NCBI GenBank assembly: GCA_024653485.1
Contig: JANLFY010000006.1
Location: 124,001 to 188,000 of the forward strand
Reading direction: 5' to 3'
DNA length: 64,000 nucleotides
Source of the DNA: Bacillota bacterium
Lineage (GTDB): Bacteria; Bacillota; SHA-98; UBA4971
Shown here: one piece after another, positions 1 through 64,000 of the stretch
How the letters are laid out: each line of letters opens with the position of its first letter
Numbering within the stretch: position 1 is the stretch's first letter
Notes under the pieces: generated by a model
Told to the model about the DNA's origin: nothing
Seen by the model: only the letters and a program-made list of their open reading frames with translations
Databases searched by the model: none
Translations under genes and position numbers: made by a program

Positions 1-472
1 CCGGAAGCACGAATGGCACTTTGGCCGTAACAAGGCGAGGTTTCGTGAGAACCTCGGCGTGAACGTTGTACTCGCCGGGCGCGACCGGAGCGCCGGTCGA
101 ATCCCTGCCGTCCCAGACAACCGAGTATACGGCTAGCTCCCCCGGGGCTATCTTTCGCTCGGTGAGCATCATGGTGGCCGCCTTGCCCGACGACCAGCGC
201 CATACCTCGGTGCCGTCCTTCGCCGTCACCACGAAGTCGAACTGCATCCCGCTTGAGAACTGCAGACGGATGGGATCCTCGCCCGTATTGAAGGCAGCGA
301 TGGTGAACACCTGCAGCTCACGGCCGTCGACTCGGGCGTCACTTGCGCCCACCTGGATCTTGAGGTTCTCGAAGGCCCTTGCAGAGCAGCCGGAAAAGAT
401 CGCCGACATCAGCACGATCATCACCACGCCCGTGATCCATCGAATGCCTCGCGGTCTCAGCGTTCGCAACAC
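1..472 (-). CDS. BsuPI-domain lipoprotein, partial (C-terminus beyond left edge)
   Basis: I translated this reading frame by hand; it runs off the left edge, so the C-terminus is missing. The GTG start at 472 follows the strong ribosome site GGAAGGTGAT, which overlaps the stop of the upstream protease gene. The product begins with a basic n-region, a hydrophobic segment and a lipobox ending FSGC, so it should be a lipid-anchored extracytoplasmic protein. The mature part contains blocks such as AAFNTGEDPIRLQFSSG, FDFVVTAKDG and APGELAVYSVVWDGRD, which match the BsuPI (intracellular proteinase inhibitor) beta-sandwich family. Known members inhibit Bacillus intracellular subtilisin. The overlap with a subtilisin-like lipoprotein gene suggests an inhibitor or regulator of that enzyme. 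The family call is fairly sure; the inhibitory role is inference. Confidence 0.75.
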   Translation of the reverse strand, partial: MLRTLRPRGIRWITGVVMIVLMSAIFSGCSARAFENLKIQVGASDARVDGRELQVFTIAAFNTGEDPIRLQFSSGMQFDFVVTAKDGTEVWRWSSGKAATMMLTERKIAPGELAVYSVVWDGRDSTGAPVAPGEYNVHAEVLTKPRLVTAKVPFVLP

Positions 473-477
473 GGAAA

Positions 478-2385
478 TCACCTTCCCTTTGCTCCGGCGG
501 AGTCAGTGCCGGCGGGGCTCCTGGGTGTAAGGCGCGCCGGGCGCACGCCGCCGTCCGCGCCAGCCTCACCTTCTGCGGCGTCCGCGCCGGCCGCGCCGGC
601 CCTCGATAGTGGCGCCGAGCCAACGTTGATCCGCACGCGCAGGTCCACGCCGGTGACCGAGTCGCCGTTCGATGTGATCCTGCCCGGGGTGCGTCCGTAG
701 TAATCGCCTTCATCGATCATCCCGTTGTGGTTGACGTCGATCCAGCCATACAGGTACCAGGATCCCGCCTCGACGTCCCTCACCTCGTACAACCCGCCCG
801 GGGCAGGGTTCGCCACGGCGCTGTGGTACGTGAGCGTGGTTCCGTCGTCCTCGCCCGCAAAGACCTTCATCGTCGTCACCGACGAGCCGGTTACCGCGGC
901 GTGGGCGTTGACCAAACCCCAACCGTGCTCACTGTCCTGCCCGGGGAATCCGAGGTCCATGGCTGTCTCACGAAGAGCATTCGCCACCGCGGCTGGTCCC
1001 CTGACCCCCGAGGCGATCATGAGGGCTGCAAGGCCCGCCACGTGCGGCGTGGCCATCGATGTCCCCGAGGCGTTCGCGAAAGAGTTGGTCGGCCAGGCGC
1101 TCAGGATATCCGCCCCTGGGGCGACCACGTCCACTTTGCTACCGTAGTTGCTCCACTCGGCTCGGACGAGGTCCGGGCCCACGGCGCCGACGGCGATGAC
1201 TCTGGGATCGCGGCCGGGGTACGCAACCCACGGCTCCCCGTCGTTGCCGGCCGCCGCCACCATAGTCACGCCCCTATTGTACGCGTACTGGATGGCCTGA
1301 TCCATGAACGGGTCCTCGCCCGAGCTCGCATCGCCGATCTGGAAGCTCATGTTTACCACGCTGGCTCCGTGGTCCGCGGCGTAACGCAAGGCCTCGATGA
1401 TCATGGAGAGATCGAGGTAGCCCGAGCCTGAATCGTCAGTGGCCTTGAGCGGCATGATACGCACGTTCCAATTGATGCCTGCCATGCCGAGACCGTTGTT
1501 GGTCACCGCGCCTATGATCCCGGCTACGTGGGTTCCGTGGCCATTGATATCCCGCACGTATGTGCTGCGATTGTAAAAGTCGTACCCGGTGGTCATGTGG
1601 CTGGCGAGGTCCGGGTGATCCGTCTGGACGCCCGTGTCTATCACAGCCACTATGACGGACGAGCTACCCGTGGTGAAGTCCCACGCGTACGGAAGGCTGA
1701 TCGCTTCGGGCCCCCACTGCCTCGAGTAGTGCGGATCGTTCGGGACTCGACGCATGACCCGGGCGCTGCCGGACGCGGCTGCGGCTCCAACGCCAACGAC
1801 CGCGGAAGCCTGGCCCACGCGCGCCGTATAGTTGGGCTGCGCGTGTTCCACGAGGGGATCCTCCTTGAACCTCTCGGCGGCTTGAGCGGGATCGATGCCA
1901 CGCGGAACGTCGATCACGTATATGCCCGTGCCTTCGATGGCGCGCTTTATCGTGTAGCCGTGCCGCTCAGCCGCGGCGCGGATCTCGTCGGAGGTGGCGC
2001 CAGAACGAAAACTGGCGAGGAAGTCCGACGCCGAGTAGGACGGGCCTCCCGGCGCCGCAAGGGGCTGAGTCTTGACCGTCCCCTGTACCACAACGCCCGG
2101 TGTTCCAGCCGCCGATGCCGCGCGGGTTGAGTACGCATTCTCCATGACGACGTGCCCGAGAACCCTCCCGTATACTTTGGGAGGCTGTGTGCCGCCGCCC
2201 CCTCCGGGATCTGAAGGCGGGGATGGCGGCAGCGGAGACGTGCCGAAGCTCCCCGAGGAGCATCCGGCAAGCACCACTGCTATCAAGACCATCGTCGCGG
2301 CCGTTCGTCCAAGTCCGGGCGTCGCCGCCCACGAACGTGCCGAAGCATAGGCTTGTTTGAGCCAAGAGCGTGTTCCTTCGTTCAT
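478..2385 (-). CDS. S8 subtilisin-like serine protease, lipoprotein
   Basis: Secreted subtilisin-family endopeptidase of 635 aa. The ATG at 2385 is preceded by AGGAGG at 6-nt spacing; upstream in-frame codons lack such a site. A signal peptide ends in a lipobox (VVLAGC), followed by a Pro/Gly-rich linker. Residues about 115-190 resemble an I9-type propeptide. The catalytic domain (about 220-500) shows Asp250 in AVIDTG, His283 in NGHGTHVAG, oxyanion Asn381 in AAAGND and Ser443 in GTSMATPHVAG, so the triad is complete. After the catalytic domain, a short domain carries an EF-hand-like calcium loop (DVNHNGMIDEGD). The stop overlaps the ribosome site of the BsuPI lipoprotein gene, implying co-translation. 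The intergenic region upstream holds an 11-bp tandem repeat. Function is sure at family level; the substrate is unknown. Confidence 0.93.
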   Translation of the reverse strand: MNEGTRSWLKQAYASARSWAATPGLGRTAATMVLIAVVLAGCSSGSFGTSPLPPSPPSDPGGGGGTQPPKVYGRVLGHVVMENAYSTRAASAAGTPGVVVQGTVKTQPLAAPGGPSYSASDFLASFRSGATSDEIRAAAERHGYTIKRAIEGTGIYVIDVPRGIDPAQAAERFKEDPLVEHAQPNYTARVGQASAVVGVGAAAASGSARVMRRVPNDPHYSRQWGPEAISLPYAWDFTTGSSSVIVAVIDTGVQTDHPDLASHMTTGYDFYNRSTYVRDINGHGTHVAGIIGAVTNNGLGMAGINWNVRIMPLKATDDSGSGYLDLSMIIEALRYAADHGASVVNMSFQIGDASSGEDPFMDQAIQYAYNRGVTMVAAAGNDGEPWVAYPGRDPRVIAVGAVGPDLVRAEWSNYGSKVDVVAPGADILSAWPTNSFANASGTSMATPHVAGLAALMIASGVRGPAAVANALRETAMDLGFPGQDSEHGWGLVNAHAAVTGSSVTTMKVFAGEDDGTTLTYHSAVANPAPGGLYEVRDVEAGSWYLYGWIDVNHNGMIDEGDYYGRTPGRITSNGDSVTGVDLRVRINVGSAPLSRAGAAGADAAEGEAGADGGVRPARLTPRSPAGTDSAGAKGR

Positions 2386-2902
2386 CGTCTTCCTCCTTCT
2401 ACCCTGCCGTGGCAAGCCCGCCCGCCTCAGTAACTCGGCAACCCAACGTCATCACTGCCTACCTCGTCGTCACCGCCGACCTCCGTCGGGGCCGCCGTTG
2501 GAGAAGGCGACCGCTCCCGCGCCAGCAGCGAAAGTGAGTGTGGCGGGGGCGCCAAGATGCCGGAGATAGGCATGGACGACGCCCATACCTGGAAACCGGC
2601 AGCCACATTTCAATTAGCCGAAAGCCGCTCCATATCCTGCAAACAAGACCTGTAGCTGGGCAGGTAAGTGATGGCACGCATGGAGTACTATCCCGCAAAC
2701 TTCCACGAACGCCCACGGACGACTGAGCGTCATACAACGGGACTCGTTTGTGGAACGAGTGTGGGACGACTGTGGGACGAGTGTGGGACGGGGAGGTTGC
2801 TCAAGAGGAGAAAGCATGCTGGTCGGTGTGTGAAGGAGACAGTGTCAGTGAGCGTTACGATGGACCAGCCCTTGAAGTCGACCGGCTCACACCCGAAACC
2901 GC
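2386..2902. other. Intergenic region upstream of the S8 protease
   Basis: 517 bases with no convincing gene: the open frames here lack ribosome sites and family resemblance. It should contain the leader and promoter of the protease gene. The only clear structure is a four-copy 11-bp tandem repeat (2750-2793). A GGGTTGCCGAG string in the leader (minus strand, about 2430-2445) recalls the end of a GEMM riboswitch, but the rest of that motif is absent. Confidence 0.5.
2750..2793. repeat. 11-bp tandem repeat, four units
   Basis: Four consecutive 11-mers: GTGGAACGAGT, GTGGGACGACT, GTGGGACGAGT and GTGGGACGGGG. The period is about one helical turn, so all copies face the same side of the DNA. They lie about 365 bases upstream of the protease start, between it and the end of the HD-domain gene. 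Could be a cooperative regulator-binding array or a simple slippage repeat. Confidence 0.85.
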
Positions 2903-3595
2903 CTACGGTCGCCTGACGATCGCCCACTCGCCGCCGAAATGAGAGACGAGGTCGCTCCAGGTAAGGCCGGCCGCAGTGAGGATCTCGGCTTCAAGGGCTT
3001 TCGTCGGGATGAAGGACGCTTTGAGGAGGTCCGCTATGTCGGCGCGTCGCCCCCGTAGGTCCGCAAACCGCTCGTCTACGGTCACGAGCCGGCGCGTGAC
3101 GATCTTGTCTGCGTAGAAGACGACCTTTTCCTCCCAGTTTCGTGGGTATTCCTCAGCGCTGATGATTGAGTCGAGTATGTGCCGGGCCACTATCTCCGCC
3201 AGCTCTGCACGGCCTTCATCCCGTACGATCTCCGCGGACGCCTCCGCGTGGTTGCGTGCGCCTCGCCGCACGTGCAAGTGGGATTTCCCCACGTCGTGGA
3301 GGAGCGCTCCGCCCACGACCCGCTCGACGTCGACGGCCTCGCCGCGCTCCGCTAGTCGCGAAGCTATGAGCCTCGCCACTTCAGCCACCTTGATCGAGTG
3401 TTCGATGACGCCCTCGGGCAGCGCGTGGCGACGCAGGATCTCAATATACTCCTCGCGCCCGTCGCACCACTTCGCACCGCGCGCGTGCGGCACGGCTGCT
3501 TCGCCCGCCGCCGCGTCCGTCCTATTCGCCTCTCCCCGGTCAGCGTGACAGGCCTGAAATCCCGGTCTCACGTCCCGTCCGTCCCCTCTCGTCAT
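2903..3595 (-). CDS. HD-domain phosphohydrolase family protein
   Basis: 230-aa protein with one HD metal-dependent phosphohydrolase domain. I placed the start at the ATG at 3595, which has AGGA upstream at 7 nt; the longer open frame is low-complexity and not protein-like. Metal ligands visible in order: His66 (IEHSIKV), the paired His100-Asp101 (ALLHDVGKS) and His116 (RNHAEAS), followed by a further His in ARHILDS and Asp in FYADKIV. This matches the layout of stand-alone HDIG-type proteins acting on nucleotides or phosphate esters. The N-terminal 40 residues are polar and unordered. It is transcribed away from the Zur-metal importer block and toward the protease. The substrate cannot be read from the sequence. 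Confidence 0.82.
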   Translation of the reverse strand: MTRGDGRDVRPGFQACHADRGEANRTDAAAGEAAVPHARGAKWCDGREEYIEILRRHALPEGVIEHSIKVAEVARLIASRLAERGEAVDVERVVGGALLHDVGKSHLHVRRGARNHAEASAEIVRDEGRAELAEIVARHILDSIISAEEYPRNWEEKVVFYADKIVTRRLVTVDERFADLRGRRADIADLLKASFIPTKALEAEILTAAGLTWSDLVSHFGGEWAIVRRP

Positions 3596-4006
3596 CTCAT
3601 CATCCTGTATAGCACTATCTTCTCCGCACACTCCCCGCACGCTCGCCATGGAGCATGGAGAACGAGCGATAGAAGTCCGCCGTGGGACCGCGAATCGAGC
3701 CCCCGCACGCCTCGCCGCGCTGGCGCGACGCGCGAAGCAAGCCTCGGCAATGGGCAACCTAAACAGAAGTATACCACAGGGCGCTCGCTCCGTGAGCCAA
3801 CTCCGATCGCAGGCGGCAGATGCCAGGGCATCCGATGGCAATTGCAGCTCGCGGCACCAAACCGCCACGCAGCGAGGGCGTTCCAGCACATTGCGAGGGC
3901 TGTCTTCGTGACTTGGGGCGCGCGGTCCCTGAAAGAGGACCTCCTATGCCCCTCGCGTGCTGGCGACAATGCAAGGGAACGCGGCTCGGTTCATGCTTCG
4001 TTCACC
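3596..4006. other. Divergent intergenic region between HD gene and zur
   Basis: 411 bases separating two divergent genes. No gene is supported on either strand. It should hold the promoter of the HD-domain gene (leftward); I could not pick a convincing -35/-10 pair for it. The rightward zur promoter begins at the right end of the gap. Confidence 0.5.
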
Positions 4007-4035
4007 TTGACAACGAAGCAGCACTTGCGTACGCT
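4007..4035 (+). promoter_or_regulatory. Sigma-A promoter of the zur-metal ABC operon
   Basis: TTGACA (4007-4012), a 17-bp spacer, then TACGCT (4030-4035). The -35 is a perfect match; the -10 keeps TA...T. The predicted transcription start falls inside the palindrome at 4036-4062, an arrangement that would allow repression by the regulator coded immediately downstream. Confidence 0.75.
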
Positions 4036-4062
4036 ACTAATTGAAAACCATATTCATTTAGT
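4036..4062. promoter_or_regulatory. Inverted repeat operator, probable Zur/Fur-family box
   Basis: ACTAATTGAA (4036-4045), 7-bp spacer, TTCATTTAGT (4053-4062): 10-bp arms with one mismatch, AT-rich against a high-GC background. It lies directly after the -10 and ends just before the ribosome site of the regulator gene. Size and shape resemble Fur-superfamily operators, although the exact sequence is not the Bacillus Zur box. Autoregulation by the downstream Fur-like protein is inference. Confidence 0.7.
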
Positions 4063-4074
4063 GGAGCGGTGTTC

Positions 4075-4512
4075 ATGATAGACTTGGAAATGCTCCAGCG
4101 GCAACTTAAGGCCCACGGACTCAAGCTGACCCGACAGCGGCGCGCGGTGCTCCGAGTAGTCACGACCACAAATGGGCGGCTCGACGCGGCAAAGGTATGC
4201 GAGGACGCCAAGGCGGAGTGTCCCGAGATCGGTCTCACCACAGTGTACCGCACTCTTGAGATCCTCGCAGAAATGGGAGCTCTGAGGCGCCTGCATCTCC
4301 CCGATGGGTGCAGCACGTATGCCCCTGCATCACCGGGGCATCGTCATCACCTCGTATGTCTGCAGTGCGGAAAGGCCGTTGAGTTCGAAGGCTGCGACCT
4401 CGCAGCTTTCCTAGATTCTGTGGCTTCGCAGACCGGGTTCGAAGTCGAGGACCACTGGCTGCAGCTCCTGGGAAGGTGCCCGACGTGTCGACGAACGCAA
4501 AGAAGGCTGTGA
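4075..4512 (+). CDS. Fur-family metal-responsive repressor (Zur-like)
   Basis: 145-aa Fur-superfamily repressor. I use the ATG at 4075, 8 nt after GGAG; the in-frame GTG at 4069 is too close to that site. Residues about 1-80 form the winged helix (LTRQRRAVLRVV, then TTVYRTLEILAEMG). The dimerisation and metal domain has the His cluster HRHH (89-92) and two CxxC pairs (C95/C98 and C135/C138) for structural zinc. Its coding end overlaps the start of the substrate-binding protein gene, so it heads the zinc/manganese importer operon. This context favours Zur over Fur or PerR, but metal specificity is not proven. A palindrome overlapping the promoter suggests autoregulation. Confidence 0.87.
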   Translation: MIDLEMLQRQLKAHGLKLTRQRRAVLRVVTTTNGRLDAAKVCEDAKAECPEIGLTTVYRTLEILAEMGALRRLHLPDGCSTYAPASPGHRHHLVCLQCGKAVEFEGCDLAAFLDSVASQTGFEVEDHWLQLLGRCPTCRRTQRRL

Positions 4513-5420
4513 TGATAGCCGCGGTCGCGCTCGCGGCCGTGCTTGCGGCGCCCAGGGTCCTTCGCGCGACGCTTGGGCTTCCGCGCGAAGCGTTCCCGAG
4601 CGATTCGACGCCTGCGCGACCGAGCGAAGCGATCGATCAGACGGGTACGGCGGTGAACCGAGGCAAAGTAAAGGTTGCCGTGAGCGTTCTCCCCCAAGCC
4701 TACTTCGTGGAACGCGTCGGCGGCGACAGGGTGAACGTCTCGGTCATGGTTCCACCTGGAGCAAGCCCTCACACTTACGAGCCGGCAGCCGGCCAAATGA
4801 GGGATCTCGCCCACACGCAGATGTACGTTAGAATCCATGTGGACTTCGAGGAAGCATGGATGCCCCGCATCGTCGCGGCAAACAAACACATGCTGGTGAT
4901 AGATTCCACAGAGGGAATCCAGCTTTCAGGCGACGGCGATCCTCACGTGTGGTTGTCGCCCAAGCTCGTGCGCATCCAGGTCGAGCACATCTATCGTGGG
5001 CTCGCGAAGGTTGATCCGGCAGGCCGCGAGGTGTACGAACGTAACAAGGAAGCCTTCCTCAAGGAGATGGACACACTGGATAAAGAGATCGCCAGCATCC
5101 TCGCGCCGGTGAGAGGCGGGCTCTTCATGGTGCTTCACCCCGCCTGGAGCTACTTCGCAAGGGACTACGGGCTGGAAGAGCTGCCTATAGAGGTAGAGGG
5201 AAAGGAGCCGAGCGCGCGGGAGCTCGCAGCTCTCGTCGAGAAAGCGAAGGCCCGCCGGATCCGGGTCGTCTTCGTCCAGCCTCAGGCGAGCTCGAGGACT
5301 GCTGAGGTGCTCGCGGGGCAGATCGGGGCGCGCATAAGCGTGCTGGACCCGCTCGCGCGGGATTGGGCCGCGAATCTCCGGAGGGTGGCAAAGGCTCTCG
5401 CTGACGCGCTCGCAGCATGA
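4485..5420 (+). CDS. znuA: Metal (Zn/Mn) ABC transporter substrate-binding protein
   Basis: 311-aa cluster A-I (ZnuA/TroA) periplasmic-type metal-binding protein. The GTG at 4485 has GGAAGG upstream; an alternative GTG at 4476 leaves almost no spacing. It overlaps the end of the regulator gene by 28 nt. An N-terminal hydrophobic stretch (about 8-22) lacks a lipobox Cys, so the protein may be anchored by an uncleaved helix instead of lipid, which is unusual for a Firmicute. Likely metal ligands are His96 (SPHTYEP), His118 (RIHVDFEEAW) and His154 (GDPHVWLSP). The loop rich in His and Asp seen in many ZnuA proteins is absent, so zinc versus manganese cannot be decided. Downstream are the ATPase and permease. 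Confidence 0.88.
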   Translation: MSTNAKKAVMIAAVALAAVLAAPRVLRATLGLPREAFPSDSTPARPSEAIDQTGTAVNRGKVKVAVSVLPQAYFVERVGGDRVNVSVMVPPGASPHTYEPAAGQMRDLAHTQMYVRIHVDFEEAWMPRIVAANKHMLVIDSTEGIQLSGDGDPHVWLSPKLVRIQVEHIYRGLAKVDPAGREVYERNKEAFLKEMDTLDKEIASILAPVRGGLFMVLHPAWSYFARDYGLEELPIEVEGKEPSARELAALVEKAKARRIRVVFVQPQASSRTAEVLAGQIGARISVLDPLARDWAANLRRVAKALADALAA

Positions 5421-6277
5421 GCCTCCATGAAAGCTGCGGAGGGCAGCGGAGGGTGGTGTTCCGAGTGGAAGTCATATGCCTCGAAAACGTGTGGGTGCAA
5501 CATGACGGCGTCCCCATTCTGGAGGACGTCAACCTCGTAGTACGGGAGGGCGACTTCCTCGGCGTGATCGGACCGAACGGCGGCGGCAAGACCACGCTTC
5601 TGAGGACCATCCTCGGCCTTGTGAGGCCCACCCGCGGCAGGGTGACGGTGCTCGGATCAAGCCCCCTGAGGGGACGCCGCTTCGTCGGATACGTGCCTCA
5701 GTACTCGTCGTTCGATCGCGACTTTCCCCTGAGCGTCTGGGACGCCGTGCTCATGGGGCGGCTCGGGCATACGGGCTGCCTTCGGAAGTACACTGATGAG
5801 GACAAGAGAGTCGCCGCCGACGCGCTTCGAGCGGTTGACGTGTTCGCTTTGAGAGACAGACAGATAGGATGCCTCTCCTGGGGGCAGCGGCAAAGGGTGC
5901 TCATAGCGCGGGCGCTCGCCACCGAGCCGAGAGTCCTCCTCCTTGACGAGCCCGCCGCATCCCTGGACAGCCGAGTCGAGGCAGGTCTGTACGATTTGCT
6001 GCGTTCGCTCAACACGAAGGTGACCATAGTCATGGTGTCCCACGACATAGGGGCGATCTCCGCCTATGTGAAGTCCATCGCGTGTCTCAACCGTAAGCTC
6101 ATCTGCCACGACTCGAGGGAGATCACCAGGGATATGCTGAACATCGCGTACGAGTGCCCCGTGGACCTAATCGCGCATGGGCTCGCCCACCGCGTCCTGG
6201 ACATGCACGACGAGGTCCCGGCCACGACGCGAGGCTCCGTCCCGACTGACACGACACCGACAGTCGCGAGACCGTGA
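5417..6277 (+). CDS. znuC: Metal ABC transporter ATP-binding protein
   Basis: 286-aa ABC ATPase energising the adjacent metal importer. The ATG at 5417 overlaps the preceding stop (ATGA). In-frame GTGs at 5456 and 5465, after GGAGG, are possible alternative starts that would remove a non-conserved N-terminus. Motifs: Walker A GPNGGGKTT, Q-loop YVPQYSS, signature LSWGQRQR, Walker B RVLLLDEP with D-loop, and switch His in MVSHD. The signature is LSWGQ where LSGGQ is usual, replacing the first Gly by Trp; Q and the following basic residues are kept. A hydrophilic tail of about 20 residues follows the core. Function is inferred from family and operon. Confidence 0.9.
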   Translation: MSLHESCGGQRRVVFRVEVICLENVWVQHDGVPILEDVNLVVREGDFLGVIGPNGGGKTTLLRTILGLVRPTRGRVTVLGSSPLRGRRFVGYVPQYSSFDRDFPLSVWDAVLMGRLGHTGCLRKYTDEDKRVAADALRAVDVFALRDRQIGCLSWGQRQRVLIARALATEPRVLLLDEPAASLDSRVEAGLYDLLRSLNTKVTIVMVSHDIGAISAYVKSIACLNRKLICHDSREITRDMLNIAYECPVDLIAHGLAHRVLDMHDEVPATTRGSVPTDTTPTVARP

Positions 6278-6330
6278 AGGATCGGTAGGCCGTTCCATGG
6301 CTTTCAGAGTCTCGAGGGGGTCCGTTGAGG

Positions 6331-7188
6331 ATGCTTCAGGCGCTACAATACGAGTTCATGAGGAACGCCCTCGTTGCGGGCATCCTGGTCAGTGTGGCAT
6401 GTGGCATCATCGGGACTTACGTAGTCGTAAATAGGATCGTCTTCCTGGCGGGTGGGATCTCCCACGCGGCGTACGGTGGCATCGGCCTGGGAATCTTCCT
6501 CGGGGTAAGCCCCATCGCGGGCGCGGTCTCCTTCAGCGTCGCAGCGGCCGTGGCTATGGGCGTCGTGAGCAGGCGGGCGAGGCAGGGCGTGGACATCGCC
6601 ATAGGCATAATGTGGGCGATGGGCATGGCCTTGGGCATAATCCTCATCGACATGACCCCCGGCTATTCGGCGGATCTCATGAGCTACCTTTTCGGAAGCA
6701 TACTTGCGGTCCCCACGGAAGACCTAGCCCTCATGGGCGCTCTCGACCTTGTCATCATCTTGACAGTGGCCGCTCTATACAAGGAGTTCCTCGCCATCTC
6801 GTTCGATGAGGAGTTCGCCTCGGTGGTAGGCGCGCCCGTGGAACCGCTCTACCTGGTTCTTCTTGGGCTCGTCGCCCTCACCACGGTGATGGCGATGAGA
6901 GTTGCGGGTCTCATCCTGACGATCGCCCTCCTCACCATGCCGGCTGCCGTGAGCCGGCAGTTCACAGCCAACCTCGGCAAGATGATGGGGCTCTCGTGTT
7001 TCCTAGCTGCGGCGTTCGCCATCTCCGGCTTGTGGCTTTCGTACGCCTTCGACCTCACCCCTGGAGCCACCATCGTGATGGTTTCAGGCGCTGCTTTCGG
7101 ACTCTCCTCCCTCTATCGCGCGTTACAGCATCGAAGGGCGGATGAGCCAGCGGCGTCCTCCGCGCCGCAATCTTTACGCCCCGCGTAG
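6331..7188 (+). CDS. znuB: Metal ABC transporter permease (ABC-3 family)
   Basis: 285-aa integral membrane permease with about eight hydrophobic helices, matching the ZnuB/MntB ABC-3 family (GGISHAAYGGIGLG near the N-terminus is a family hallmark; EEFASVVGAPVEPLY is the coupling region). The ATG at 6331 is used; a TTG at 6325 is also possible, being closer to the GAGGGGG ribosome site. It lies 53 bases after the ATPase gene and completes a regulator/binding protein/ATPase/permease operon. The stop codon falls inside a short 17-bp repeat that continues into the intergenic region. Confidence 0.9.
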   Translation: MLQALQYEFMRNALVAGILVSVACGIIGTYVVVNRIVFLAGGISHAAYGGIGLGIFLGVSPIAGAVSFSVAAAVAMGVVSRRARQGVDIAIGIMWAMGMALGIILIDMTPGYSADLMSYLFGSILAVPTEDLALMGALDLVIILTVAALYKEFLAISFDEEFASVVGAPVEPLYLVLLGLVALTTVMAMRVAGLILTIALLTMPAAVSRQFTANLGKMMGLSCFLAAAFAISGLWLSYAFDLTPGATIVMVSGAAFGLSSLYRALQHRRADEPAASSAPQSLRPA

Positions 7189-7223
7189 CTTCACGCCCCA
7201 CGTAGCTTCACGCCTCGTATGGG
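7173..7223. repeat. 17-bp direct repeat, two units and a partial third
   Basis: TTTACGCCCCGCGTAGC (7173-7189) and TTCACGCCCCACGTAGC (7190-7206), then a degenerate partial copy starting TTCACGCC. The first copy contains the permease stop codon. Probably a slippage duplication at the gene end. Confidence 0.8.
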
Positions 7224-7589
7224 TCGCCGGGCGGCATCGTGTGGCCTCCTGTGGCGTGTAGCTGCGTCCGCTTCTTCCGCGGCAAGTCTCGGAACGCTGC
7301 GGCCACGGTCGCGGCCGCGCACGCTGGGTGACCTTGCGGAAAGGCGTGACATGTGTGATGTGAGGGTGCCGCTTCGCGCTAGCGATAAAGGGCAGCACAC
7401 GCCCGTGGCAGGCCACGCGATGCGTGTCTGGCGCTGCTCGCGCCCTGTCGAGACAGCGGACATCTCGGCGAGCTCCTTTGGAGCATCTTGCGCGGCGTCG
7501 GTAAACGTGCGATACTATGGCGGTGGCACCGGCAAGAGGTGACTCCGGAGCGGGATCCCCACCAGATCATATGAAAGGATTCTCAACCC
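7189..7589. other. Intergenic region between znuB and the DMT permease
   Basis: 401 bases. Apart from the 17-bp repeat at the left end I see no gene, RNA or strong promoter. Open frames here lack ribosome sites and recognisable motifs. Confidence 0.5.
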
Positions 7590-8801
7590 ATGTCAAGATC
7601 GCGCTTCGCGGTGACACAGCACACAACTTTCGAGCGCGCGTCGGCCGCACACGGGCAAGCGCGTACGCGCGCCCAGGTGGATACACTCGGAGACGCACAC
7701 GCGTCCGCTCATGCCTGCGAATTCACGAATGCTTGCGGGAGCACAAGGGGAGCGACGCCAGGGGAACGCGGCACCACGCCGTGGCGGGCGGCGGACACGC
7801 GGCGGCTCGCCGCGCTCGGGGCCATCCTATTCACCACTGTGGTGTGGGGGTTGTCTTTCATCAGCACGAAGACCGTCCTCACCGCAGGCCTGACACCCGT
7901 TCAAGTCGCGTTTGCCCGGTTTTTGGTGGCGAGCGCCATCTTCATGCTGCTGCACGCCACAAGGCGCGGCCGAGGTTGGAGCGACCGGCGAGGATGCCGC
8001 GATCGAAACCACGGTTGCAATGTAGGGCGAGATGCAGAGCGTTCCGAGCCGGTGTCCCGGAGCAGGAGCCTACCTTGGTTTGCGTCTGGCACGACCATGC
8101 GGGTATTGGCCGGAGGGATTCTGGGCGTCCCCGTGTACTTCTTGCTGGAGAACGGCGGCCTTCGCCTCACGTCCGCCAGCACCGCTTCCCTCATCACCGG
8201 GACTCTGCCTGTCGTCAACGCCCTCGCCGTGGCGGCGTTCTCCCGCGAGAGAGTCACCGTCCCCCAGTGGGCGGGCATAGGCATCTCGTGCGCGGGCATT
8301 TACGCCATCGCCCAGGCCGACCTGGCATCGTCGGTCTCTGCCCGGGCGATGTTGGGAAACGCAATGGTGTTTCTGTCGGTGTGCGCATGGGTTGCATACA
8401 CTGCGATCAATAGACCACTCTTGCGCCACTACGACAACCTCACCCTCAATACTTACCAGACCGTGACAGGCACTCTCTTCCTCGTGCCCTTTGCCTTGCA
8501 CGACGGCGTCCCACTCGGCACATGGGGTTCGGAGATCTGGCTCAACATCGTCTATCTCGGAGTCGTGTGCTCTGCTCTGGCTTACGTGCTGCACCTATTC
8601 GCACTGGAGCATCTCGGTTCAACGGTGGTAACGAGCTGCCTGAACCTCGTGCCAGTCTTTGGGGTGCTCGGCGGGGCGTTGCTCCTCGCGGAACCTGTCT
8701 CGTGGGCAAAGGCGCTCGGCGGAATTCTGGCAATAACAGGCGCGTTCCTGGTGACCACTGGAGACGCAGCGGCGAGACAGCCGGCGACCGCCAGACAGTG
8801 A
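7590..8801 (+). CDS. DMT-superfamily (EamA) transporter with unusual hydrophilic inserts
   Basis: Ten-helix drug/metabolite transporter, 403 aa in this frame, with two EamA repeats: the first begins at AILFTTVVWGLSFISTKT, the second at AMVFLSVCAWVAYTAINR and ends in a helix containing ILAITGAFLV. Family members usually have about 300 residues. Two hydrophilic stretches explain the excess: about 68 residues before helix 1, and about 45 Arg-rich residues (GRGWSDRRGCRDRNHG and following) between helices 2 and 3. The frame stays open through both. The annotated ATG at 7590 has AAAGG 11 nt upstream, so the true start could lie downstream. The substrate is not predictable; amino acids or metabolites are typical. 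Confidence 0.8.
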   Translation: MSRSRFAVTQHTTFERASAAHGQARTRAQVDTLGDAHASAHACEFTNACGSTRGATPGERGTTPWRAADTRRLAALGAILFTTVVWGLSFISTKTVLTAGLTPVQVAFARFLVASAIFMLLHATRRGRGWSDRRGCRDRNHGCNVGRDAERSEPVSRSRSLPWFASGTTMRVLAGGILGVPVYFLLENGGLRLTSASTASLITGTLPVVNALAVAAFSRERVTVPQWAGIGISCAGIYAIAQADLASSVSARAMLGNAMVFLSVCAWVAYTAINRPLLRHYDNLTLNTYQTVTGTLFLVPFALHDGVPLGTWGSEIWLNIVYLGVVCSALAYVLHLFALEHLGSTVVTSCLNLVPVFGVLGGALLLAEPVSWAKALGGILAITGAFLVTTGDAAARQPATARQ

Positions 8802-8852
8802 ATCTGGGCGAGTCTCTCGCTCTTCTAGAGCTCCCGTGCTCTTGCACCGGAC

Positions 8853-8882
8853 TTGACACAGGTGCTTCTGGTATGGTAGCAT
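8853..8882 (+). promoter_or_regulatory. Probable promoter of tRNA-Glu
   Basis: TTGACA (8853-8858) with an 18-bp spacer to TAGCAT (8877-8882), about 70 bases before the tRNA. The -35 is perfect, the -10 weak. Confidence 0.6.
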
Positions 8883-8954
8883 ACAAAATGCCTCCAAGGA
8901 CATTGGAGTTGGGTGCGTGCTGCACTGAGACTTGCCATTGTTGATAAAGATAGC

Positions 8955-9030
8955 GCTCCCATCGTCTAGGGGCCTAGGACACCGCCCTTTCAAGGCGGCG
9001 ACGCGGATTCGAATTCCGCTGGGAGCGCCA
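8955..9030 (+). tRNA. tRNA-Glu (anticodon TTC)
   Basis: Full cloverleaf: acceptor GCTCCCA pairs with TGGGAGC, anticodon stem CCGCC/GGCGG around loop CTTTCAA (anticodon 8989-8991), T-arm containing GATTCGAATTCC, discriminator G and an encoded CCA. First of a three-tRNA cluster. Confidence 0.96.
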
Positions 9031-9159
9031 TTTGTTTTGTACGGGGGTCACGGGAAGAAACGGGAAGATAGCTTAGCCGCGCGCGAGATACCGCACTCGA
9101 GCCGAGGCATTCGAGCGGCGGCGGCACACACTCGCGGTCACGGAGGATCGAAGCCCCTC

Positions 9160-9188
9160 TTGCCTTTCAGGGTGCCGTGGGGTATAAT
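9160..9188 (+). promoter_or_regulatory. Sigma-A promoter of tRNA-Val
   Basis: TTGCCT (9160-9165), 17-bp spacer, perfect TATAAT (9183-9188), about 50 bases before the tRNA. This shows the tRNAs are not simply one transcript from the Glu promoter. Confidence 0.85.
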
Positions 9189-9236
9189 TACATTGCGCCG
9201 GCGATAAAGGTGGCGCGACGGTATTACGGTTTGTGT

Positions 9237-9313
9237 GGTCGCTTAGCTCAGTAGGTTAGAGCGCTACGCTCACATCGTAGAGGTCGCTGGTTCGAGTCCA
9301 GCAGCGACCACCA
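9237..9313 (+). tRNA. tRNA-Val (anticodon CAC)
   Basis: Acceptor GGTCGCT pairs with AGCGACC; anticodon stem CTACG/CGTAG encloses loop CTCACAT with anticodon CAC at 9271-9273; T-arm has GGTTCGAGTCC; discriminator A and encoded CCA (9311-9313). Confidence 0.96.
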
Positions 9314-9357
9314 TGTATTTCTTCTCAGCCTGGCAGGCGCGTCGTGGTCTGTCACAG

Positions 9358-9386
9358 TTGACTGTAACGATGCGAGAGGATATACT
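9358..9386 (+). promoter_or_regulatory. Sigma-A promoter of tRNA-Gly
   Basis: TTGACT (9358-9363), 17-bp spacer, TATACT (9381-9386); five of six consensus bases in each box. About 57 bases upstream of tRNA-Gly. Confidence 0.85.
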
Positions 9387-9442
9387 AAAGGTGAACGCGC
9401 GAGGCGCGTAACCTCGTCATAACATACAAGAACATTTGACGA

Positions 9443-9517
9443 GCGGATGTGGCTCAGTGGTAGAGCATCGGCTTCCCAAGCCGAGGATCGCGGGTTCGAA
9501 TCCCGTCATCCGCTCCA
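9443..9517 (+). tRNA. tRNA-Gly (anticodon CCC)
   Basis: Acceptor GCGGATG pairs with CATCCGC; anticodon stem TCGGC/GCCGA encloses TTCCCAA with anticodon CCC (9475-9477); T-arm GGGTTCGAATCCC; discriminator T and encoded CCA. It ends 19 bases before the stop of the convergent gene on the other strand. Confidence 0.96.
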
Positions 9518-9535
9518 TTTTTGTGCCCTGAATCG

Positions 9536-10000
9536 CTATGAGGGCCGGGGGTTTGTCGCCGCCAGCAGCTCGCAGATCTTCTCGGCGGCAAAGCGCACCG
9601 CCGGACAGCATCTCTCGGTGTGAGCGTACTCCTTGTATCTCCTTTGTCCCTCCTCGGTTCGGAAATCCACGCCGGAGATGTCCTTGCACATCACGGTTCC
9701 GAACTTCTCCACGAACTCGTCGACGAAGCGCCCCATGGTGCTGTATGACGGATCTCTCGCCTCCGCCGTGCTCATGCGCCCCATTGCAAGACCGACGGCT
9801 AGCGCCGCGCCGCTCACCGCACCGCATGTGTAGCCCCTGCGCGCCAGCCCCCCGCCGAAAGCCGTAGCCGCTGCGGGCACGCGGTCGTGCTCAAGTCCGA
9901 GGGCATCGCACACGGCCTTGAGCGTTGCTTCGGCGCAGTTGAATCCCCCATCGAAGTACGACACCGCGAGTCTACCAACGTCTACGTCAGCGCGCGCCAT
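9536..10000 (-). CDS. C_GCAxxG_C_C family protein
   Basis: 154-aa protein of the C_GCAxxG_C_C family, named after its Cys/Gly spacing. The ATG at 10000 has AAGGAGG upstream at 7 nt; the extra upstream frame is not conserved-looking. Conserved signatures: FNCAEATL near residue 21-28, GGGLARRGYTCGAVSGAALAVG in the centre, and paired Cys in ERCCPAV near the end. The Cys arrangement suggests metal or Fe-S binding or a redox role, as proposed for this family in anaerobes, but no reaction is established. No signal peptide or membrane span. It stands alone, convergent with the tRNA cluster. Confidence 0.85.
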   Translation of the reverse strand: MARADVDVGRLAVSYFDGGFNCAEATLKAVCDALGLEHDRVPAAATAFGGGLARRGYTCGAVSGAALAVGLAMGRMSTAEARDPSYSTMGRFVDEFVEKFGTVMCKDISGVDFRTEEGQRRYKEYAHTERCCPAVRFAAEKICELLAATNPRPS

Positions 10001-10404
10001 CTGGAATCCTCCTTCGCTTGGATCTCCGTGCCGCTGGGCTGCTTGTCTCAAAGCCGACACCGGAGCTAGGTTGCAGCCGCCCCGCCCAAGGCCCGAACGC
10101 TTGACCGGGGAACCTCTCCTCCGAATTGAACATCTTCTTCACACGGAGTCTATTTGCTTCATTCCTCTCCATTCCTGCTCGCCACCGGCAAAGAGGATCT
10201 CGTCGACCTTAAACGAAGGAGCATCGACGGTAAACCGGACGAGGCCGGAGGAGTATCAGGAGGGTATCATAGGAATGTAACGTCGAGTTGCCGCGAGCTG
10301 TCGCGGATCCCTTTCGTTATCGGCTGGCGAGCAACACCCGGGTGCCGGTGCAAGCCCGACAAAATGGAACTTCAAGGCGACGGGCCCGACTGGGAGGATT
10401 GACG
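10001..10404. other. Divergent intergenic region
   Basis: 404 bases between the divergent C_GCAxxG_C_C and radical SAM genes. No gene is supported. A small direct repeat (AGGAGTATCA / AGGAGGGTATCA, about 10247-10269) lies in the middle; its significance is unclear. No riboswitch family was recognised. Confidence 0.45.
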
Positions 10405-11313
10405 ATGAGACACGTGGGCATGTACAGGGGCCTTTGGGAGAAAGGCGAGCTTTCCACCCGCATGGACCAGGCATGGAAGCGTCTCGAGGTCTGCCGCCTC
10501 TGCGCCCAGGAATGCGACGCTCGCAGGCTCGCCGGGGAGCGAGGTGTATGCAAGGCCGACGACACTGTGCAGATATCCAGCTACGGTCCGCACTTTGGCG
10601 AGGAGGAGCCGCTCGTGGGCAAACACGGTTCGGGCACGATCTTCTTCACCGGGTGCAACCTCCGCTGCGTCTTCTGTCAGAACTGGGACATAAGCCAGAT
10701 GCGCGTCGGACGCACCGTGTCGACGGCGGAGCTCGCCGACATCATGCTCGAGCTCCAAGACATGCGCTGCCACAACATAAACCTTGTGACCCCTACACAC
10801 TACATGCCGCACATCCTCGCCGCTCTCGTCGTCGCCTGCGACCGAGGTCTCGAGCTGCCTCTCGTGTATAATTGCGGAGGCTACGAGTCCCTTGCGGCGC
10901 TAGAGCTTCTCGACGGTGTCATCGACATCTATATGCCGGACGTGAAATACGCCGACCCTGAAACCGGTCTCCGCTACTCGCACGCTAAGGACTACCCCAA
11001 GGTAGTCAAGGTCGCCCTCAGGGAGATGCACCGCCAAGTGGGAGACCTCCAGATCGACCGAGACGGCGTTGCTTGGCGAGGCCTTCTCGTCCGCCACTTG
11101 GTCCTGCCTGGAGGGCTCGCTGGGACCGCCGAGATCGTCAAGTTCATCGCGGACGAGATATCGCGCGACACGTACATAAACATCATGTCGCAGTATAGGC
11201 CGGAGTACCGTGCCCGGAAGTATCCACCACTCGACCGTCCGATAACGGGGCGGGAGTACGAGGAAGCGGTACGCCTTGCCCGCGAGGCGGGTCTCCATAG
11301 GTTTGCTCGTTAA
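10405..11313 (+). CDS. Radical SAM protein, PflX-like (COG1313)
   Basis: 302-aa radical SAM enzyme. ATG at 10405 has GGGAGG 7 nt upstream. The [4Fe-4S]-SAM motif is CNLRCVFC (CxxxCxxC). An N-terminal Cys cluster precedes it (CRLCAQEC and GVC), as in pyruvate-formate-lyase-activase-like proteins. Other family blocks: NINLVTPTHYMPHI, PLVYNCGGYES, IDIYMPDVKY and RHLVLPGG. Members of this group (often called PflX or AmmeMemoRadiSam-related activases) have no agreed substrate. There is no glycyl-radical enzyme in the window, so its partner is unknown. It is monocistronic here. Confidence 0.87.
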   Translation: MRHVGMYRGLWEKGELSTRMDQAWKRLEVCRLCAQECDARRLAGERGVCKADDTVQISSYGPHFGEEEPLVGKHGSGTIFFTGCNLRCVFCQNWDISQMRVGRTVSTAELADIMLELQDMRCHNINLVTPTHYMPHILAALVVACDRGLELPLVYNCGGYESLAALELLDGVIDIYMPDVKYADPETGLRYSHAKDYPKVVKVALREMHRQVGDLQIDRDGVAWRGLLVRHLVLPGGLAGTAEIVKFIADEISRDTYINIMSQYRPEYRARKYPPLDRPITGREYEEAVRLAREAGLHRFAR

Positions 11314-11401
11314 TCCGCCTGGTTCGGCCGCGCGGCGGGATCTCGCCGTGACTGCGCGAGCTCCTCTCGCTGGGCGCTCCTTGCCTCGCGCGTCCGCTCC
11401 G

Positions 11402-11461
11402 CCGCTCGGCTCCACAGCCCGGCGGCACCGTCCGGCGGCACCGCTCGGTTCCACAGCCCGG
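11402..11461. repeat. 21-bp direct repeat pair
   Basis: CCGCTCGGCTCCACAGCCCGG (11402-11422) and CCGCTCGGTTCCACAGCCCGG (11441-11461), one mismatch, separated by 18 bases which themselves contain a CCGGCGGCACCG repeat. Lies between the convergent radical SAM gene and azlD; may contribute stem structures at the 3' ends. Confidence 0.75.
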
Positions 11462-11469
11462 TGTCGTGG

Positions 11470-11805
11470 TCACGCGCTCACGCCCAACGCCCGCAGGGCA
11501 ATCACGCAGCCGACGCCCACCACGACCGGCAGGAGCAAGCTCCTGGTCCTCCACGCCACGATGACCGTGGGCACCGACGCAATGAGATAGACGTTCTCGC
11601 TCCGCAACGCCAGCTTGCCGCCGGTCACGAGGATACCCTGCGCTCCGAGCGCCGCGAGCACGGCCGGCGCCACGTACGATAGCCACGTCTTGAGCCACGA
11701 CGGCATCCCGATTCGCGACAGAGCCACCAGCGGCAGCGCCCGCGCGAGGTACGTCACAACGAACATGCCCGCCACCATCAAGGCTATGGAAGGCCTTACA
11801 CTCAA
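11470..11805 (-). CDS. azlD: AzlD-family branched-chain amino acid exporter small subunit
   Basis: 111-aa membrane protein with about four hydrophobic segments, matching AzlD (start VAGMFVVTYLARALPLVAL, end VVVGVGCVIALRALG). The TTG at 11805 is preceded by AAGGCGGTGA at 7 nt, which overlaps the end of azlC; upstream in-frame residues come from azlC in another frame. AzlD works with AzlC to export branched-chain or related amino acids. It is the last gene of a two-gene operon. Confidence 0.88.
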   Translation of the reverse strand: MSVRPSIALMVAGMFVVTYLARALPLVALSRIGMPSWLKTWLSYVAPAVLAALGAQGILVTGGKLALRSENVYLIASVPTVIVAWRTRSLLLPVVVGVGCVIALRALGVSA

Positions 11806-11812
11806 GTCGTGC

Positions 11813-12685
11813 TCACCGCCTTGCCCCACCTCGCCGCGTCTCCCCATGCCCGCACTGTCGATGGTCGTCTGGCGACGGCCCGCCGCCCGATCCGCGGGCC
11901 CGCCCGGTTCCGTCCAGGGCAGTTCCCACGGAGGCCGCGACGAGAGTGGCGATCACCGTGGACCACCCGCCTAGCGGGCTCACCGCCACGGCGATTGCGA
12001 CCGTCGCCGCTACGGCGGCCACAAGGAGCGCGATACGTGTGTTCACTTGCATCACCAAGAGGCAAATGAACATCGCAGGAAGGGCGAAATCCATCCCCAG
12101 CCTCGACCCGTCCCCCAATGTGGACCCGAGCAACGCTCCGGCTAGCGAGGTCGCGATCCAAGCGGCGTACGAAACGAGGTTGAGGCCTGCCACCTCCCTC
12201 CAGTCCGCCGGCTCGTCCGGGGGAAACGCGCCTACCGCGACGCCGTACGTCTCATCGGTTATCCCGAACGCGATGACCGCTAGCAGGCGCTGAGTTATGT
12301 GCCTCAGCCTGGGTAGGAGGGACATGCTATATAGCACGTGCCTCAGGTTCACAAGGAGAGTGGTGCCAACCACTCCGGCGGCCGCCGCCCCAGACGCTAT
12401 CAGGCCGCACGCTATGAATTGGGCTGACCCGGCGTACACGAGAGCCGACATGAGGGTAGCCTCAGCGGGCGATAGTCCTGCTTGGCGCGCGATCACCCCA
12501 TAGGCGAGGCCGATGGGAGCATATCCCATCACCACGGGAACCGCGAGCCTCGCTCCCCGCGCGAACCTGAGCGGTCCCGCCCTTCCTCTCCCTCGCCCTC
12601 GCACCATCGCGCTGTCCCTTCCAGGCTTGCCTACCATACCGGCTGCTCCGCTCCTTTTGCTCTGCTCCTTGTCGTTTGGCACCAT
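11813..12685 (-). CDS. azlC: AzlC-family branched-chain amino acid exporter large subunit
   Basis: 290-aa integral membrane protein of the AzlC/YgaZ family. Family blocks include PVVMGYAPIGLAYGVIARQAGLSP, SALVYAGSAQFI, NLRHVLYSMSL and FGITDETYGVA. The ATG at 12685 has GGAG 6 nt upstream. This leaves a 45-residue polar N-terminal extension, longer than usual; an ATG 16 codons further in is an alternative. It precedes azlD with a 7-base gap. Function in amino acid efflux is inferred from family. Confidence 0.9.
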   Translation of the reverse strand: MVPNDKEQSKRSGAAGMVGKPGRDSAMVRGRGRGRAGPLRFARGARLAVPVVMGYAPIGLAYGVIARQAGLSPAEATLMSALVYAGSAQFIACGLIASGAAAAGVVGTTLLVNLRHVLYSMSLLPRLRHITQRLLAVIAFGITDETYGVAVGAFPPDEPADWREVAGLNLVSYAAWIATSLAGALLGSTLGDGSRLGMDFALPAMFICLLVMQVNTRIALLVAAVAATVAIAVAVSPLGGWSTVIATLVAASVGTALDGTGRARGSGGGPSPDDHRQCGHGETRRGGARR

Positions 12686-12855
12686 GATTTCTCCGTGTCC
12701 ACCCGTTTCCCTTCCGTTCCGAAACGCAGACAAGGTCGAGGCTTGGTGGGTGTGGCGCCGGAAAGGTGCAGACACCGTACCGGGCACCGAGGCATACAGT
12801 GAACTGAAAGACTTTGGCTCTCCTGGCGAGAAGAGCTCCTGGGAGGTGAATTCAC

Positions 12856-13350
12856 ATGGCTGAGGAAGAGCGCACAGAGCGCGGCTATCTCCATCCTCCG
12901 TATAGAATCCCTGCCCGTGAGCGGGAGGAGATCCTTGCCGGACTCAACCTCGATCTCATGTGGGAATACGCCGCCATGATTCAGTACATTCAGCACGCGA
13001 GCATGCTCACAGGGCCGGAGTACGTCGCCGTGATCGAGGAGGAGCTGGAGCACGCCCGGGATGAGCACGAGCACAGCGTGATACTGACCGACCTCATTCA
13101 GTACCTGGGCGGTGTGCCCACGGTGGAGGTGGCGGAACGTGCCGTGTCAGCCGACAACAGGACCATGCTCGCCCAGGACCTTCAAGGCGAGTACGACGCC
13201 ATAGGCCGCTACCTTACACGCATCCAGCAGCTCGAGGCGGTGGGGCTGTACGACTCGTCGCAGAAGATCCGCAACATAGTCGTGGTGGAACAAGAGCACG
13301 CCATAGACCTCGAGAAAGCTCTCGGCATCCGGCGGACCGGCCAGGTATGA
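12856..13350 (+). CDS. Ferritin-like (bacterioferritin-type) di-iron protein
   Basis: 164-aa four-helix-bundle protein. ATG at 12856 follows GGGAGGTGA. The two halves carry di-iron ligands in ferritin order: Glu37 (MWEYAAM), Glu63 and His66 (EEELEHARDEHEH), Glu112 (GEYDAIGRY), Glu145 and His148 (VEQEHAIDL). No haem-ligand Met is evident, so it may be a ferritin-like rather than true haem bacterioferritin. Likely roles are iron storage or peroxide-linked iron oxidation in an anaerobe. It stands alone, divergent from azlC and convergent with purA. Confidence 0.85.
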   Translation: MAEEERTERGYLHPPYRIPAREREEILAGLNLDLMWEYAAMIQYIQHASMLTGPEYVAVIEEELEHARDEHEHSVILTDLIQYLGGVPTVEVAERAVSADNRTMLAQDLQGEYDAIGRYLTRIQQLEAVGLYDSSQKIRNIVVVEQEHAIDLEKALGIRRTGQV

Positions 13351-13499
13351 GCCGGGCAAGCGAAAGCGGGCAAGCACGAGCGGAAGGATACCGCCGCTCG
13401 CCGGGCGCCACACGCGAGGGGGCAGGGTCCGAAGCCGTGCTTGCTTACTCTCATTCGCCCCCTCGCTCACTCACGCCCAACACACGTGGCCTGGTGCCG

Positions 13500-14783
13500 C
13501 TAAAAGACCTCGCCGAGGATGAGGGTCTGCGTTCTCTCTTTGCCTGTGGAGACTATCAAGACAGGCGCGCCCGCAAGCTCGGCCATACGAGCCAGGTAAG
13601 CCTTTGCGTTCGCGGGAAGGTCTTCGTAGTTCCCGACTGCGCATGAGCCCTCTGGCCATCCGGGCAGGTCCTCGTAAACCGGCTCGCACTCCGCAAATAC
13701 CTCCTGGTTCGCTGGGAAGTCCCTCAGAATGCAGCCGTTGTGCCTGTACGCAGTGCACACTCGCACCGTTGGAAAACCTGAAAGGGTATCGAGATGAGTG
13801 ACGGCCAGGCCATCGAGGCCGTTCACGCGCACCGCGTGACGCACTATGACAGCATCCAGCCAGCCGCAGCGTCTCGGACGTCCGGTCACCGTGCCGTATT
13901 CCTGCCCGCGCTCACGGATCCTGTCTCCCATCTCGTCTTTCAGCTCTGTGGGCATGGGGCCCGCCCCCACCCGGCTGGTGTAGGCCTTGGTAACCCCGAT
14001 GACCTTGGAGATCTTCCTGGGACCCACCCCTGTGCCGGGCGCGATTCCACCGGCTGTGGGAGACGACGAAGTCACAAACGGGTATGTGCCATGATCCACG
14101 TCCAACATAGTGCCCTGGGCGCCCTCGAAGAGCACGTTCTTGCCGCTGTCGATGGCGTCGTTGAGAAGCACAGAGGTGTCGGTGACATGCGGCCTGATGC
14201 GCCCGGCGAACCTCGACGCCCAATCCATGAGATCGTCCTTGGAGAAGCCTTTCGCTCCGTACACGCGCTCGATGACCCTGTTCTTGATGGGAAGCACCAC
14301 ATCGAGCCTTGATGACAGCGCGTCGGCGTCCACTAGATCCACGATCCTCACGCCGAGCCTCGCGACCTTGTCTGTGTAGGTTGGCCCGATTCCCCTTCCT
14401 GTGGCTCCGATGCGGGCCGCGCCTTTCTCCTCTTCCTCGAGCTTCTCAATGAGAAGGTGGTAGGGCATGATCACGTGAGCCTTGTCGCTGATCCGGAGGC
14501 CGTCGAGATTGACGCCTTTGCCCTCGAGGTAGTCCATCTCCTCCACTAGCCAAGCAGGGTCGACCACGACCCCGTTTCCGATGACGTTGAACTTCCCCGG
14601 ATAGAAGATGCCCGAAGGTATGAGTTTCAGTTTGAAGATCTCACTGCCTATCTGCACAGTGTGGCCGGCGTTGTTTCCTCCCGAGTACCGCGCCACCACG
14701 TGCGCTCGGCTGGCGAGCAGGTCGGTGACCTTTCCTTTTCCTTCGTCGCCCCATTGGGCTCCTACTACCGCTACTGCGGGCAC
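13500..14783 (-). CDS. purA: Adenylosuccinate synthetase
   Basis: 427-aa PurA catalysing GTP-dependent joining of IMP and aspartate, the first committed step to AMP. The GTG at 14783 has GGAGGGAGG upstream at 8 nt and gives the usual N-terminus PAVAVVGAQWGDEGKGK. Other signatures: NNAGHTV, IGATGRGIGPTY, VLFEGAQGTMLDVDHGTYPFVTSS, and RPRRCGWLD. Full length, no anomalies. It has its own promoter (14922-14950) and lies downstream of dnaB. Confidence 0.97.
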   Translation of the reverse strand: MPAVAVVGAQWGDEGKGKVTDLLASRAHVVARYSGGNNAGHTVQIGSEIFKLKLIPSGIFYPGKFNVIGNGVVVDPAWLVEEMDYLEGKGVNLDGLRISDKAHVIMPYHLLIEKLEEEEKGAARIGATGRGIGPTYTDKVARLGVRIVDLVDADALSSRLDVVLPIKNRVIERVYGAKGFSKDDLMDWASRFAGRIRPHVTDTSVLLNDAIDSGKNVLFEGAQGTMLDVDHGTYPFVTSSSPTAGGIAPGTGVGPRKISKVIGVTKAYTSRVGAGPMPTELKDEMGDRIRERGQEYGTVTGRPRRCGWLDAVIVRHAVRVNGLDGLAVTHLDTLSGFPTVRVCTAYRHNGCILRDFPANQEVFAECEPVYEDLPGWPEGSCAVGNYEDLPANAKAYLARMAELAGAPVLIVSTGKERTQTLILGEVF

Positions 14784-14921
14784 GAGGCCCACCTCCCTCC
14801 GTCGCTCTCCGCAGGCTCCCGCCTAGATCCGACCGGGCGAGTTCTAGTCAAGGCCCAGTCTGCTTCGGGCTTCGGCAGCCTGTTGCCTGTTCTGTTAGGT
14901 TCTCCCTCATGCACGCCGGGT

Positions 14922-14950
14922 ATGATACCAAAGCGGAGGAATCGTGTCAA
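14922..14950 (-). promoter_or_regulatory. Sigma-A promoter of purA
   Basis: On the minus strand TTGACA (14945-14950), 17-bp spacer, TATCAT (14922-14927), giving a leader of about 135 nt. I looked for a purine riboswitch in that leader and saw none. Confidence 0.85.
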
Positions 14951-15064
14951 CATCACGTGAGGCATCCGTCAGATAACTCGCGGTCGCTCCGGCGTGCATT
15001 AGCGAGCGACCCGCCCGTATCCGCTTCCATCCCAAGAGTATGAGCGGCCCTGGGCAGCGAAGGT

Positions 15065-16411
15065 TCATTGTGTCTTCCGAAAGCGCTCGAGGTTCTCGAA
15101 ACGGGTGTACTCCTTGTGCCACATCAGCTCCACTGACCCCGTCGGACCGTTTCGTTGCTTGGCTACAATGACCTCGGCTATGTTCTTTTTCTGCGTGTTC
15201 TTGTTGTAGTAGTCCTCCCGGTAGATGAAAGCGACTACGTCAGCGGAGGTCTCGATCTCTCCGCTCTCCTTGAGATGGCTGAGGAGCGGGCGTCGCTCTG
15301 CAGCGGCCTCCACTGCTCTACTGAGCTGGGCAAGGGCGACCACCGGCACTTTCAGCTCTCGTGCGAGGGATTTCAGAGACCTCGTGATCTCCGCGATCTC
15401 CTGCTGTCTGCTCTCCGTGCGACCGCGCCCCTGGATGAGCTGGAGGTAGTCTATGACTATGAGCCCGAGGCCGTGCTCTGCTTTGAGCCTTCGCGACTTC
15501 GCCCTGATGTCGAGGGCCGTGAGGGACGGACTATCGTCGATGAATATCGGCGCCTCGCTGAGCCGACCTAGACCGTATGACAGGCGCTTCCAGTCCTCGT
15601 CGACGAGTTGTCCCCTGCGCAACCTCTGCCCGTCCACCTTCGCCTCAGAGGACAGCAGACGCATCGCCAGCTGCTCGCGGGACATCTCCAGGCTGAAGAT
15701 GATGACGGGTATCTTCTCGCTCAAAGCTGCGTGCGCCGCGATGTTCAGGGCGAAGCTGGTCTTTCCCATGGACGGCCTCGCCGCAATGATGATGAGGTCG
15801 GATGGCTGGAGCCCCGTAAGCATGGCATCGAGATCGGTGAATCCCGTAGGAACTCCTGTGACCTTCCCCTTGCTTTCATACAGCTTCTCGATGCGCTCAA
15901 ATGTACCGACCAGCACCGCCTTAATGTCCGCAACGCTTTGCCTGCCACGCTGCTGCGATAGAGAGAAGATCATCTGCTCAGCTTGGTCCAGGGCGAGCTC
16001 GACGTCTTCCGCGCCCTCGTAGCCTAGTGCAGCTATGGCCGTCCCCGTCTTGACGAGCGACCGATACAGGGATTTCTCCTTAACGATTCTCGCGTAGTAC
16101 TCCACGTTTGCCGCGGTGGGCACCACACCGGCGAGCGTCGTTATGTAAGGTATCCCTCCAACCCGCTCGAGGGCGCCGTGTCTCCTAAGCTGCTCCGTGA
16201 CGGTTACGAGGTCGATGGGCTCCCCCCTGTCGTACATGCTGACTATGGTCTCGAAAATCGTCCTGTGCGCGTCCTTGTAGAAATCGTCCGCGGTCACGAT
16301 ATCGAGGGCTTTCACTATAGCGTCTTTCTCGAGCAGCATGGAGCCAATGGTAGCCTGCTCCGCCTCTGTATTCTGCGGTGGCACCCTCTCCAGTCCAACT
16401 GCAGTCTCCAT
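15065..16411 (-). CDS. dnaB: Replicative DNA helicase
   Basis: 448-aa DnaB (DnaC in Bacillus naming), the hexameric 5'-3' helicase of the replication fork. The ATG at 16411 is preceded by GGAGGG at 10 nt; the N-terminus RVPPQNTEAEQATIGSMLL is typical. N-terminal domain about 1-150, RecA-like domain from 190 with Walker A ARPSMGKTS (211-219), Walker B LIVIDYLQL and the Arg-rich C-terminal DVVAFIYREDYY region. No intein. It lies in the conserved lonC-dnaB-purA stretch of the origin region. Confidence 0.97.
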   Translation of the reverse strand: METAVGLERVPPQNTEAEQATIGSMLLEKDAIVKALDIVTADDFYKDAHRTIFETIVSMYDRGEPIDLVTVTEQLRRHGALERVGGIPYITTLAGVVPTAANVEYYARIVKEKSLYRSLVKTGTAIAALGYEGAEDVELALDQAEQMIFSLSQQRGRQSVADIKAVLVGTFERIEKLYESKGKVTGVPTGFTDLDAMLTGLQPSDLIIIAARPSMGKTSFALNIAAHAALSEKIPVIIFSLEMSREQLAMRLLSSEAKVDGQRLRRGQLVDEDWKRLSYGLGRLSEAPIFIDDSPSLTALDIRAKSRRLKAEHGLGLIVIDYLQLIQGRGRTESRQQEIAEITRSLKSLARELKVPVVALAQLSRAVEAAAERRPLLSHLKESGEIETSADVVAFIYREDYYNKNTQKKNIAEVIVAKQRNGPTGSVELMWHKEYTRFENLERFRKTQ

Positions 16412-16764
16412 GCGATTCGTTCCCTCCGTGTCCTCAGCCCTGGTTTTCTCGGATTCCGGTGATGGCAGCCCGGTCAGCTCGAGCAGCCCAAGGAAAACCC
16501 CTCGAGCACCGGTGTACATTCATAGACCCGACTGTGGCTGCGGCCCTGGAAACGGGCGGTCCCGCGACCCAACCTTTCCAAGTAACATTATTGCCACAAT
16601 TCGGGTTACAATATGGCCCTAGACCCGTGATCACCCAGTTATCTGCGTTGTCTGAGCGTACGCTCACCCACAGCGCCCGCGCGACATGTCGATGGAAGGC
16701 TCAGCCAGCACCCGAAAAGGGCACGATCTCTGAGTGCAGCGAGATCCTGCCACGCAGATCCGGA
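16412..16764. other. Intergenic region between lonC and dnaB
   Basis: 353 bases with no gene. It must hold the leftward dnaB leader and probably a promoter. A perfect 14-bp palindrome TGAGCGTACGCTCA lies at 16653-16666, a possible operator. An AT-richer stretch at about 16585-16612 may be promoter DNA, but I could not fix a -35/-10 pair. Confidence 0.5.
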
Positions 16765-18798
16765 CTACACCGCCTGGCTCTGCAGGCCGTTCGCGCTCTG
16801 GAGGCCACCACCGGCATCCGGCAGTGCGGTTTCCGGGAGAAGCTCGCCTTCCATCTCGCACCAGCCGTGATTCGCGAGGGCACCTCCCTCGAAAACGTGC
16901 GCGATGACGTCCTCGATTCGCTCGACCGGCACAACTTCGATCCCTCGCAGGTCAGGCGGGACGTCTTTCGCGTTCTCCGTGGGAACGATGACCTTCCTCA
17001 TGCCGGCCTGCCTCGCCCCGTATATCTTCTCGAACACTCCGCCGACGCCCTTCACCCTGCCTTGGATCGATATCTCGCCTGTGATCGCCACATCCTGCCT
17101 CACCGGCGTCCCGGTCACGGCACTGAGGATGGCGACGAGAATCGCGCTCCCGGCGGACGGGCCGTCTATCAGGCCTCCTCCGACGACGTTCACGTGCACG
17201 TCGTAGTCCGCGAGATCCTTGCCGGTGATTTTCCGAAAGACGGAGGCCGCGTTGAACACCGAGTCCTTCGTCATGCTCCCCGCGGTGTCGTTGAACCTGA
17301 TGGTGCCCTTGCCGCCCTCACGCGCCGGGAAGGCTATGGCCTCCATCTCGATGACAGTGCCTACGAAGTCGCTTACGCCCAGGCCGAACACATGCCCTAC
17401 CTCCGCACGGTCCTGGGCCTTCACCAGCACGTATGGGGACATTCGGGCGTTCCTGATGACCTCACGCACGTGTTCCTTCGTAACCGTGAGCCTGCGCAGC
17501 TTCTCGCCCGCACGGTATATCGCGAGGCCCATCGCGTCTGCCAGGATGGCCGTAGACTTCCTGCCCTCTATCGTGTAATCGCTTATGAGATCCGACACCC
17601 CTGGTTCCAGCCTGACCTTCATGCGGCGCGCCGCGTCTTCCACGATCTGTTTGACGTGAGCGCATGTCAAAGGTTCGAAGTACACCTCGGCCGTTCTTGA
17701 TCTTATGGCCGGGTTTATGCTCGAGGGATCGCGGGTCGTCGCGCCGATGAGAATGAAGTCCGCCGGGGCCCCGTCCTCGAAAAGCTTCTTGATGTACTTC
17801 GGCACGTGAGGGTCAGATGGGTCGTAGTACGATGAGTCGAAGCGCACCCGCTTGTCCTCGAGCACTTTCAGAAGCTTATTCAGGAGGATCGGGTCCATCT
17901 CCCCGATTTCGTCGATGAATAGGACGCCCCCGTGAGCCTCGGTGACGAGTCCGACCTTGGGTTCAGGCACGCCCGTCTCAGCAAGGTCTCGCCTAGCTCC
18001 CTGGTAGATTGGATCGTGCACCGATCCCAAGAGGGGGTTGGTGACCTCGCGCGGGTCCCATCTGAGGGTGGCCCCGTCGACTTCAACGAACTTGGCGTTC
18101 TTGGAGAAGGGCGTGAACTTGAGCTTCTTGGCTTCCTCCAGTACGAGCCGCGCCACCGTGGTCTTGCCTACCCCCGGAGGACCGTACAATATCACGTGTT
18201 GGGGGAAGGGGGACGCTATCTTGGAGAGAAGGGCCTGAATTGCCCGCTCCTGGCCCACTACCTCACTTAAGCGACGCGGCCTCAAGAGCTCCGCAGCTGA
18301 CCTGGAAAGTTGTCTCGCCTCGAGCTTCTCGAGCTCAGCATATTTCCTCAGCGTGTGCGCATTGTCGGCGGGACCCTCTTCCTTGAGGATCTGCATTCTC
18401 ACCTCTCGCACGTACTCTTCGTGCTTCTTGCGCATTCGCTCCGCGATACGCTTCTCGAGCCTGCCCTCCACCTCGCGCCTTGCGAGGATGTCAGCGATCT
18501 CGTTCTCGACCTCGCCTATCACGTCACGTATGTCTTTGCCAGGCGGAATATCCTCGATGGTAGGGTCGTCGAAGACGAGGCGCTCTAGGGCGATCACCCG
18601 GTCACGCAGAGCCTCGGATTTCATGAGCTCCAGCGCTTCCAGTTTCCCAGCTTTGAGGACGAGCTTGTCAGCGCCGTAGACGTGGGCAAGAACGCCCATG
18701 AGCGCTGAGACCTGTCTCTGAAGCTCGTCCCCAGCCCTTGCGGATACCGTCGGCTGTGCGCTGAGTCCTTTGAATATCCTCGTTATGATGCCATTCAT
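16765..18798 (-). CDS. lonC: ATP-dependent protease LonC (spore-former Lon family)
   Basis: 677-aa AAA+ protease of the LonB/LonC group found in endospore formers. N-terminal 150 residues are charged and helical with coiled-coil character, without the classical LonA substrate domain. The AAA+ module has Walker [10 protein letters not shown] (206-213), Walker [14 protein letters not shown] and a sensor region [12 protein letters not shown]. The protease domain holds the Ser548 (DGPSAGSA) and Lys591 (KIYGARQAG) dyad, spaced 43 residues as in LonA. The ATG overlaps the rplI stop (ATGA), so it is translationally coupled to rplI. Genes in this place between rplI and dnaB are usual for lonC. Specific substrates are unknown. 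Confidence 0.93.
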
Positions 18799-19262
18799 CC
18801 ATCCTGGTCCCCTTCCGACTGAGGCTCCACGTCAACCAGCACTCTTGCGGCGACTTGAGGATGGAGCCTTATCGGGATCGTGTACGAGCCCACCGCCTTG
18901 ATGGGGTCGGAGAGCTCGATTTTCCTTCTGTCGACTTCCACGCCGATGACCTCGCGTATAGCGTCGGCGATGTCCCTTGCCGTGACTGACCCGAAGAGGC
19001 GGCCTCCCTCTCCGCTCTTACGGCGGATCGTGATCCCCCCAGACGCCAGCTCCTGCGCAAGCTTCCGGGCGAGAGCAAGCTCCTTGTCTGCCTTCCTTTC
19101 AACGGCAATCTTCTCCGCCTCGAGGACCCTGAGGTTTCGTTCTGACGCCTCGATCGCAAGCCCGCGGGGGATGAGGTAGTTACGGGCATATCCATCGGCC
19201 ACCTTCACCGTGTCGCCCTCTCGCCCAAGCCCCTTGACATCTTGCTTCAGGATCACCTTCAT
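18795..19262 (-). CDS. rplI: 50S ribosomal protein L9
   Basis: 155-aa bL9. The ATG at 19262 follows a GGGGGAAGAG purine run and gives the canonical [17 protein letters not shown] start; the longer upstream frame comes from the yybS gene. N-terminal rRNA-binding domain ([13 protein letters not shown]), connecting helix (40-75) and C-terminal domain are all present. A short acidic tail ([10 protein letters not shown]) follows the usual end. Overlaps both neighbours by 4 nt, so yybS, rplI and lonC are one translational unit. Confidence 0.96.
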
Positions 19263-20215
19263 GTTCTCTTCCCCCCGCTTTCCACGGAAAGCTTGCGAAA
19301 ATCGAACCACGCGTCGAATAACCCCACCCACGACACTATCTGCAAGACGGTCGGGTTCAGGATCGCGAACACGCCTAGCAGGATCCTCACGGCAGTGTTC
19401 AGGCGGTAGCGGTTCATGAGATACCAGCCCAGCGCGATCCCCTGTACAAGGAAAAGAGTGCTGAAGATGGATAATAGGTTTGCTCCCGCCTTCCAGACGA
19501 GAGGAGCTCCCCTGGCCTGGCCGAGCATGGAGAGAGCGAGGGCGGCGACGTATCCCCATCCGAAAGGCCACGAGATCCTCCATCTGTCGAAGGGCGGTAT
19601 CTCTTCCATCCTGTAGCCCAGCCTGCCCAGCACGAGCCGCGCGAGAAGGTAGTTGACCCCTGCGACCCCCACAACGGCCATCGCGAGCGACGCTGGCAAG
19701 ATGATCTTGGCTACCTCCAGGAGCTGGGTCATCTGAGTCTGCACCTGCTGAAGTTGAGCCTCTGGCAGTCCGAGGCTCCGATAAAAGTCCATTGCAGAGC
19801 TCAGGCTCTTCCTGAACGTCTCCTCCAGCTCCGCGGGGCTAAACCCGCCGAGCCAAGCACTCACCCCCAACACGAACGCCATGGAAACCGCCACCGCTAC
19901 GCTCGTTACAAGAAGCGTGCGAAGGGGCGTAAACCGTTTTCTTATGCACCAGGCGAGCGTGATGCCTATGACGCCTACCTTCGCCAAGACCGTTAGCCCC
20001 TGAAGGGGACCAACTATCATGCTAGTAGCGGCTATAGTAACCACGGTGGCCCACGCGCCCACCTCCACACCCCGTCTGACCACGAGCACGACGATGGGCA
20101 GCGGGTACACCAGAGCGAAGACCGGGACATAAGCATCAAGGACACAGAAGACGGTAGCTATAGCTATGAGAAGTGCGCTCTCCACCAAAGTTCTGGTGGC
20201 AATGGAACGGGGCAT
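19259..20215 (-). CDS. yybS: DUF2232 membrane protein (YybS-like)
   Basis: 318-aa polytopic membrane protein with about eight hydrophobic segments, of the DUF2232/YybS family always found near rplI in Firmicutes. The first helices (residues 10-110) resemble energy-coupling-factor substrate-binding folds; the C-terminal half has [18 protein letters not shown] and [24 protein letters not shown]. Starts at an ATG 4 bases after the MazG-like stop (GAGGGG overlaps that stop) and its stop overlaps rplI. No biochemical role is established. Confidence 0.9.
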
Positions 20216-20219
20216 CCCC

Positions 20220-20567
20220 TCACATCTTCCTCTCAGACAAGTGCCTCTTCAAGGCTGAGAAATCACCATACCACGTCTCGATCTCGTGGTTCTGCTCTAT
20301 GTTGGCCTTGATCTTTTCCCTTATCCTTGCGTCAAGAGCGGAGTGAGGCAGGCCAAGGCGCTTGCCAAGAAGGTAGCACGCCACGACTATGTTTGCAAGA
20401 GAGTCCGCGCAAGCCTCATCGCTCGTTTTCATCATCCCTTTGAAAAGGGATGCGATGTTCACCACGAGCTCCGTTTTGAGCCACTCGATGGTCTTGAGGT
20501 TGCGGGCGATGTCCGCCCGGGAGATGATCTCCTGCTCCCTGGCTCCGGCGTCTTCCAGAAAGGCCAT
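20220..20567 (-). CDS. MazG-like family protein
   Basis: 115-aa helical protein matching the MazG-like family found between rpsR and yybS in clostridia. Core: ADIARNLKTIEWLKTELVVNIASLFKGM, then SLANIVVACYLLGKRLGL. The ATG at 20567 follows GGGG; a shorter start is possible but not better supported. MazG relatives hydrolyse nucleoside triphosphates using acidic clusters (ExxE...ExxD); these are poorly kept here, so catalytic activity is uncertain. It begins the yybS-rplI-lonC unit downstream of the terminator at 20777-20803. Confidence 0.82.
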   Translation of the reverse strand: MAFLEDAGAREQEIISRADIARNLKTIEWLKTELVVNIASLFKGMMKTSDEACADSLANIVVACYLLGKRLGLPHSALDARIREKIKANIEQNHEIETWYGDFSALKRHLSERKM

Positions 20568-20776
20568 ACGGTCCCCTGCCCCCCTCTGCCCGATGAGGCC
20601 ACGGCGTTCGTCTCACTTATTCTCTAGTTTTGCGTGGTTATCCTTCACGGGAACTCAAACAATTGCTGCCATGATTGGGAGGCCAGCAGAAGCGCTCCGC
20701 AGCGAGGGAGGCCGGACCGTCTCCAGATATCGCGCACCTCGCTGCCCGGATTTGCCACGGGAGACTGCTCCCAAAA

Positions 20777-20803
20777 GCGGGAGGGGGCTCTCCCCCCTCC
20801 CGC
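20777..20803 (-). terminator. Rho-independent terminator after rpsR
   Basis: Perfect 11-bp GC stem (GCGGGAGGGGG with CCCCCTCCCGC) and 5-base loop, followed on the minus strand by TTTTGG. It lies about 40 bases past the rpsR stop and separates the rpsF-ssb-rpsR transcript from the MazG-like/yybS/rplI/lonC unit. Confidence 0.8.
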
Positions 20804-20840
20804 CGGAAGAACAATGCGTCCGCCCTTGGGACCCCGCTGC

Positions 20841-21074
20841 TCATTGCTCGGCGCTGAACGGCAAGAGCGCAACAAGGCGGGCTCTCTTGATGGCGGCTGT
20901 GACCTGGCGCTGATGCCTCGCGCAGTTCCCGGAGATACGTCGAGGTATTATCTTGCCTCTCTCTGTGATGAATCTCCTGAGTCGCGCCACGTCTTTGTAA
21001 TCCACGGCCTCTATCTTGTCCACGCAGAAGCCACAAACGCGCTTCTTCGACTTACGCCCCTTTTCACGTCTCAT
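20841..21074 (-). CDS. rpsR: 30S ribosomal protein S18
   Basis: 77-aa bS18. I start at the ATG at 21074 (AGGA at 6 nt), giving [17 protein letters not shown]; the 10-residue upstream extension is not conserved. It keeps a CxxC-type N-terminus (VCGFC) and a later Cys (GNCARHQ), the zinc-binding C+ form. Family blocks [26 protein letters not shown] are intact. Partner of S6, coded two genes upstream. Confidence 0.95.
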
Positions 21075-21249
21075 GTCAATTCCTGGTTCTAGAACCTCAC
21101 ACACCTGGCAGGCGCCAGATTTGCGAGCCGGCCTCCCTTGACCAGGCTTTCTCTCCTTTCGGGCTGGACTCGCCCGCCCGTCTCGAGCAGGCGTCGTGAC
21201 AGGGAGACCTCAGCCTGGGTATCGCACCCGGTGAGTTGGCCTCGGCAGA

Positions 21250-21651
21250 TCAGAACGGCAGGTCGTCGCCTGGGCCGGCCGCGTCATCCGGGAATCCTTG
21301 ACTCGGCACCTCCTGACCGCCCTGCATGCCATCCTTACCTCGGTCGAGAAACTCCACCCTGTCGGCGACCACCTCAGCCACGCGGCGCTTCTGCCCCTCG
21401 GCAGTCTCGTACGACCGGATCTGAAGCCGCCCCTCTACACCGACCAGCCGGCCCTTCGCAAGGTAGTTGGCGCAGTTCTCCGCCTGGGCGCGCCAGACCA
21501 CCACATCGATGAAATCCGCTTCTCTCTCTCCTTGCTGGTTGGTAAACGGGCGGCTCACTGCCACCGTGAACCTGGCAACGGCGACTCCGTTCTGGGTGTA
21601 GCGGAGCTCCGGTTGTTGTGCCAGCCTCCCCACGAGAAGGACCTTATTCAC
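21250..21651 (-). CDS. ssb: Single-stranded DNA-binding protein
   Basis: 133-aa SSB with one OB fold ([20 protein letters not shown] to RVEFL), a short flexible Gly/Gln region and the acidic tip DDLPF that recruits replication and repair proteins. GTG start at 21651. Sits between rpsF and rpsR, the universal Firmicutes arrangement. Confidence 0.96.
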
Positions 21652-21693
21652 CGTCGCACACCACCCTGCCCCGGGCGCCGCCCGGGCTGCTTG

Positions 21694-21981
21694 CTAGTCG
21701 CCCTTTCTCACAATGAGATGCCTTATCACATTGTCCGTGATGCGAAAGACCCGTTCGAGCTCGCGCGCAACCCCAGACTCCGCAGAGAAGTCCATGACCA
21801 CGTATATGCCCTCTGTATAGCCTGCGATCTCGTACGCGAGCCGTCGTTTGCCCCACCTGTCCACGTTGTTTACCGTGCCGCCTCCGCCTGTCACGAGGTC
21901 CTGGATCTTCGCCACCGTGCTGCTCACGGCTTCCTCCTCCAGGTCGGGCTTGACGATGAACATAGCCTCGTAGTCGCGCAT
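21694..21981 (-). CDS. rpsF: 30S ribosomal protein S6
   Basis: 95-aa bS6, starting at the ATG at 21981 with GGGAGGTGA upstream (MRDYEAMFIVKPDLEEE). The longer frame upstream is the leader. RWGKRRLAYEI and EGIYVVMDFSA are family blocks. First gene of rpsF-ssb-rpsR, driven by the promoter at 22070-22098. Confidence 0.96.
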   Translation of the reverse strand: MRDYEAMFIVKPDLEEEAVSSTVAKIQDLVTGGGGTVNNVDRWGKRRLAYEIAGYTEGIYVVMDFSAESGVARELERVFRITDNVIRHLIVRKGD

Positions 21982-22007
21982 CTCGTTCACCTCCCTCTGG
22001 ACATATG

Positions 22008-22028
22008 GCTCCACGTCTCGCGTGGAGC
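22008..22028 (-). promoter_or_regulatory. Leader hairpin before rpsF, possible S6:S18 control region
   Basis: In the roughly 80-nt rpsF leader an 8-bp perfect stem (GCTCCACG with CGTGGAGC, 5-base loop) lies upstream of the ribosome site. Just 5' of it (about 22030-22067) the leader contains GGCGATTGTCCGAGGAACGCC-like pairing (GGCG with CGCC) with a CCG in the loop side, reminiscent of the S6:S18-binding motif with CCG bulge known in rpsF leaders. The resemblance is only suggestive. Confidence 0.4.
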
Positions 22029-22069
22029 AGGGATGACGCTTTGGCGTTCCTCGGACAATCGCCGTCCCT

Positions 22070-22098
22070 ATTATAACATCGCCAGTCGCAACGGGCAA
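22070..22098 (-). promoter_or_regulatory. Sigma-A promoter of rpsF-ssb-rpsR
   Basis: Minus strand TTGCCC (22093-22098), 17-bp spacer, perfect TATAAT (22070-22075), about 90 bases upstream of the rpsF start. Confidence 0.88.
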
Positions 22099-22179
22099 TC
22101 ATACGGAAGGATGAGACGAAGGCCGCCAGCAACGCTTCCTTCCACACCGTCGGAAGACGTCCCGCGCTTTTCGTGGGGT

Positions 22180-23286
22180 CTAACGTGACGGTTCGCTGAA
22201 GCGAAAGAGGATGACGTCCCCGTCCTGCACGACGTAGTCGCGACCCTCGAGCCGCAACAGTCCCCTTTCTCGGGCTTCGGCGAAGGACCCCACGGCCGCC
22301 AGGTCGTCATACCTGACTATCTCCGCTTTGATGAATCCCCTCTGAATGTCCGTATGTATTTCCCCCGCGGCTTCATAGGCCGTGCTCCCACGGCGGAGCG
22401 TCCACGCCCTTGTCTCCGTGCCCTTCGTAGTGTAGAAGGTAATCAGGTCGAGCGCGCGGTACGCCGCCAACACCACCCTGTCGAGCCCAGACGAGTCCAT
22501 TCCAAGCTCACGGAGGTACTCCATTGCCTCGTCTCGGTCCAGGTTCAGGAGCTCCGATTCTATCTTGGCCGACACCGTGACCACAGGGGCATGGTCCGCC
22601 CGTCCGGCCGCCCACTCCTTCAAGGCACGCACCCTTCCCGCGCCATCCCGAGGGTCATCTTCACCAACGTTTGCGACGTAGATGACAGGCTTCATCGTAA
22701 GGAGGAAGAGATCCGATACGACCGCTCTCTCTTCGGTCGACATGGGGACCAGTCTCGCGGGCCTGCCCCTCTCAAGCTCGTCGCTAAGCCTGTCCATGAG
22801 GGCGGTCTCCTCCTCGTACTGCCTGTTCCCTCCCTTTTGCATCTTGGCCGTCTTCTCGCGCCGCTTCTGGACCGTCTCCAGATCCGCCAGGATGAGCTCC
22901 AGCTCGACCGTCTCGACGTCGCCTACGGGGTCAAGCTGTCCCGAGACGTGGGGCACGCTGGAGTGCTCAAAGCACCTCACTACGTGCGAGATCGCGTCCA
23001 CCTCGCGGATGTGGCCGAGGAAGCGGTTGCCAAGGCCTTCGCCGCGGCTCGCCCCCTTGACCAGGCCGGCGATGTCCACGAACTTTACGGAGGTCGCCGT
23101 CACTCTCTCGGGCTTCGTGATGTCGGCAATGGCCTCAAGCCTCCGGTCGGGGACGGCAACCACTCCGACGTTGGGGTCGATGGTGGTGAACGGATAGCTC
23201 GCCACCTCTGCCGTGCCCCGAGTCAGGGCGTTGAAGAGCGTCGTCTTGCCCGCGTTGGGCAGCCCCACAATGCCTATGCGGACCAT
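22180..23286 (-). CDS. ychF: Redox-regulated ribosome-associated GTPase/ATPase YchF
   Basis: 368-aa YchF/OLA1 family P-loop NTPase. The ATG at 23286 overlaps the stop of the DUF951 gene (TGATG) and has AGGAGG 11 nt upstream. G1 GLPNAGKTT, G3 FVDIAGLVKGASRGEGLGNRFL, and a G4 variant consistent with ATP preference (YVANVGEDD). A central coiled-coil (about 125-200) and a C-terminal TGS domain (ITFYTTKGTETRAWTLRRGSTA) complete the fold. It binds ribosomes; precise role debated. Part of the mscS-DUF951-ychF run. Confidence 0.95.
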   Translation of the reverse strand: MVRIGIVGLPNAGKTTLFNALTRGTAEVASYPFTTIDPNVGVVAVPDRRLEAIADITKPERVTATSVKFVDIAGLVKGASRGEGLGNRFLGHIREVDAISHVVRCFEHSSVPHVSGQLDPVGDVETVELELILADLETVQKRREKTAKMQKGGNRQYEEETALMDRLSDELERGRPARLVPMSTEERAVVSDLFLLTMKPVIYVANVGEDDPRDGAGRVRALKEWAAGRADHAPVVTVSAKIESELLNLDRDEAMEYLRELGMDSSGLDRVVLAAYRALDLITFYTTKGTETRAWTLRRGSTAYEAAGEIHTDIQRGFIKAEIVRYDDLAAVGSFAEARERGLLRLEGRDYVVQDGDVILFRFSEPSR

Positions 23287-23489
23287 CACGCCTCGGCCTC
23301 CTCGCCACCAGGGCGGGACACGATCTGCTTGACGCTCTTCTCGAACCTCGGCCGACTGAGCATGACGACGCGGCCACACCCGCAGCACTTGATGCGGAAG
23401 TCAGCGCCCACTCTCATGACTTCCCATTCATAGGAGCCGCAGGGGTGCCCCTTCTTCAGCCGGACCACGTCCCCTATGTAGAACTTCAA
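23286..23489 (-). CDS. DUF951 family small protein
   Basis: 67-aa DUF951 protein, always near ychF in Firmicutes. The TTG at 23489 follows GAGGGAG. It has a beta-rich core (FYIGDVVRLKKGHPCGSYEWEVMRVGADFRIKC) and a CGCGR Cys pair, probably with the Cys in HPCG forming a small zinc or nucleic-acid-binding module. Function unknown. Overlaps ychF by one base. Confidence 0.92.
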   Translation of the reverse strand: MKFYIGDVVRLKKGHPCGSYEWEVMRVGADFRIKCCGCGRVVMLSRPRFEKSVKQIVSRPGGEEAEA

Positions 23490-23546
23490 ATGCTCCCTCT
23501 CCCTCCGCCCAACGCGTCCCCTCTCCCATGAACCCGACGCACAGCC

Positions 23547-24467
23547 TCACGTGTCCGCGGCTCCCCCAGCAAGCGGCGGGCTGGGGACGGCGCCGGATGG
23601 TTCCAAATACACTCGCATGCTGGGAGAATAGAAGGCGATGCCTTCGCGATCAAAGGTCTCCTTGACGCGCTTCCTTAGATCTCGCTCGGCTTGCCACTGC
23701 TCCATGGGCTTGGCCTTGGCTATGATGAGCAGCTCGATCCCGCGCTCGCCAATGGCATTCACTCCAAGCACCGTTGGGCCCTCAACGATGTTGGGAATCT
23801 CCGTCTTCGCCCTCTCGAAGTCCCGAGCCAACACCTCGATTGCTCGGTCTACGTCGGTGCGGTGATCCACGGTGACGGTGAAGAGCACGCGCATCGCACT
23901 GCCCATGTGGTTCACGACCTTGGAGATCTGCCCGTTGGGCACGATTTGAAGCGCCCCGCTGAAAGCACGTATGCTTGTAGTGCGAAGGCCTATGGACTCC
24001 ACGATCCCCTCCGCGTCAGCGACGGTCACGTAATCGCCGACGGCAAACTGGTCTTCGAAGAGGATGAAGAACCCGTTGATCACGTCGCGGACGAGGTTCT
24101 GAGCTCCGAAGCCCAGAGCGAGGCCTGCAAGTCCCGCTCCGGCCAGGAGGCTCGAGGTATCCACGCCGAGCTCGCCCAGAATGGATATGCCCGCGAAGAG
24201 GTATATGGCATACCGAAGAAGGCTCTTGAGGAGCGACCGAAGGGTCCTGGCTTTGCGTTCGTCCATGAGCCTGTGGCCCTCGGTTGCACGTTGGGTGATC
24301 AGCTTGTCGACCAGTGCGTTCGAGGCCTTCACGAGCAAGAAAGCCACCACCAGCGTGAGCGTGACACGGATGATGGTTCCGCCCGCTCCAAGCCCCAGGT
24401 CGATGAGTCGGTCCATTGGCACACCGCCAGAGAGCGCGGGAGCAAAAGTATCGAACAGACTACTCAC
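23547..24467 (-). CDS. Small-conductance mechanosensitive channel (MscS family)
   Basis: 306-aa MscS-type channel. GTG at 24467 has GGAGGG at 6 nt. Three hydrophobic segments: about 28-48, 85-105 and the pore helix TM3 with the Gly/Ala pattern SSLLAGAGLAGLALGFGAQNLVRDVINGFFILFEDQFAVGD. The beta domain (DYVTVADAEGIVESIGLRTT) and alpha/beta vestibule follow. A Pro-rich tail (SGAVPSPPLAGG) is non-conserved. Relieves turgor at osmotic downshock. First of the mscS-DUF951-ychF group. Confidence 0.93.
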   Translation of the reverse strand: MSSLFDTFAPALSGGVPMDRLIDLGLGAGGTIIRVTLTLVVAFLLVKASNALVDKLITQRATEGHRLMDERKARTLRSLLKSLLRYAIYLFAGISILGELGVDTSSLLAGAGLAGLALGFGAQNLVRDVINGFFILFEDQFAVGDYVTVADAEGIVESIGLRTTSIRAFSGALQIVPNGQISKVVNHMGSAMRVLFTVTVDHRTDVDRAIEVLARDFERAKTEIPNIVEGPTVLGVNAIGERGIELLIIAKAKPMEQWQAERDLRKRVKETFDREGIAFYSPSMRVYLEPSGAVPSPPLAGGAADT

Positions 24468-24828
24468 TTCTTTCCCTCCGTCGTGCCACTTCCCGGGTCA
24501 CTGAGATGATGTTTCGCCGACGATGCGGAGATATCCTCCCGTCGCACGATAGCCTAACCGCGACCGGGCAGGAACGCGTGCCGGGCGGTTCAAAGGCGAA
24601 TGCGGGTCCGCGCTTGTCAGAGTCTCGCGTCCTGGCGGCTCGTGCATGGCCGAACTTGCGGACGCAACGGGCTAGCCGTGCGCGCGAGCGGCGGGCGAAG
24701 TCCCCCCACACCGAGGAGCCAGGGGTCGCTCTAAGCGAAAATCCCCGTCCAAGACGGGCGGGGAGCTCGCGCCGAGGCTGCTGGCCGCAGGCGTCGCTTT
24801 GTGTGCAATCTGTCGGCTCCGAACGAGA
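24468..24828. other. Intergenic region
   Basis: 361 bases between the YvlD-like gene and mscS. I see no gene, terminator with U-tract or recognisable RNA; it probably carries the mscS promoter (leftward). Confidence 0.5.
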
Positions 24829-25164
24829 CTATCTGAGGGTGGTCGGGATGAACGTGTCCACGAGCCCAATGATGAACGCCGATATCAGGGCACCAAGGAC
24901 GGTCACGCGCATCGCCGGAACAACGAACTGAGAGACATAGATCACCGCGGCCGACACGAGGAACCCGACTACCCCGCGACCGAACGGAGAAACGCTTCTT
25001 CCAACGGCAGCCTCGATGATATATCCGAGGCCGGTTATGACCGCCGCCGCGATCAGGGCATTCACGAAGCTCAGGGTGCTGAAGCCCGGCACTATGAGCC
25101 CGATGAACATGAGCACCAGAGCCGACACAACGAACCTTACGATGTGGCGCAGCCAGTCGCCCAC
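24829..25164 (-). CDS. YvlD-like small membrane protein (PF04020, 'phage holin family')
   Basis: 111-aa membrane protein with four hydrophobic segments (9-30, 33-55, 63-82, 86-106). It matches the YvlD family, often labelled phage holin family 4 superfamily, but no phage gene is nearby and the family is generally chromosomal in Firmicutes. GTG at 25164 follows GGGGGTGA. Members are linked to cell-envelope stress in Bacillus (LiaI-like neighbours), which is not shown here. Confidence 0.82.
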   Translation of the reverse strand: MGDWLRHIVRFVVSALVLMFIGLIVPGFSTLSFVNALIAAAVITGLGYIIEAAVGRSVSPFGRGVVGFLVSAAVIYVSQFVVPAMRVTVLGALISAFIIGLVDTFIPTTLR

Positions 25165-25202
25165 TTGCTTTCACCCCCTGCGCTGAGATTGGCTTGATGC
25201 TA

Positions 25203-25230
25203 ACCATAGAGTAACCATATCCTGCTGCAA
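25203..25230 (-). promoter_or_regulatory. Possible promoter of the YvlD-like gene with ATGGTTA direct repeat
   Basis: Minus strand TTGCAG (25225-25230), 16-bp spacer, TATGGT (25203-25208). The heptamer ATGGTTA occurs twice, 11 bp apart, across the -10 region, which may be an operator. Confidence 0.5.
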
Positions 25231-25264
25231 TATGCGCATTACGGGGAAACGTGGCGCGCCTTAG

Positions 25265-25693
25265 TCAGTTCTGGCCTATTAGTCTCTCAACGCGATGACG
25301 TATCTCGTCGCGCACGCGCCTGAAGACCGCGAGAACCTCATCAGGAGACCCGGTCGCCTTTGCTGGGTCTTCGAGCGGCCAGTGCTCGCGCCTTACATGG
25401 GCCGGCAACACCGGACACCTCTCGTCGGCGCTGCCACACAGCGTGACCACGAGATCCACTGCGTCAAGAACGGCGGGGTCTATCGGCTTTGAAGCCTGGC
25501 CCGATATGTCGATTCCGGCCTCTGACATGACTCTCACAGCACCGGGGTTCACGCCCTGTGGGTCGAGCCCGGCGCTGTACGCCTCCCAGCCGTCTCCTCC
25601 CAGAGCGCGGAGGAACCCCTCTGCCATCTGACTCCGGCACGAGTTGCCTGTGCACAGGAATAGCACTTTCTTTCGCTTCCCATGCTTCGTCAT
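25265..25693 (-). CDS. arsC: Arsenate reductase, thioredoxin-coupled (low-Mr phosphatase fold)
   Basis: 142-aa ArsC of the Bacillus/Staphylococcus type. ATG at 25693 has AAGGAG upstream; the longer frame is unneeded. Catalytic loop CTGNSCRS (Cys14 to Ser21), plus the redox relay Cys86 and Cys93 ([11 protein letters not shown]). The three-Cys layout (14/86/93) matches C10/C82/C89 of Bacillus ArsC. It would reduce arsenate to arsenite with thioredoxin. No arsR, arsB or acr3 is adjacent, so it is an isolated copy; a role as protein tyrosine phosphatase is less likely given the Cys triad. Confidence 0.92.
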
Positions 25694-25778
25694 GCGAACC
25701 TCTCCTTGAACTCTAGTGGGCTCCCCTTCGCGTCTCTTCCGGCCCGCTCCTTCAGGGGGCGCCGCCACCTAGGCCGCT

Positions 25779-25826
25779 AACGGTGCGAGCCCGCTTCACC
25801 GTTGGTAGCCTTGCCCGGGAGGCTAC
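25779..25826. repeat. Two adjacent inverted repeats
   Basis: AACGGTG (25779-25785) with CACCGTT (25797-25803), then GTAGCCT (25805-25811) with AGGCTAC (25820-25826). Both 7-bp stems are perfect and sit between the glycerate kinase 3' end and the arsC start. Could end the leftward arsC-proximal side or act as a leader structure; no U-tract. Confidence 0.6.
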
Positions 25827-25933
25827 GCCTGCTACCGATGGAATGAACACGGCAAGTCATCACTCCGGGCGCACTGCGCTCCTGTGTCGCGGCCTTCGAA
25901 CCCTCAGCAACCCTTGCAGGCGCGGGGCAACCG

Positions 25934-27301
25934 CTACCGGGCTAGGATGAGCACGATGTCCATGACGTTCGTGCGCGTCGGACCCGTCACGACGAGGTCC
26001 CCCAGGGCCTTGAAGAAATGATACGAGTCATTGTTCTCTAGATAGGCACTGGGAGCCATGCCCGCCTCCCGCGCCCTCACCGCAGTGTCGCCGAAAACCA
26101 TGGCACCCGCCGCGTCTGTTGGCCCGTCTGTGCCATCCGTCCCCACGGCCATGAGGACCACGTCTGTCATGCCCTCGATATCGAGAGCGGCGGATAGGGC
26201 AAGCTCTTGGTTTCGGCCGCCGAGCCCTGTCCCCCTTAACGTCACGGTCGTTTCGCCGCCTGCCAGCACGCAGGCAGGCTTGGCCGTTGGCCTGTCATGT
26301 CTCGAGAGCTCGCGCGCGATGGCCGCCATCACACGTCCCACCTCTCTGGCTTCCCCCTGGACGCACGATGACAGCACGAGGGAATGATATCCCAGCCTCT
26401 CGGCTGCTCGAGCGGCAGCATCCATCGCAATGGCGTTGCTCGCCACGATCACGTTCGCCACGTTTCCAAACAGAGGATCTCCCGGCTTTGGCGTCTCGGG
26501 CACCTCGCCCCGTACACCCGCCTCAATCCGGCGCCTCACGGCGTCGGGGATCCGGTCCAGCACCCCGTGGCGCTGCATGACCTCCCACGCCCCCACGAAG
26601 GTGCTTGTGTCGGGCACTGTCGGGCCCGACGCGATGACGTCGAGATCGTCCCCGATCACGTCGGAAAGGATGAGGGACACGACCTGAGCGGGTGCGGCGG
26701 TCCGAGCAAAGCCGCCCCCCTTCACCAGGGAGATGTGCTTCCTGACCGCATTGATCTCGTGTATCGTGGCACCGCAGCTCAACAGGGCCTGCGTAACACG
26801 TTGCTTGTCCAGGAGCTCGATGCCCGGAGCGGGAACTGGCATTAGGCTTGAGCCGCCACCTGAGATGAGGCAGATCACAAGGTCGTCCTCTCCGGCGTCG
26901 CGCGCGAGCTCCAGCATTTCTCGGGCGCCCTCGACGCCCGCGGCGTCGGGCACAGGGTGCCCCGCTTCGCGGACCCGGACCTTCGTCAGGGTCTCAGAGT
27001 GGCCGTACTTGACGTTGACGAGGCCTGCCGTGATGCGGTCCCCCAGGGTCTCCTCCACGGCGAGGGCCATTCGCGCGCTCGCCTTGCCGGCCCCTATCAC
27101 TATGACGCGGTCGATCCGCGAGAGGTCGTACGATCTCGCTCCCACCTCCAACACATTGCCCTTCCGGCGAACAATCCTCCTTATCGCCTCGTACGGGTCG
27201 ACCGCGGCGAGTGCCTCGTTGAGGATCTCAAGGGCGTCACGGCGCAAGCCGTCTGTGACACGTGTTGTCCCGCTCCTGTCCGAGGCCGTTTCCGAAGTCA
27301 T
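25934..27301 (-). CDS. Glycerate 2-kinase (MOFRL/GckA family)
   Basis: 455-aa glycerate kinase of the DUF4147-MOFRL type, forming 2-phosphoglycerate from D-glycerate and ATP. ATG at 27301 has GGGAGG 8 nt upstream. N-terminal Rossmann-like domain includes VIVIGAGKASARMA, CLISGGGSSLMPVP and LSDVIGDDLDVIASGPT; the C-terminal MOFRL domain includes LAGGETTVTLRGTGLGGRNQELAL and AVGTDGTDGPTDAAGA. It follows lipM by 50 bases at the end of the glycine-cleavage cluster, which fits a path from glycine through serine and hydroxypyruvate to glycerate; that link is inference. Confidence 0.93.
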   Translation of the reverse strand: MTSETASDRSGTTRVTDGLRRDALEILNEALAAVDPYEAIRRIVRRKGNVLEVGARSYDLSRIDRVIVIGAGKASARMALAVEETLGDRITAGLVNVKYGHSETLTKVRVREAGHPVPDAAGVEGAREMLELARDAGEDDLVICLISGGGSSLMPVPAPGIELLDKQRVTQALLSCGATIHEINAVRKHISLVKGGGFARTAAPAQVVSLILSDVIGDDLDVIASGPTVPDTSTFVGAWEVMQRHGVLDRIPDAVRRRIEAGVRGEVPETPKPGDPLFGNVANVIVASNAIAMDAAARAAERLGYHSLVLSSCVQGEAREVGRVMAAIARELSRHDRPTAKPACVLAGGETTVTLRGTGLGGRNQELALSAALDIEGMTDVVLMAVGTDGTDGPTDAAGAMVFGDTAVRAREAGMAPSAYLENNDSYHFFKALGDLVVTGPTRTNVMDIVLILAR

Positions 27302-27351
27302 GTCACACGCCTCCCTTCACGGTTCGCGAACCGGTACCAAGACCCCGCGCC

Positions 27352-28239
27352 CTACGCCTCCGCCGCCTCCGCCCGACGGTGCAGCGTCCATGACGGCGAA
27401 TCGTATTTCCGGGAAATAAGGGTGCTTGCCAGGGCAAGCTCCTCTTGCGAGATGTCGTCCTCAACCAGCTCGATAGGGGAGATATGGGATCTCATCCCCT
27501 CTATGATCGCGTCTTCGACCTCCCGGAAGCCCACCGGGCGGCTAAGGATCTCAGAAATCGACGTGGCGTGAGAGCGTAGGTGGTCCACCGCCGCGGCCCT
27601 TTCCGCTTCAGAGGGGAATCTCAGGAGTCTGCAGAGCTTCTCGGCGTCCAGCTCAATGAGAATGGACCCGTGTTGGAGGAACACGCCCATGAGCCGCGCC
27701 TGTGCGCTGCCCACCAGTTTCCGTCCCCCGGCGACCACCTCGTACCAGGACGGTGAGTCGAAGCACGCGCCTGTGCGCACCCCCGCGGCGGAATCTTCGA
27801 CCGCCCGGGAGGTGGCTCCCCGACCCGACGAGTCGCCGTCGTCGCGCCCGCGGATCTCCGCCTCGACCCCGAGGAGGCGAAGGCCCTTTATGATTCCTTG
27901 TGTTGCGAGGCTAAACGATTCCCCCATGCCTCGCGGAAGGGCGGGGTCGTTCTCGCTCATGATGAGACTGTAGGTGACCTCAACGTCGTGCAACACAGCC
28001 CTGCCCCCCGTCGGGCGGCGCACGACGTCTACCCCGAGTCTCTCGCACGCGTCTGCGTCTACGTCTCTTTCGAAGGACTGAACCCGGCCGAGGGAGAGGC
28101 TCGGAGGCTCCCACTCGAAGAGCCTGAACGTGGGCGGGGAAAGACCCTTGGCTACGTGGGCCATCACCGCCTCGTCCACGGCCATGTTCCATGCTCCGCG
28201 CTTGTGTCCCGTACGAAGAAGCCTCCAACGCGTCTGCAT
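27352..28239 (-). CDS. lipM: Octanoyl-[GcvH]:protein octanoyltransferase LipM-like (LplA/LipB fold)
   Basis: 295-aa protein of the biotin/lipoate A/B ligase fold. ATG at 28239 has a GAGGGAG site upstream; the 56-codon upstream extension overlaps the radical SAM gene and is dropped. Signatures: RRPTGGRAVLHDVEVTYS, the Cys159 motif GACFDSPSWYEV and the Lys in GGRKLVGSAQ. The ACFxxPSWYE Cys is what distinguishes LipM octanoyltransferase from ATP-dependent lipoate ligase. It would transfer octanoate from acyl-carrier protein to GcvH. An extra polar loop (about 131-156, GRDDGDSSGRG) is unusual. Lies next to two radical SAM genes that could add sulfur. Confidence 0.87.
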   Translation of the reverse strand: MQTRWRLLRTGHKRGAWNMAVDEAVMAHVAKGLSPPTFRLFEWEPPSLSLGRVQSFERDVDADACERLGVDVVRRPTGGRAVLHDVEVTYSLIMSENDPALPRGMGESFSLATQGIIKGLRLLGVEAEIRGRDDGDSSGRGATSRAVEDSAAGVRTGACFDSPSWYEVVAGGRKLVGSAQARLMGVFLQHGSILIELDAEKLCRLLRFPSEAERAAAVDHLRSHATSISEILSRPVGFREVEDAIIEGMRSHISPIELVEDDISQEELALASTLISRKYDSPSWTLHRRAEAAEA

Positions 28240-28283
28240 TCCGCGCTCCCTCACAAGTCTCCTCGCTCGGACGGCACTCCATG

Positions 28284-29270
28284 TCAACGGCTGCCCTCGG
28301 CTAGACCGACCTCGCACAGCGCCTTCTCTATCTCCGCGCAAGTGAGAGATCTTGGATAGTTGTACATGGTGCCGCCCGGGCATTCGTTGTAGTACGGCCT
28401 GTTGCAACCGGGACAGCCCGATGTCTCAAACGGCTTGCCTGTGCGGGCAATCTCCAGTAGCTTCTCTCGCTCCGCACCGAAGCCGGTTATCCGCCCGTCA
28501 CTGAACCGGAACCCCTCTACGTCCCAAAGTCTGTTTACGATGATGTGCCGGGCGAGCTGCACTCGGCGGTAAGTGCCGATGGGAGGTTGCGGAACGTCCT
28601 CCATCGCCGTGCCTCTCACCGGAGTGAACGCGAAGAGACCGATTGTGACGCCGCTGTCAGTGAGACGGCGCATCACCCGTACCAGGTCCTCCTCGGTCTC
28701 GCCCAGGCCCACTATGAGATGGGTACTGATCCTTCCAGGGAAGAGGCCTGCAGCTTCCTCGAGAAGGGAGACCGTCCCCTCCCACGACCCAGGTTTGGTC
28801 CTCGCGTGAACGTCCGCGCACGCCGCGTCTAGAGCGATCCCGATGGCGTCCGCTCCAAGGGCCAGGATTTCCCTTACCTCTTCCACGCTGGACGCATGGT
28901 GAGAGACGGATATCTGAATCCTCCCATCTCCCACACCTGCGCCGCAGTCGCGGCGCACGGCGTCGAGAGCCGGTATGAGCCACCTGAGCATGCTCCGCGC
29001 CCTGGAAGTGCGCGTCGCCTGGACGCACACGCGCTTCAGGCGAGACGGGTGACGCGCGACGGCGCCAAGCGCCTGAAGGACGTGCTCGGGCTCGAACTCG
29101 GGCCAGACAACCCGGGAGAGGAAGCCGTCCGGGGAGGCGCTCGTCCTCGCTTGAGTGCAGAAAGCGCAGTCCACGGCGCATCGGCCGCCCGCCAAAAGGT
29201 ATACAGTAGTGGGCGCGTCATCGAGACGAGCCCCACGAAGGCCCAGCACCGCCGCGCTCCCTGTTGACAC
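28284..29270 (-). CDS. Radical SAM protein, candidate LipS-type lipoyl synthase component (A)
   Basis: 328 aa if started at the GTG at 29270 (AAGGAG at 9 nt, just after the upstream stop); an ATG at 29312 overlapping the upstream gene is possible. The [4Fe-4S]-SAM motif is CAVDCAFC (C31/C35/C38). The body resembles biotin-synthase-like enzymes (SVSHHASSVEEVREILALGADAIGIALDA, STHLIVGLGETEEDLV). A C-terminal Cys group CPGCNRPYYNEC (C286/C289/C297) probably binds an auxiliary cluster. No lipA is seen in the window. With its partner gene and lipM beside gcvH, it fits the two-component LipS1/LipS2 lipoyl synthase described in Thermococcus. Which of the two it equals cannot be told here. Confidence 0.78.
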   Translation of the reverse strand: MSTGSAAVLGLRGARLDDAPTTVYLLAGGRCAVDCAFCTQARTSASPDGFLSRVVWPEFEPEHVLQALGAVARHPSRLKRVCVQATRTSRARSMLRWLIPALDAVRRDCGAGVGDGRIQISVSHHASSVEEVREILALGADAIGIALDAACADVHARTKPGSWEGTVSLLEEAAGLFPGRISTHLIVGLGETEEDLVRVMRRLTDSGVTIGLFAFTPVRGTAMEDVPQPPIGTYRRVQLARHIIVNRLWDVEGFRFSDGRITGFGAEREKLLEIARTGKPFETSGCPGCNRPYYNECPGGTMYNYPRSLTCAEIEKALCEVGLAEGSR

Positions 29271-29284
29271 CCTGATCTTCTCCT

Positions 29285-30151
29285 TCAAAACGCGCAGCAC
29301 TCCTCTCGCCATCGCGCGGAAAGGCCGAGCGCCTCCGCTTCCTCTCTCGCCGCGGGGGACGGCGCCACTATCCTGTTGACCCCCGCGCGAAGCGCAAGCT
29401 TGTCGATCTTATCGCGATACCCGCCTCGCGGCCGCATGCACCCGAGGTATATGGGTGTCGCGGGGAACATCACCCGCGCCTGGGCCATGACTCTCGCGGC
29501 GAACTCGGGGCTGGGCGGCTCGCGCGACTCGTATGACGTCCCGGGAGTGGGCGTGAAGACGATGAAGATGATGGCCTCCACACCAACACGCGCGAGAGCG
29601 CCCAGGGCTTCGAGCTCACCTGACGGCTCGCCGCCTCGAAGTCCGATGCAAATGTGCGGCACCACGCGAACGTGGCGCCGCAACATGACGTACTTGGCGA
29701 GAAAGTCCCTTGCCGTCACATCGAGGCCGTAAACCTCTCGGATCGTCGCGTCGTCCGCCACGAGATCGAACGACACCACCGGGTGAAGCGGCGCAAGCTC
29801 CAGCACGTCTTCCTCGTCCGCGAGTCCGAGGTGGAGATTGAGCCGGTAAGTCGCGGCGAGCTCTCTGATGGTATCGATGCGTGACCTCACCGGGACTCTG
29901 CCCCGCCTGTCGCAACCCCCGCTCACAAGGCAGCTCGAGACCCGGTCCGCACAGACCAGCTCATGCCACCTCTCGATGGGGATCATGTGCTTGAGGTAGT
30001 GGCCGCCGCAGTGAGCGCACCCAAGCTCGCACGCGCCTCCCGTAACGCTCAGCACGGCGGTTCGCACTGGGTTCACCCACTCGATCTCCTGCCCGAAAGC
30101 CGACCGTCTGAGCCGGCACGCTTTCTCAAGAAGAGCCTCTAGTGAACTCAT
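29285..30151 (-). CDS. Radical SAM protein, candidate LipS-type lipoyl synthase component (B)
   Basis: 288-aa radical SAM protein starting at an ATG with a weak ribosome site (GATGA). SAM-cluster motif CELGCAHC (C41/C45/C48), followed by GGHYLKHMIPIE. Extra cysteines at C74 and C80 (SSCLVSGGCD), one in LGCMRPRGG and two at the C-terminus (EECC) may ligate an auxiliary cluster or act as sulfur carriers. Repeated TIM-barrel blocks include HPVVSFDLVADDATIREVYGL and HICIGLRGGEPSGEL. Proteins like this are often labelled biotin synthase. It lies 99 bases after gcvPB and 14 before the other radical SAM start. Function in lipoyl synthesis is inferred from pairing and context. Confidence 0.78.
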   Translation of the reverse strand: MSSLEALLEKACRLRRSAFGQEIEWVNPVRTAVLSVTGGACELGCAHCGGHYLKHMIPIERWHELVCADRVSSCLVSGGCDRRGRVPVRSRIDTIRELAATYRLNLHLGLADEEDVLELAPLHPVVSFDLVADDATIREVYGLDVTARDFLAKYVMLRRHVRVVPHICIGLRGGEPSGELEALGALARVGVEAIIFIVFTPTPGTSYESREPPSPEFAARVMAQARVMFPATPIYLGCMRPRGGYRDKIDKLALRAGVNRIVAPSPAAREEAEALGLSARWREECCAF

Positions 30152-30250
30152 CTGTCATCTATCATCTCATCGCACCGTGGCACGGCCGGGCACTTGCCGA
30201 CTCAGCAAGCCTTCGCCCAGCCGCACCGGCCCTTGTGAACCCGCGCCCGC

Positions 30251-31729
30251 TCACTCCTCCTGCGGCTTTCCTTGGCCGAGTGGTTTCCAGCGCAGCACGG
30301 GCCTTCGCGCCGCGGTGACATCGTCGAGCCTTCCAACAACCATCTTGTGGGGCGCGGAGTGCAATACGTCCGGATCCTTCTCGGCAAGCTGCGCGATCTC
30401 CACCATGGCGTCCACGAACGCGTCGAGTGTGTCCTTGGACTCTGTCTCTGTGGGCTCCACCATTATGGCTTCCTTCACGATCAGGGGGAAGTAGACCGTC
30501 GGCGCGTGGAACCCGTAGTCTAGGAGCATCTTGGCTACGTCCGCGGTGTGGACGCCGGTCGCGAGCTGGTACGCCGCCGAGAGGACGAATTCGTGCTTGC
30601 AATGTCGATCGTACGGCAAGTGATAGTAGGGCGCAAGCCTCCGCATGAGGTAGTTCGCGTTTAGAACGGCATTCTCGCTTGCCTCGCGCAAGCCCTTTGC
30701 GCCGAGGGCTCTGATGTACGCGTACGCTTTCACCATGACGTTGAAGTTGCCGTAGAAAGCCTTGACCTTCCCGATTGAGTGCGGCCTGTCGTAGTCGAGG
30801 ACGAACTTGCCATCCCTCTTCGCGACCACCGGGACCGGCAGGAAGGGAGCGAGCGCTTTCTTCACGGCCACCGGGCCCGATCCTGGTCCCCCGCCCCCGT
30901 GGGGCGTGGAGAACGTCTTGTGGAGATTGAAGTGGAGCACGTCAAATCCCATGTCGCCAGGCCGCGCGATACCCATGATGGCGTTCATGTTCGCCCCGTC
31001 ATAGTAGAGGAGGCCGCCGGCGTCATGCACGATCTTCGCGATCTCCACTATGTTCTCGTCAAATAGACCGAGTGTGCTGGGGTTAGTGAGCATGAGGGCG
31101 GCAACCTCTTCCGAAATCACGGCGCGCAGTGAATCCAGATCCACCCCTCCGCGCGCGTCAGACTTCACCTCGACTACTTGATACCCACAGAACGCCGCGC
31201 TCGCCGGGTTTGTGCCGTGGGCGGAGTCGGGCACTATCACCTTGGTGCGCTTTCCGCCATCCCCGCGGCTCTCGTGGTAAGCCTTCACAATCATGAGCCC
31301 CGTGAGCTCGCCGTGGGCCCCCGCCGCGGGCTGAAGCGTGGCTTCATCCATGCCTCCGATCTCGCACAGGTATCGGCCAAGCTCATACATCAGTTCGAGG
31401 GCCCCCTGGACGAGATCCTCCGGCTGATAAGGGTGGAGGTTGGTGAACCCGGCAAGGGCCGCGGCGTCCTCATTGACCTTGGGATTGTACTTCATCGTGC
31501 ACGAGCCGAGCGGGTAGAACCCCACGTCGACCCCGTGGTTGCGCTTGGAAAGGTTCGTGTAGTGGCGCACGAGGTCGATCTCACTTACCTCCGGCAACGG
31601 AGCGGCGTCCTTGCGGAGCGCCCACTCAGGGAGAACCTCGGCGGGATCCTTCCTCGGGACGTCGCACCGAGGCAGCGAGCACGCCTTCCTGCCTACCTCG
31701 CTCCGTTCGAAGATGAGCGGCATAGTCAT
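30251..31729 (-). CDS. gcvPB: Glycine dehydrogenase (decarboxylating) subunit 2
   Basis: 492-aa P-protein beta subunit. ATG at 31729 overlaps the gcvPA stop (ATGA) and follows GGAGGG at 7 nt. The pyridoxal-phosphate lysine is in [18 protein letters not shown]. Other blocks: [39 protein letters not shown] and [12 protein letters not shown]. With GcvPA it decarboxylates glycine and passes the aminomethyl group to lipoyl-GcvH. Split P-proteins are usual in Firmicutes. Confidence 0.96.
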
Positions 31730-33066
31730 GCCAATCCCTCCAGTGCGCTGCAAAGTGAGTCGATCTCGTCTTTCGTGCGCTTCTCAGTCACAGCGATCGT
31801 CATGACATCGCCAAGGTCCGGGTAGTATCGGCTGAGCGGCAGTCCGCCGAGAATCCGCGAACGAAGGAGAGCAGCGTTCACCTCTTCAGGCGGAACGGGC
31901 GTCCGGACGGCGAATTCCTTGAAGAACGGAGCCGAGCTCGCCGGCGCGAACCCCGGGAGCGCAGTGATCCTATCGAATGCGTAGTGCGCCTTTTGCAGGC
32001 AGAGGTCGGCAACCTCCCTGATGCCGTCCCTCCCTAGCCACGAGAGGTAGACCGCCGTCGCGAGGGCAAGGAGCGCCTCGTTGGAGCAAATGTTGGAGGT
32101 CGCCCGTTCCCTTCTGATGTGCTGCTCCCTGGCCTGAAGGGTCAGGATGTAGCCCCGACGTCCCTGGGCATCCCGAGTCTCGCCGGCGACCCGTCCAGGC
32201 ATGTTCCTTATGAACTCCTGCCGGCACGCGAGAAAACCGAGGTAAGGTCCACCAAAGCTCATGGGATTGCCAAGACCCTGACCTTCGCCGACGGCTATGT
32301 CAGCCCCATATTCCCCGGGGGGAGCGAGGATGCCGAGGGAGATGGGATCGACGCACGCTACGAAGAGCGCCCCCTGCTTGTGGGCGATCTCCGCTGCTGC
32401 GGCCATAGCCTCCACCGAGCCTAGGAAGTTCGGGTTCTGAAAGACCACACAAGCGGTCCTTGACGACACGAGCCGCTCCAGCTCCCCGAGGTCGGTGGAG
32501 CCGTCGCGCATCCCACACTCGGTCACGTCGATGCCCAGGTTCCTGGCATAGGTCTTCAGAGTGGCGCGGTACTCCGGATGTACCGCCACGGATGCCACCA
32601 CCTGCTGACGCCGGGTGTGGCGGCACGCCATCGTCGCCGCCTCCGCGACCGCTGTCGCACCGTCATAGAGTGACGCGTTGCTCACATCCATCGCGGTAAG
32701 CTGGCACATGAGCGTCTGGTATTCGAAGATGGCCTGCAGCATCCCCTGGCTCATCTCTGCTTGATAGGGCGTGTAAGCGGTGTAGAACTCCGAACGCGAG
32801 ACGATGTGCCTGACCACGCTTGGCACGAAGTGGTCGTAGGATCCCGCGCCCAGGAACGACACGACCTCGTCCGTGGTCGTGTTCTTGGCGGCGAGGGCCG
32901 CCATATGGCGTGCGATCTCGTACTCGGACATGGCTTCCGGGAGGCGCAGGTCTCTCTCGAGCCTCACCTCTCGAGGGATGTCCGAGAAGAGATCATCCAC
33001 GCTGGAGACTCCGATTTGAGCGAGCATCTCACTACGGTCCCTGTCTGTGTGGGGCACGTAGTTCAT
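31726..33066 (-). CDS. gcvPA: Glycine dehydrogenase (decarboxylating) subunit 1
   Basis: 446-aa P-protein alpha subunit. ATG at 33066 overlaps the gcvH stop, with GAGGAGG upstream. Blocks: [54 protein letters not shown], and [16 protein letters not shown]. It lacks the cofactor lysine, as expected for the alpha half. Translationally coupled to gcvH and gcvPB. Confidence 0.96.
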
Positions 33067-33455
33067 CCTTTGCTCGCCTCCTCGGCAACGAAGGCTTCGT
33101 ACTGTGCGGCGCTCATGAGGCCGTCGAGCTCGCTCGGATCCTCCATCTCTATGACCGCCACCCATCCATCCCCGTACGGATCCTCGTTGATCAGCTCAGG
33201 GTGCTCCTCGAGCGCCCGGTTGACCTTGGAGACCTTGCCGCTCACGGGGGCGAACACCTGATCGGCCGTCTTCATGGAATCGAGGTCCGCAAGCGGATCG
33301 CGCTGCTTCACCCCGGCTCCCTCGTCCGGAAGGCCGACTCCCACTATCGCGCCCAGTTGCTCCTGGGCATGAGAGGTGATACCCACGGTCGCGAGGCGGC
33401 CTTCCACTCGAACCCACTCATGCTTCTCGGTGTATTTCAGGTCCTGTGGATACAT
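33063..33455 (-). CDS. gcvH: Glycine cleavage system H protein
   Basis: 130-aa lipoyl carrier. ATG at 33455 has AAGGAGG at 8 nt; the longer frame upstream runs through the parS gap and is not real. The lipoylation site is Lys62 in DLDSMKTADQVFAPVSG (family usual: ESVKAAS..). It shuttles the aminomethyl group between the P, T and L proteins, and in lipM organisms it is also the first octanoyl acceptor. No L protein (dihydrolipoyl dehydrogenase) is in this window. Confidence 0.96.
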   Translation of the reverse strand: MYPQDLKYTEKHEWVRVEGRLATVGITSHAQEQLGAIVGVGLPDEGAGVKQRDPLADLDSMKTADQVFAPVSGKVSKVNRALEEHPELINEDPYGDGWVAVIEMEDPSELDGLMSAAQYEAFVAEEASKG

Positions 33456-33796
33456 TCGCTTCGTCCTCCTTCCTGAGTCGCTCTGAGTCGCTGCTTTCTT
33501 GCGCCTTTCCTCCCGACGATATGATTCCCTTGCGGACGGGCTCGGTTCCCGCGTCGGCAGCGTCGTCGTTCCCGCAGCTCGAGCCGATCCAGGCCTTCTC
33601 ACCATGCCTTTCCCGGCGTCATTGTCCGGCGGCGCTAGAGCGCGCCTTCGCAGCGAGGCTCGCCCGTCAGGCCTGCTCGGGCTTCCCAGGAATGTGTATT
33701 TGTTCCACGTGAAACACGACTCGTGGACGAGTCCCCCTCCGCGGGTCCCCCGACGGCGATCTGCGACCCACCGCCGTTGTCGCAGTGTCGTGCGGC
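33456..33796. other. Intergenic region between gcvT and gcvH carrying parS
   Basis: 341 bases interrupting the otherwise tightly packed gcv operon. No gene is supported. The notable element is the parS site at 33701-33716. The gcvH-gcvPA-gcvPB part may be read through from the gcvT transcript or have its own promoter, which I could not define. Confidence 0.6.
33701..33716. promoter_or_regulatory. parS centromere site (ParB binding)
   Basis: TGTTCCACGTGAAACA matches the 16-bp consensus TGTTNCACGTGAAACA for Bacillus-type parS at every defined position. It lies in a non-coding gap between gcvT and gcvH. parS sites cluster near the origin and nucleate ParB spreading, in keeping with the origin-like gene order here. 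ParB itself is not in the window. Confidence 0.93.
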
Positions 33797-34924
33797 TTAC
33801 TGAGCCTTTCGAACGCGCGGTTTCACGAATGGAGGCCTGACAGCTTCGGCCAAGACTCCTTTGCCGCGAATTACGACTTCGAAGCGCGTTCCAGGCCGCG
33901 CCATCTCGGGTGGCACAAAGCACATGCCGATGCCCACTCCCAGGGACGGTGAGAGCGATCCGCTCGTGGTCTCGCCCACGACCGTGCCGTCTTTCGACAC
34001 CTCGCAGTGAGCCCTCGGCACGCCCTTCTCCAGCAGTCTGAAGCCTGTAAGTCTCCTGGAAACCCCTTTGGCCTTTGCGGCCGCGAGCGAGTCCTTACCG
34101 ATGAAAGTCGGTTTGTCCATGGCCACGACCCATCCAAGCCCAGCTTCCAGCGGGTTTGTGCCGGGATCGAGCTCGTGACCGTACAGGGCGTAGCCCATCT
34201 CGAGCCTCAGGGTGTCGCGCGCTCCCAAGCCGACAGGCTCGATGTCGAACCTCCGGCCCGCTTCCATGAGGGCGTCCCACATGTGTTGCGCGTGACAAGG
34301 GTCGAAAAACAGCTCGAATCCGTCTTCTCCCGTGTACCCCGTGCGCGAGATGATGCACTTCACCCCGGCGACCTCGCCCTGCGTGAGGCGGTAATAGTAA
34401 AGCTGGGCCAAGGGCACGGGAGTAAGCCCCTGCAGCGTCGCGGCTGAGTCAGGCCCCTGAAGCGCGAGGAGCGCCGTCTCATCCGAGACGTCGGTGATCG
34501 CGACGTTGCCGGTGGCGTGAGACTTGATCCAGTCCAGGTCCTTCGACGCATTGGCAGCATTTACCACAAGATAGTAGCGGTCCTCAAGCCTGCAAACAAG
34601 GATGTCGTCCACGGCACCGCCGTCCGGATAGCACATGACCGAGTACTGAACCTGACCGACCTCGAGCCGGGCCGCGTCGTTCGTGGTGACTTTCTGCACA
34701 AGATCCAGCGCGTCTGGGCCGCTCACCTCGATTTCGCCCATGTGAGACAGGTCGAACAAACCCACTTTCTCTCTGACCTTCTTGTGCTCCTCAATGATCC
34801 CCCGGTAGTATACGGGCATCTGCCAGCCGCCGAACTCGATCATCCGCGCGCCGTGCCGTACGTGCAGGTCGTAAAATGGCGTCTTTCTCATCTGGGTGGC
34901 CTGCGCCTCGTCCGCACTCACCAT
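33797..34924 (-). CDS. gcvT: Glycine cleavage system aminomethyltransferase (T protein)
   Basis: 375-aa tetrahydrofolate-dependent T protein. ATG at 34924 follows GGAGGTGAGA. Blocks: FGGWQMPVYYRGIIEEH, FDLSHMGEIEVSGPDA, the folate-binding SRTGYTGEDGFE and ARDTLRLEMGYALYGHEL. The catalytic Asp region (NDAARL) is present. First gene after the glycine riboswitch and terminator. Confidence 0.96.
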   Translation of the reverse strand: MVSADEAQATQMRKTPFYDLHVRHGARMIEFGGWQMPVYYRGIIEEHKKVREKVGLFDLSHMGEIEVSGPDALDLVQKVTTNDAARLEVGQVQYSVMCYPDGGAVDDILVCRLEDRYYLVVNAANASKDLDWIKSHATGNVAITDVSDETALLALQGPDSAATLQGLTPVPLAQLYYYRLTQGEVAGVKCIISRTGYTGEDGFELFFDPCHAQHMWDALMEAGRRFDIEPVGLGARDTLRLEMGYALYGHELDPGTNPLEAGLGWVVAMDKPTFIGKDSLAAAKAKGVSRRLTGFRLLEKGVPRAHCEVSKDGTVVGETTSGSLSPSLGVGIGMCFVPPEMARPGTRFEVVIRGKGVLAEAVRPPFVKPRVRKAQ

Positions 34925-35000
34925 TCTCACCTCCGACGTTCTCTCTTGCTCACCGTCCCGGGCCCGAGCACCCGCCCTCCAACGGGCCAAGGAAAACGCA

Positions 35001-35025
35001 AAACGGGCAAACTCGTTGCCCGTTT
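35001..35025 (-). terminator. Riboswitch-controlled intrinsic terminator before gcvT
   Basis: Minus strand AAACGGGCAA, 5-base loop, TTGCCCGTTT, then TTTTGCGTTTT. It directly follows the second glycine aptamer, so glycine binding should favour read-through into gcvT. Confidence 0.9.
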
Positions 35026-35255
35026 CTCTGTCCTTACGCCTGAGAGATTCCCCCGCCAGCCACGTGAGGCGGCGGGTTACCCCGTCGGCGGCACCTCCGG
35101 TACGTAGCAGCTCCTTCGGTACCGGTCAATTGAGCGCAAGAGGACAATGGAGGTGCCTCTCCAGAGCGCCGTCAGCGAAGGTGCTTTTGCCTGAGAGTTT
35201 GGACACACGCGTGGCAAACGTGCGTCTTGCTCCTTCGGCTCTCTCGCGCCGTGCT
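35026..35255 (-). promoter_or_regulatory. Tandem glycine riboswitch
   Basis: Two aptamers in tandem on the minus strand. Aptamer 1 shows CCGAAGGAGCAA (about 35228-35239) and ACTCTCAGGCAAAAGC (about 35190-35205). Aptamer 2 shows CTCTGGAGAGGC, CCGAAGGAGC (about 35107-35118) and ATCTCTCAGGCGTAAGGAC (about 35031-35050). These are the conserved glycine-riboswitch cores. Position directly before gcvT with a terminator after aptamer 2 indicates transcriptional activation by glycine. Confidence 0.95.
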
Positions 35256-35373
35256 CGCGTCCTCGTCTACGTGGTCGTGCGGTCGCACGCGGTCGCGGAG
35301 CATCTCCCTCCGACTTCATCCGGCCGCTATTCTGTTCGTGGTCTTGTTCATGTACCTTCTGTACCTATCTATA

Positions 35374-36426
35374 TTAGCCTTGAACCCCGGAATTCCTTCC
35401 CGATCGCAGGCCCGAAACGTGATTTCTCAGGAATTCCGCCGCGCTCTCTGGCGTCGTCACATTGATGTACACGCCCATCCCGAACTCGAACCCCGCCGCC
35501 ACCGTCAGCTTGGGGAAAATCTCAATGTGCCAGTGATAGTATCCTTCACACCGTTCATGAGGCGGCGCGGTGTGAAGGATGTAGTTGTAAGGCGGATCGT
35601 CGAGTCCGGCGCCAAGAGCGCCCAGCACGTCCACGAGAACCCCTCCCAGCTCGCGATACCTCGATGGGTCGAGATCCTCGAAAGAGGGAGAGTGGGCTTT
35701 CGGCAGAACCCAGGTCTCAAAGGGCATCTTCGAGGCGTACGGCTCCAGCGCGATGAACGCGGACGTCTCAGCCACCACTCTCGCGCCAGCCTCGAGTTCC
35801 TGGCTCACGATGTCGCAGAAGACGCATCTGCCCGTCGACTCGTAGTGATGTCTCGCGCCGGCGAGCTCCTCGAGGACAACCGGTGGGACCAGCGGCACGG
35901 CCGCGATCTGAGAGTGGGGGTGTTCCAGCGACGCTCCTGCGTCCCTTCCGTGGTTTCTGAAAACGAGGATGTACTTGATCTCGGGCTCCTCGGCAAGACT
36001 CTTGTAACGATGACGGTACGCCCGTACGACCTCCGCCATCTGGTCATACGACATGGTCGCCGGGCTGGCGTTGTGGATGGGCGACTCAATGATGACCTCG
36101 TGTGCCCCTGTTGCGGGCTTCACGGCAAAGACTCCCGACGTCGAGGGTTGCACCGTAGGTTTCCACGTGAGGGCGGGGTACTTGTTGGGCACCCCCCTCA
36201 CCCACCAGCCCGCGTGATCCGGTTGCGTTCCGTCTTGCCGGAACGAGAAAATCTCCGGCGGGGTCTGCGCCTCGTTGCCAGGGCAAAACGGACAAGCATC
36301 GCTTCTCTCGGGGCGGACCTTGACCGTCGTGGGGTCCCCATGCACGAAGTCCTTCGGCCTCTTGGCACGCTCGGTTGCTACCAGCACCCACCGCCCCGTC
36401 ACAGGGTCAAGCCTCAGCTCAGGCAC
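35374..36426 (-). CDS. galT: Galactose-1-phosphate uridylyltransferase (HIT superfamily)
   Basis: 350-aa GalT. GTG at 36426 has GGGAGGG at 8 nt; TTG at 36429 is an alternative. Blocks: ELRLDPVTGRWVLVATERAKRP, the Cys pair CPFC, NKYPAL, HEVIIESPIH, the active-site HPHSQ (SLEHPHSQIAAVP), and the C-terminal HWHIEIFP. It interconverts UDP-glucose and galactose-1-phosphate in the Leloir pathway, or handles other sugar-1-phosphates. No galK or galE is next to it; an alternative nucleotidyltransferase role cannot be excluded. Confidence 0.9.
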   Translation of the reverse strand: MPELRLDPVTGRWVLVATERAKRPKDFVHGDPTTVKVRPERSDACPFCPGNEAQTPPEIFSFRQDGTQPDHAGWWVRGVPNKYPALTWKPTVQPSTSGVFAVKPATGAHEVIIESPIHNASPATMSYDQMAEVVRAYRHRYKSLAEEPEIKYILVFRNHGRDAGASLEHPHSQIAAVPLVPPVVLEELAGARHHYESTGRCVFCDIVSQELEAGARVVAETSAFIALEPYASKMPFETWVLPKAHSPSFEDLDPSRYRELGGVLVDVLGALGAGLDDPPYNYILHTAPPHERCEGYYHWHIEIFPKLTVAAGFEFGMGVYINVTTPESAAEFLRNHVSGLRSGRNSGVQG

Positions 36427-36596
36427 CAACCGACCCTCCCCGCGTGACCACCTGCGTCAAGCGACACAACGAAAACCTCATGTCGCCGTGCGCGCGCCGC
36501 CAACATTTTACCTCCCGCGCCAGAACACTTCAAGTGCCGAGTAGATATTATGATGGTACGGAATCATCGAGTCGCAAGACAGAAGGAGGATCCCCG
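36427..36596. other. Intergenic region before the small ORF
   Basis: Leftward galT leader and rightward upstream region of the 28-codon ORF. TATTAT at 36546-36551 and a short inverted repeat (ATGAT...ATCAT, 36550-36567) are visible; no clear -35 at matching distance. Confidence 0.4.
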
Positions 36597-36683
36597 GTGT
36601 ATCGCCTGCTCGAAAGGATAGTCGGCCCCCTCCTCAAGTGGCGCAAGAAAACCTGCATTCTTGTAGTGAAGCGCCGGGTGTGA
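36597..36683 (+). CDS. Small ORF, 28-aa cationic amphipathic peptide
   Basis: GTG start at 36597 with an ideal AAGGAGG ribosome site at 7-nt spacing, ending at TGA 36683. The peptide (starting MYRLLERIVGPLLKW, ending VVKRRV) has 9 basic residues and hydrophobic blocks, as in a membrane-active or signalling peptide or a leader peptide. It stands alone between divergently placed neighbours. No family recognised. The ribosome site is the main evidence; it could be spurious. Confidence 0.5.
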   Translation: MYRLLERIVGPLLKWRKKTCILVVKRRV

Positions 36684-36788
36684 CTCTTCGCTCGGTGGGC
36701 GGCCTTAAGAAGCCCTCTAGAGCCCTGCGTGAGATCGACCGCGCATGCTCGAAGGGGTCTTCCCAAGCTGCGCGGCCCGGATCTCGGG

Positions 36789-37343
36789 TTACCAGGCCCT
36801 GGGCTTGCAGAGGATCTCCTCGACCCTGAGGCCGAATATGTTGTTTGAGTGCTCGGGCACTATGATCGCGGCAGTGTCAGCTCCCGCGCTCGTCCCGCCC
36901 ACTGCCACCACACGCTCGCCGTAAGGCACGGCGCCGGCGTCCAGCGCCATCACGGAGACCTCCACACACACTTTGAGCCCCTGGCCCAGCATCCTGAGAG
37001 CCGCCGCGATTATCTCAGGAGGGTACAAGCCCCCGAACTTCAGCCTCAGCGAGCGGTCCACGCCGGCAAGCACGTGCGTAGTGGTGAGGACCCTCACCCC
37101 GCGTGAGGCGAGGTCCTGCCTCACCTCGGGTGGCATCTCGTCCACGCCGGGGCTGCTGAATCCCACATGATGGGTGACGCACACGATCGATAGACCCGCT
37201 GCGCCGATCTCGAGGGCCTTTCTCGCCGTCGTCCCGGAACTCGACGCGATCACCAGATGGCGGATCCCCTCGCGCCTCGCGGCCTCGATGGCTATCCTCA
37301 GAGTCTCGCTGGTGTTCTCCTCACCGGCTTTGGCCCATATCAC
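36789..37343 (-). CDS. Pyruvate-kinase C-terminal-like domain protein
   Basis: 184-aa stand-alone protein resembling the pyruvate kinase alpha/beta (PK-C, PF02887) domain, without the catalytic barrel. Blocks: TLRIAIEAARREGIRHLVIASSSGTTARKALE, VCVTHHVGFSSPG and FGGLYPPEIIAAALRMLGQGLKVCVEVSVMA. The GTG at 37343 follows GGAGG; the first GTG at 37352 is too close. Similar single-domain proteins are common in Clostridia and archaea with no known role; ligand binding by the PK-C fold suggests an allosteric sensor or small-molecule enzyme. Confidence 0.82.
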   Translation of the reverse strand: MIWAKAGEENTSETLRIAIEAARREGIRHLVIASSSGTTARKALEIGAAGLSIVCVTHHVGFSSPGVDEMPPEVRQDLASRGVRVLTTTHVLAGVDRSLRLKFGGLYPPEIIAAALRMLGQGLKVCVEVSVMALDAGAVPYGERVVAVGGTSAGADTAAIIVPEHSNNIFGLRVEEILCKPRAW

Positions 37344-37389
37344 CCAGACCACCTCCAGTGCTGTGAGCGGCAGCCGCTGACGCCTTCTC

Positions 37390-38076
37390 TCACGCCCTTA
37401 GCGCGACGCGTGCCAACAGCAAGGCGACCGCGATCGCGGGTAGCATGTTCGCCACGTGGATCTTCTTGATACCTAGCATGTCCACACCTATCCCTACGAT
37501 GAGCAAGCCGCCCACCGCGGTCATCTCTCGCACCGCCGCATCGCTGAGGAATGCTTTGATGCCCGTGGCCGCAAGGGTCAGCGTGCCCTGGTATACGAGG
37601 ATCACCCCCGCCGATAACGCGACCCCGATGCCGAGGGTCGCGGCGAAGGCGATTGAGCAAAACCCGTCCATTATCGCCTTTGTAACTAGAAGCCGGTAGT
37701 CCCCCGTGAGGCCATCTTGGATCGATCCTAGGATGGCCATGGGGCCCACGCAGAACAGAAGGCTCGACGCGATGAATCCTCTCGCGAGCGTGCCGCTCTC
37801 GCCGCGAGCGAAGCGCGCCTCTACCCTTGACGCGGTGCGCTCAAGCCACCCCTCGATGTCGACTGCGGTCCCGACGGCGGAACCGATCGCCATGCTGAAG
37901 AGCGCCACGAGGACGTCCTTCGTTTCGAGCGCCATGCTCATCCCGATGAAGATGGTGAAGACGCCAACGCCCTGGACGACCGTGTGAGCCATCCTATCCG
38001 GTGTCTTCCTCCTCAGCGCGAGCCCGAGCGCGGTGCCCGCGAGCACGGTTGCTACGTTAATGGCGGTGCCGGTCAA
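37390..38076 (-). CDS. DUF554 membrane protein
   Basis: 228-aa membrane protein of the DUF554 (YdfK/YqgA) family with about seven hydrophobic segments. TTG at 38076 has AGGAGG at 8 nt and gives the family N-terminus TGTAINVATVLAGTALGL. Other blocks: GMSMAL, ARGFIASSLLFCVGPMAILGSIQDGLTGDY and LTKAIMDGFCSIAFA-like. The last helix contains the motif GIKKIHVANMLPAI. Function unknown; it ends 46 bases before the PK-C-like gene. Confidence 0.92.
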   Translation of the reverse strand: MTGTAINVATVLAGTALGLALRRKTPDRMAHTVVQGVGVFTIFIGMSMALETKDVLVALFSMAIGSAVGTAVDIEGWLERTASRVEARFARGESGTLARGFIASSLLFCVGPMAILGSIQDGLTGDYRLLVTKAIMDGFCSIAFAATLGIGVALSAGVILVYQGTLTLAATGIKAFLSDAAVREMTAVGGLLIVGIGVDMLGIKKIHVANMLPAIAVALLLARVALRA

Positions 38077-38212
38077 GCCTTGTACCTCCTGCCGTCTTGT
38101 GCTTCGATCGTTTGTTCGCGCGGCTGCCGCGGTCCGACGCGCGAGGCGGTGTGCCGAATCGGACCGAGGCAGCGACCGGCTCGCGTTCACCGGTCGTCCC
38201 GTCCAATCTCCT

Positions 38213-39445
38213 TCACAGCGAGATAGGCCGGATGATGTAGGCCACCCCATTCCTCCACGCCCGCAGAAGCTCCTCCCTCTTGTATACGACGTGTCCCTCC
38301 GCTTCCGTTCTGCCGGCCGGATCGTTCACGATCACGTCCCCGCTCTTAGTGAAGCCGCGCACGAGAACGAGGTGGCCTGAAGAACTCGTGAGTGGCCCGC
38401 CCTTCAGCTGCCCCGGCCCGAATCTTATGGAGATGATGACCGGGCGGCCAGCTGCTATTTCCGCCTGCACCGGCTCGAACCCCGAAAAGCGCGTTACGTA
38501 CGCTTCGAAGCCATACAGAGCCGCCGCGGCTGTGTTGAACGGCCAGTTGCCGTAGATGGAGTTGAGGCCGTCGTAAACCTGCCGAGCCAAGGTAGCCGTG
38601 GGAACGGAGACTCCGTAGTATTCCAGGGCCATCGCCACGCAGGTGGGGGAGCATATCCTCCCTGCGATCGCTGGATCCTCGCTCCGCTGCGACCTAAAGG
38701 GCACCGGGAGATCCCTCGCCCACGGGGCTCGCGCGGGATCGGACGGTGGAGCGAACGCGGGCACCACGTCTTCGCTCGTCGTATCAGCGTAGCACAGGGC
38801 AACCAGCCTCAAGACAGGGGTAGCATCGCGTTTCTCGGAAACAAGCGTGATCCGGTACTGAAGGACTGAAGCCTTCGAGCTCAGTTCGAGCGTATCCTCG
38901 TTAACAAAGCCGAAGGCATCCTTCTTGAGCCCGGGCGTGCCGGGAGACCTCAGCCTTCCCCATCGCGCTATCTCGTACCAACCCGTCCAACGGGAGTCAT
39001 CGAAGCCGGCGCGTACCTCGATGACAGCCCCGGTTCCCTCCGGGGCCGTGATATTCCACGAAGGCACCACGTTATTGAAGGCGAACGCCGTCCGGAGAGG
39101 CTCAGATGTCACCGTGCCGGCGCTGGCGTACCCCGCCGGCCCCTTTTCAAGGACGAGGCCTTCAATGCGGCCACTGGTGGCTCCGACGGCCGCCTCCCCG
39201 GGAACCGTGGCAGGCGCATCCGTGCTCCAGGCCAAGCCGACGCTCTTGGCACCGGCGAAGTCAGCCCGGAGGGAATGCTTGACCGTAGCGCTCACAGGCG
39301 CGGCCAGCGCAGGACACGAAGTCAGCCCAATCAGCCCGATGAGCGCGACCAGCGCCAGCGCCGCCGACGCGATCGGCGCGATCGGAGCGGCGCCGGACGC
39401 GGCGCCCAAGAACCCCATTCCGATGCCGATGTGACCCGCGTGCAT
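38213..39445 (-). CDS. Secreted C39-family (C39_2) cysteine peptidase
   Basis: 410-aa exported protein. ATG at 39445 has AGGAGG at 6 nt. An Ala-rich signal peptide (residues about 5-50, end CPALAAP) is followed by a beta-rich accessory region (about 60-240, e.g. VVPSWNITAPEGTGAVIEVRAGFDDSRWTGWYE) and a C39_2 papain-like domain: Cys in GRICSPTCVAMALEYYG, His in SSGHLVLVRGF, Asn/Asp in VIVNDPAG. Domain organisation (sugar/cell-wall-like sandwich plus peptidase) suggests cell-surface or peptide processing. Not a bacteriocin ABC transporter. Two TTGACCCGCA direct repeats (39497-39520) lie upstream. Confidence 0.87.
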   Translation of the reverse strand: MHAGHIGIGMGFLGAASGAAPIAPIASAALALVALIGLIGLTSCPALAAPVSATVKHSLRADFAGAKSVGLAWSTDAPATVPGEAAVGATSGRIEGLVLEKGPAGYASAGTVTSEPLRTAFAFNNVVPSWNITAPEGTGAVIEVRAGFDDSRWTGWYEIARWGRLRSPGTPGLKKDAFGFVNEDTLELSSKASVLQYRITLVSEKRDATPVLRLVALCYADTTSEDVVPAFAPPSDPARAPWARDLPVPFRSQRSEDPAIAGRICSPTCVAMALEYYGVSVPTATLARQVYDGLNSIYGNWPFNTAAAALYGFEAYVTRFSGFEPVQAEIAAGRPVIISIRFGPGQLKGGPLTSSSGHLVLVRGFTKSGDVIVNDPAGRTEAEGHVVYKREELLRAWRNGVAYIIRPISL

Positions 39446-39812
39446 CCGCAGCCTCCTCTCTCCGGTTTCCGCTTCCCTGGACTGGAGAGCTCCCGCTTGA
39501 CCCGCATTTGTTGACCCGCACTTGCGCGCTCCCACCGCCCTATCGGCTCAGCGCCGCCCTTGGCCGTGAGGGGATGCGCCCCGCTGGGCCCGCTAGGGAC
39601 GAAAGCGATGAAAGCGCGGTCCCGACCGCGCGGCCGTCCACTACGGACCGGGGTGGTGGGGTTTCAGATAGTAGCTTTTCTACGGGGGTCACGGGTTTAC
39701 CTGCTTACCTTGCACTCCCTTTTTCTCCTGAGAAGCTGTTCGGTCGCAGGTCGCTCCAATCTGGCGCCTCTGCGCGGCAGCACCACTTCGCCCCGCGGCC
39801 CAGCCGCGCGTG
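39446..39812. other. Divergent intergenic region between C39 peptidase and T-box leader
   Basis: About 370 bases with no gene. TTGACCCGCA occurs at 39497-39506 and 39511-39520. A 15-mer TACGGGGGTCACGGG (39681-39695) also occurs at 9040-9054. Confidence 0.5.
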
Positions 39813-39841
39813 TTGCCTTTGCGTGTCGGGTATGCTATAGT
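39813..39841 (+). promoter_or_regulatory. Sigma-A promoter of the T-box/proS transcript
   Basis: TTGCCT (39813-39818), 17-bp spacer, TATAGT (39836-39841); five and five matches to consensus in a GC-rich region, just before the T-box leader. Confidence 0.85.
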
Positions 39842-39845
39842 TGAG

Positions 39846-40160
39846 ACATCTGAATCTTGGACACCACGGCAATGAAGGGGCCGCCGCGCACCACGGCGTC
39901 AAGAGAGCAAGCCAAGAGCTGAGAGGCTTGCCGCACGGGTCGCAAGCATCCCACCCTGGAGCCGCGAACGATGAGTTCGACGGAGTTCCACCGTTATCAG
40001 GAAGCCTGCGCCGGCGCGGTGTGCGGCAGTGTACGGCAGCGCGGCGCAGGGGTGAGCGGGCGGCTGCGTGTTCATGCATGTTCGTGCTTGAGAGACCAGC
40101 GCCAAGCGGGGTGGCACCGCGGAGGTTTGGGCCTTCGCCCTCGATGGGGGCGAAGGCCTA
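39846..40160 (+). promoter_or_regulatory. T-box leader controlling proS
   Basis: The T-box core GGGGTGGCACCGCGG is at 40108-40122 and is followed by an 11-bp stem (GGCCTTCGCCC, 40130-40140, with GGGCGAAGGCC, 40148-40158). Stem I region includes a 7-bp helix GCAAGCC/GGCTTGC with AG-rich loop (39907-39931). A CCC proline triplet followed by A at 39950-39953 is a candidate specifier; I could not prove its placement. The hairpin lacks a U-run, so control might not be simple intrinsic termination. Confidence 0.88.
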
Positions 40161-40308
40161 AGCATTATCCACCGTCCGACCTCAGAGCGTGAAGGCCCGC
40201 GAAACACGTTGAGCTTCCTGGGAACTCGCGGAGCATCCAGAGGCCCCACGGGCCACGATTGGGCCCAGACCTCGAAAGGTCGGTCGATCATACCACTAAG
40301 GAGGGATA

Positions 40309-40443
40309 GTGGCGCCCGGGTTTCTTGCCTGGGGCGAAAGCCGCACCGTCGGTCGGTCGGTAGCGGACCTCGGTGCAGGCAAGGATCTCAGTATGCGCCG
40401 GATGGAGCGATGGAGAAGCAAGAGGGTTTCGTTGAACACATAG
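40309..40443 (+). CDS. Short upstream ORF overlapping the proS start
   Basis: 44-codon ORF beginning at GTG 40309 with an ideal AAGGAGG at 5-nt spacing and ending at TAG 40443, 34 bases inside proS in another frame. The peptide begins MAPGFLAWGESRTVG and is Arg-rich at the end. proS itself has a poorly spaced GGAG, so this ORF may deliver ribosomes by translational coupling. No family recognised; it could also be a fortuitous frame. Confidence 0.45.
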   Translation: MAPGFLAWGESRTVGRSVADLGAGKDLSMRRMERWRSKRVSLNT

Positions 40444-41855
40444 CGTCGAAGGCGGAGGACTTTTCGCAGTGGTACACCGACGTGATACTCAAGAGTGAAC
40501 TCGCTGATTACGCTCCCGTGCGTGGGTGCATGGTCATAAGGCCATACGGGTACACGCTCTGGGAGAACATGCAGGCCCGCCTTGATGCACGCATCAAGGC
40601 GACCGGACACAAGAACGCGTATTTCCCCCTCTTCATCCCCGAGAGCTTCCTGCGCCGGGAGGCGCAACACGTAGAGGGCTTCGCCCCCGAGGTCGCATGG
40701 GTGACGCGTGCCGGTAGCGAAGATCTAGCCGAGCCCCTCGTCGTGAGGCCGACGTCGGAGACGGTGATCGGGTACATGTATTCGAAATGGATCAAGTCCT
40801 GGCGCGATCTCCCAGTGCTCATCAACCAATGGGCGAACGTCGTAAGGTGGGAGAAGACCACGCGTCTGTTCCTCCGGACATCGGAGTTCCTCTGGCAGGA
40901 GGGGCATACTTGCCATCGCACCGCTGAGGAAGCCGAGGAAGAGACCATCAAGATGCTCGAGGTGTATCGAAGCTTCCTAACGGAGGACCTGGCCATTCCG
41001 GTGGTCGCCGGCAGAAAGACTGAAAAGGAGAAGTTCGCGGGAGCGGTGAGGACGTACTCGGTGGAGGCGCTCATGACTGATGGGCGGGCGCTTCAGGCCG
41101 GCACGTCACACAACCTCGGCCAGAACTTCGCGAAAGTCTTCGACATCACCTTCCTGGACCAAGACGACCAGCTCAAGCACGTCTGGCAGACCTCCTGGGG
41201 AGTCTCAACCAGACTCATAGGCGGCATCATCATGGTGCACGGGGACGAACGGGGCCTTGCGCTTCCACCGCGAGTCGCGCCCACACAAGTGGTGATCGTG
41301 CCCATCGCGCCTTCCGCAGCCCGGGAGACAGTGCTGGCGATGGCCCGCGATATCCGAACGCGGCTCGAGAGAGTGTGCAGGGTGGACATGGACGCTCGCG
41401 AGGAGTTCTCGCCGGGATGGAAGTTCAACGAGTGGGAGCTGAAGGGGGTCCCGGTGAGGCTGGAGATCGGGCCGCGCGACATCAAGGCGGGGCAGGTCGT
41501 GCTAGTGAGGCGCGATACCGGGGAGAAGATGACGGCAGGCATTGACCACCTTGAACGGGCCGTTGAGGACCTGCTGGCCTCTGTCCAAAGGGGACTATAC
41601 GAGCGCGCGAAGCGGTTCATGGATCAGAACACCCATCGCCTTGAGGACTACGATGAATTCAAGAGGATCATGGAGACCCAGAGGGGCTTTGTGTACGCCC
41701 CCTGGTGCGGCCATCAAGAGTGCGAGGTCGCCGTCAAGGAGGAGATCGGGGCCACCATCAGGTGCATACCGCTGGAATCCAAGGATAGCTCCGGAAGGTG
41801 CATCCGCTGTGGGTCTGAGACAGACCTCTGGGTATACTTTGCGAAGGCCTATTGA
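40410..41855 (+). CDS. proS: Prolyl-tRNA synthetase, archaeal/eukaryotic-like short form
   Basis: 480-aa class II synthetase of the archaeal/eukaryotic type (ProS type 3), lacking the bacterial editing insertion. ATG at 40410; no other in-frame start lies near. Motif 1 region KAEDFSQWYTDVI, motif 2 PTSETVIGYMYSKWIKSWRDLPVLINQWANVVRWE, motif 3 HGDERGLALPPRVAP, anticodon domain, and C-terminal zinc-like Cys pairs CGHQECE and CIRCGSETDLWVYF. Regulated by the T-box leader. Convergent with ltaE, separated by a strong hairpin. Confidence 0.95.
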   Translation: MEKQEGFVEHIASKAEDFSQWYTDVILKSELADYAPVRGCMVIRPYGYTLWENMQARLDARIKATGHKNAYFPLFIPESFLRREAQHVEGFAPEVAWVTRAGSEDLAEPLVVRPTSETVIGYMYSKWIKSWRDLPVLINQWANVVRWEKTTRLFLRTSEFLWQEGHTCHRTAEEAEEETIKMLEVYRSFLTEDLAIPVVAGRKTEKEKFAGAVRTYSVEALMTDGRALQAGTSHNLGQNFAKVFDITFLDQDDQLKHVWQTSWGVSTRLIGGIIMVHGDERGLALPPRVAPTQVVIVPIAPSAARETVLAMARDIRTRLERVCRVDMDAREEFSPGWKFNEWELKGVPVRLEIGPRDIKAGQVVLVRRDTGEKMTAGIDHLERAVEDLLASVQRGLYERAKRFMDQNTHRLEDYDEFKRIMETQRGFVYAPWCGHQECEVAVKEEIGATIRCIPLESKDSSGRCIRCGSETDLWVYFAKAY

Positions 41856-41943
41856 GCCACCAGGATCGCGCCCAAGCACGTCGCCAGGCTCCGGGCGGTG
41901 AGGCCGCGCAGCCGAGCAGCCTCGCAGGCGGACGTATGTACGA

Positions 41944-41978
41944 CGTTCGGCGGGAGGACCATCGCCTCCCGCCGAACG
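41944..41978. terminator. Strong hairpin between convergent proS and ltaE
   Basis: Perfect 14-bp stem CGTTCGGCGGGAGG / CCTCCCGCCGAACG with a 7-base loop. No U-run on either side, but its position between two convergent gene ends suggests a bidirectional terminator or 3'-end stabiliser. Confidence 0.65.
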
Positions 41979-42009
41979 CTCCCGTGTCCCGCGGCGCCGA
42001 GCCCCACGG

Positions 42010-42045
42010 CCTGAACCTGAGCCTGAACCTGAGCCTGAGTCCGAG
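42010..42045. repeat. 12-bp tandem repeat (three units)
   Basis: CCTGAACCTGAG at 42010-42021 and 42022-42033, then CCTGAGTCCGAG at 42034-42045; built from a CCTGAR hexamer. Non-coding, between proS and ltaE. Confidence 0.85.
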
Positions 42046-42149
42046 CCTTCGGCCAAGGGTCGGCCAAGGCTCTGCCAGGGGGGCCACCACGACATCAGAG
42101 TGGCACCACAATCCCACCATGCGATCCCGCCTCGGGATGTGCTACAACC

Positions 42150-43196
42150 CTAGTTGAGATGGCGCGCGGAGATCTCCCTGACGACATCGAGCACGTAGAG
42201 GATGTTTTCCCGGGAAATATGCCTGTGCGTGACCATCCGCACGCCCGTCGGGGGACGCTCCGACGCCTTGACGTTGTATTCAGCGAGTTCTTTCAGGAAT
42301 GACCGGGTGTCGAGGCCGAGTCCAGCCACGTCGAGGTAGACCATGTTGGTCTGAACCGTCTCCAAGTCCACGCTTATTCCGGGGATGTCCGCGAGCCCCT
42401 CCCCCAAGAAGCGCGCGTTCTCGTGATCTTCCCGCAGCCGGTCCACCATCTTTTCAATCGCTACGATGCCTGCGGCGGCTATCACTCCCGCTTGGCGCAT
42501 GCCTCCTCCTACCATCTTGCGGCACTTTCTGGCTCGCTCGATGAAGTCCCGGCTGCCCACGAGAACCGAACCCACCGGGGCTGAAAGGCTCTTTGAGAGA
42601 CAGAACATGACGGAGTCGAACGGCCGGGCGATCTCGCGTGCGTCCACGCCAAGCGCGATGGCGGCATTGAAGATCCTCGCGCCGTCGAGGTGGGTGGCAA
42701 GGCCTCTCGAGCGGGCGATGTTGCAGATGGCGGCCATGACATTGAGAGGAGTGACCGTACCTCCCCCTCTATTGTGGGTGTTCTCCACCGTCACAAGACG
42801 CGGTGTGGGATAGTGGATGTTGGCCCCCCTTATCGCGGCCGCGATGTCATCCGGATCCAGCACTCCGTGCCTCCCTGGGATGAGCCGCGGCATGACGCCC
42901 GCGACGGCGGCTAGCCCGCCGACCTCGTAGTAGTACATGTGGCATTCGGACTCCATGATGACCTCGTCCCCGCGTTGCGTGTGAGCGAGAACCGCGACCA
43001 GGTTACCCATGGTGCCGCTGGCCACGAAAAGAGCGGCTTCTTTTCCGAGCCTCTCCGCGGCGAGCTCCTCAAGCCTATTCACCGTGGGGTCCTCGCGCGT
43101 CACGTCGTCGCCGAGGGGCGCCGTCGCCATGGCCCGAAGCATTTCCTCCGTGGGAAGCGTGACCGTGTCGCTCATCAAGTTAACCGCTTCTCGCAT
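42150..43196 (-). CDS. ltaE: Low-specificity L-threonine aldolase
   Basis: 348-aa fold-type I PLP enzyme, cleaving threonine or allo-threonine to glycine and acetaldehyde. ATG at 43196 has AAGGAGG upstream at 10 nt. N-terminus NLMSDTVTLPTEEMLRAMATAPLGDDV, substrate loop HNRGGGTVTPL, PLP Asp region THLDGARIFNAA, and Lys in FCLSKSLSAPVGS are typical. It could feed glycine into the cleavage system coded elsewhere in the window. The C-terminal part contains a near-perfect Noc-type palindrome at 42205-42218. Confidence 0.94.
   Translation of the reverse strand: MREAVNLMSDTVTLPTEEMLRAMATAPLGDDVTREDPTVNRLEELAAERLGKEAALFVASGTMGNLVAVLAHTQRGDEVIMESECHMYYYEVGGLAAVAGVMPRLIPGRHGVLDPDDIAAAIRGANIHYPTPRLVTVENTHNRGGGTVTPLNVMAAICNIARSRGLATHLDGARIFNAAIALGVDAREIARPFDSVMFCLSKSLSAPVGSVLVGSRDFIERARKCRKMVGGGMRQAGVIAAAGIVAIEKMVDRLREDHENARFLGEGLADIPGISVDLETVQTNMVYLDVAGLGLDTRSFLKELAEYNVKASERPPTGVRMVTHRHISRENILYVLDVVREISARHLN
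42205..42218. promoter_or_regulatory. Noc-type palindrome inside ltaE, one mismatch
   Basis: TTTTCCCGGGAAAT, 13 of 14 identical to the Bacillus Noc consensus ATTTCCCGGGAAAT. Inside the 3' part of ltaE. Known Noc sites are often intragenic. Confidence 0.6.
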
Positions 43197-43487
43197 GATC
43201 CCGCAACCTCCTTCGACAACCGGTTTTCCTCAGCCCGCAGGCAGTTTAGCGGGAAAGGCTCCGTGGGTGGGCGGACAGGTCAACGGGCGGCCTCGGCCCG
43301 CCTCGGCCCAGTTAGCCGCAGTTAGCTCATGTACAGCGCCCGCGTCCGCGGCGTCCCCGCCCCGCCCCGGCGCACGAGCAGTTCTCGCCGCTGCGCACGT
43401 GCCGTCCCACGCAGGCCGCAGGCCGCAGGCCGTCCACGCTCCCACGATGTCTCGTTGTCCCTGCCGTCCCGTGTCCAGGCCCAAGGC
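43197..43487. other. Intergenic region, GC-rich short repeats
   Basis: 291 bases between the ABC ATPase and ltaE. Contains a 7-bp GCAGGCC triple repeat (43411-43431) and other GC slippage tracts. No gene. Confidence 0.55.
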
Positions 43488-44225
43488 TTAGAGAATCGAC
43501 TTGATGAAAGTCCTCGCCTCCGGCGTCTTCGGGCTTTCGAAGAGCTCGGCCGGCGTCCCTTCCTCCACGAACGATCCCTCGTGCATGAAGAGCGCCCTCT
43601 GCGCGACCCGTCTGGCGAACCCCATCTCATGTGTGACCACGATCATCGTCATGCCTGCCTTCGCCAGGTCCTCCATGGCGGTGAGGACCTCTCCGATCAG
43701 CTCGGGGTCCAGGGCCGACGTGGGCTCGTCGAAAAGCATCACCTTGGGATTCATGGCCATGGATCGCGCTATAGCCACGCGCTGTTGCTGCCCCCCCGAG
43801 AGCTGGTCCGGGTAGGCATCCGCCTTGGCCTCCAGCCCGACCTTGCCGAGCATTCCCAAGCCGATCTCCCTGGCGCGAGCCTCGGGCATCTTCTTCACTA
43901 TGCGCAACGCGAGGGTGACGTTATCGAGCGCTGTGAGATGTGGAAAGAGGTTGAAGTGCTGAAAGACGAAGCCCATCTCCTCGCGGAGGGCTTGGAGGTT
44001 GGTTCTTCGCGGGTCTATGAGCTCGCCGTCCACCCACACCTCACCGGTGTCGGGTGGCTCGAGGTAGTTCAAGCACCGGAGAAGCGTGCTTTTCCCCGAC
44101 CCGCTGCGGCCGAGGATCACGACCACCTCGCCCTTGTACACCTGGAAGTTCACGTCGCGAAGCACGTGCAGCCGGCCGAAGTGCTTATTCAGACCGACCA
44201 CTCTGATAATCGGTTCCCCAGCCAC
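43488..44225 (-). CDS. Polar amino-acid ABC transporter ATP-binding protein (GlnQ-type), orphan
   Basis: 245-aa ABC ATPase of the PAAT/GlnQ group. Starts at GTG 44225 with GGGAGG upstream. Walker A GRSGSGKST, Q-loop FQHFNLFPHLTALDNVTLA, signature LSGGQQQR, Walker B MLFDEPTSALDPE, switch His in THEMGFA. No membrane permease or solute-binding gene flanks it: neighbours are ltaE downstream and MFS upstream. It may serve a permease coded elsewhere. Confidence 0.92.
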   Translation of the reverse strand: MAGEPIIRVVGLNKHFGRLHVLRDVNFQVYKGEVVVILGRSGSGKSTLLRCLNYLEPPDTGEVWVDGELIDPRRTNLQALREEMGFVFQHFNLFPHLTALDNVTLALRIVKKMPEARAREIGLGMLGKVGLEAKADAYPDQLSGGQQQRVAIARSMAMNPKVMLFDEPTSALDPELIGEVLTAMEDLAKAGMTMIVVTHEMGFARRVAQRALFMHEGSFVEEGTPAELFESPKTPEARTFIKSIL

Positions 44226-44397
44226 AAGGCTCTCCTCCCACGCAGCGCCGTCCCGGCGGAACGCCCAGAGAGGTTCCCTCCTCCTTGCCCAGGCTCATCG
44301 CGCTCGGGACGTCTGTGCCAAGGCTCCCCCACCGGCGCGGCGCTGACACAGCTCATCCACAGGTCAGCACCGGACAAGACACCGCAAGGCGAGGGGG

Positions 44398-45702
44398 TCA
44401 TCGGCCATCGAGAGGGCAGCCTCTCGCCACGCCGGATAGACGCAGCTCCAATTTAGAAAAGAATAGCACGTACATGACCGCAGACGCAAGGTACAAGGCG
44501 GCCGTTGTCGCAAAAGGCACCGTGTATCCGAAGCGCTCTGTCATGAACCCCCCGGCCACGCTTCCTCCGGCCCATGCGAGGTTCCACGCCATGCCCCGAA
44601 GACTGCTCAGAATCGCCCTGTCATCGGGTGACACCGCCTCCATGCTGAAGCTGCTGTCGAGAGGCCCGGCCATGTTCATGAGCGCCGACCGCACGAGCAT
44701 CGCGGGCACTATAAACAGGATGTCGCCGGCGAACGCCATCCCGAGAAGGAACGGCACCGACGCGAGTTGCGTGTAAGCGACCGTCTTCACTTTTCCCCAA
44801 CGTTCGGCGAGAACCGGCGCAAGGAGAGTGCCAGCCATCGTCATGACCATCGATCCTGCGAATACGAGCCCTATCATCGACTGACTCGCACCCCTGTCGG
44901 CCAGGAACACCGCAAGGAATGGCACCATTATCCCGGCTCCTAGGGACATCACGACAGACGTTGCGACGAACTGCCACACCAGGAGGAAGCGTTTTTGGCC
45001 CGGCCGGTACGCGCGGGTGGGGCACTCGGGGGAAGCCGCTCCCCCTCCGGCGCGGGACTCGTGAGAACGCCCCTCTTTCAGCGCAAGCAAGGGCGCGGCG
45101 GATGCCGCCAGGAAGATGGCGCCTATCATCATCGTTGCCCGGAGCGCCGCCGCTCCAGGTGATAGCAGCCTCGGCGCGACGGAGGCGGAAACTCCCGGCA
45201 AGACTCCTCCGAGTGCGTTTCCCACCACCCCTACTGCCAGCACCATGGTGCTGTTCACGCCGAAGAGATACGCCCTCTCGTCGTCGCCGCTGTTCTCGGC
45301 CAGGAACGGAGCGGCACTCACGTAGGAAAAGGCGGTGCCGGCACCGAGGAGCCCCTGAAAGAGCAAAAGGGTTGGTCGCGTGGAGGATAGCGAGACACCA
45401 ACGGCCCCGAGCGCTGCTATGGCGGTTCCTACGAGAAGAGCCTTCCGGTGGCCGGTTGCGCGGGCGACCGCGGCAGCCGGAAGGCTGGCGATGCCTGTGA
45501 CCAAGGCAGCGAACCCTGTCATGACACCCAGGAAATCGCGGGTATGGCCGAGGGCAATGACATAGAGTGCTAGGACGACCTGGAAGACGCCAAACTGCAG
45601 CGAGGCCAGCGCGCTGCTTAGGAGGAAAAGCCTCGCGTTGCTGGAGAACATACGGACTCTGCTCGCATACGAGGAGAAGGCCAGGGACAAGGTGCCGCGC
45701 AC
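44398..45702 (-). CDS. MFS transporter, 12 helices
   Basis: 434-aa major facilitator. GTG at 45702 sits 3 nt after the upstream stop and has AGAGGAG upstream; earlier codons overlap the DUF6504 gene. Twelve hydrophobic segments with a charged central loop (about 215-240). Helix 2-3 loop RATGHRKALLVG resembles the MFS signature. Could export drugs or small metabolites; the substrate is unknown. Last gene of the tmk-DUF6504-MFS run. Confidence 0.9.
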   Translation of the reverse strand: MRGTLSLAFSSYASRVRMFSSNARLFLLSSALASLQFGVFQVVLALYVIALGHTRDFLGVMTGFAALVTGIASLPAAAVARATGHRKALLVGTAIAALGAVGVSLSSTRPTLLLFQGLLGAGTAFSYVSAAPFLAENSGDDERAYLFGVNSTMVLAVGVVGNALGGVLPGVSASVAPRLLSPGAAALRATMMIGAIFLAASAAPLLALKEGRSHESRAGGGAASPECPTRAYRPGQKRFLLVWQFVATSVVMSLGAGIMVPFLAVFLADRGASQSMIGLVFAGSMVMTMAGTLLAPVLAERWGKVKTVAYTQLASVPFLLGMAFAGDILFIVPAMLVRSALMNMAGPLDSSFSMEAVSPDDRAILSSLRGMAWNLAWAGGSVAGGFMTERFGYTVPFATTAALYLASAVMYVLFFSKLELRLSGVARGCPLDGR

Positions 45703-45704
45703 GT

Positions 45705-46007
45705 CTACGTCTCCTCTGCAGGCCGGCCCCAACTCTTGCTCAGGTACCACTCTTCTTTCCTCGGATCGAAGTAGACGTCGAACGTCTGGCCAGTGTCAAC
45801 CGCTACTCGATAGAACCTCCTGCCGTGCTGGTCCCACCAACTCTTGGACCGGCCCCGTCCGGAAGCGGGTGTGGCGAACGCAGCGTCCTCCCATGCCTTC
45901 TTGATCTCGACGATTCTGTATTCCTTGCCCTTCCACTTCATGCTGACGGGATCGAGGCTTTCGCCAGAGCGCGTCACTTCGATCTTCTCGTGGTGGAAAC
46001 CTATCAC
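45705..46007 (-). CDS. DUF6504 family small protein
   Basis: 100-aa protein with one short beta-rich domain: MIGFHHEKIEVTRSGES, FYRVAVDTGQTFDVYFDPRKEEWYLSKSWGRP. GTG at 46007 overlaps the tmk stop (GTGA) and has AAGGAGG at 10 nt. Often next to nucleotide or polymerase genes; role unknown. Coupled to tmk and followed by MFS. Confidence 0.75.
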   Translation of the reverse strand: MIGFHHEKIEVTRSGESLDPVSMKWKGKEYRIVEIKKAWEDAAFATPASGRGRSKSWWDQHGRRFYRVAVDTGQTFDVYFDPRKEEWYLSKSWGRPAEET

Positions 46008-46777
46008 CGCACCACGACCTCCTTCGCACCCACTCCCATCACCTCGCGCTCGTCGTCCGCGCCGTCTGAAAGCGGCATGTCCAGCCGCAGCCCACCAGCA
46101 GGCGGCTGTCTTCTCTTGCGCGCCGAACCAGCCTTGGTTGTCAGGAGCGGTTTCACCAGCGCCACGATGTCGCGGTGTACCTCCCGCATCGGCCTGTTGC
46201 CGTCGATGACCTCAACTCTCTGTCCTCGCCGCCGTAGCTCAGCGATGGCGTCGAGGTAATGCTCGGCCACCTTCTCGAGCTGAGGCGTCTCTTCGTACAG
46301 TTCAACGTGCCATCTTGCTTGGTTTCGTCTGCGTTCCGCCACCAGCGGTGGAACCTGCAGGTAGACCGTCAAATCCGGAACGATGGTCTTGGAGTTTATT
46401 TGTTCGAGCCATCGCCTGTCCACGCTGAGTGACTGGTAGGCGAGGGAGGAGAGGACGTACCTGTCGCAGATGACCACCACGCCTCCCTCCAGCTTGGGTC
46501 GGATGTCAACCTCGAGGTGGTCCACGCGGTCCGCAGCGAATAGTAGCGCCAGGCACCTCGGGTCGATGCTCTCGAATTTCCCATTGTGGGACGGGGCGCC
46601 GACCCGCTTGGCGAGGATCGTCCGTATGAGCCCGCCCACCGGACCGTCAGTCGGCTCCTTGGTCAGATGGACCGGGAGATTGAGCTTCATGGCTATGTAC
46701 TCTTTCAGTTTCACGGCTTCGGTAGTAACGCCGGAACCGTCTATCCCCTCGATGACGATGAACTTGCCTTTCTCCAT
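46004..46777 (-). CDS. tmk: Thymidylate kinase-like protein with altered P-loop
   Basis: 257-aa dTMP kinase fold. ATG at 46777 has GAGGAG upstream. Fold blocks: KFIVIEGIDGSG at the N-terminus, the DR motif ICDRYVLSSLAYQS, and PDLTVYLQVPP. The P-loop reads GIDGSGVTT: the Lys of GxxGxGK(S/T) is replaced by Val (codon GTT). This Lys contacts ATP phosphates in ordinary Tmk. A Pro/Arg-rich tail follows about residue 215 and is longer than usual. It may be an active variant of a lineage with Lys replaced, or a paralogue with another role; a second tmk elsewhere cannot be excluded. Confidence 0.8.
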   Translation of the reverse strand: MEKGKFIVIEGIDGSGVTTEAVKLKEYIAMKLNLPVHLTKEPTDGPVGGLIRTILAKRVGAPSHNGKFESIDPRCLALLFAADRVDHLEVDIRPKLEGGVVVICDRYVLSSLAYQSLSVDRRWLEQINSKTIVPDLTVYLQVPPLVAERRRNQARWHVELYEETPQLEKVAEHYLDAIAELRRRGQRVEVIDGNRPMREVHRDIVALVKPLLTTKAGSARKRRQPPAGGLRLDMPLSDGADDEREVMGVGAKEVVVR

Positions 46778-46877
46778 CGACAACTCCTCTTCCCGGGCGC
46801 TCGTGCCTGCTTCTTCTAGTATTATACCTTTGCCTCCTTCACATAGCAACGAAGGTGCAAGCTGCCGGTCGAGGGGA

Positions 46878-47996
46878 TCATGTCAGCGAGGCGAGCTTCT
46901 TCGACAATAGGTCGAGCCCGGTTTCGAGGACACTCGCGTTCCCGCCGAATCCTATCCTGAGATACCCTTCCATCTCAAAGCATGACCCCGGCACCACCAA
47001 GACTCCGTCCTCCTTCACCAATTCCTCGGCTATCTCAAGGGAAGGCGCATCGGCGGCGTATCTCACGAAGACGACCACACCTTCCCTCGGAAGGACGCAC
47101 CTGACAAGCCCGGAATTCTCCCGGAGCCACTCATTGAGCGTGGAGAGATTCCTTCGAGCTATTGACCGGCTTCGGGCGAGCACCTTGTCTGCGCTGCGGA
47201 GCGCAGCAAGCGCGAGAAGCTGCGATGGTCCTGCGGGGCATATGGAAGTGTAGTCACGGAGGATCGAGCACTTCTCTATTATCTCTTCGGGACCGACTAT
47301 CCAACCTATACGGAGGCCGGGAAGCCCATATGCCTTCGACATGCTGCCGATGCTCACCGCGCTGTCGGAGAATCTCTGGGCGGACGGCGATGCCACGCTG
47401 TCTGACAGGGACAAGCCCCTGTACACCTCGTCCGACACGAGCACGGCCTCGAGTTGCTCCGCGATATCGCATACCGCAGCCATGCTGCCCGCGTCTATGG
47501 GCGCGCCTGTCGGGTTATGAGGGTGGTTGATAACGATCATCTTCGCACCCTGTGCAACCAGAGCCTCGAGCTCCGAGATGTCCGGTCTGAAGCCCTGTGC
47601 CTCGTCCAAGCGCCACAGCTTGACATCAGCTCCCTGGGACCGCGGGACCTCATACAGCTGCTGGTAGGCCGGGAACTCCGAGATCACGATATCGCCCGGC
47701 TCCAGCAATGCCGCGAAGACGAGGAAGTTCGCCTCAATGGCGCCCGTCGTGACGAGGACGTTTTCCGAACCGCGACCGGGATACATCTTGGCAATCTCCT
47801 GCCGCAGCTCCGGGATCCCGCGGCTATCCGTGTACCCCAAGCTGACGGGCGCGTCTCCGCGCAGCGCTTCGGCCCCACAGATCTCCTCCAGTTCTGCCAG
47901 GGTGAAAGGCTCTATCGAGCTAGCGGCGATGTTGTATCGCGCCGTGAACTCGTAGCGGCCAAACCATCTTTCGATGGAGAACGGCTCTATCCTCAT
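46878..47996 (-). CDS. Class I/II PLP-dependent aminotransferase
   Basis: 372-aa fold-type I aminotransferase. ATG at 47996 follows GGAGGAGG. Blocks: NHPHNPTGAPID, SDEVYRGLSLSD and the PLP lysine in GSMSKAYGLPGLRIGW, plus the carboxylate-binding Arg in YLRIGFGGN. It most resembles the family of capreomycidine-synthase-like or general aromatic/aspartate aminotransferases; the substrate cannot be set. Starts 27 bases after the atpC stop. Confidence 0.9.
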   Translation of the reverse strand: MRIEPFSIERWFGRYEFTARYNIAASSIEPFTLAELEEICGAEALRGDAPVSLGYTDSRGIPELRQEIAKMYPGRGSENVLVTTGAIEANFLVFAALLEPGDIVISEFPAYQQLYEVPRSQGADVKLWRLDEAQGFRPDISELEALVAQGAKMIVINHPHNPTGAPIDAGSMAAVCDIAEQLEAVLVSDEVYRGLSLSDSVASPSAQRFSDSAVSIGSMSKAYGLPGLRIGWIVGPEEIIEKCSILRDYTSICPAGPSQLLALAALRSADKVLARSRSIARRNLSTLNEWLRENSGLVRCVLPREGVVVFVRYAADAPSLEIAEELVKEDGVLVVPGSCFEMEGYLRIGFGGNASVLETGLDLLSKKLASLT

Positions 47997-48023
47997 CTTG
48001 CCGACCCCTCCTCCGCCCCGCTT

Positions 48024-48479
48024 CTAATCTCCTCCTATTTTCTCCGGCGCAGACGAAGATCCCTTTCCGCCTCCGTTCTTGTGTTTCGCAACTTTGAGGC
48101 GGTTGACGGCCTTCTGAAGGGACGCCCGGGCGCGTGCCAACACCACGTGTTCCCTGCTAGTGGCTAGGATCTCCTCGGCCCGCCGCTTGGCCGAGAGAGC
48201 CCGCTCGACGTCGATCTCCCCCGGCATCTCTGCAGCCTCCGCTAGGACGATGACCTTGCGCGGTGAGACCTCCATGTATCCTTCGCTCACCGCCAAGGTG
48301 AGCCGGGAAGCTCCCGTCCGCACCGTGAGCACTCCCACCGCGAGCCTTGCGATCAAGGGTATGTGGCCGGGAAGGATCCCGATGTACCCGGACACTGTCG
48401 GAGCTATGACCGATTCCACGTCACCTGAGAACTCCATTCTGTCAGGCGTTACGACCTCAAGCCGCATTGTCTTGGACAC
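48024..48479 (-). CDS. atpC: ATP synthase epsilon subunit
   Basis: 151-aa epsilon. GTG at 48479, three bases after the atpD stop, without a strong ribosome site; ATG at 48467 is an alternative. N-terminal beta sandwich (LEVVTPDRMEFSGDVESVIAPTVSGYIGILPGHIPLI) and the two C-terminal helices (IDVERALSAKRRAEEIL) are present, plus a Gly/Ser-rich tail (NGGGKGSSSAPEKIGGD) not usual in the family. Confidence 0.95.
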   Translation of the reverse strand: MSKTMRLEVVTPDRMEFSGDVESVIAPTVSGYIGILPGHIPLIARLAVGVLTVRTGASRLTLAVSEGYMEVSPRKVIVLAEAAEMPGEIDVERALSAKRRAEEILATSREHVVLARARASLQKAVNRLKVAKHKNGGGKGSSSAPEKIGGD

Positions 48480-48482
48480 GGC

Positions 48483-50003
<1,521 letters not shown>

Positions 50004-50143
50004 TTACTCCCTCGTTTTCAAGCCACTCTTTTCAAGCCTCTCTTGAAGGGTGCGACCGCGACAACGGCCGCGGAAATCGCTCTGACATGGCTCGACGGCT
50101 CGACGCCCGGCTCGGCTGAGCACGCTCTCGTGCTTCAGGCAGG

Positions 50144-51052
50144 TCACCGTGAGCCTCCTTCGTTGGGCGAGGAGGGCGCGACCAGTCCGTCGATGAGCGC
50201 TTCCGCGCCCCCGACGATGTCGGCTATCTCGCGGGTGATCTGCGCCTGCCGCGACCTGTGGAACGCGAGCGTCAGACGCTCGATGAGCTGCGAAGCGTTG
50301 TCCTGGGCCGCGCTCATGGCGGTCATCCTCGCCCCTCGTTCTCCCGCCTCCGCCTCAAGCAGCGCCCTGTACACCTCGACCTCGACATACCTGGTCACCA
50401 AGTGGTCCACGACTTCTCTGGGGGACGGCTCGAAAAGGCACGTGCCGGTCGGGATCCGGTCCGCGCGGGCGCTCTCGAAGGGCGCAATGGGGATCAACCG
50501 GAAGATCCTGGGCCGTTGCTCGGTCACCGAGTAGAACCGGGAATAGACCAGGTACACGTGGTCGACTTCTTTGGCGTCATACGCCTTCAGTATCCTCGCC
50601 GCCACCGCTCTTGCCAGTGCAAACGTCGGACGCTTGGACGCGAGGCTCCTCTCCTCGAGTATCGGAATGCCCAGCTCACGACAAGCCCGCCCGCCGACTC
50701 GGCCGATAGCGATCACTCTTGCCGCTTCGCGGCCGCTCGTGCGATCTATGAGGTCCAGCGCGGCCGCGATGATGTCATCGTTGTACCTCCCGCACATCCC
50801 CCTGTCGGAGGTGACCAGCATCACGCACACCGTGTGCGGCGGGCGCGCGATCATGAGCGGATGCGCGTATCCCGCCAGCGACGAGATGTCCAGCAGGACC
50901 TCGCTGATTTTCCTTGCGAACGGGCGAGCCGCCTCGACCCTAGCCTGGGCTTGCCTGAGCTTGGCTGCGGCCACGAGTCTCATTGCCCCGGTGAGGTGAC
51001 GGATCTCGCGAATGGTCCGGATGTGCCGTCTGACTTCACGCAGACTCCGCAT
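50144..51052 (-). CDS. atpG: ATP synthase gamma subunit
   Basis: 302-aa gamma. N-terminal helix [29 protein letters not shown], central [16 protein letters not shown]-terminal helix [44 protein letters not shown]. The ATG at 51052 lies 17 bases inside the alpha gene's 3' end, so translation is coupled. A 143-base gap separates it from atpD. Confidence 0.96.
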
Positions 51053-52886
51053 GGCGCCCCATCACCCCCGCGAGATCCGCCTTGAAGACGTCCAGCGCAC
51101 GGGCGAGATCCCCTTCCACTTCGTCAATTCGTCCGGTTTCGCGTATCCGGCGCACAAGAGCCGGGCGCTCTTCCTTGATGCGCATCAGGAACTCCCTCAC
51201 GAACCACCTGGCCTGGTCCACCGGGACATCCTCGAGCCACTCTCCAGAAAGCGCGAACAGCACGATGATCTCGTCCTCGATAGCCAGGACCTCGTGGTTC
51301 GGTTGCTTTAGAACCTCCACTATTCGTTCGCCTCGACGAAGCTGTGCCTGTGTGGCCTTGTCCAGATCCGCCCCGAATTGGGCGAAAGCAGATAGCTCGC
51401 GGTACTGCGCGAGGTCAAGCCGCAGACGAGATGAAAGGCTTCTCATCGCGGGAAGCTGAGCGTCGCCGCCGACGCGCGACACCGAGAGCCCGACGTTCAC
51501 AGCTGGCCGGACGCCGGAGAAGAACAAGTCGCTCTCAAGGTAAATCTGGCCGTCCGTGATGGAGATCGTATTGGTCGGAATGTACGCAGACACGTCTCCA
51601 GCGAGTGTCTCGACGATCGGCAGCGCGGTCATCGATCCCCCGCCTCGTTCCTTCGACAGCTTGGCAGCTCGTTCGAGGAGCCGACCGTGGATGTAGAAGA
51701 CGTCCCCTGGGTAGGCTTCCCGCCCCGGGGGCCTGCGGAGAAGCAGAGCGACCTCTCTGTGCGCGGCGGCGTGTTTCGAGAGGTCGTCGTACACGACGAG
51801 CACGTCCCTGCCGCCATACATGAAGTGCTCGGCCATCGCGCAGCCCGCGTACGGGGCAATGTACTGAAGTGGCGCTGGGTCACTCGCTGATGCCGCCACG
51901 ACGATTGTATAGGAAAGGGCGCCGTGCTCCTCGAGCACGCCAACGGTCTGTGCTATGCTGGACGCTTTCTGGCCTATGGCAACATATACACAGAGCACCC
52001 CCGACCCCCTCTGACTGATTATCGCGTCTACCGCGATGGACGTCTTGCCCGTTTGTCGATCGCCGATGATGAGCTCACGCTGTCCCCTCCCGATGGGCAC
52101 CATGGCGTCCACGGCGAGAATTCCCGTCTGCAGCGGCACGCTCACGGGTTCCCGGTCTGCGATCCCGGGTGCTGAGCCCTCGATATTACGCCTAGAACGC
52201 GCCAGGATGGGCCCCTTCCCATCCAGAGGCTCACCGAGAGGGGTCACCATGCGTCCGAGCAGCTCTTCCCCCACAGGCACGTCGACAACTCTCCCCGTGC
52301 AACGGACGACGGTGCCCTCGACGAGCCCTTCTCCACCACTAAAGACAATGCATCCCACCTGATCCGCATCCAAGTCGAGGACCATCCCCTCGCCGCCTCC
52401 ATCGAACGCCACCAGCTCGCCGGCCATGGCCGACGGGAGCCCGCTCACTCTCGCTACGCCGTCACCGACGGCGACCACAGTGCCGACTTCCTCCACCACG
52501 GGAAGCGGCGTCTGGCTCTCGACCATTCGTATCGCAGATCTGATGGCTTCTCGCGTCGGGCGCACGTCGGCAGTTGGAGTGGCAGGAGTCGCCACACCCG
52601 CGGCGGGTCCGGCCGCCGCGCGAAGGTGCTCGTCTAGTCTCGCCCTGAGCTCCTCCAGGCCCCGACTCGTGCTTGCGTCAAGCACCGTGTTCCCCAGCTG
52701 AAAGACGATCCCACCCAGTAGGGAGGGGTCATGCTCAAATGAGATGGCGATGGGGCTCCCGAGCGCCTCCGCCGCGTGGGTGCGGATGCGCTCTCCGAGT
52801 TCCGATGACAGCGGTCTCGCGGTCCGCACCATGATCCTCAGCGGGCTTTCTGACGGCGGCTGTTGCTTTCTTCTGATGGGCCTCAT
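51036..52886 (-). CDS. atpA: Fusion of delta C-terminal domain with ATP synthase alpha subunit
   Basis: 616-aa protein. The ATG at 52886 overlaps the atpF stop and has GGAG upstream, so nothing coding for the rest of delta lies before it. Residues about 16-90 match the C-terminal domain of the delta (OSCP) subunit: [55 protein letters not shown] Pro/Ala/Thr linker (91-110) leads to a complete alpha subunit: [19 protein letters not shown], Walker A GDRQTGKT (275-282), and the catalytic-site Arg region near [10 protein letters not shown]. Alpha alone would be about 506 aa, as usual. The delta N-terminal six-helix domain is absent from the operon. Alpha has three copies per F1, so three delta C-domains would be present. 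Confidence 0.9.
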
Positions 52887-53386
52887 AGTCTCCTCTCCCC
52901 GACGATCGCGAGCCAGCCTTCGTCTAGAACGCGCCGCGCGAGGGCTTCGTCATCGGAGGAACCGATCCTCCTTCCCACGACCGCGCTCGCGGTGGATATG
53001 ACGAGATCCACGATATCGTCGCGCAGAGCCTCGAACGCTGCCTGCCGCTCCCGGGCAGCCTCGATCCTCGCCCGCTCTAGAATGGCCTGAGCCTCTTTGC
53101 GCGCAGCGTCCAGGATCTCCGCCTGCGCCCGCTCCCCCTGAACCATTGCCTTCTCGATGATGTCCTGCGCCTCGCTTCTCGCCTGAGCCAGGCGTGACTC
53201 ATACTCCTGCTTCATTCTGGCGGCCTCCGCCCGGCTCTGCGCCGCCTCCTCCAGTGACCGTCTTATGCGCTCCTGCCGCTCCATCATGAATTTGCGGACT
53301 GGCCTATAGAGGAAGAACGTAAGGAGCGCCGTGAGCAGCAGGAAGTTGATTACGCTTGCGAAAAAGGTCATGTCGATCTGGATCAA
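52883..53386 (-). CDS. atpF: ATP synthase b subunit
   Basis: 167-aa b subunit. TTG at 53386 has GAGGAGGG upstream. One N-terminal membrane helix ([20 protein letters not shown]) followed by a long charged coiled coil with heptad [35 protein letters not shown]-terminal [31 protein letters not shown] is where b normally meets the delta C-domain. Stop overlaps the fusion gene start. Confidence 0.95.
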
Positions 53387-53523
53387 CGCTCATCCCTCCT
53401 CGGACGCCTCTGTCATGTGACCAGGCCGACGCCGGGTGGCCCTGAGTGACAAGCCGCTGGGCAGCGCCTGGTCTCCCGCAGTTGGGCTGCCGCTGCTGCC
53501 ACACTGCCACCACGTGGTCAACC

Positions 53524-53778
53524 CTAGCCCATGAGGGGGTTAGCATAAAGGAGGATGAGGGCTACCACCAACGCTATGATGGGCGTGGCCTCGACAAGGC
53601 CTATGCCTATCAGCATCGTCGAGAAGATGGAGGCCTTTGCCTCCGGCTGGCGCGCAATGCCGTCCACGGCCTTTCCAGCCACGTGGGCGTCGCCAAGCCC
53701 TGCCACCAGTGCAGCGACGCACACGATGATGCATATTGCGGCCACCGAAATGATCTTTAGAAGCATGACCTCTGTCAT
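53524..53778 (-). CDS. atpE: ATP synthase c subunit with two carboxylates
   Basis: 84-aa proteolipid, two membrane helices with the loop ARQPEAK. Essential carboxylate E63 in GLVEATPII, C-terminal ALILLYANPL as in many anaerobe c subunits. TM1 carries D30 in GLGDAHVAGKAV, aligning with Q32 of the Ilyobacter Na+ ring and I28 of E. coli. D30 and E63 could share an ion. Fusobacterium nucleatum has a two-carboxylate (E32/E65) Na+ rotor. Here the Ser that follows E65 in Ilyobacter is Ala64 and Tyr70 is Ile, so Na+ coupling is not assured. TM1 lacks the usual GxGxGxG repeat. Confidence 0.93.
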   Translation of the reverse strand: MTEVMLLKIISVAAICIIVCVAALVAGLGDAHVAGKAVDGIARQPEAKASIFSTMLIGIGLVEATPIIALVVALILLYANPLMG

Positions 53779-54012
53779 GGTTTATCCTCTCCTTCGCTCG
53801 AAGCTTTGTGTTACTTGCTTGTGTCATGACCCAGACCCCGGTGCCAACCCGAACTCCGGGTGCGGATGCCCGGGTGTGGCCTCGGTCGTGGGAGTTCCCG
53901 TAACCCCTCTCTCGCCCGACGTCTCGCCCGACCGGGACGATGACGCAAGCTCGCCCTGCCTGCTCCCCGTCCCTTTAAGCCCGTGGGACCCCGTGGCCTC
54001 AAGGCCTCCCTG

Positions 54013-54681
54013 CTAGTCCTCAGCGGCCACGGACACGTACGCGATGGACAGCATGACGAAGAGATATGCCTGAAGCACGCCCACGAACACGTGGAATGCC
54101 TGTCCTACGGCTGGGACTGCGTACGCCACGAGTCTCCCCAAGATGATCACGAGCACGTCGCCGGCGAAAATGTTCCCGAATAATCGCAAGGCCAGCGTGA
54201 TCGCCCGGGTGCAGAGCTCGATCAGGTTCAGGGGCAGGAACAACGGGTTCGGCTTTACAAACCCGGCGATGTAACCCCAGACACCCTTGACCGACGCCCC
54301 CGCGTAGATGGTGAGCCCCAGCACCACCGCTGCAAGCGCGAGCGTCACGTTGATGTCGGCGGTCGGCGACTTCATCCCTGGCACGACCCCTATGAGGTTG
54401 GATGCCAGGATGAATAGGAACAGCGTTGCGATGACAGGGAAGCACCCGCGCGCTTTGGGCGGCACGTTGTCGGCGACAAGGCCCCAGAGCGCCTCCACGC
54501 CGTACTCCACTACATTCTGGAGGCCGGCTGGAACGTCTCTCATTATCCTCCTCGCGACCACGGCCACAATCACGAGCAAGGCCATGACGATCCATGTCAT
54601 GATGATGGTGTCCAAGTGAAATGTGAAGACGCCTACGCGCATCAGGAGGTGCGCGCCGATCTCACCCGAAACGTGCGTCAT
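54013..54681 (-). CDS. atpB: ATP synthase a subunit
   Basis: 222-aa a subunit. ATG at 54681 has GAGGG upstream. About five or six helices; the essential Arg166 is in ITLALRLFGNIFAGDV, and FVKPNPLFLPLNLIELCTRAITLALR is the ion-channel region. It pairs with the two-carboxylate c ring. A 234-base gap separates it from atpE. Confidence 0.95.
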   Translation of the reverse strand: MTHVSGEIGAHLLMRVGVFTFHLDTIIMTWIVMALLVIVAVVARRIMRDVPAGLQNVVEYGVEALWGLVADNVPPKARGCFPVIATLFLFILASNLIGVVPGMKSPTADINVTLALAAVVLGLTIYAGASVKGVWGYIAGFVKPNPLFLPLNLIELCTRAITLALRLFGNIFAGDVLVIILGRLVAYAVPAVGQAFHVFVGVLQAYLFVMLSIAYVSVAAED

Positions 54682-54725
54682 GTCTCGTCCCTCGATTCAA
54701 GCTACTTGGCCGAACGGCGCGGCCA

Positions 54726-55091
54726 TCAGATTGTCCCGGCGTCCCCGGCCGGGCTGTCGGAGGGCGGCACGTCGCGGCGCCGCTCTGCTCGAGTGCACGG
54801 ATGCTTCCCAGCTACCACGAGAAGCCCACTGACACGGACTCCCACGTAGCTTGCAGCGAGACATAGGAACGCCGGCTGGTCAAGGGCCATTGCACCCAAC
54901 GCCAGCATCATGAACACGAAGACCACTCGACCCGCGGCGACCCACCGCACGAGCGTGGACGCCCGAGCGGGGCTGAGCTCAGCAGCCCTGTTTGACATAC
55001 GGACCATCGTGAAAAGATCGAGCGCCCCGAGGAGGGCGCCCGCGAGTAATCCTGCTGCCATGCAGAGATGTCCCCCTTCAGCGGACTTCAT
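54726..55091 (-). CDS. atpI: ATP synthase subunit I (AtpI)
   Basis: 121-aa membrane protein starting at ATG 55091, which overlaps the AtpZ stop (ATGA), with no separate ribosome site. Four hydrophobic segments: 10-30, 38-58, and around AGRVVFVFMMLALGAMALDQPAFLCLAASYVGVRV. AtpI helps assemble the c ring. The C-terminal tail is polar. Confidence 0.85.
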   Translation of the reverse strand: MKSAEGGHLCMAAGLLAGALLGALDLFTMVRMSNRAAELSPARASTLVRWVAAGRVVFVFMMLALGAMALDQPAFLCLAASYVGVRVSGLLVVAGKHPCTRAERRRDVPPSDSPAGDAGTI

Positions 55092-55333
55092 GATTTGGGA
55101 TTCGGCGGCCTGTCGCGGAACTCGGACATGACAAGTTTGTATACGCCCCAGAACCCCGCGAGAGCGCCAAGGAGAAACCCCACGACAGCCAGGCACGGAC
55201 GTGTCCCAAACTTGGCGTCAAGCGCGTAGCCTGCGGCGAACCCCAGAGCCATGGACCCTGCGATGTTGAAACTGATGGTGCCGTAGAACTTGAAAGCCCT
55301 GACAAGCTCTGGGTCAAACCTGCCCTCGCTCAA
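55088..55333 (-). CDS. atpZ: AtpZ/AtpI-family small membrane protein
   Basis: 81-aa protein with two hydrophobic helices (about 18-40, 47-66): FNIAGSMALGFAAGYALDAKFG and AVVGFLLGALAGFWGVYKLV. This is the AtpZ layout, and it begins the ATP synthase operon. ATG at 55333, with GAGCTTGAG as a weak site. AtpZ with AtpI forms a complex linked to Mg2+/Ca2+ transport or ATP synthase assembly. Confidence 0.85.
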   Translation of the reverse strand: MSEGRFDPELVRAFKFYGTISFNIAGSMALGFAAGYALDAKFGTRPCLAVVGFLLGALAGFWGVYKLVMSEFRDRPPNPKS

Positions 55334-55403
55334 GCTTCCACCTCCAGCCGCCGGAGCACCGCCCTCCCCGCTACGGGCCGAGCGTGCCCAGGCCCATGCG
55401 GGT

Positions 55404-56843
55404 TCAGTGATTCGGTTCCCGGCCGATGGCGGAGGCCTTCAGATCCGGTGCCCTGGGAGCCCCCGAACCGACCAGAACGCGTCTGGCCCTTGGTCTGTAT
55501 CGATCGCGGGAAAGAAGCTCCTTGGCCTTCTCGACTCCGCCTATCCTGATGATTCGGTACACACTTACTACGTAACCCCAAGATCCCTCATCATCCACGA
55601 TCTCATCGCCCGCCGCGAGCGCCGGATCCTCCTTCCTGACGACGCTCGGCGGGAGCTTCTCCTCGATGTCCGTTCGAATGAGGACCTCCCTATCCGGAGG
55701 GGCGTCCCCGTAAATCTTCACAGTGACGGAGTCCCTCCCCACGTGGGACATCACCATTACGTGGCCCGGGGCGTCGTTCCTGAACCGGAAGTCGATGTAG
55801 TCGTATGCGACGGTGGCGTCCCGCCCGACCGGCACGTACGCCGGGGCGACCGAGTGGTTCGCGCGCGCCACGACCTCCAATCCAGCGAGGAGAACCGCGT
55901 TATACAGAGTGGATGATACCTGGCAGATGCCTCCGCCAACTCCTGGAACCAGCTCGTCTTCGATCACCACCGGAGCCTCGAGGTATCCTGTGTCCTTGCT
56001 GCGCGGACCCACGGCCGCGTTGAACGAGAACACCTCGCCCGGGGCCACCAGCACCCCGTTGATCGCTTGAGCCGCAGAGCGGATGTTGTGCGTTCTCGCT
56101 TCGTCGTCCGGAGCGAAGCGTGTGGTGTACGCGCCAATGCACCTCTTGATTCTCATCGCCTCAAGTTGCTCGGTGGTGACTTGGGGGGCAACTGGTTCCA
56201 CGATCAGACGCACTTGTCGCCCCTCTCTCTGGAGGAGCGCATCTCTTATCGCGGCACCTAGCCTGCTCGTGTCCAACCGCCGTCCGACAACAGAGGGTTT
56301 GATCCGGACAGTGTCGTCGGGTGCTATGGAGAAGCCCGCATTCTCGGCGGGGACATCGATCTCCGCTGCAAGCTCGAACAGAATGTCCCTGAAGAGGTAT
56401 TCGTCCACCGTTGTCACCAGCGGGATCTTGCGACCGGACGCAGCGACGGTCCGTCTCTCCCGCCATCTCGCCAGCCAAGAGCCGGTTCGTCCTATGGCCA
56501 TGGCGCGGTCGACCGTGGCAGGAATGTCCACCTCCACACCAATGTCGGAGGGATTCAGTTGCCACGATTGGTCCTCCCAGACAAGGGTGATCGGCAGCGT
56601 CACTACGTCGGAGACAAAGCGGGTCAGTGCGCGCGTTGCTTCCTCGCGCGTGAGGCCGCCCAATGGGATATCGGCGACACTTACTCCTTTGGCGATCGGG
56701 GAGGCCGCCAAGTCGCGCGCATAGGCCAGGCTTGTTCCGGTAAGCAACGTAACCACCACAAGGGCCACGGCCGCTGACACGGGAACCGCGGCGGTGTTGG
56801 CCGCCCTGAGCCCTCTGATTGTCAACCCCGTCTGCACGGTCAC
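55404..56843 (-). CDS. VanW/G5-domain exported protein
   Basis: 479-aa membrane-anchored protein: an N-terminal hydrophobic segment (about 18-40), PG_binding_4-like region (55-220), VanW domain (THNIRSAAQAINGVLVAPGEVFSFN, then EDELVPGVGGGICQVSSTLYNAVLLAGLEV) and a C-terminal G5 domain (about 385-450). Common in spore-forming Firmicutes; despite the name it is not itself vancomycin resistance. GTG at 56843 (alternative GTG at 56837). Follows the TPR gene by 53 bases and precedes atpZ by 70 bases, so it may be cotranscribed with the ATP synthase operon. Confidence 0.9.
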   Translation of the reverse strand: MTVQTGLTIRGLRAANTAAVPVSAAVALVVVTLLTGTSLAYARDLAASPIAKGVSVADIPLGGLTREEATRALTRFVSDVVTLPITLVWEDQSWQLNPSDIGVEVDIPATVDRAMAIGRTGSWLARWRERRTVAASGRKIPLVTTVDEYLFRDILFELAAEIDVPAENAGFSIAPDDTVRIKPSVVGRRLDTSRLGAAIRDALLQREGRQVRLIVEPVAPQVTTEQLEAMRIKRCIGAYTTRFAPDDEARTHNIRSAAQAINGVLVAPGEVFSFNAAVGPRSKDTGYLEAPVVIEDELVPGVGGGICQVSSTLYNAVLLAGLEVVARANHSVAPAYVPVGRDATVAYDYIDFRFRNDAPGHVMVMSHVGRDSVTVKIYGDAPPDREVLIRTDIEEKLPPSVVRKEDPALAAGDEIVDDEGSWGYVVSVYRIIRIGGVEKAKELLSRDRYRPRARRVLVGSGAPRAPDLKASAIGREPNH

Positions 56844-56896
56844 ATCATCCCCGCTTCAGGCCGGGCCGGGCCGGACCCTCGGCCCGGCAAGACGCG

Positions 56897-57640
56897 TCAT
56901 TTCTTGAAGATGAAAAGGTAGGCGAAGATGAGGCCCCCCGCGATCAGAAGCCAGAGGTGCCTCCCGAATCGGGCCGTCTCGCCCTGCAAGGCCGAGCGAC
57001 GCAGCTGAAGCCTGCTCGCCTGCTTGAAATGGATGACTGCCCGATCGATCTTCCCCATTTGCCTGTACGCCACCGCAAGATTGTGGTGGGCGGTGGCGTA
57101 CTCGGGGTCCACCGACAACGCCATCTTATAGAATTCCACGGCTTTGTCAAGCATGCCGCTCTCCTTGTATGTGTTCCCCAGGTTGCTCATGGCGGCAGCG
57201 CACCGCGGATCCGTGGCGAGAGCCCTCTCAAACAGTTTCCTAGCTTCGTCCAACTTGCCCTGGCGGGCAAGGACGACCCCTAACTTGTTCTGGGCCTCTG
57301 CATTTCTGGGGTCCGCCGCTACCGCAGCCTCGAACTCCGCCAGCGCCTCGTCCAATCTTCCACTATTCAGGAGTTCGCAACCTCTCCTCACCAGCTCCAT
57401 GGCGTCTACCTGGCTGGAGGAACCATGCCCCTGACTTGCAGCTCCATCGGATGCCCGGTCCACCTCTGCGGCCGCGCGCGGTAGGCGCGCGCCACCCCGC
57501 GTTCTTACGGCGCGCAGCGGTCCATCAGCGCCTGCGGCGCGCGTCTCACCAGCGGGGCCCCGGGTTGCCTGACTATCAGTGGAAGCGCTGGTCTCGTGGC
57601 CTTGTCGTAACGTTGGACGCGGACGCGTTCTTCTCCGCAC
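56897..57640 (-). CDS. TPR-repeat tail-anchored membrane protein
   Basis: 247 aa from GTG 57640, which has an excellent AGGAGG at 8 nt. A longer frame begins at an ATG at 57709 that overlaps the TATAAT promoter box, so that start is unlikely. N-terminal half is low complexity; three TPR repeats lie at about 115-220 (LDEALAEFEAAVAADPRNAEAQNKLGVVLARQGK, LDEARKLFERALATDPRCAAAMSNLGNTYKESG, MLDKAVEFYKMALSVDPEYATAHHNLAVAYRQMG), followed by a C-terminal helix LLIAGGLIFAYLFIFKK. Probably a membrane-tethered scaffold. No enzymatic role. Confidence 0.87.
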   Translation of the reverse strand: MRRRTRPRPTLRQGHETSASTDSQATRGPAGETRAAGADGPLRAVRTRGGARLPRAAAEVDRASDGAASQGHGSSSQVDAMELVRRGCELLNSGRLDEALAEFEAAVAADPRNAEAQNKLGVVLARQGKLDEARKLFERALATDPRCAAAMSNLGNTYKESGMLDKAVEFYKMALSVDPEYATAHHNLAVAYRQMGKIDRAVIHFKQASRLQLRRSALQGETARFGRHLWLLIAGGLIFAYLFIFKK

Positions 57641-57707
57641 AGACCGTACCTCCTCCGCTACACTGCCGCTCGCCTGCCGCGACAAAAGCTGTGCATCCTC
57701 CACGCCC

Positions 57708-57736
57708 ATTATAGATCAGAGTGAGCCGGCTGTCTT
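57708..57736 (-). promoter_or_regulatory. Sigma-A promoter of the TPR gene (possibly TPR-vanW-atp)
   Basis: Minus strand AAGACA (57731-57736), 17-bp spacer, TATAAT (57708-57713). The TATAAT overlaps the most upstream ATG of the frame, so translation must begin downstream (GTG 57640). It is the nearest good promoter upstream of vanW and the ATP synthase genes. Confidence 0.7.
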
Positions 57737-57834
57737 GCGGGAGGCCGCCTCGGCGGACGAGGCGGTGGATCAAGCCATGGCGTGCATTCGCAACAATGAC
57801 TTGAAACTTTGGGCACGTCCGGCTCGGAAGAGGC

Positions 57835-58902
57835 TCATGTCAAAATTGTTATAGTAAGACGCTCTCTGACATACGCCGCGGCTAGACCGAGGACCAGCGG
57901 GAGCCCGAGGTAGCCAAACGCAGGGTACACCCGGCCGACCAGACGTGCAAAGCCGATCCGGGCGACTAGGGCTGCAGCGAGCGTAACGACGGCGGCCAAC
58001 GTCTGCTGAGATACGCGAAGCCTCTTCGCCAATCTGCGCGACATCGCGAAGCCCCCTGCCGCCGCTGTGGTGATCATGGCCACCCACAGCACTGCCGAGT
58101 ACGCGAGCCGGAATGCCGCTCCGAGCCGTGAGGCGGCAAGCAACATGGGAACCTCGGTCCTCCAGACCTCTTCGCCATGGAGCATTAGTGTAACGTGGAT
58201 GGCGGCCAGGAAGATCAGGAGCACAGCCCCTCCTAGTGCCGCGCCTCGTCGGGCGGTTCTCGTGTCCTCCAGCTCCTCTCCCATTGAGGCAAAGGCCGCA
58301 AAGGCAAGCAGAAGATTATACGACACGTACACGACGCTCGAGACCGGCCATGCTGGGAGGAGGAGATTGCCTGAGGCCCTTTCCGCGGCACGGACATACG
58401 GGGGTGGAAGGACGCCGCAACCGGCCCTGATGAGAGAGATGGCGGCGACCGTCACGGGCACACCCAGCAGCAGCGGAGCCAGCAGCGCGTTGATGGAGAG
58501 CAGTCCCGCCGCCCCTCTAGTGGACGCAATCAAGGTAACGGCGGCAGTGATAGCCATTCCGAGCTCAGCGGCCAGCCCTGCCTGCTCCCTGAACAACGCT
58601 CCGCTTCCTGAAAGCATGATGCACAACGAACAAAACATGAACACTGTAAGAAGCCAGTCGAGCGCTCTAACTAGCGCCCTCCCGGCGACGAGAGCGAGCA
58701 GCTCCTCGGGTGATGAGGTCCCGTGTCTCGAGGCGAGGTCGGCGAGGAGCACGCCGAAGACAATGAAAAGAAGGCCGGCCAGCAGGACTCCGAGGTTGCC
58801 CTTTGAAGAGAATCCAACGAAGAAATGAAGGTGTTCCTGCCCCGATGCGAAGCCGGCCCCGACCACCGTCCCGAGGTAAGTGGCGGCTAGCTTGATGTCC
58901 AT
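57835..58902 (-). CDS. YkvI-like membrane protein (LeuT-fold family)
   Basis: 355-aa polytopic protein, ten or more hydrophobic segments. ATG at 58902 is chosen because it gives the family N-terminus KLAATYLGTVVGAGFASGQEHLHFF; no clear ribosome site precedes it, and the upstream frame is not conserved. The start motif GTVVGAGFASGQE is the mark of the YkvI family. SVVYVSYNLLLAFAAFASMGEEL and YSAVLWVAMITTAAAGGFAMSRRL are further blocks. Transport role unknown. Confidence 0.87.
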   Translation of the reverse strand: MDIKLAATYLGTVVGAGFASGQEHLHFFVGFSSKGNLGVLLAGLLFIVFGVLLADLASRHGTSSPEELLALVAGRALVRALDWLLTVFMFCSLCIMLSGSGALFREQAGLAAELGMAITAAVTLIASTRGAAGLLSINALLAPLLLGVPVTVAAISLIRAGCGVLPPPYVRAAERASGNLLLPAWPVSSVVYVSYNLLLAFAAFASMGEELEDTRTARRGAALGGAVLLIFLAAIHVTLMLHGEEVWRTEVPMLLAASRLGAAFRLAYSAVLWVAMITTAAAGGFAMSRRLAKRLRVSQQTLAAVVTLAAALVARIGFARLVGRVYPAFGYLGLPLVLGLAAAYVRERLTITILT

Positions 58903-59436
58903 GTGGCCGCCGCCGCGTCGTTCTGCGCCTCCGCGCACTCGTCCACCTCCCCTATGTCCCTGAGACGCCTGACGAGCGCGGCACAAGGCGGCGCTCGCAA
59001 CACAGTCCTGTTTGACGCGGCTCTTTCGAGCCCGCTTCCGATGATGCGCAGGGAGAGCGCCCGCACGGTAATCCATATTCAAGACGAGGGCTTTTGCAGC
59101 ACTCACGCATGGTGAGCCTACCTAGGGCCTGCGCCACGGGAGTACCGCCGCTGCCCAGCCTCGTGAGGCAGTCTCCAAGCGGAGGCAGCGCTGGCGGGCC
59201 ACGGTCGAGAAGGGACCGCGAGCCCTGCCTCTCGGAACCGCCCTCGGCCGATCACCGGCAAGCTCTCCTATCCTCAGGAGGCGAGGCGGAGCCACCGGGC
59301 GCCGACGAACGGGAATACGCGCGGTGCGGCGATCATATACTGCAAGTGACGTTTCGTCCTTGAGCAACGTTCCCGTCTTCGGGTTCTTGCGCTTGTTGGG
59401 GACGACTGCGGGCGACTGCAAGAGGAGGGCGCTCCT
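58903..59436. other. Divergent intergenic region between YkvI-like gene and yyaC
   Basis: 534 bases without a supported gene, although open frames run across it. yyaC should have a sporulation-type promoter here; I see no clear sigma-F or sigma-G pair. Confidence 0.5.
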
Positions 59437-60072
59437 TTGACGTTCTTGGGCAGCAGCCGCGACTCTGTGTGTCGGGCTCACGTGGATGACCCGGACGCGA
59501 CGGCGATCTTAGCCGGTTCGCTTCGGTCCATGATCTCGCGGGACCTACCGGACGCACCTCGCAGGCCGCTTGTGTTCTTCTGCATTGGGACGGACCGATC
59601 AACGGGTGACTCGCTGGGGCCTCTGACAGGCAGCCGCCTCATCAGCCTGGGCATTGATGGCTGTCGCGTGTGGGGCACGCTCGATAACCCGGTTCACGCG
59701 GCCAATTTGCAGACGGCTATCGACCGCGTACTATCCATGTTCAGGAACCCGTACATCGTAGCGGTTGACGCGTGCCTGGGCAGACTGGAGAACGTGGGGA
59801 CGATCACCGCGAGCCGGGGCCCGCTGCGGCCGGGCACCGGCGTAAGCAAGAACCTTCCTCAGGTCGGGCACGCGCACGTCACCGGCATCGTGAATGTGGG
59901 AGGCTACATGGAGTACATGGTCCTCCAGAACACCAGGCTATGCCTGGTGATGCGAATGGCCGACATCATAGGGACTGCACTTGCGTCGGCCGCGCGGGAC
60001 TTCATGGATGCGTGGGTGGGCAGCGAGACCAGTCAGCGGGTCGCGGCTGCCAGGTGGGATCAGCGCACCTGA
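59437..60072 (+). CDS. yyaC: Spore protease YyaC (GPR-like)
   Basis: 211-aa YyaC family protein, TTG start at 59437 with AGGAGGG upstream. GPR-type protease fold: FCIGTDRSTGDSLGPLTGSRL, NPYIVAVDACLGRLENVGTI, GHAHVTGIVNVGGYMEYMVLQNTRL. YyaC genes occur only in endospore formers, so this is one of the best taxonomic markers here. Convergent with the UPF0180 gene. Confidence 0.94.
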   Translation: MTFLGSSRDSVCRAHVDDPDATAILAGSLRSMISRDLPDAPRRPLVFFCIGTDRSTGDSLGPLTGSRLISLGIDGCRVWGTLDNPVHAANLQTAIDRVLSMFRNPYIVAVDACLGRLENVGTITASRGPLRPGTGVSKNLPQVGHAHVTGIVNVGGYMEYMVLQNTRLCLVMRMADIIGTALASAARDFMDAWVGSETSQRVAAARWDQRT

Positions 60073-60093
60073 GGTCGCGGACGGTCCGGCCGA

Positions 60094-60339
60094 TCATATT
60101 AGTTCAAGGCGCTGCTCGAGTGCCCTCAGGACTTCGTCCGGGCGCTTTCCGGTGACGTCTAGCACCGGCGCTTCGGTATCGATCGCTGAAACGCCTGAGT
60201 GGTTTACGTCCATGCCGCTGACGAGCACCGCGTCAGCGATGTCGAGTCCTTCCTCGAGGCTCACCACCTGGTAGCCTTCCTCTTCAAGCATCTCTCGGTA
60301 GTCCGGCAGAGCGTCGGAGACTGCTATGATCCCTTTCAT
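60094..60339 (-). CDS. UPF0180/YkuS-family small protein
   Basis: 81-aa protein starting at ATG 60339 with GAGGTGA at 7 nt. Family core: IIAVSDALPDYREMLEEEGYQVVSLEE and ADAVLVSGMDVNHSG. No catalytic residues are evident. Unknown function; common in sporulating Firmicutes. 58 bases after the phosphoribosyltransferase gene. Confidence 0.85.
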   Translation of the reverse strand: MKGIIAVSDALPDYREMLEEEGYQVVSLEEGLDIADAVLVSGMDVNHSGVSAIDTEAPVLDVTGKRPDEVLRALEQRLELI

Positions 60340-60397
60340 TTCAAGCTCACCTCGGGCCATATCATCCCTCGCTCTGTTTCGGAGTATTCTCTGTCTC

Positions 60398-61069
60398 TCA
60401 GGGAGACTCTTCAGGGGGCGTTTTCGGAGCGTTTCGGAAGCGCCGGACCCGCGCCAGCAGCGCCTGCACCTCCTCGTCCGACACTTGTGTGAAGTCCTCA
60501 TAGAACTGTCCCACGGCGAAGAAGAGCGCTGGTGTGCTCAGCACGACGACTTCGTCCGCCTCTGCCTCGAGCGTCGGAACGGTCTCGGGAGGTGCAACCG
60601 GCACCGCGGCCACGAGTCGCATCGGCTCCTGGGTCTTCGCACCGCGGAGCGCGGCGAGCATCGTGTAGCCCGTGGCAACGCCGTCGTCCACGATGATGAC
60701 CGTCCTGCCCTTGATGCTCGGCACCGGCTCAGAACCGCGGTACAAACGAGACCTGCGCTCGATCTCCGCCCTTTCCTTGGCAACCGCCTCACGCATATAG
60801 TCACGCGTAACGGAAAGACTGCGGATTAGGTCGTCGTTGAGAAGGACTCCGTGATCGGACACTGCACCGATGGCGAGCTCTGGGTCGCTTGGCGCCGGGA
60901 TCTTCCGAGGTATGACGATGTCCAGGTCCGCAGAGAGTGCAAGGGCTATCTCCGCGCCCACGGGGACGCCCCCTCTGGGCAAAGCCAACACGAGCGCATC
61001 AGTTCCCGCGTATCGTTCGAGCTTCTTGGCAAGCAAGCGACCTGCTTGGGCGCGGTCTTTGAAGGTCAT
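60398..61069 (-). CDS. Phosphoribosyltransferase-domain protein
   Basis: 223-aa protein of the PRTase (Rossmann-like) type I fold, with the PRPP-binding loop VIIVDDGVATGYTM and the N-terminal ALPRGGVPVGAEIA segment. ATG at 61069 overlaps the bactofilin stop. Such stand-alone proteins often have erythromycin-esterase or hydrolase neighbours elsewhere; none here. The substrate base is unknown. Confidence 0.87.
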   Translation of the reverse strand: MTFKDRAQAGRLLAKKLERYAGTDALVLALPRGGVPVGAEIALALSADLDIVIPRKIPAPSDPELAIGAVSDHGVLLNDDLIRSLSVTRDYMREAVAKERAEIERRSRLYRGSEPVPSIKGRTVIIVDDGVATGYTMLAALRGAKTQEPMRLVAAVPVAPPETVPTLEAEADEVVVLSTPALFFAVGQFYEDFTQVSDEEVQALLARVRRFRNAPKTPPEESP

Positions 61070-61509
61070 GCTGGGCCGTCCCCTGATGCTCCGTCTTCGC
61101 CTTCCGGGAGCGCGGGCGGAGCGGTTTTCCCAGGCAGCAGCCTGCCTCGCGCCGGCGCTTCAGTCATTTCGCACGCGCCCTTGAAGATTGCCCCGTCCTC
61201 TATCGCGAGAACCGCCGTCTTTACGTCTCCGTACAGCTTGCCCGTGGGAAGGAGCTCCAGCCTGCCCTCTGAGTGAATGTTCCCCTGGACTTCTCCCGCA
61301 ACGGTCACATTGCGCGCGTGAATCGACGCAACGAGTCGACCGGGCTCGCCGACGATAACGTCTCCGTCAGCGTCAATCTCGCCGTCAACGGTGCCTTCGA
61401 TACGAATCGTGCCTTCCGCCTGGATCCGACCGCTGATTCGGGTGTCCTTTCCGATGATGGTGTCCACCTTCTTCGGCTGCTGCGGCTCGCCAGTTCGCTT
61501 GCCGAACAT
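61066..61509 (-). CDS. Bactofilin (polymer-forming cytoskeletal protein)
   Basis: 147-aa bactofilin. ATG at 61509 has GGGGAGG upstream. Core: DTIIGKDTRISGRIQAEGTIRIEGTVDGEIDADGDVIVGE, a beta-helix with six-residue rungs (ASIHARNVTVAGEVQGNIHSEGRLELLPTGKLYGDV). A Pro/Gly-rich tail follows. Bactofilins polymerise on the membrane and guide cell-wall enzymes; the M23 peptidase gene upstream is a frequent partner. Coupled to the PRTase gene. Confidence 0.93.
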   Translation of the reverse strand: MFGKRTGEPQQPKKVDTIIGKDTRISGRIQAEGTIRIEGTVDGEIDADGDVIVGEPGRLVASIHARNVTVAGEVQGNIHSEGRLELLPTGKLYGDVKTAVLAIEDGAIFKGACEMTEAPARGRLLPGKTAPPALPEGEDGASGDGPA

Positions 61510-61713
61510 GCGGGTTTCCTCCCCTCTGAGATCGTGAAGTCCGGTCGTGGGGTCTGGCAGCGCACTTTGACGCGGGAACCCGGGATGATGCCGGTATGGC
61601 AGGGTAGGTTTACTCAGCTGGCGTGGAGTTGGTTTGGGCACCTTGCGCTCGCACGACATGCCCTCTGCGGGGAGTCCCCGCGGAGGCGCGTGCTGGCCGT
61701 CGGTGACACTCCC

Positions 61714-62724
61714 TCACATGTAGTTCCGGGGGTTCACAGGCTTGCCGGACAGTCGCACCTCATAGTGAACGTGCGGACCCGTGCTCGTCCCAGAGCTGCC
61801 AACGTATGCTATGGTCTGCCCGCGCTTCACCCGCTGTCCCGCCCGGACCACGTTGCGCGAGTTGTGAGCGTATACCGTCTGGAGCCCGTAACCGTGGTCT
61901 ATGATCACCATTCTGCCATACCCCGCCTGCGTGCCGCTGAAGCGGACGGTCCCGTTGGCGGTCGCCCGGATCGGTGTTCCCGTGGGCGCGGCAATGTCGA
62001 TCCCCTCATGGCCTTGGATGCGGCCGGTGATCGGATGGCGTCGCCTCCCGAAGCTCGAAGTCACCCGCCCTCTCGTCGGCCAACCACTAGGCGTGTGGTC
62101 CAGCTTGCTCCTGTACGACTCTGCGGAGCGCCGCAGTGACGAGAAGCTGGTGGACATGGTGTCTACGGCGCGAACGAGTTCGTCGAGACGCGACTCTGTC
62201 TGGGTGACGAGGGCTTCATCCTCCGCCACAGGCTCATCTGTGCCGGGTGCGCCGCGCTCCGCCCCGGGCAGCGCGCCACGCTCATAGTCTCCACGACTCG
62301 CCAGAGACACGGGAGCGGTTGATACTTTCTTGCCCTTAATGATACCCATTATTTCCTTGCTTAGGGCATCTAGGCGGGAAAGTTCTTCTTCGAGTTCGGC
62401 CGTCCTCTTCGCGAAACCTTCGAGCTGTTTCTTGTTGGCGGCGTTAATGCGCTCGAGTTCCGCGTTCTTCTTCGCCAACTCCTCGATATGAGCGTCCTTG
62501 ACGACCTGTTGATGGTAGAACCTGGCCACCGTCGCGGTCATGCCGAAGTAGGACAGCACCAGGAAGGACACGACAGCTACCGCCACGCCCGCTCCAGCGT
62601 AAACAAGGAGCAGCGGGACGCTAATGCTCCGGATGCTGCCGTCTGTAGTAGGTATCGCCATGATCGTGAGCGCGCTTCGGCGGCGTCTCGCAAACTTGCG
62701 CCTGAGCAGCCTGCGCCACATCAT
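61714..62724 (-). CDS. M23 (LytM) peptidase with N-terminal anchor and coiled coil
   Basis: 336-aa murein endopeptidase. Basic N-terminus, membrane helix about 36-60, coiled coil (about 72-125, EELAKKNAELERINAANKKQLEGFAKRTAELEEEL), then a LytM domain with zinc ligands: His in GHEGIDIAAP, Asp in the same, and HVHYEV at the end. ATG at 62724, weak site GGGGCG. Paired with bactofilin, as in many bacteria where bactofilin localises M23 enzymes. Confidence 0.93.
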   Translation of the reverse strand: MMWRRLLRRKFARRRRSALTIMAIPTTDGSIRSISVPLLLVYAGAGVAVAVVSFLVLSYFGMTATVARFYHQQVVKDAHIEELAKKNAELERINAANKKQLEGFAKRTAELEEELSRLDALSKEIMGIIKGKKVSTAPVSLASRGDYERGALPGAERGAPGTDEPVAEDEALVTQTESRLDELVRAVDTMSTSFSSLRRSAESYRSKLDHTPSGWPTRGRVTSSFGRRRHPITGRIQGHEGIDIAAPTGTPIRATANGTVRFSGTQAGYGRMVIIDHGYGLQTVYAHNSRNVVRAGQRVKRGQTIAYVGSSGTSTGPHVHYEVRLSGKPVNPRNYM

Positions 62725-63143
62725 GGTTCGCCCCTTCCGAAGGATAGTCTCGCCGGTCGCTCTGCCGCCGGATACTAGGTTGGCGCCCTCTTCGGCGACC
62801 CGAAACGGAGGCTGGTCAACTGGGAAGCATGTGATCTACTGCCGGAATTACGAGCTAGCAGGGAGCGGTCACCAGAACTCACAGAGCGACCCAGAAGGCA
62901 GGTTGAAACTTCGACGTCGCTGCCAGATTTCCTGCTTTGTCAGCTGACATGCGCCGGGTTTTTTGCGCGCCCTCCGCACAGCTAAGTGTGCTCCCCCGAG
63001 CGCTCCGATATGCACCGCCGAGGGCTGAGCGGCCCGGACGACGCGCGCGCCGCGGGAGCCGGAACCGCAGATGGGCACCGCCCAAACCTCTGCATCCGCG
63101 GCACGATACGTCTGCACGGTCAGGGCCCTCCGGGGCATTTGCG
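62725..63143. other. Intergenic region between DUF4446 and M23 gene
   Basis: 419 bases containing only non-coding frames. Probably includes the M23 gene promoter (leftward). No RNA gene recognised. Confidence 0.5.
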
Positions 63144-63656
63144 TTAGCGCGGGCGACGAAGGGCCTGATCAACCGCTTCTTGCTCCTCCGCTGTCAACGC
63201 GTAACGGGAAGAGCCTCGCTCGACAGGCTTCGCGTACACGCGCGACTCGTCCCGTCCGTAGAGACTGCTCACGACCACGCCGTCTCCAGACCCGTCGAGG
63301 AGAGCGAGAGCGAAGCTCTGGTCTCCCCCGGTGTCCTGAAAGGCATTGAACCTCACGACCCCGAGCCCCTGCACGTGGCGTCTCGCGTCAACGTGCATAT
63401 CCTCCACGAACTCTTTGAGGCCCTTGAGTTCCTCTTCGAGTTCACCAATACGCCTCACACAGTCCTCGATCAGTCCCTCCAGACTCTCCCCTGTCGCCCC
63501 TCGAACGAGCGCGTTGTATCTTCGGAGAAGTCTCCCTAGCCTCCAGTCGAGAACTGCCAGCAGCACCGTCCCTGCCGCCAAGAGAACGACAAGGCACAGC
63601 GCAACCGTTTCCAAGTGAGCGCCGACTGTGTCCTGAAGTCGAGTGATGATGTCCAC
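63144..63656 (-). CDS. DUF4446 membrane protein
   Basis: 170-aa protein with one N-terminal membrane helix (about 12-36) and a coiled coil (about 42-90). The C-terminal domain is the DUF4446 type: VRFNAFQDTGGDQSFALALLDGSGDGVVVSSLYGRDESRVYAKPVERG. GTG at 63656 has AGGAGG at 6-7 nt. It is found next to parAB and bactofilin in Firmicutes; function unknown. Confidence 0.92.
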   Translation of the reverse strand: MDIITRLQDTVGAHLETVALCLVVLLAAGTVLLAVLDWRLGRLLRRYNALVRGATGESLEGLIEDCVRRIGELEEELKGLKEFVEDMHVDARRHVQGLGVVRFNAFQDTGGDQSFALALLDGSGDGVVVSSLYGRDESRVYAKPVERGSSRYALTAEEQEAVDQALRRPR

Positions 63657-64000
63657 GCATTCTCCTCCTCCCAACCCGGGTTTCTACATTCGACAGGAAG
63701 AGAGGCTTTCCTTCTCCACGCTGGGAAGAGGCGCAACTCGATAGGCGGCGGCGCGCCGCTGCCGGCCAAGGCTTTATTTCCCGGGAAATAGCCAAATACC
63801 ACGGCGGCGGCCCGCCGCGTTCGGCCGGGGGCTCTCTTCGGGATCGCCCGGCGCGCCGAGGAAGGCTGCCTCCCGGCGCCTTCCGTAACCGCACTCGGCC
63901 CTTGACCGCGGCTCCGTGCGGCCCGGCAGAGCGCCCTTCCACGCCGGCCTGGAGCTGTTTCGCCGGTTCATTGCGCTGCGTCCGGCAAGGGTGAAAGCTC
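63657..64000. other. Intergenic region at right edge with Noc-type site
   Basis: 344 bases. The exact Noc consensus palindrome lies at 63776-63789. No complete gene. On the minus strand a possible last 11 codons of a gene (ending PDAAQ, stop 63968-63970) run in from the right edge; too short to assign. Confidence 0.45.
63776..63789. promoter_or_regulatory. Noc-type binding site
   Basis: ATTTCCCGGGAAAT, identical to the Bacillus Noc consensus; the palindrome extends to TATTTCCCGGGAAATA (63775-63790). Non-coding, upstream of DUF4446 near the supposed par region. Confidence 0.85.

What the first reader, a model, noticed from the sequence alone, without database searches (positions are those of the whole stretch)
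27352..30151. Two-component LipS1/LipS2-like lipoyl synthase with LipM beside the glycine cleavage genes
Two different radical SAM proteins, both with CxxxCxxC and extra Cys groups, are packed between gcvPB and an octanoyltransferase with the LipM Cys. A two-protein lipoyl synthase, LipS1/LipS2, annotated as biotin synthases, is known from Thermococcus. Its presence in a Firmicute next to the lipoylated substrate gcvH would make a self-contained lipoylation and glycine-cleavage unit.
Basis: partly seen in the sequence, partly recalled or inferred. Interest (0 to 1): 0.75.

Follow-up and report, generated by a model that had tools for sequence, protein, structure and literature searches.

The report
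Two-protein lipoyl synthase in glycine-cleavage operon
A Bacillota bacterium without the standard lipoic-acid enzyme LipA carries, inside its glycine-cleavage operon, a recently described two-protein replacement (LipS1 + LipS2) with its octanoyl-transferring partner LipM; the identification is correct, but the enzyme pair and this kind of clustering were already published and are common in this phylum.

Summary
The observation and its interpretation both hold. The two radical-SAM proteins between gcvPB and the octanoyltransferase pass NCBI's LipS1 and LipS2 equivalog models (278 vs cut-off 230 bits; 333 vs 270), score only 31-35 bits against BioB, and keep the cluster-ligand pattern of Thermococcus kodakarensis LipS1/LipS2. 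The third protein has a Cys invariant in 55/55 homologues at the LipM position. No LipA passes the cut-off in this 98.9%-complete genome or in 16 class relatives; 16 of the 17 carry LipS2. A glycine-riboswitch match lies upstream of gcvT, so gcvT-gcvH-gcvPA-gcvPB-lipS1-lipS2-lipM is probably one glycine-regulated operon. It is not unusual: 56 of 58 Bacillota loci recovered have lipS1-lipS2-lipM and 40 have all seven genes. LipM with LipS1/S2 (Tanabe 2023) and LipS1/S2 clustering with GcvH and a ligase (Neti 2022) are published. One correction to 'self-contained': the genome also encodes a 2-oxoacid dehydrogenase E2 with its own LipB, plus an Lpl(AB)-type ligase, and LipS1/S2 is the only recognised lipoyl synthase for all. 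LipB together with LipM is reported as very rare, so this is the least ordinary feature. New member of a known kind.

The parts
35024..35323 (-). Glycine riboswitch (RF03166 glycine-GGAnGA) just upstream of gcvT
   Evidence: cmscan 67.7 bits, E 1.3e-12 over 12 kb, full model 1-177, but below the gathering score of 110; the alignment shows long insertions in variable stems
33797..34990 (-). gcvT, aminomethyltransferase (longest-ORF start too long; homology begins about 33 residues in)
   Evidence: NCBIfam NF001567 447.6 bits > 300
33063..33455 (-). gcvH, lipoyl carrier protein and presumed substrate, with the lipoyl Lys in ...DLDSMKTADQV...
   Evidence: NCBIfam TIGR00527 144.9 > 115.85; start chosen by homology
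31726..33165 (-). gcvPA, glycine dehydrogenase subunit 1 (longest-ORF start too long)
   Evidence: NF001696 670 bits > 364
30251..31753 (-). gcvPB, glycine dehydrogenase subunit 2
   Evidence: NF003346 791.5 bits > 441
29285..30151 (-). lipS1, radical-SAM lipoyl synthase component predicted to insert the C6 sulfur
   Evidence: NF053742 277.9 > 230, bioB 31.4; C41/45/48, H166, C238, C285, C286 invariant in 74/74 sequences aligned
28284..29312 (-). lipS2, radical-SAM lipoyl synthase component predicted to insert the C8 sulfur; its start overlaps the end of lipS1
   Evidence: NF053743 333 > 270, bioB 34.7, lipA 29.3; C45/49/52, C96, C300, C303 conserved in at least 79/80
27352..28239 (-). lipM, octanoyl-ACP:GcvH octanoyltransferase with presumed catalytic C159 (TGACFDSPSWYEV)
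   Evidence: PF21948 139 bits > 27; C159 invariant in 55/55 sequences aligned
25934..27301 (-). Glycerate 2-kinase-like gene (DUF4147/MOFRL), co-oriented, 50 bp after lipM; linked to the cluster only in the 7 closest relatives
   Evidence: PF13660 and PF05161; linkage in L003-L007, L009, L063

Best explanation
The locus is a probably glycine-controlled operon encoding the glycine cleavage proteins T, H, P1 and P2 plus the enzymes that lipoylate the H protein. LipM moves an octanoyl group from octanoyl-ACP to the GcvH lysine; LipS2 then inserts sulfur at C8 and LipS1 inserts sulfur at C6, each by radical-SAM chemistry using its auxiliary [4Fe-4S] cluster as sulfur donor. LipS1/LipS2 replaces LipA in this organism and throughout its class as sampled. 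Shown here: gene identity by models, conserved ligands, absence of LipA, conserved synteny, riboswitch match. Known from Thermococcus: order of sulfur insertion and cluster chemistry. Inferred: co-transcription, octanoyl-ACP as donor, and activity on this GcvH. Also inferred, less surely, is that LipS1/S2 completes the lipoyl group on the E2 subunit encoded elsewhere, octanoylated by a neighbouring LipB.
For: Equivalog matches over cut-off for both proteins and weak BioB/LipA scores. Ligand Cys/His pattern matches the mutational data of PMC9585515. No LipA over cut-off in own genome or in 17 class genomes while 16/17 have LipS2. One full-length lipoamide dehydrogenase, needed as L protein, is present elsewhere. 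lipS1-lipS2-lipM in 56/58 Bacillota loci, 40 with the full seven-gene order. Glycine riboswitch match upstream. Concatenated LipS1/S2 tree places the window with its relatives, support 0.999.
Against: No enzymatic test of a gcv-operon LipM/LipS1/S2 set was found in the papers searched. The riboswitch is below Rfam's gathering score. No lipT-type electron donor gene is in the cluster. The 55/55 LipM Cys shows conservation, not activity. The published bacterial LipS1/S2 set expressed in E. coli mainly added one sulfur (PMC10332631).
Confidence: 0.93

Rival explanations
1. The two radical-SAM proteins are BioB-, HydE- or PylB-like enzymes for another cofactor that merely sit beside gcv genes.
For: Weak matches to bioB (31-35 bits) and a general radical-SAM fold.
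Against: LipS1/LipS2 equivalog models win by about 250-300 bits; no HydE or PylB model is listed; auxiliary-cluster ligands are those of LipS1/LipS2; LipA is otherwise missing though GcvH and E2 need lipoate.
Confidence: 0.02
2. The third protein is a lipoate/octanoate:protein ligase (LplA-type) and not a LipM transferase, so the unit salvages free octanoate or lipoate.
For: The best NCBIfam hits, all far below cut-off, are ligase models, and the nearest solved structures are Thermoplasma LplA. NCBIfam returned no LipM model to compete.
Against: No LplB accessory domain in the protein or beside it; the C159 motif is invariant in all 55 syntenic sequences, as expected for an acyl-thioester transferase; a separate ligase with an LplB domain exists in the genome.
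Confidence: 0.08
3. LipS1/S2 serves GcvH only; the E2 of the 2-oxoacid dehydrogenase obtains lipoate by salvage through the Lpl(AB)-type ligase.
For: A ligase with an LplB domain is encoded; Tanabe et al. argue that some assembly systems are specific for their substrate.
Against: A LipB lies close to E2 in the same cluster and would have little use without a lipoyl synthase; no other lipoyl synthase was recognised.
Confidence: 0.3

Closest known systems
LipS1/LipS2 lipoyl synthase of Thermococcus kodakarensis (TK2109/TK2248; Neti et al. 2022, PMC9585515)
   Same: Both proteins, radical-SAM motifs, auxiliary-cluster Cys and the LipS1 His; no LipA.
   Different: Genes adjacent here, >130 genes apart in T. 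kodakarensis; partner here is LipM in a gcv operon, not the archaeal Lpl-N/Lpl-C ligase.
LipM-LipS1/S2 combination in bacteria (Tanabe et al. 2023, PMC10332631)
   Same: LipM co-occurring with LipS1/S2 was reported for Schekmanbacteria, Synergistota and Thermotogota, and linkage of canonical lipoate genes with lipS1/S2 for Sporomusa (Firmicutes).
   Different: The parts of the paper's main text read here do not describe the full gcvTH-PA-PB-lipS1-lipS2-lipM order; here LipB and an Lpl-type ligase are also present.
sLpl(AB)-LipS1-LipT-LipS2 lipoylation of LbpA in sulfur oxidisers (PMC10332631)
   Same: LipS1/S2 as synthase.
   Different: Substrate LbpA/sHdr and a ligase instead of a transferase; no sHdr genes or lipT at this locus.
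Bacillus subtilis LipM-LipA pathway
   Same: LipM acting on GcvH first.
   Different: LipA is replaced by LipS1/S2; the other two PF21948 proteins of the genome look like LipB and Lpl(AB), so no LipL amidotransferase was recognised.

Membership tests
LipS1 | Passes NCBIfam NF053742 cut-off and beats BioB | tested here: met
   277.9 bits vs 230; bioB 31.4
LipS1 | CxxxCxxC plus auxiliary-cluster C230, C276, C277 and H159 (T. kodakarensis numbering) | tested here: met
   C41/45/48, H166, C238, C285, C286 by motif and spacing, invariant in 74/74 sequences; the Thermococcus sequence itself was not aligned
LipS1 | Sulfur insertion at C6 of 8-mercaptooctanoyl substrate | not testable with these tools
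   Needs an enzyme assay
LipS2 | Passes NCBIfam NF053743 cut-off and beats BioB | tested here: met
   333 bits vs 270; bioB 34.7
LipS2 | CxxxCxxC plus auxiliary C85, C276, C279 (T. kodakarensis numbering) | tested here: met
   C45/49/52, C96, C300, C303, conserved in at least 79/80
LipS2 | Sulfur insertion at C8 of octanoyl substrate | not testable with these tools
   Needs an enzyme assay
LipM octanoyltransferase | LplA/LipB-family catalytic domain without an LplB domain | tested here: met
   PF21948 and PF03099 only; no Lip_prot_lig_C match, unlike L117 5195-6247
LipM octanoyltransferase | Catalytic Cys in the ACF..PSxYE motif | tested here: met
   C159 invariant in 55/55; equivalence to B. 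subtilis LipM Cys150 is from memory, not aligned here
LipM octanoyltransferase | ATP-independent transfer from octanoyl-ACP to GcvH | not testable with these tools
   Needs an enzyme assay
Classical LipA | LipA model over cut-off anywhere in genome | tested here: not met
   Best 23.3 bits (it is LipS2 itself) and 20.7 bits vs cut-off 310; positive controls detected
BioB | TIGR00433 cut-off of 225 bits | tested here: not met
   31.4 and 34.7 bits

The most novel reading that the evidence does not exclude
LipS1/LipS2 is a general lipoyl synthase in this lineage, acting on targets octanoylated by three different enzymes (LipM on GcvH, LipB on a 2-oxoacid dehydrogenase E2, Lpl(AB) with free octanoate), instead of being tied to one cognate partner and substrate; in several relatives a second, divergent LipS1/S2 pair with its own ligase and oxidoreductase has specialised on a different, unidentified substrate.
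Probability: 0.4. Interest if true: 0.5.

Novelty: new member of a known kind. Interest (0 to 1): 0.3.

Why it matters
It documents a bacterial class (17 genomes held, three families) in which LipA appears to be wholly replaced by LipS1/S2, with the synthase genes in the operon of their substrate. That makes it a convenient source for testing LipM-LipS1/S2 biochemistry on a natural protein substrate, and for asking whether LipS1/S2 is substrate-specific or general, since this genome also has an E2 with its own LipB. It also shows that radical-SAM proteins beside gcv genes in Firmicutes, easily taken for biotin synthases, are often lipoyl synthases.

Tried and rejected
PDB sequence search: no match for LipS1 at E<=1 and only marginal BioB/RlmN matches for LipS2. 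The 20.7-bit LipA-model hit on contig 15 was rejected as a LipA: only partial model coverage inside a 568-aa frame and no LIAS_N match. One batch of family scans failed on a wrong frame and was repeated with correct coordinates. Structure prediction was not run, since it would not discriminate LipS from BioB better than the equivalog models and ligand pattern. No lipT, lplB or sHdr genes were seen next to lipS1/S2 in the window.

Full report
Observation. The 26-35 kb stretch on the - strand reads gcvT, gcvH, gcvPA, gcvPB, two radical-SAM proteins, an LplA/LipB-family protein and a glycerate 2-kinase. lipS2 starts inside the end of lipS1, and lipM starts 44 bp after lipS2 if the ATG at 28239 is used; the longest ORF, from 28407, starts too far upstream. 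Upstream of gcvT, at 35323-35024, cmscan finds the glycine-GGAnGA riboswitch over its whole model with 67.7 bits (E 1.3e-12), below the gathering score of 110; the alignment contains long insertions in variable stems. This suggests glycine control of the operon; co-transcription itself is inferred.

Identity of the radical-SAM pair. The upstream protein scores 277.9 bits against NCBIfam LipS1 (cut-off 230), the downstream one 333 bits against LipS2 (cut-off 270); the BioB model gives 31 and 35 bits, and LipA 29 bits for LipS2. Neti et al. (PMC9585515) identified as important in T. kodakarensis LipS1 C27/C31/C34, C230, C276, C277 and H159, and in LipS2 C39/C43/C46, with C85, C276, C279 as auxiliary ligands. 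The window proteins have the corresponding C41/45/48, C238, C285, C286, H166 and C45/49/52, C96, C300, C303 in the same order with similar spacing, and these are invariant in 74 LipS1 and in at least 79 of 80 LipS2 sequences. The Thermococcus sequences themselves were not available to align, so correspondence rests on motif order and spacing and on the NCBIfam models.

LipM. The third protein has the LplA/LipB catalytic domain without an LplB domain and a Cys in TGACFDSPSWYEV that is invariant in 55/55 syntenic sequences. This is the LipM pattern; equivalence to B. subtilis LipM Cys150 is from my own knowledge. Nearest solved structures are Thermoplasma LplA, consistent with the published view that LipM derives from archaeal LplA (PMC10332631).

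LipA. Neither LIAS_N nor the LipA equivalog model passes the cut-off in this 98.9%-complete genome; the best LipA-model hits are LipS2 itself (23.3 bits) and a partial match (20.7 bits), against a cut-off of 310. The same search detects LipA over cut-off in 10 of 14 control genomes. In the 17 genomes held for the class, 0 have LipA and 16 have LipS2; the exception is 81% complete.

Distribution. One scan of bacterial and archaeal genomes gave 428 relatives of LipS2, of which 80 loci were kept. Among 58 Bacillota loci, 56 have lipS1-lipS2-lipM, 47 have gcvPB directly before it, and 40 have all seven genes in order; contig ends truncate some of the rest. Desulfosporosinus, Sporomusa, Carboxydothermus, Peptoclostridium and Clostridioides relatives are included. 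Several Chloroflexota have lipS1-lipS2 with gcv genes downstream, and Bathyarchaeota have lipS1 on the opposite strand. A concatenated LipS1/S2 tree puts the window with its relatives (support 0.999) and then with other Bacillota, not with the archaeal set. The glycerate-kinase link is confined to the seven closest relatives.

Not quite self-contained. The genome encodes two other proteins of the octanoyltransferase/ligase family. One is a LipB (TIGR00214 153 bits > 83.55), close to a 2-oxoacid dehydrogenase E2 in an E1-alpha/E1-beta/E2 cluster on the same contig as the window (L116 7256-14256). The other is an Lpl(AB)-like ligase with a C-terminal LplB-type domain (L117 5195-6247). One full-length lipoamide dehydrogenase exists on contig 4. 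So LipS1/S2 is the only recognised lipoyl synthase for GcvH and E2. LipB was found in only this one of 17 class genomes, while 10 of 17 have an E2. Tanabe et al. call co-occurrence of LipB and LipM very rare. Whether LipS1/S2 also acts on E2 is the main open point here.

Relation to what is known. LipS1/S2 is established biochemically in an archaeon (PMC9585515) and shown to work with its ligase in proteobacterial sulfur oxidisers (PMC10332631). Tanabe et al. report LipM/LipS1/S2 combinations in bacteria, lipS1/S2 in Firmicutes, and its presence in mesophiles. Neti et al. report that bacterial LipS1/LipS2 cluster with the glycine-cleavage H protein and a biotin/lipoate ligase. The locus is therefore a clear new example of a published arrangement, with a riboswitch, the full gcv operon order and an apparently LipA-free class as added detail. 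Searches for a paper describing this gcv-lipS-lipM operon returned no paper on it beyond Tanabe et al., within an open-access library.

Noticed in passing
L127 981-11000; also L128, L129, and genomes G015, G016: Several relatives carry a second, divergent LipS2 (230-242 bits, below the 270 cut-off); in the three whose surroundings were read it pairs with a LipS1-like protein and a lipoate ligase, and in two of them also with a geranylgeranyl-reductase-like FAD oxidoreductase (LipT-like), a glutamate-synthase-type and a glutamine-amidotransferase gene. Its lipoylated substrate is not apparent. The window genome lacks it.
   Followed up: partly
L116 7256-14256 (contig 6 of the window's genome): Sugar-catabolism-like cluster with E1-alpha/E1-beta/E2 of a 2-oxoacid dehydrogenase and its own LipB; LipB was found in none of the other 16 class genomes, and no LipA exists.
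   Followed up: partly
window 25934-27301: Glycerate 2-kinase-like gene 50 bp after lipM, syntenic only in close relatives; may link glycine/serine turnover to 2-phosphoglycerate.
   Followed up: partly
control genomes Thermotoga maritima and Sulfolobus acidocaldarius: The LipS2 model rings at E<=1e-50 in both controls, over the cut-off in one of them.
   Followed up: no
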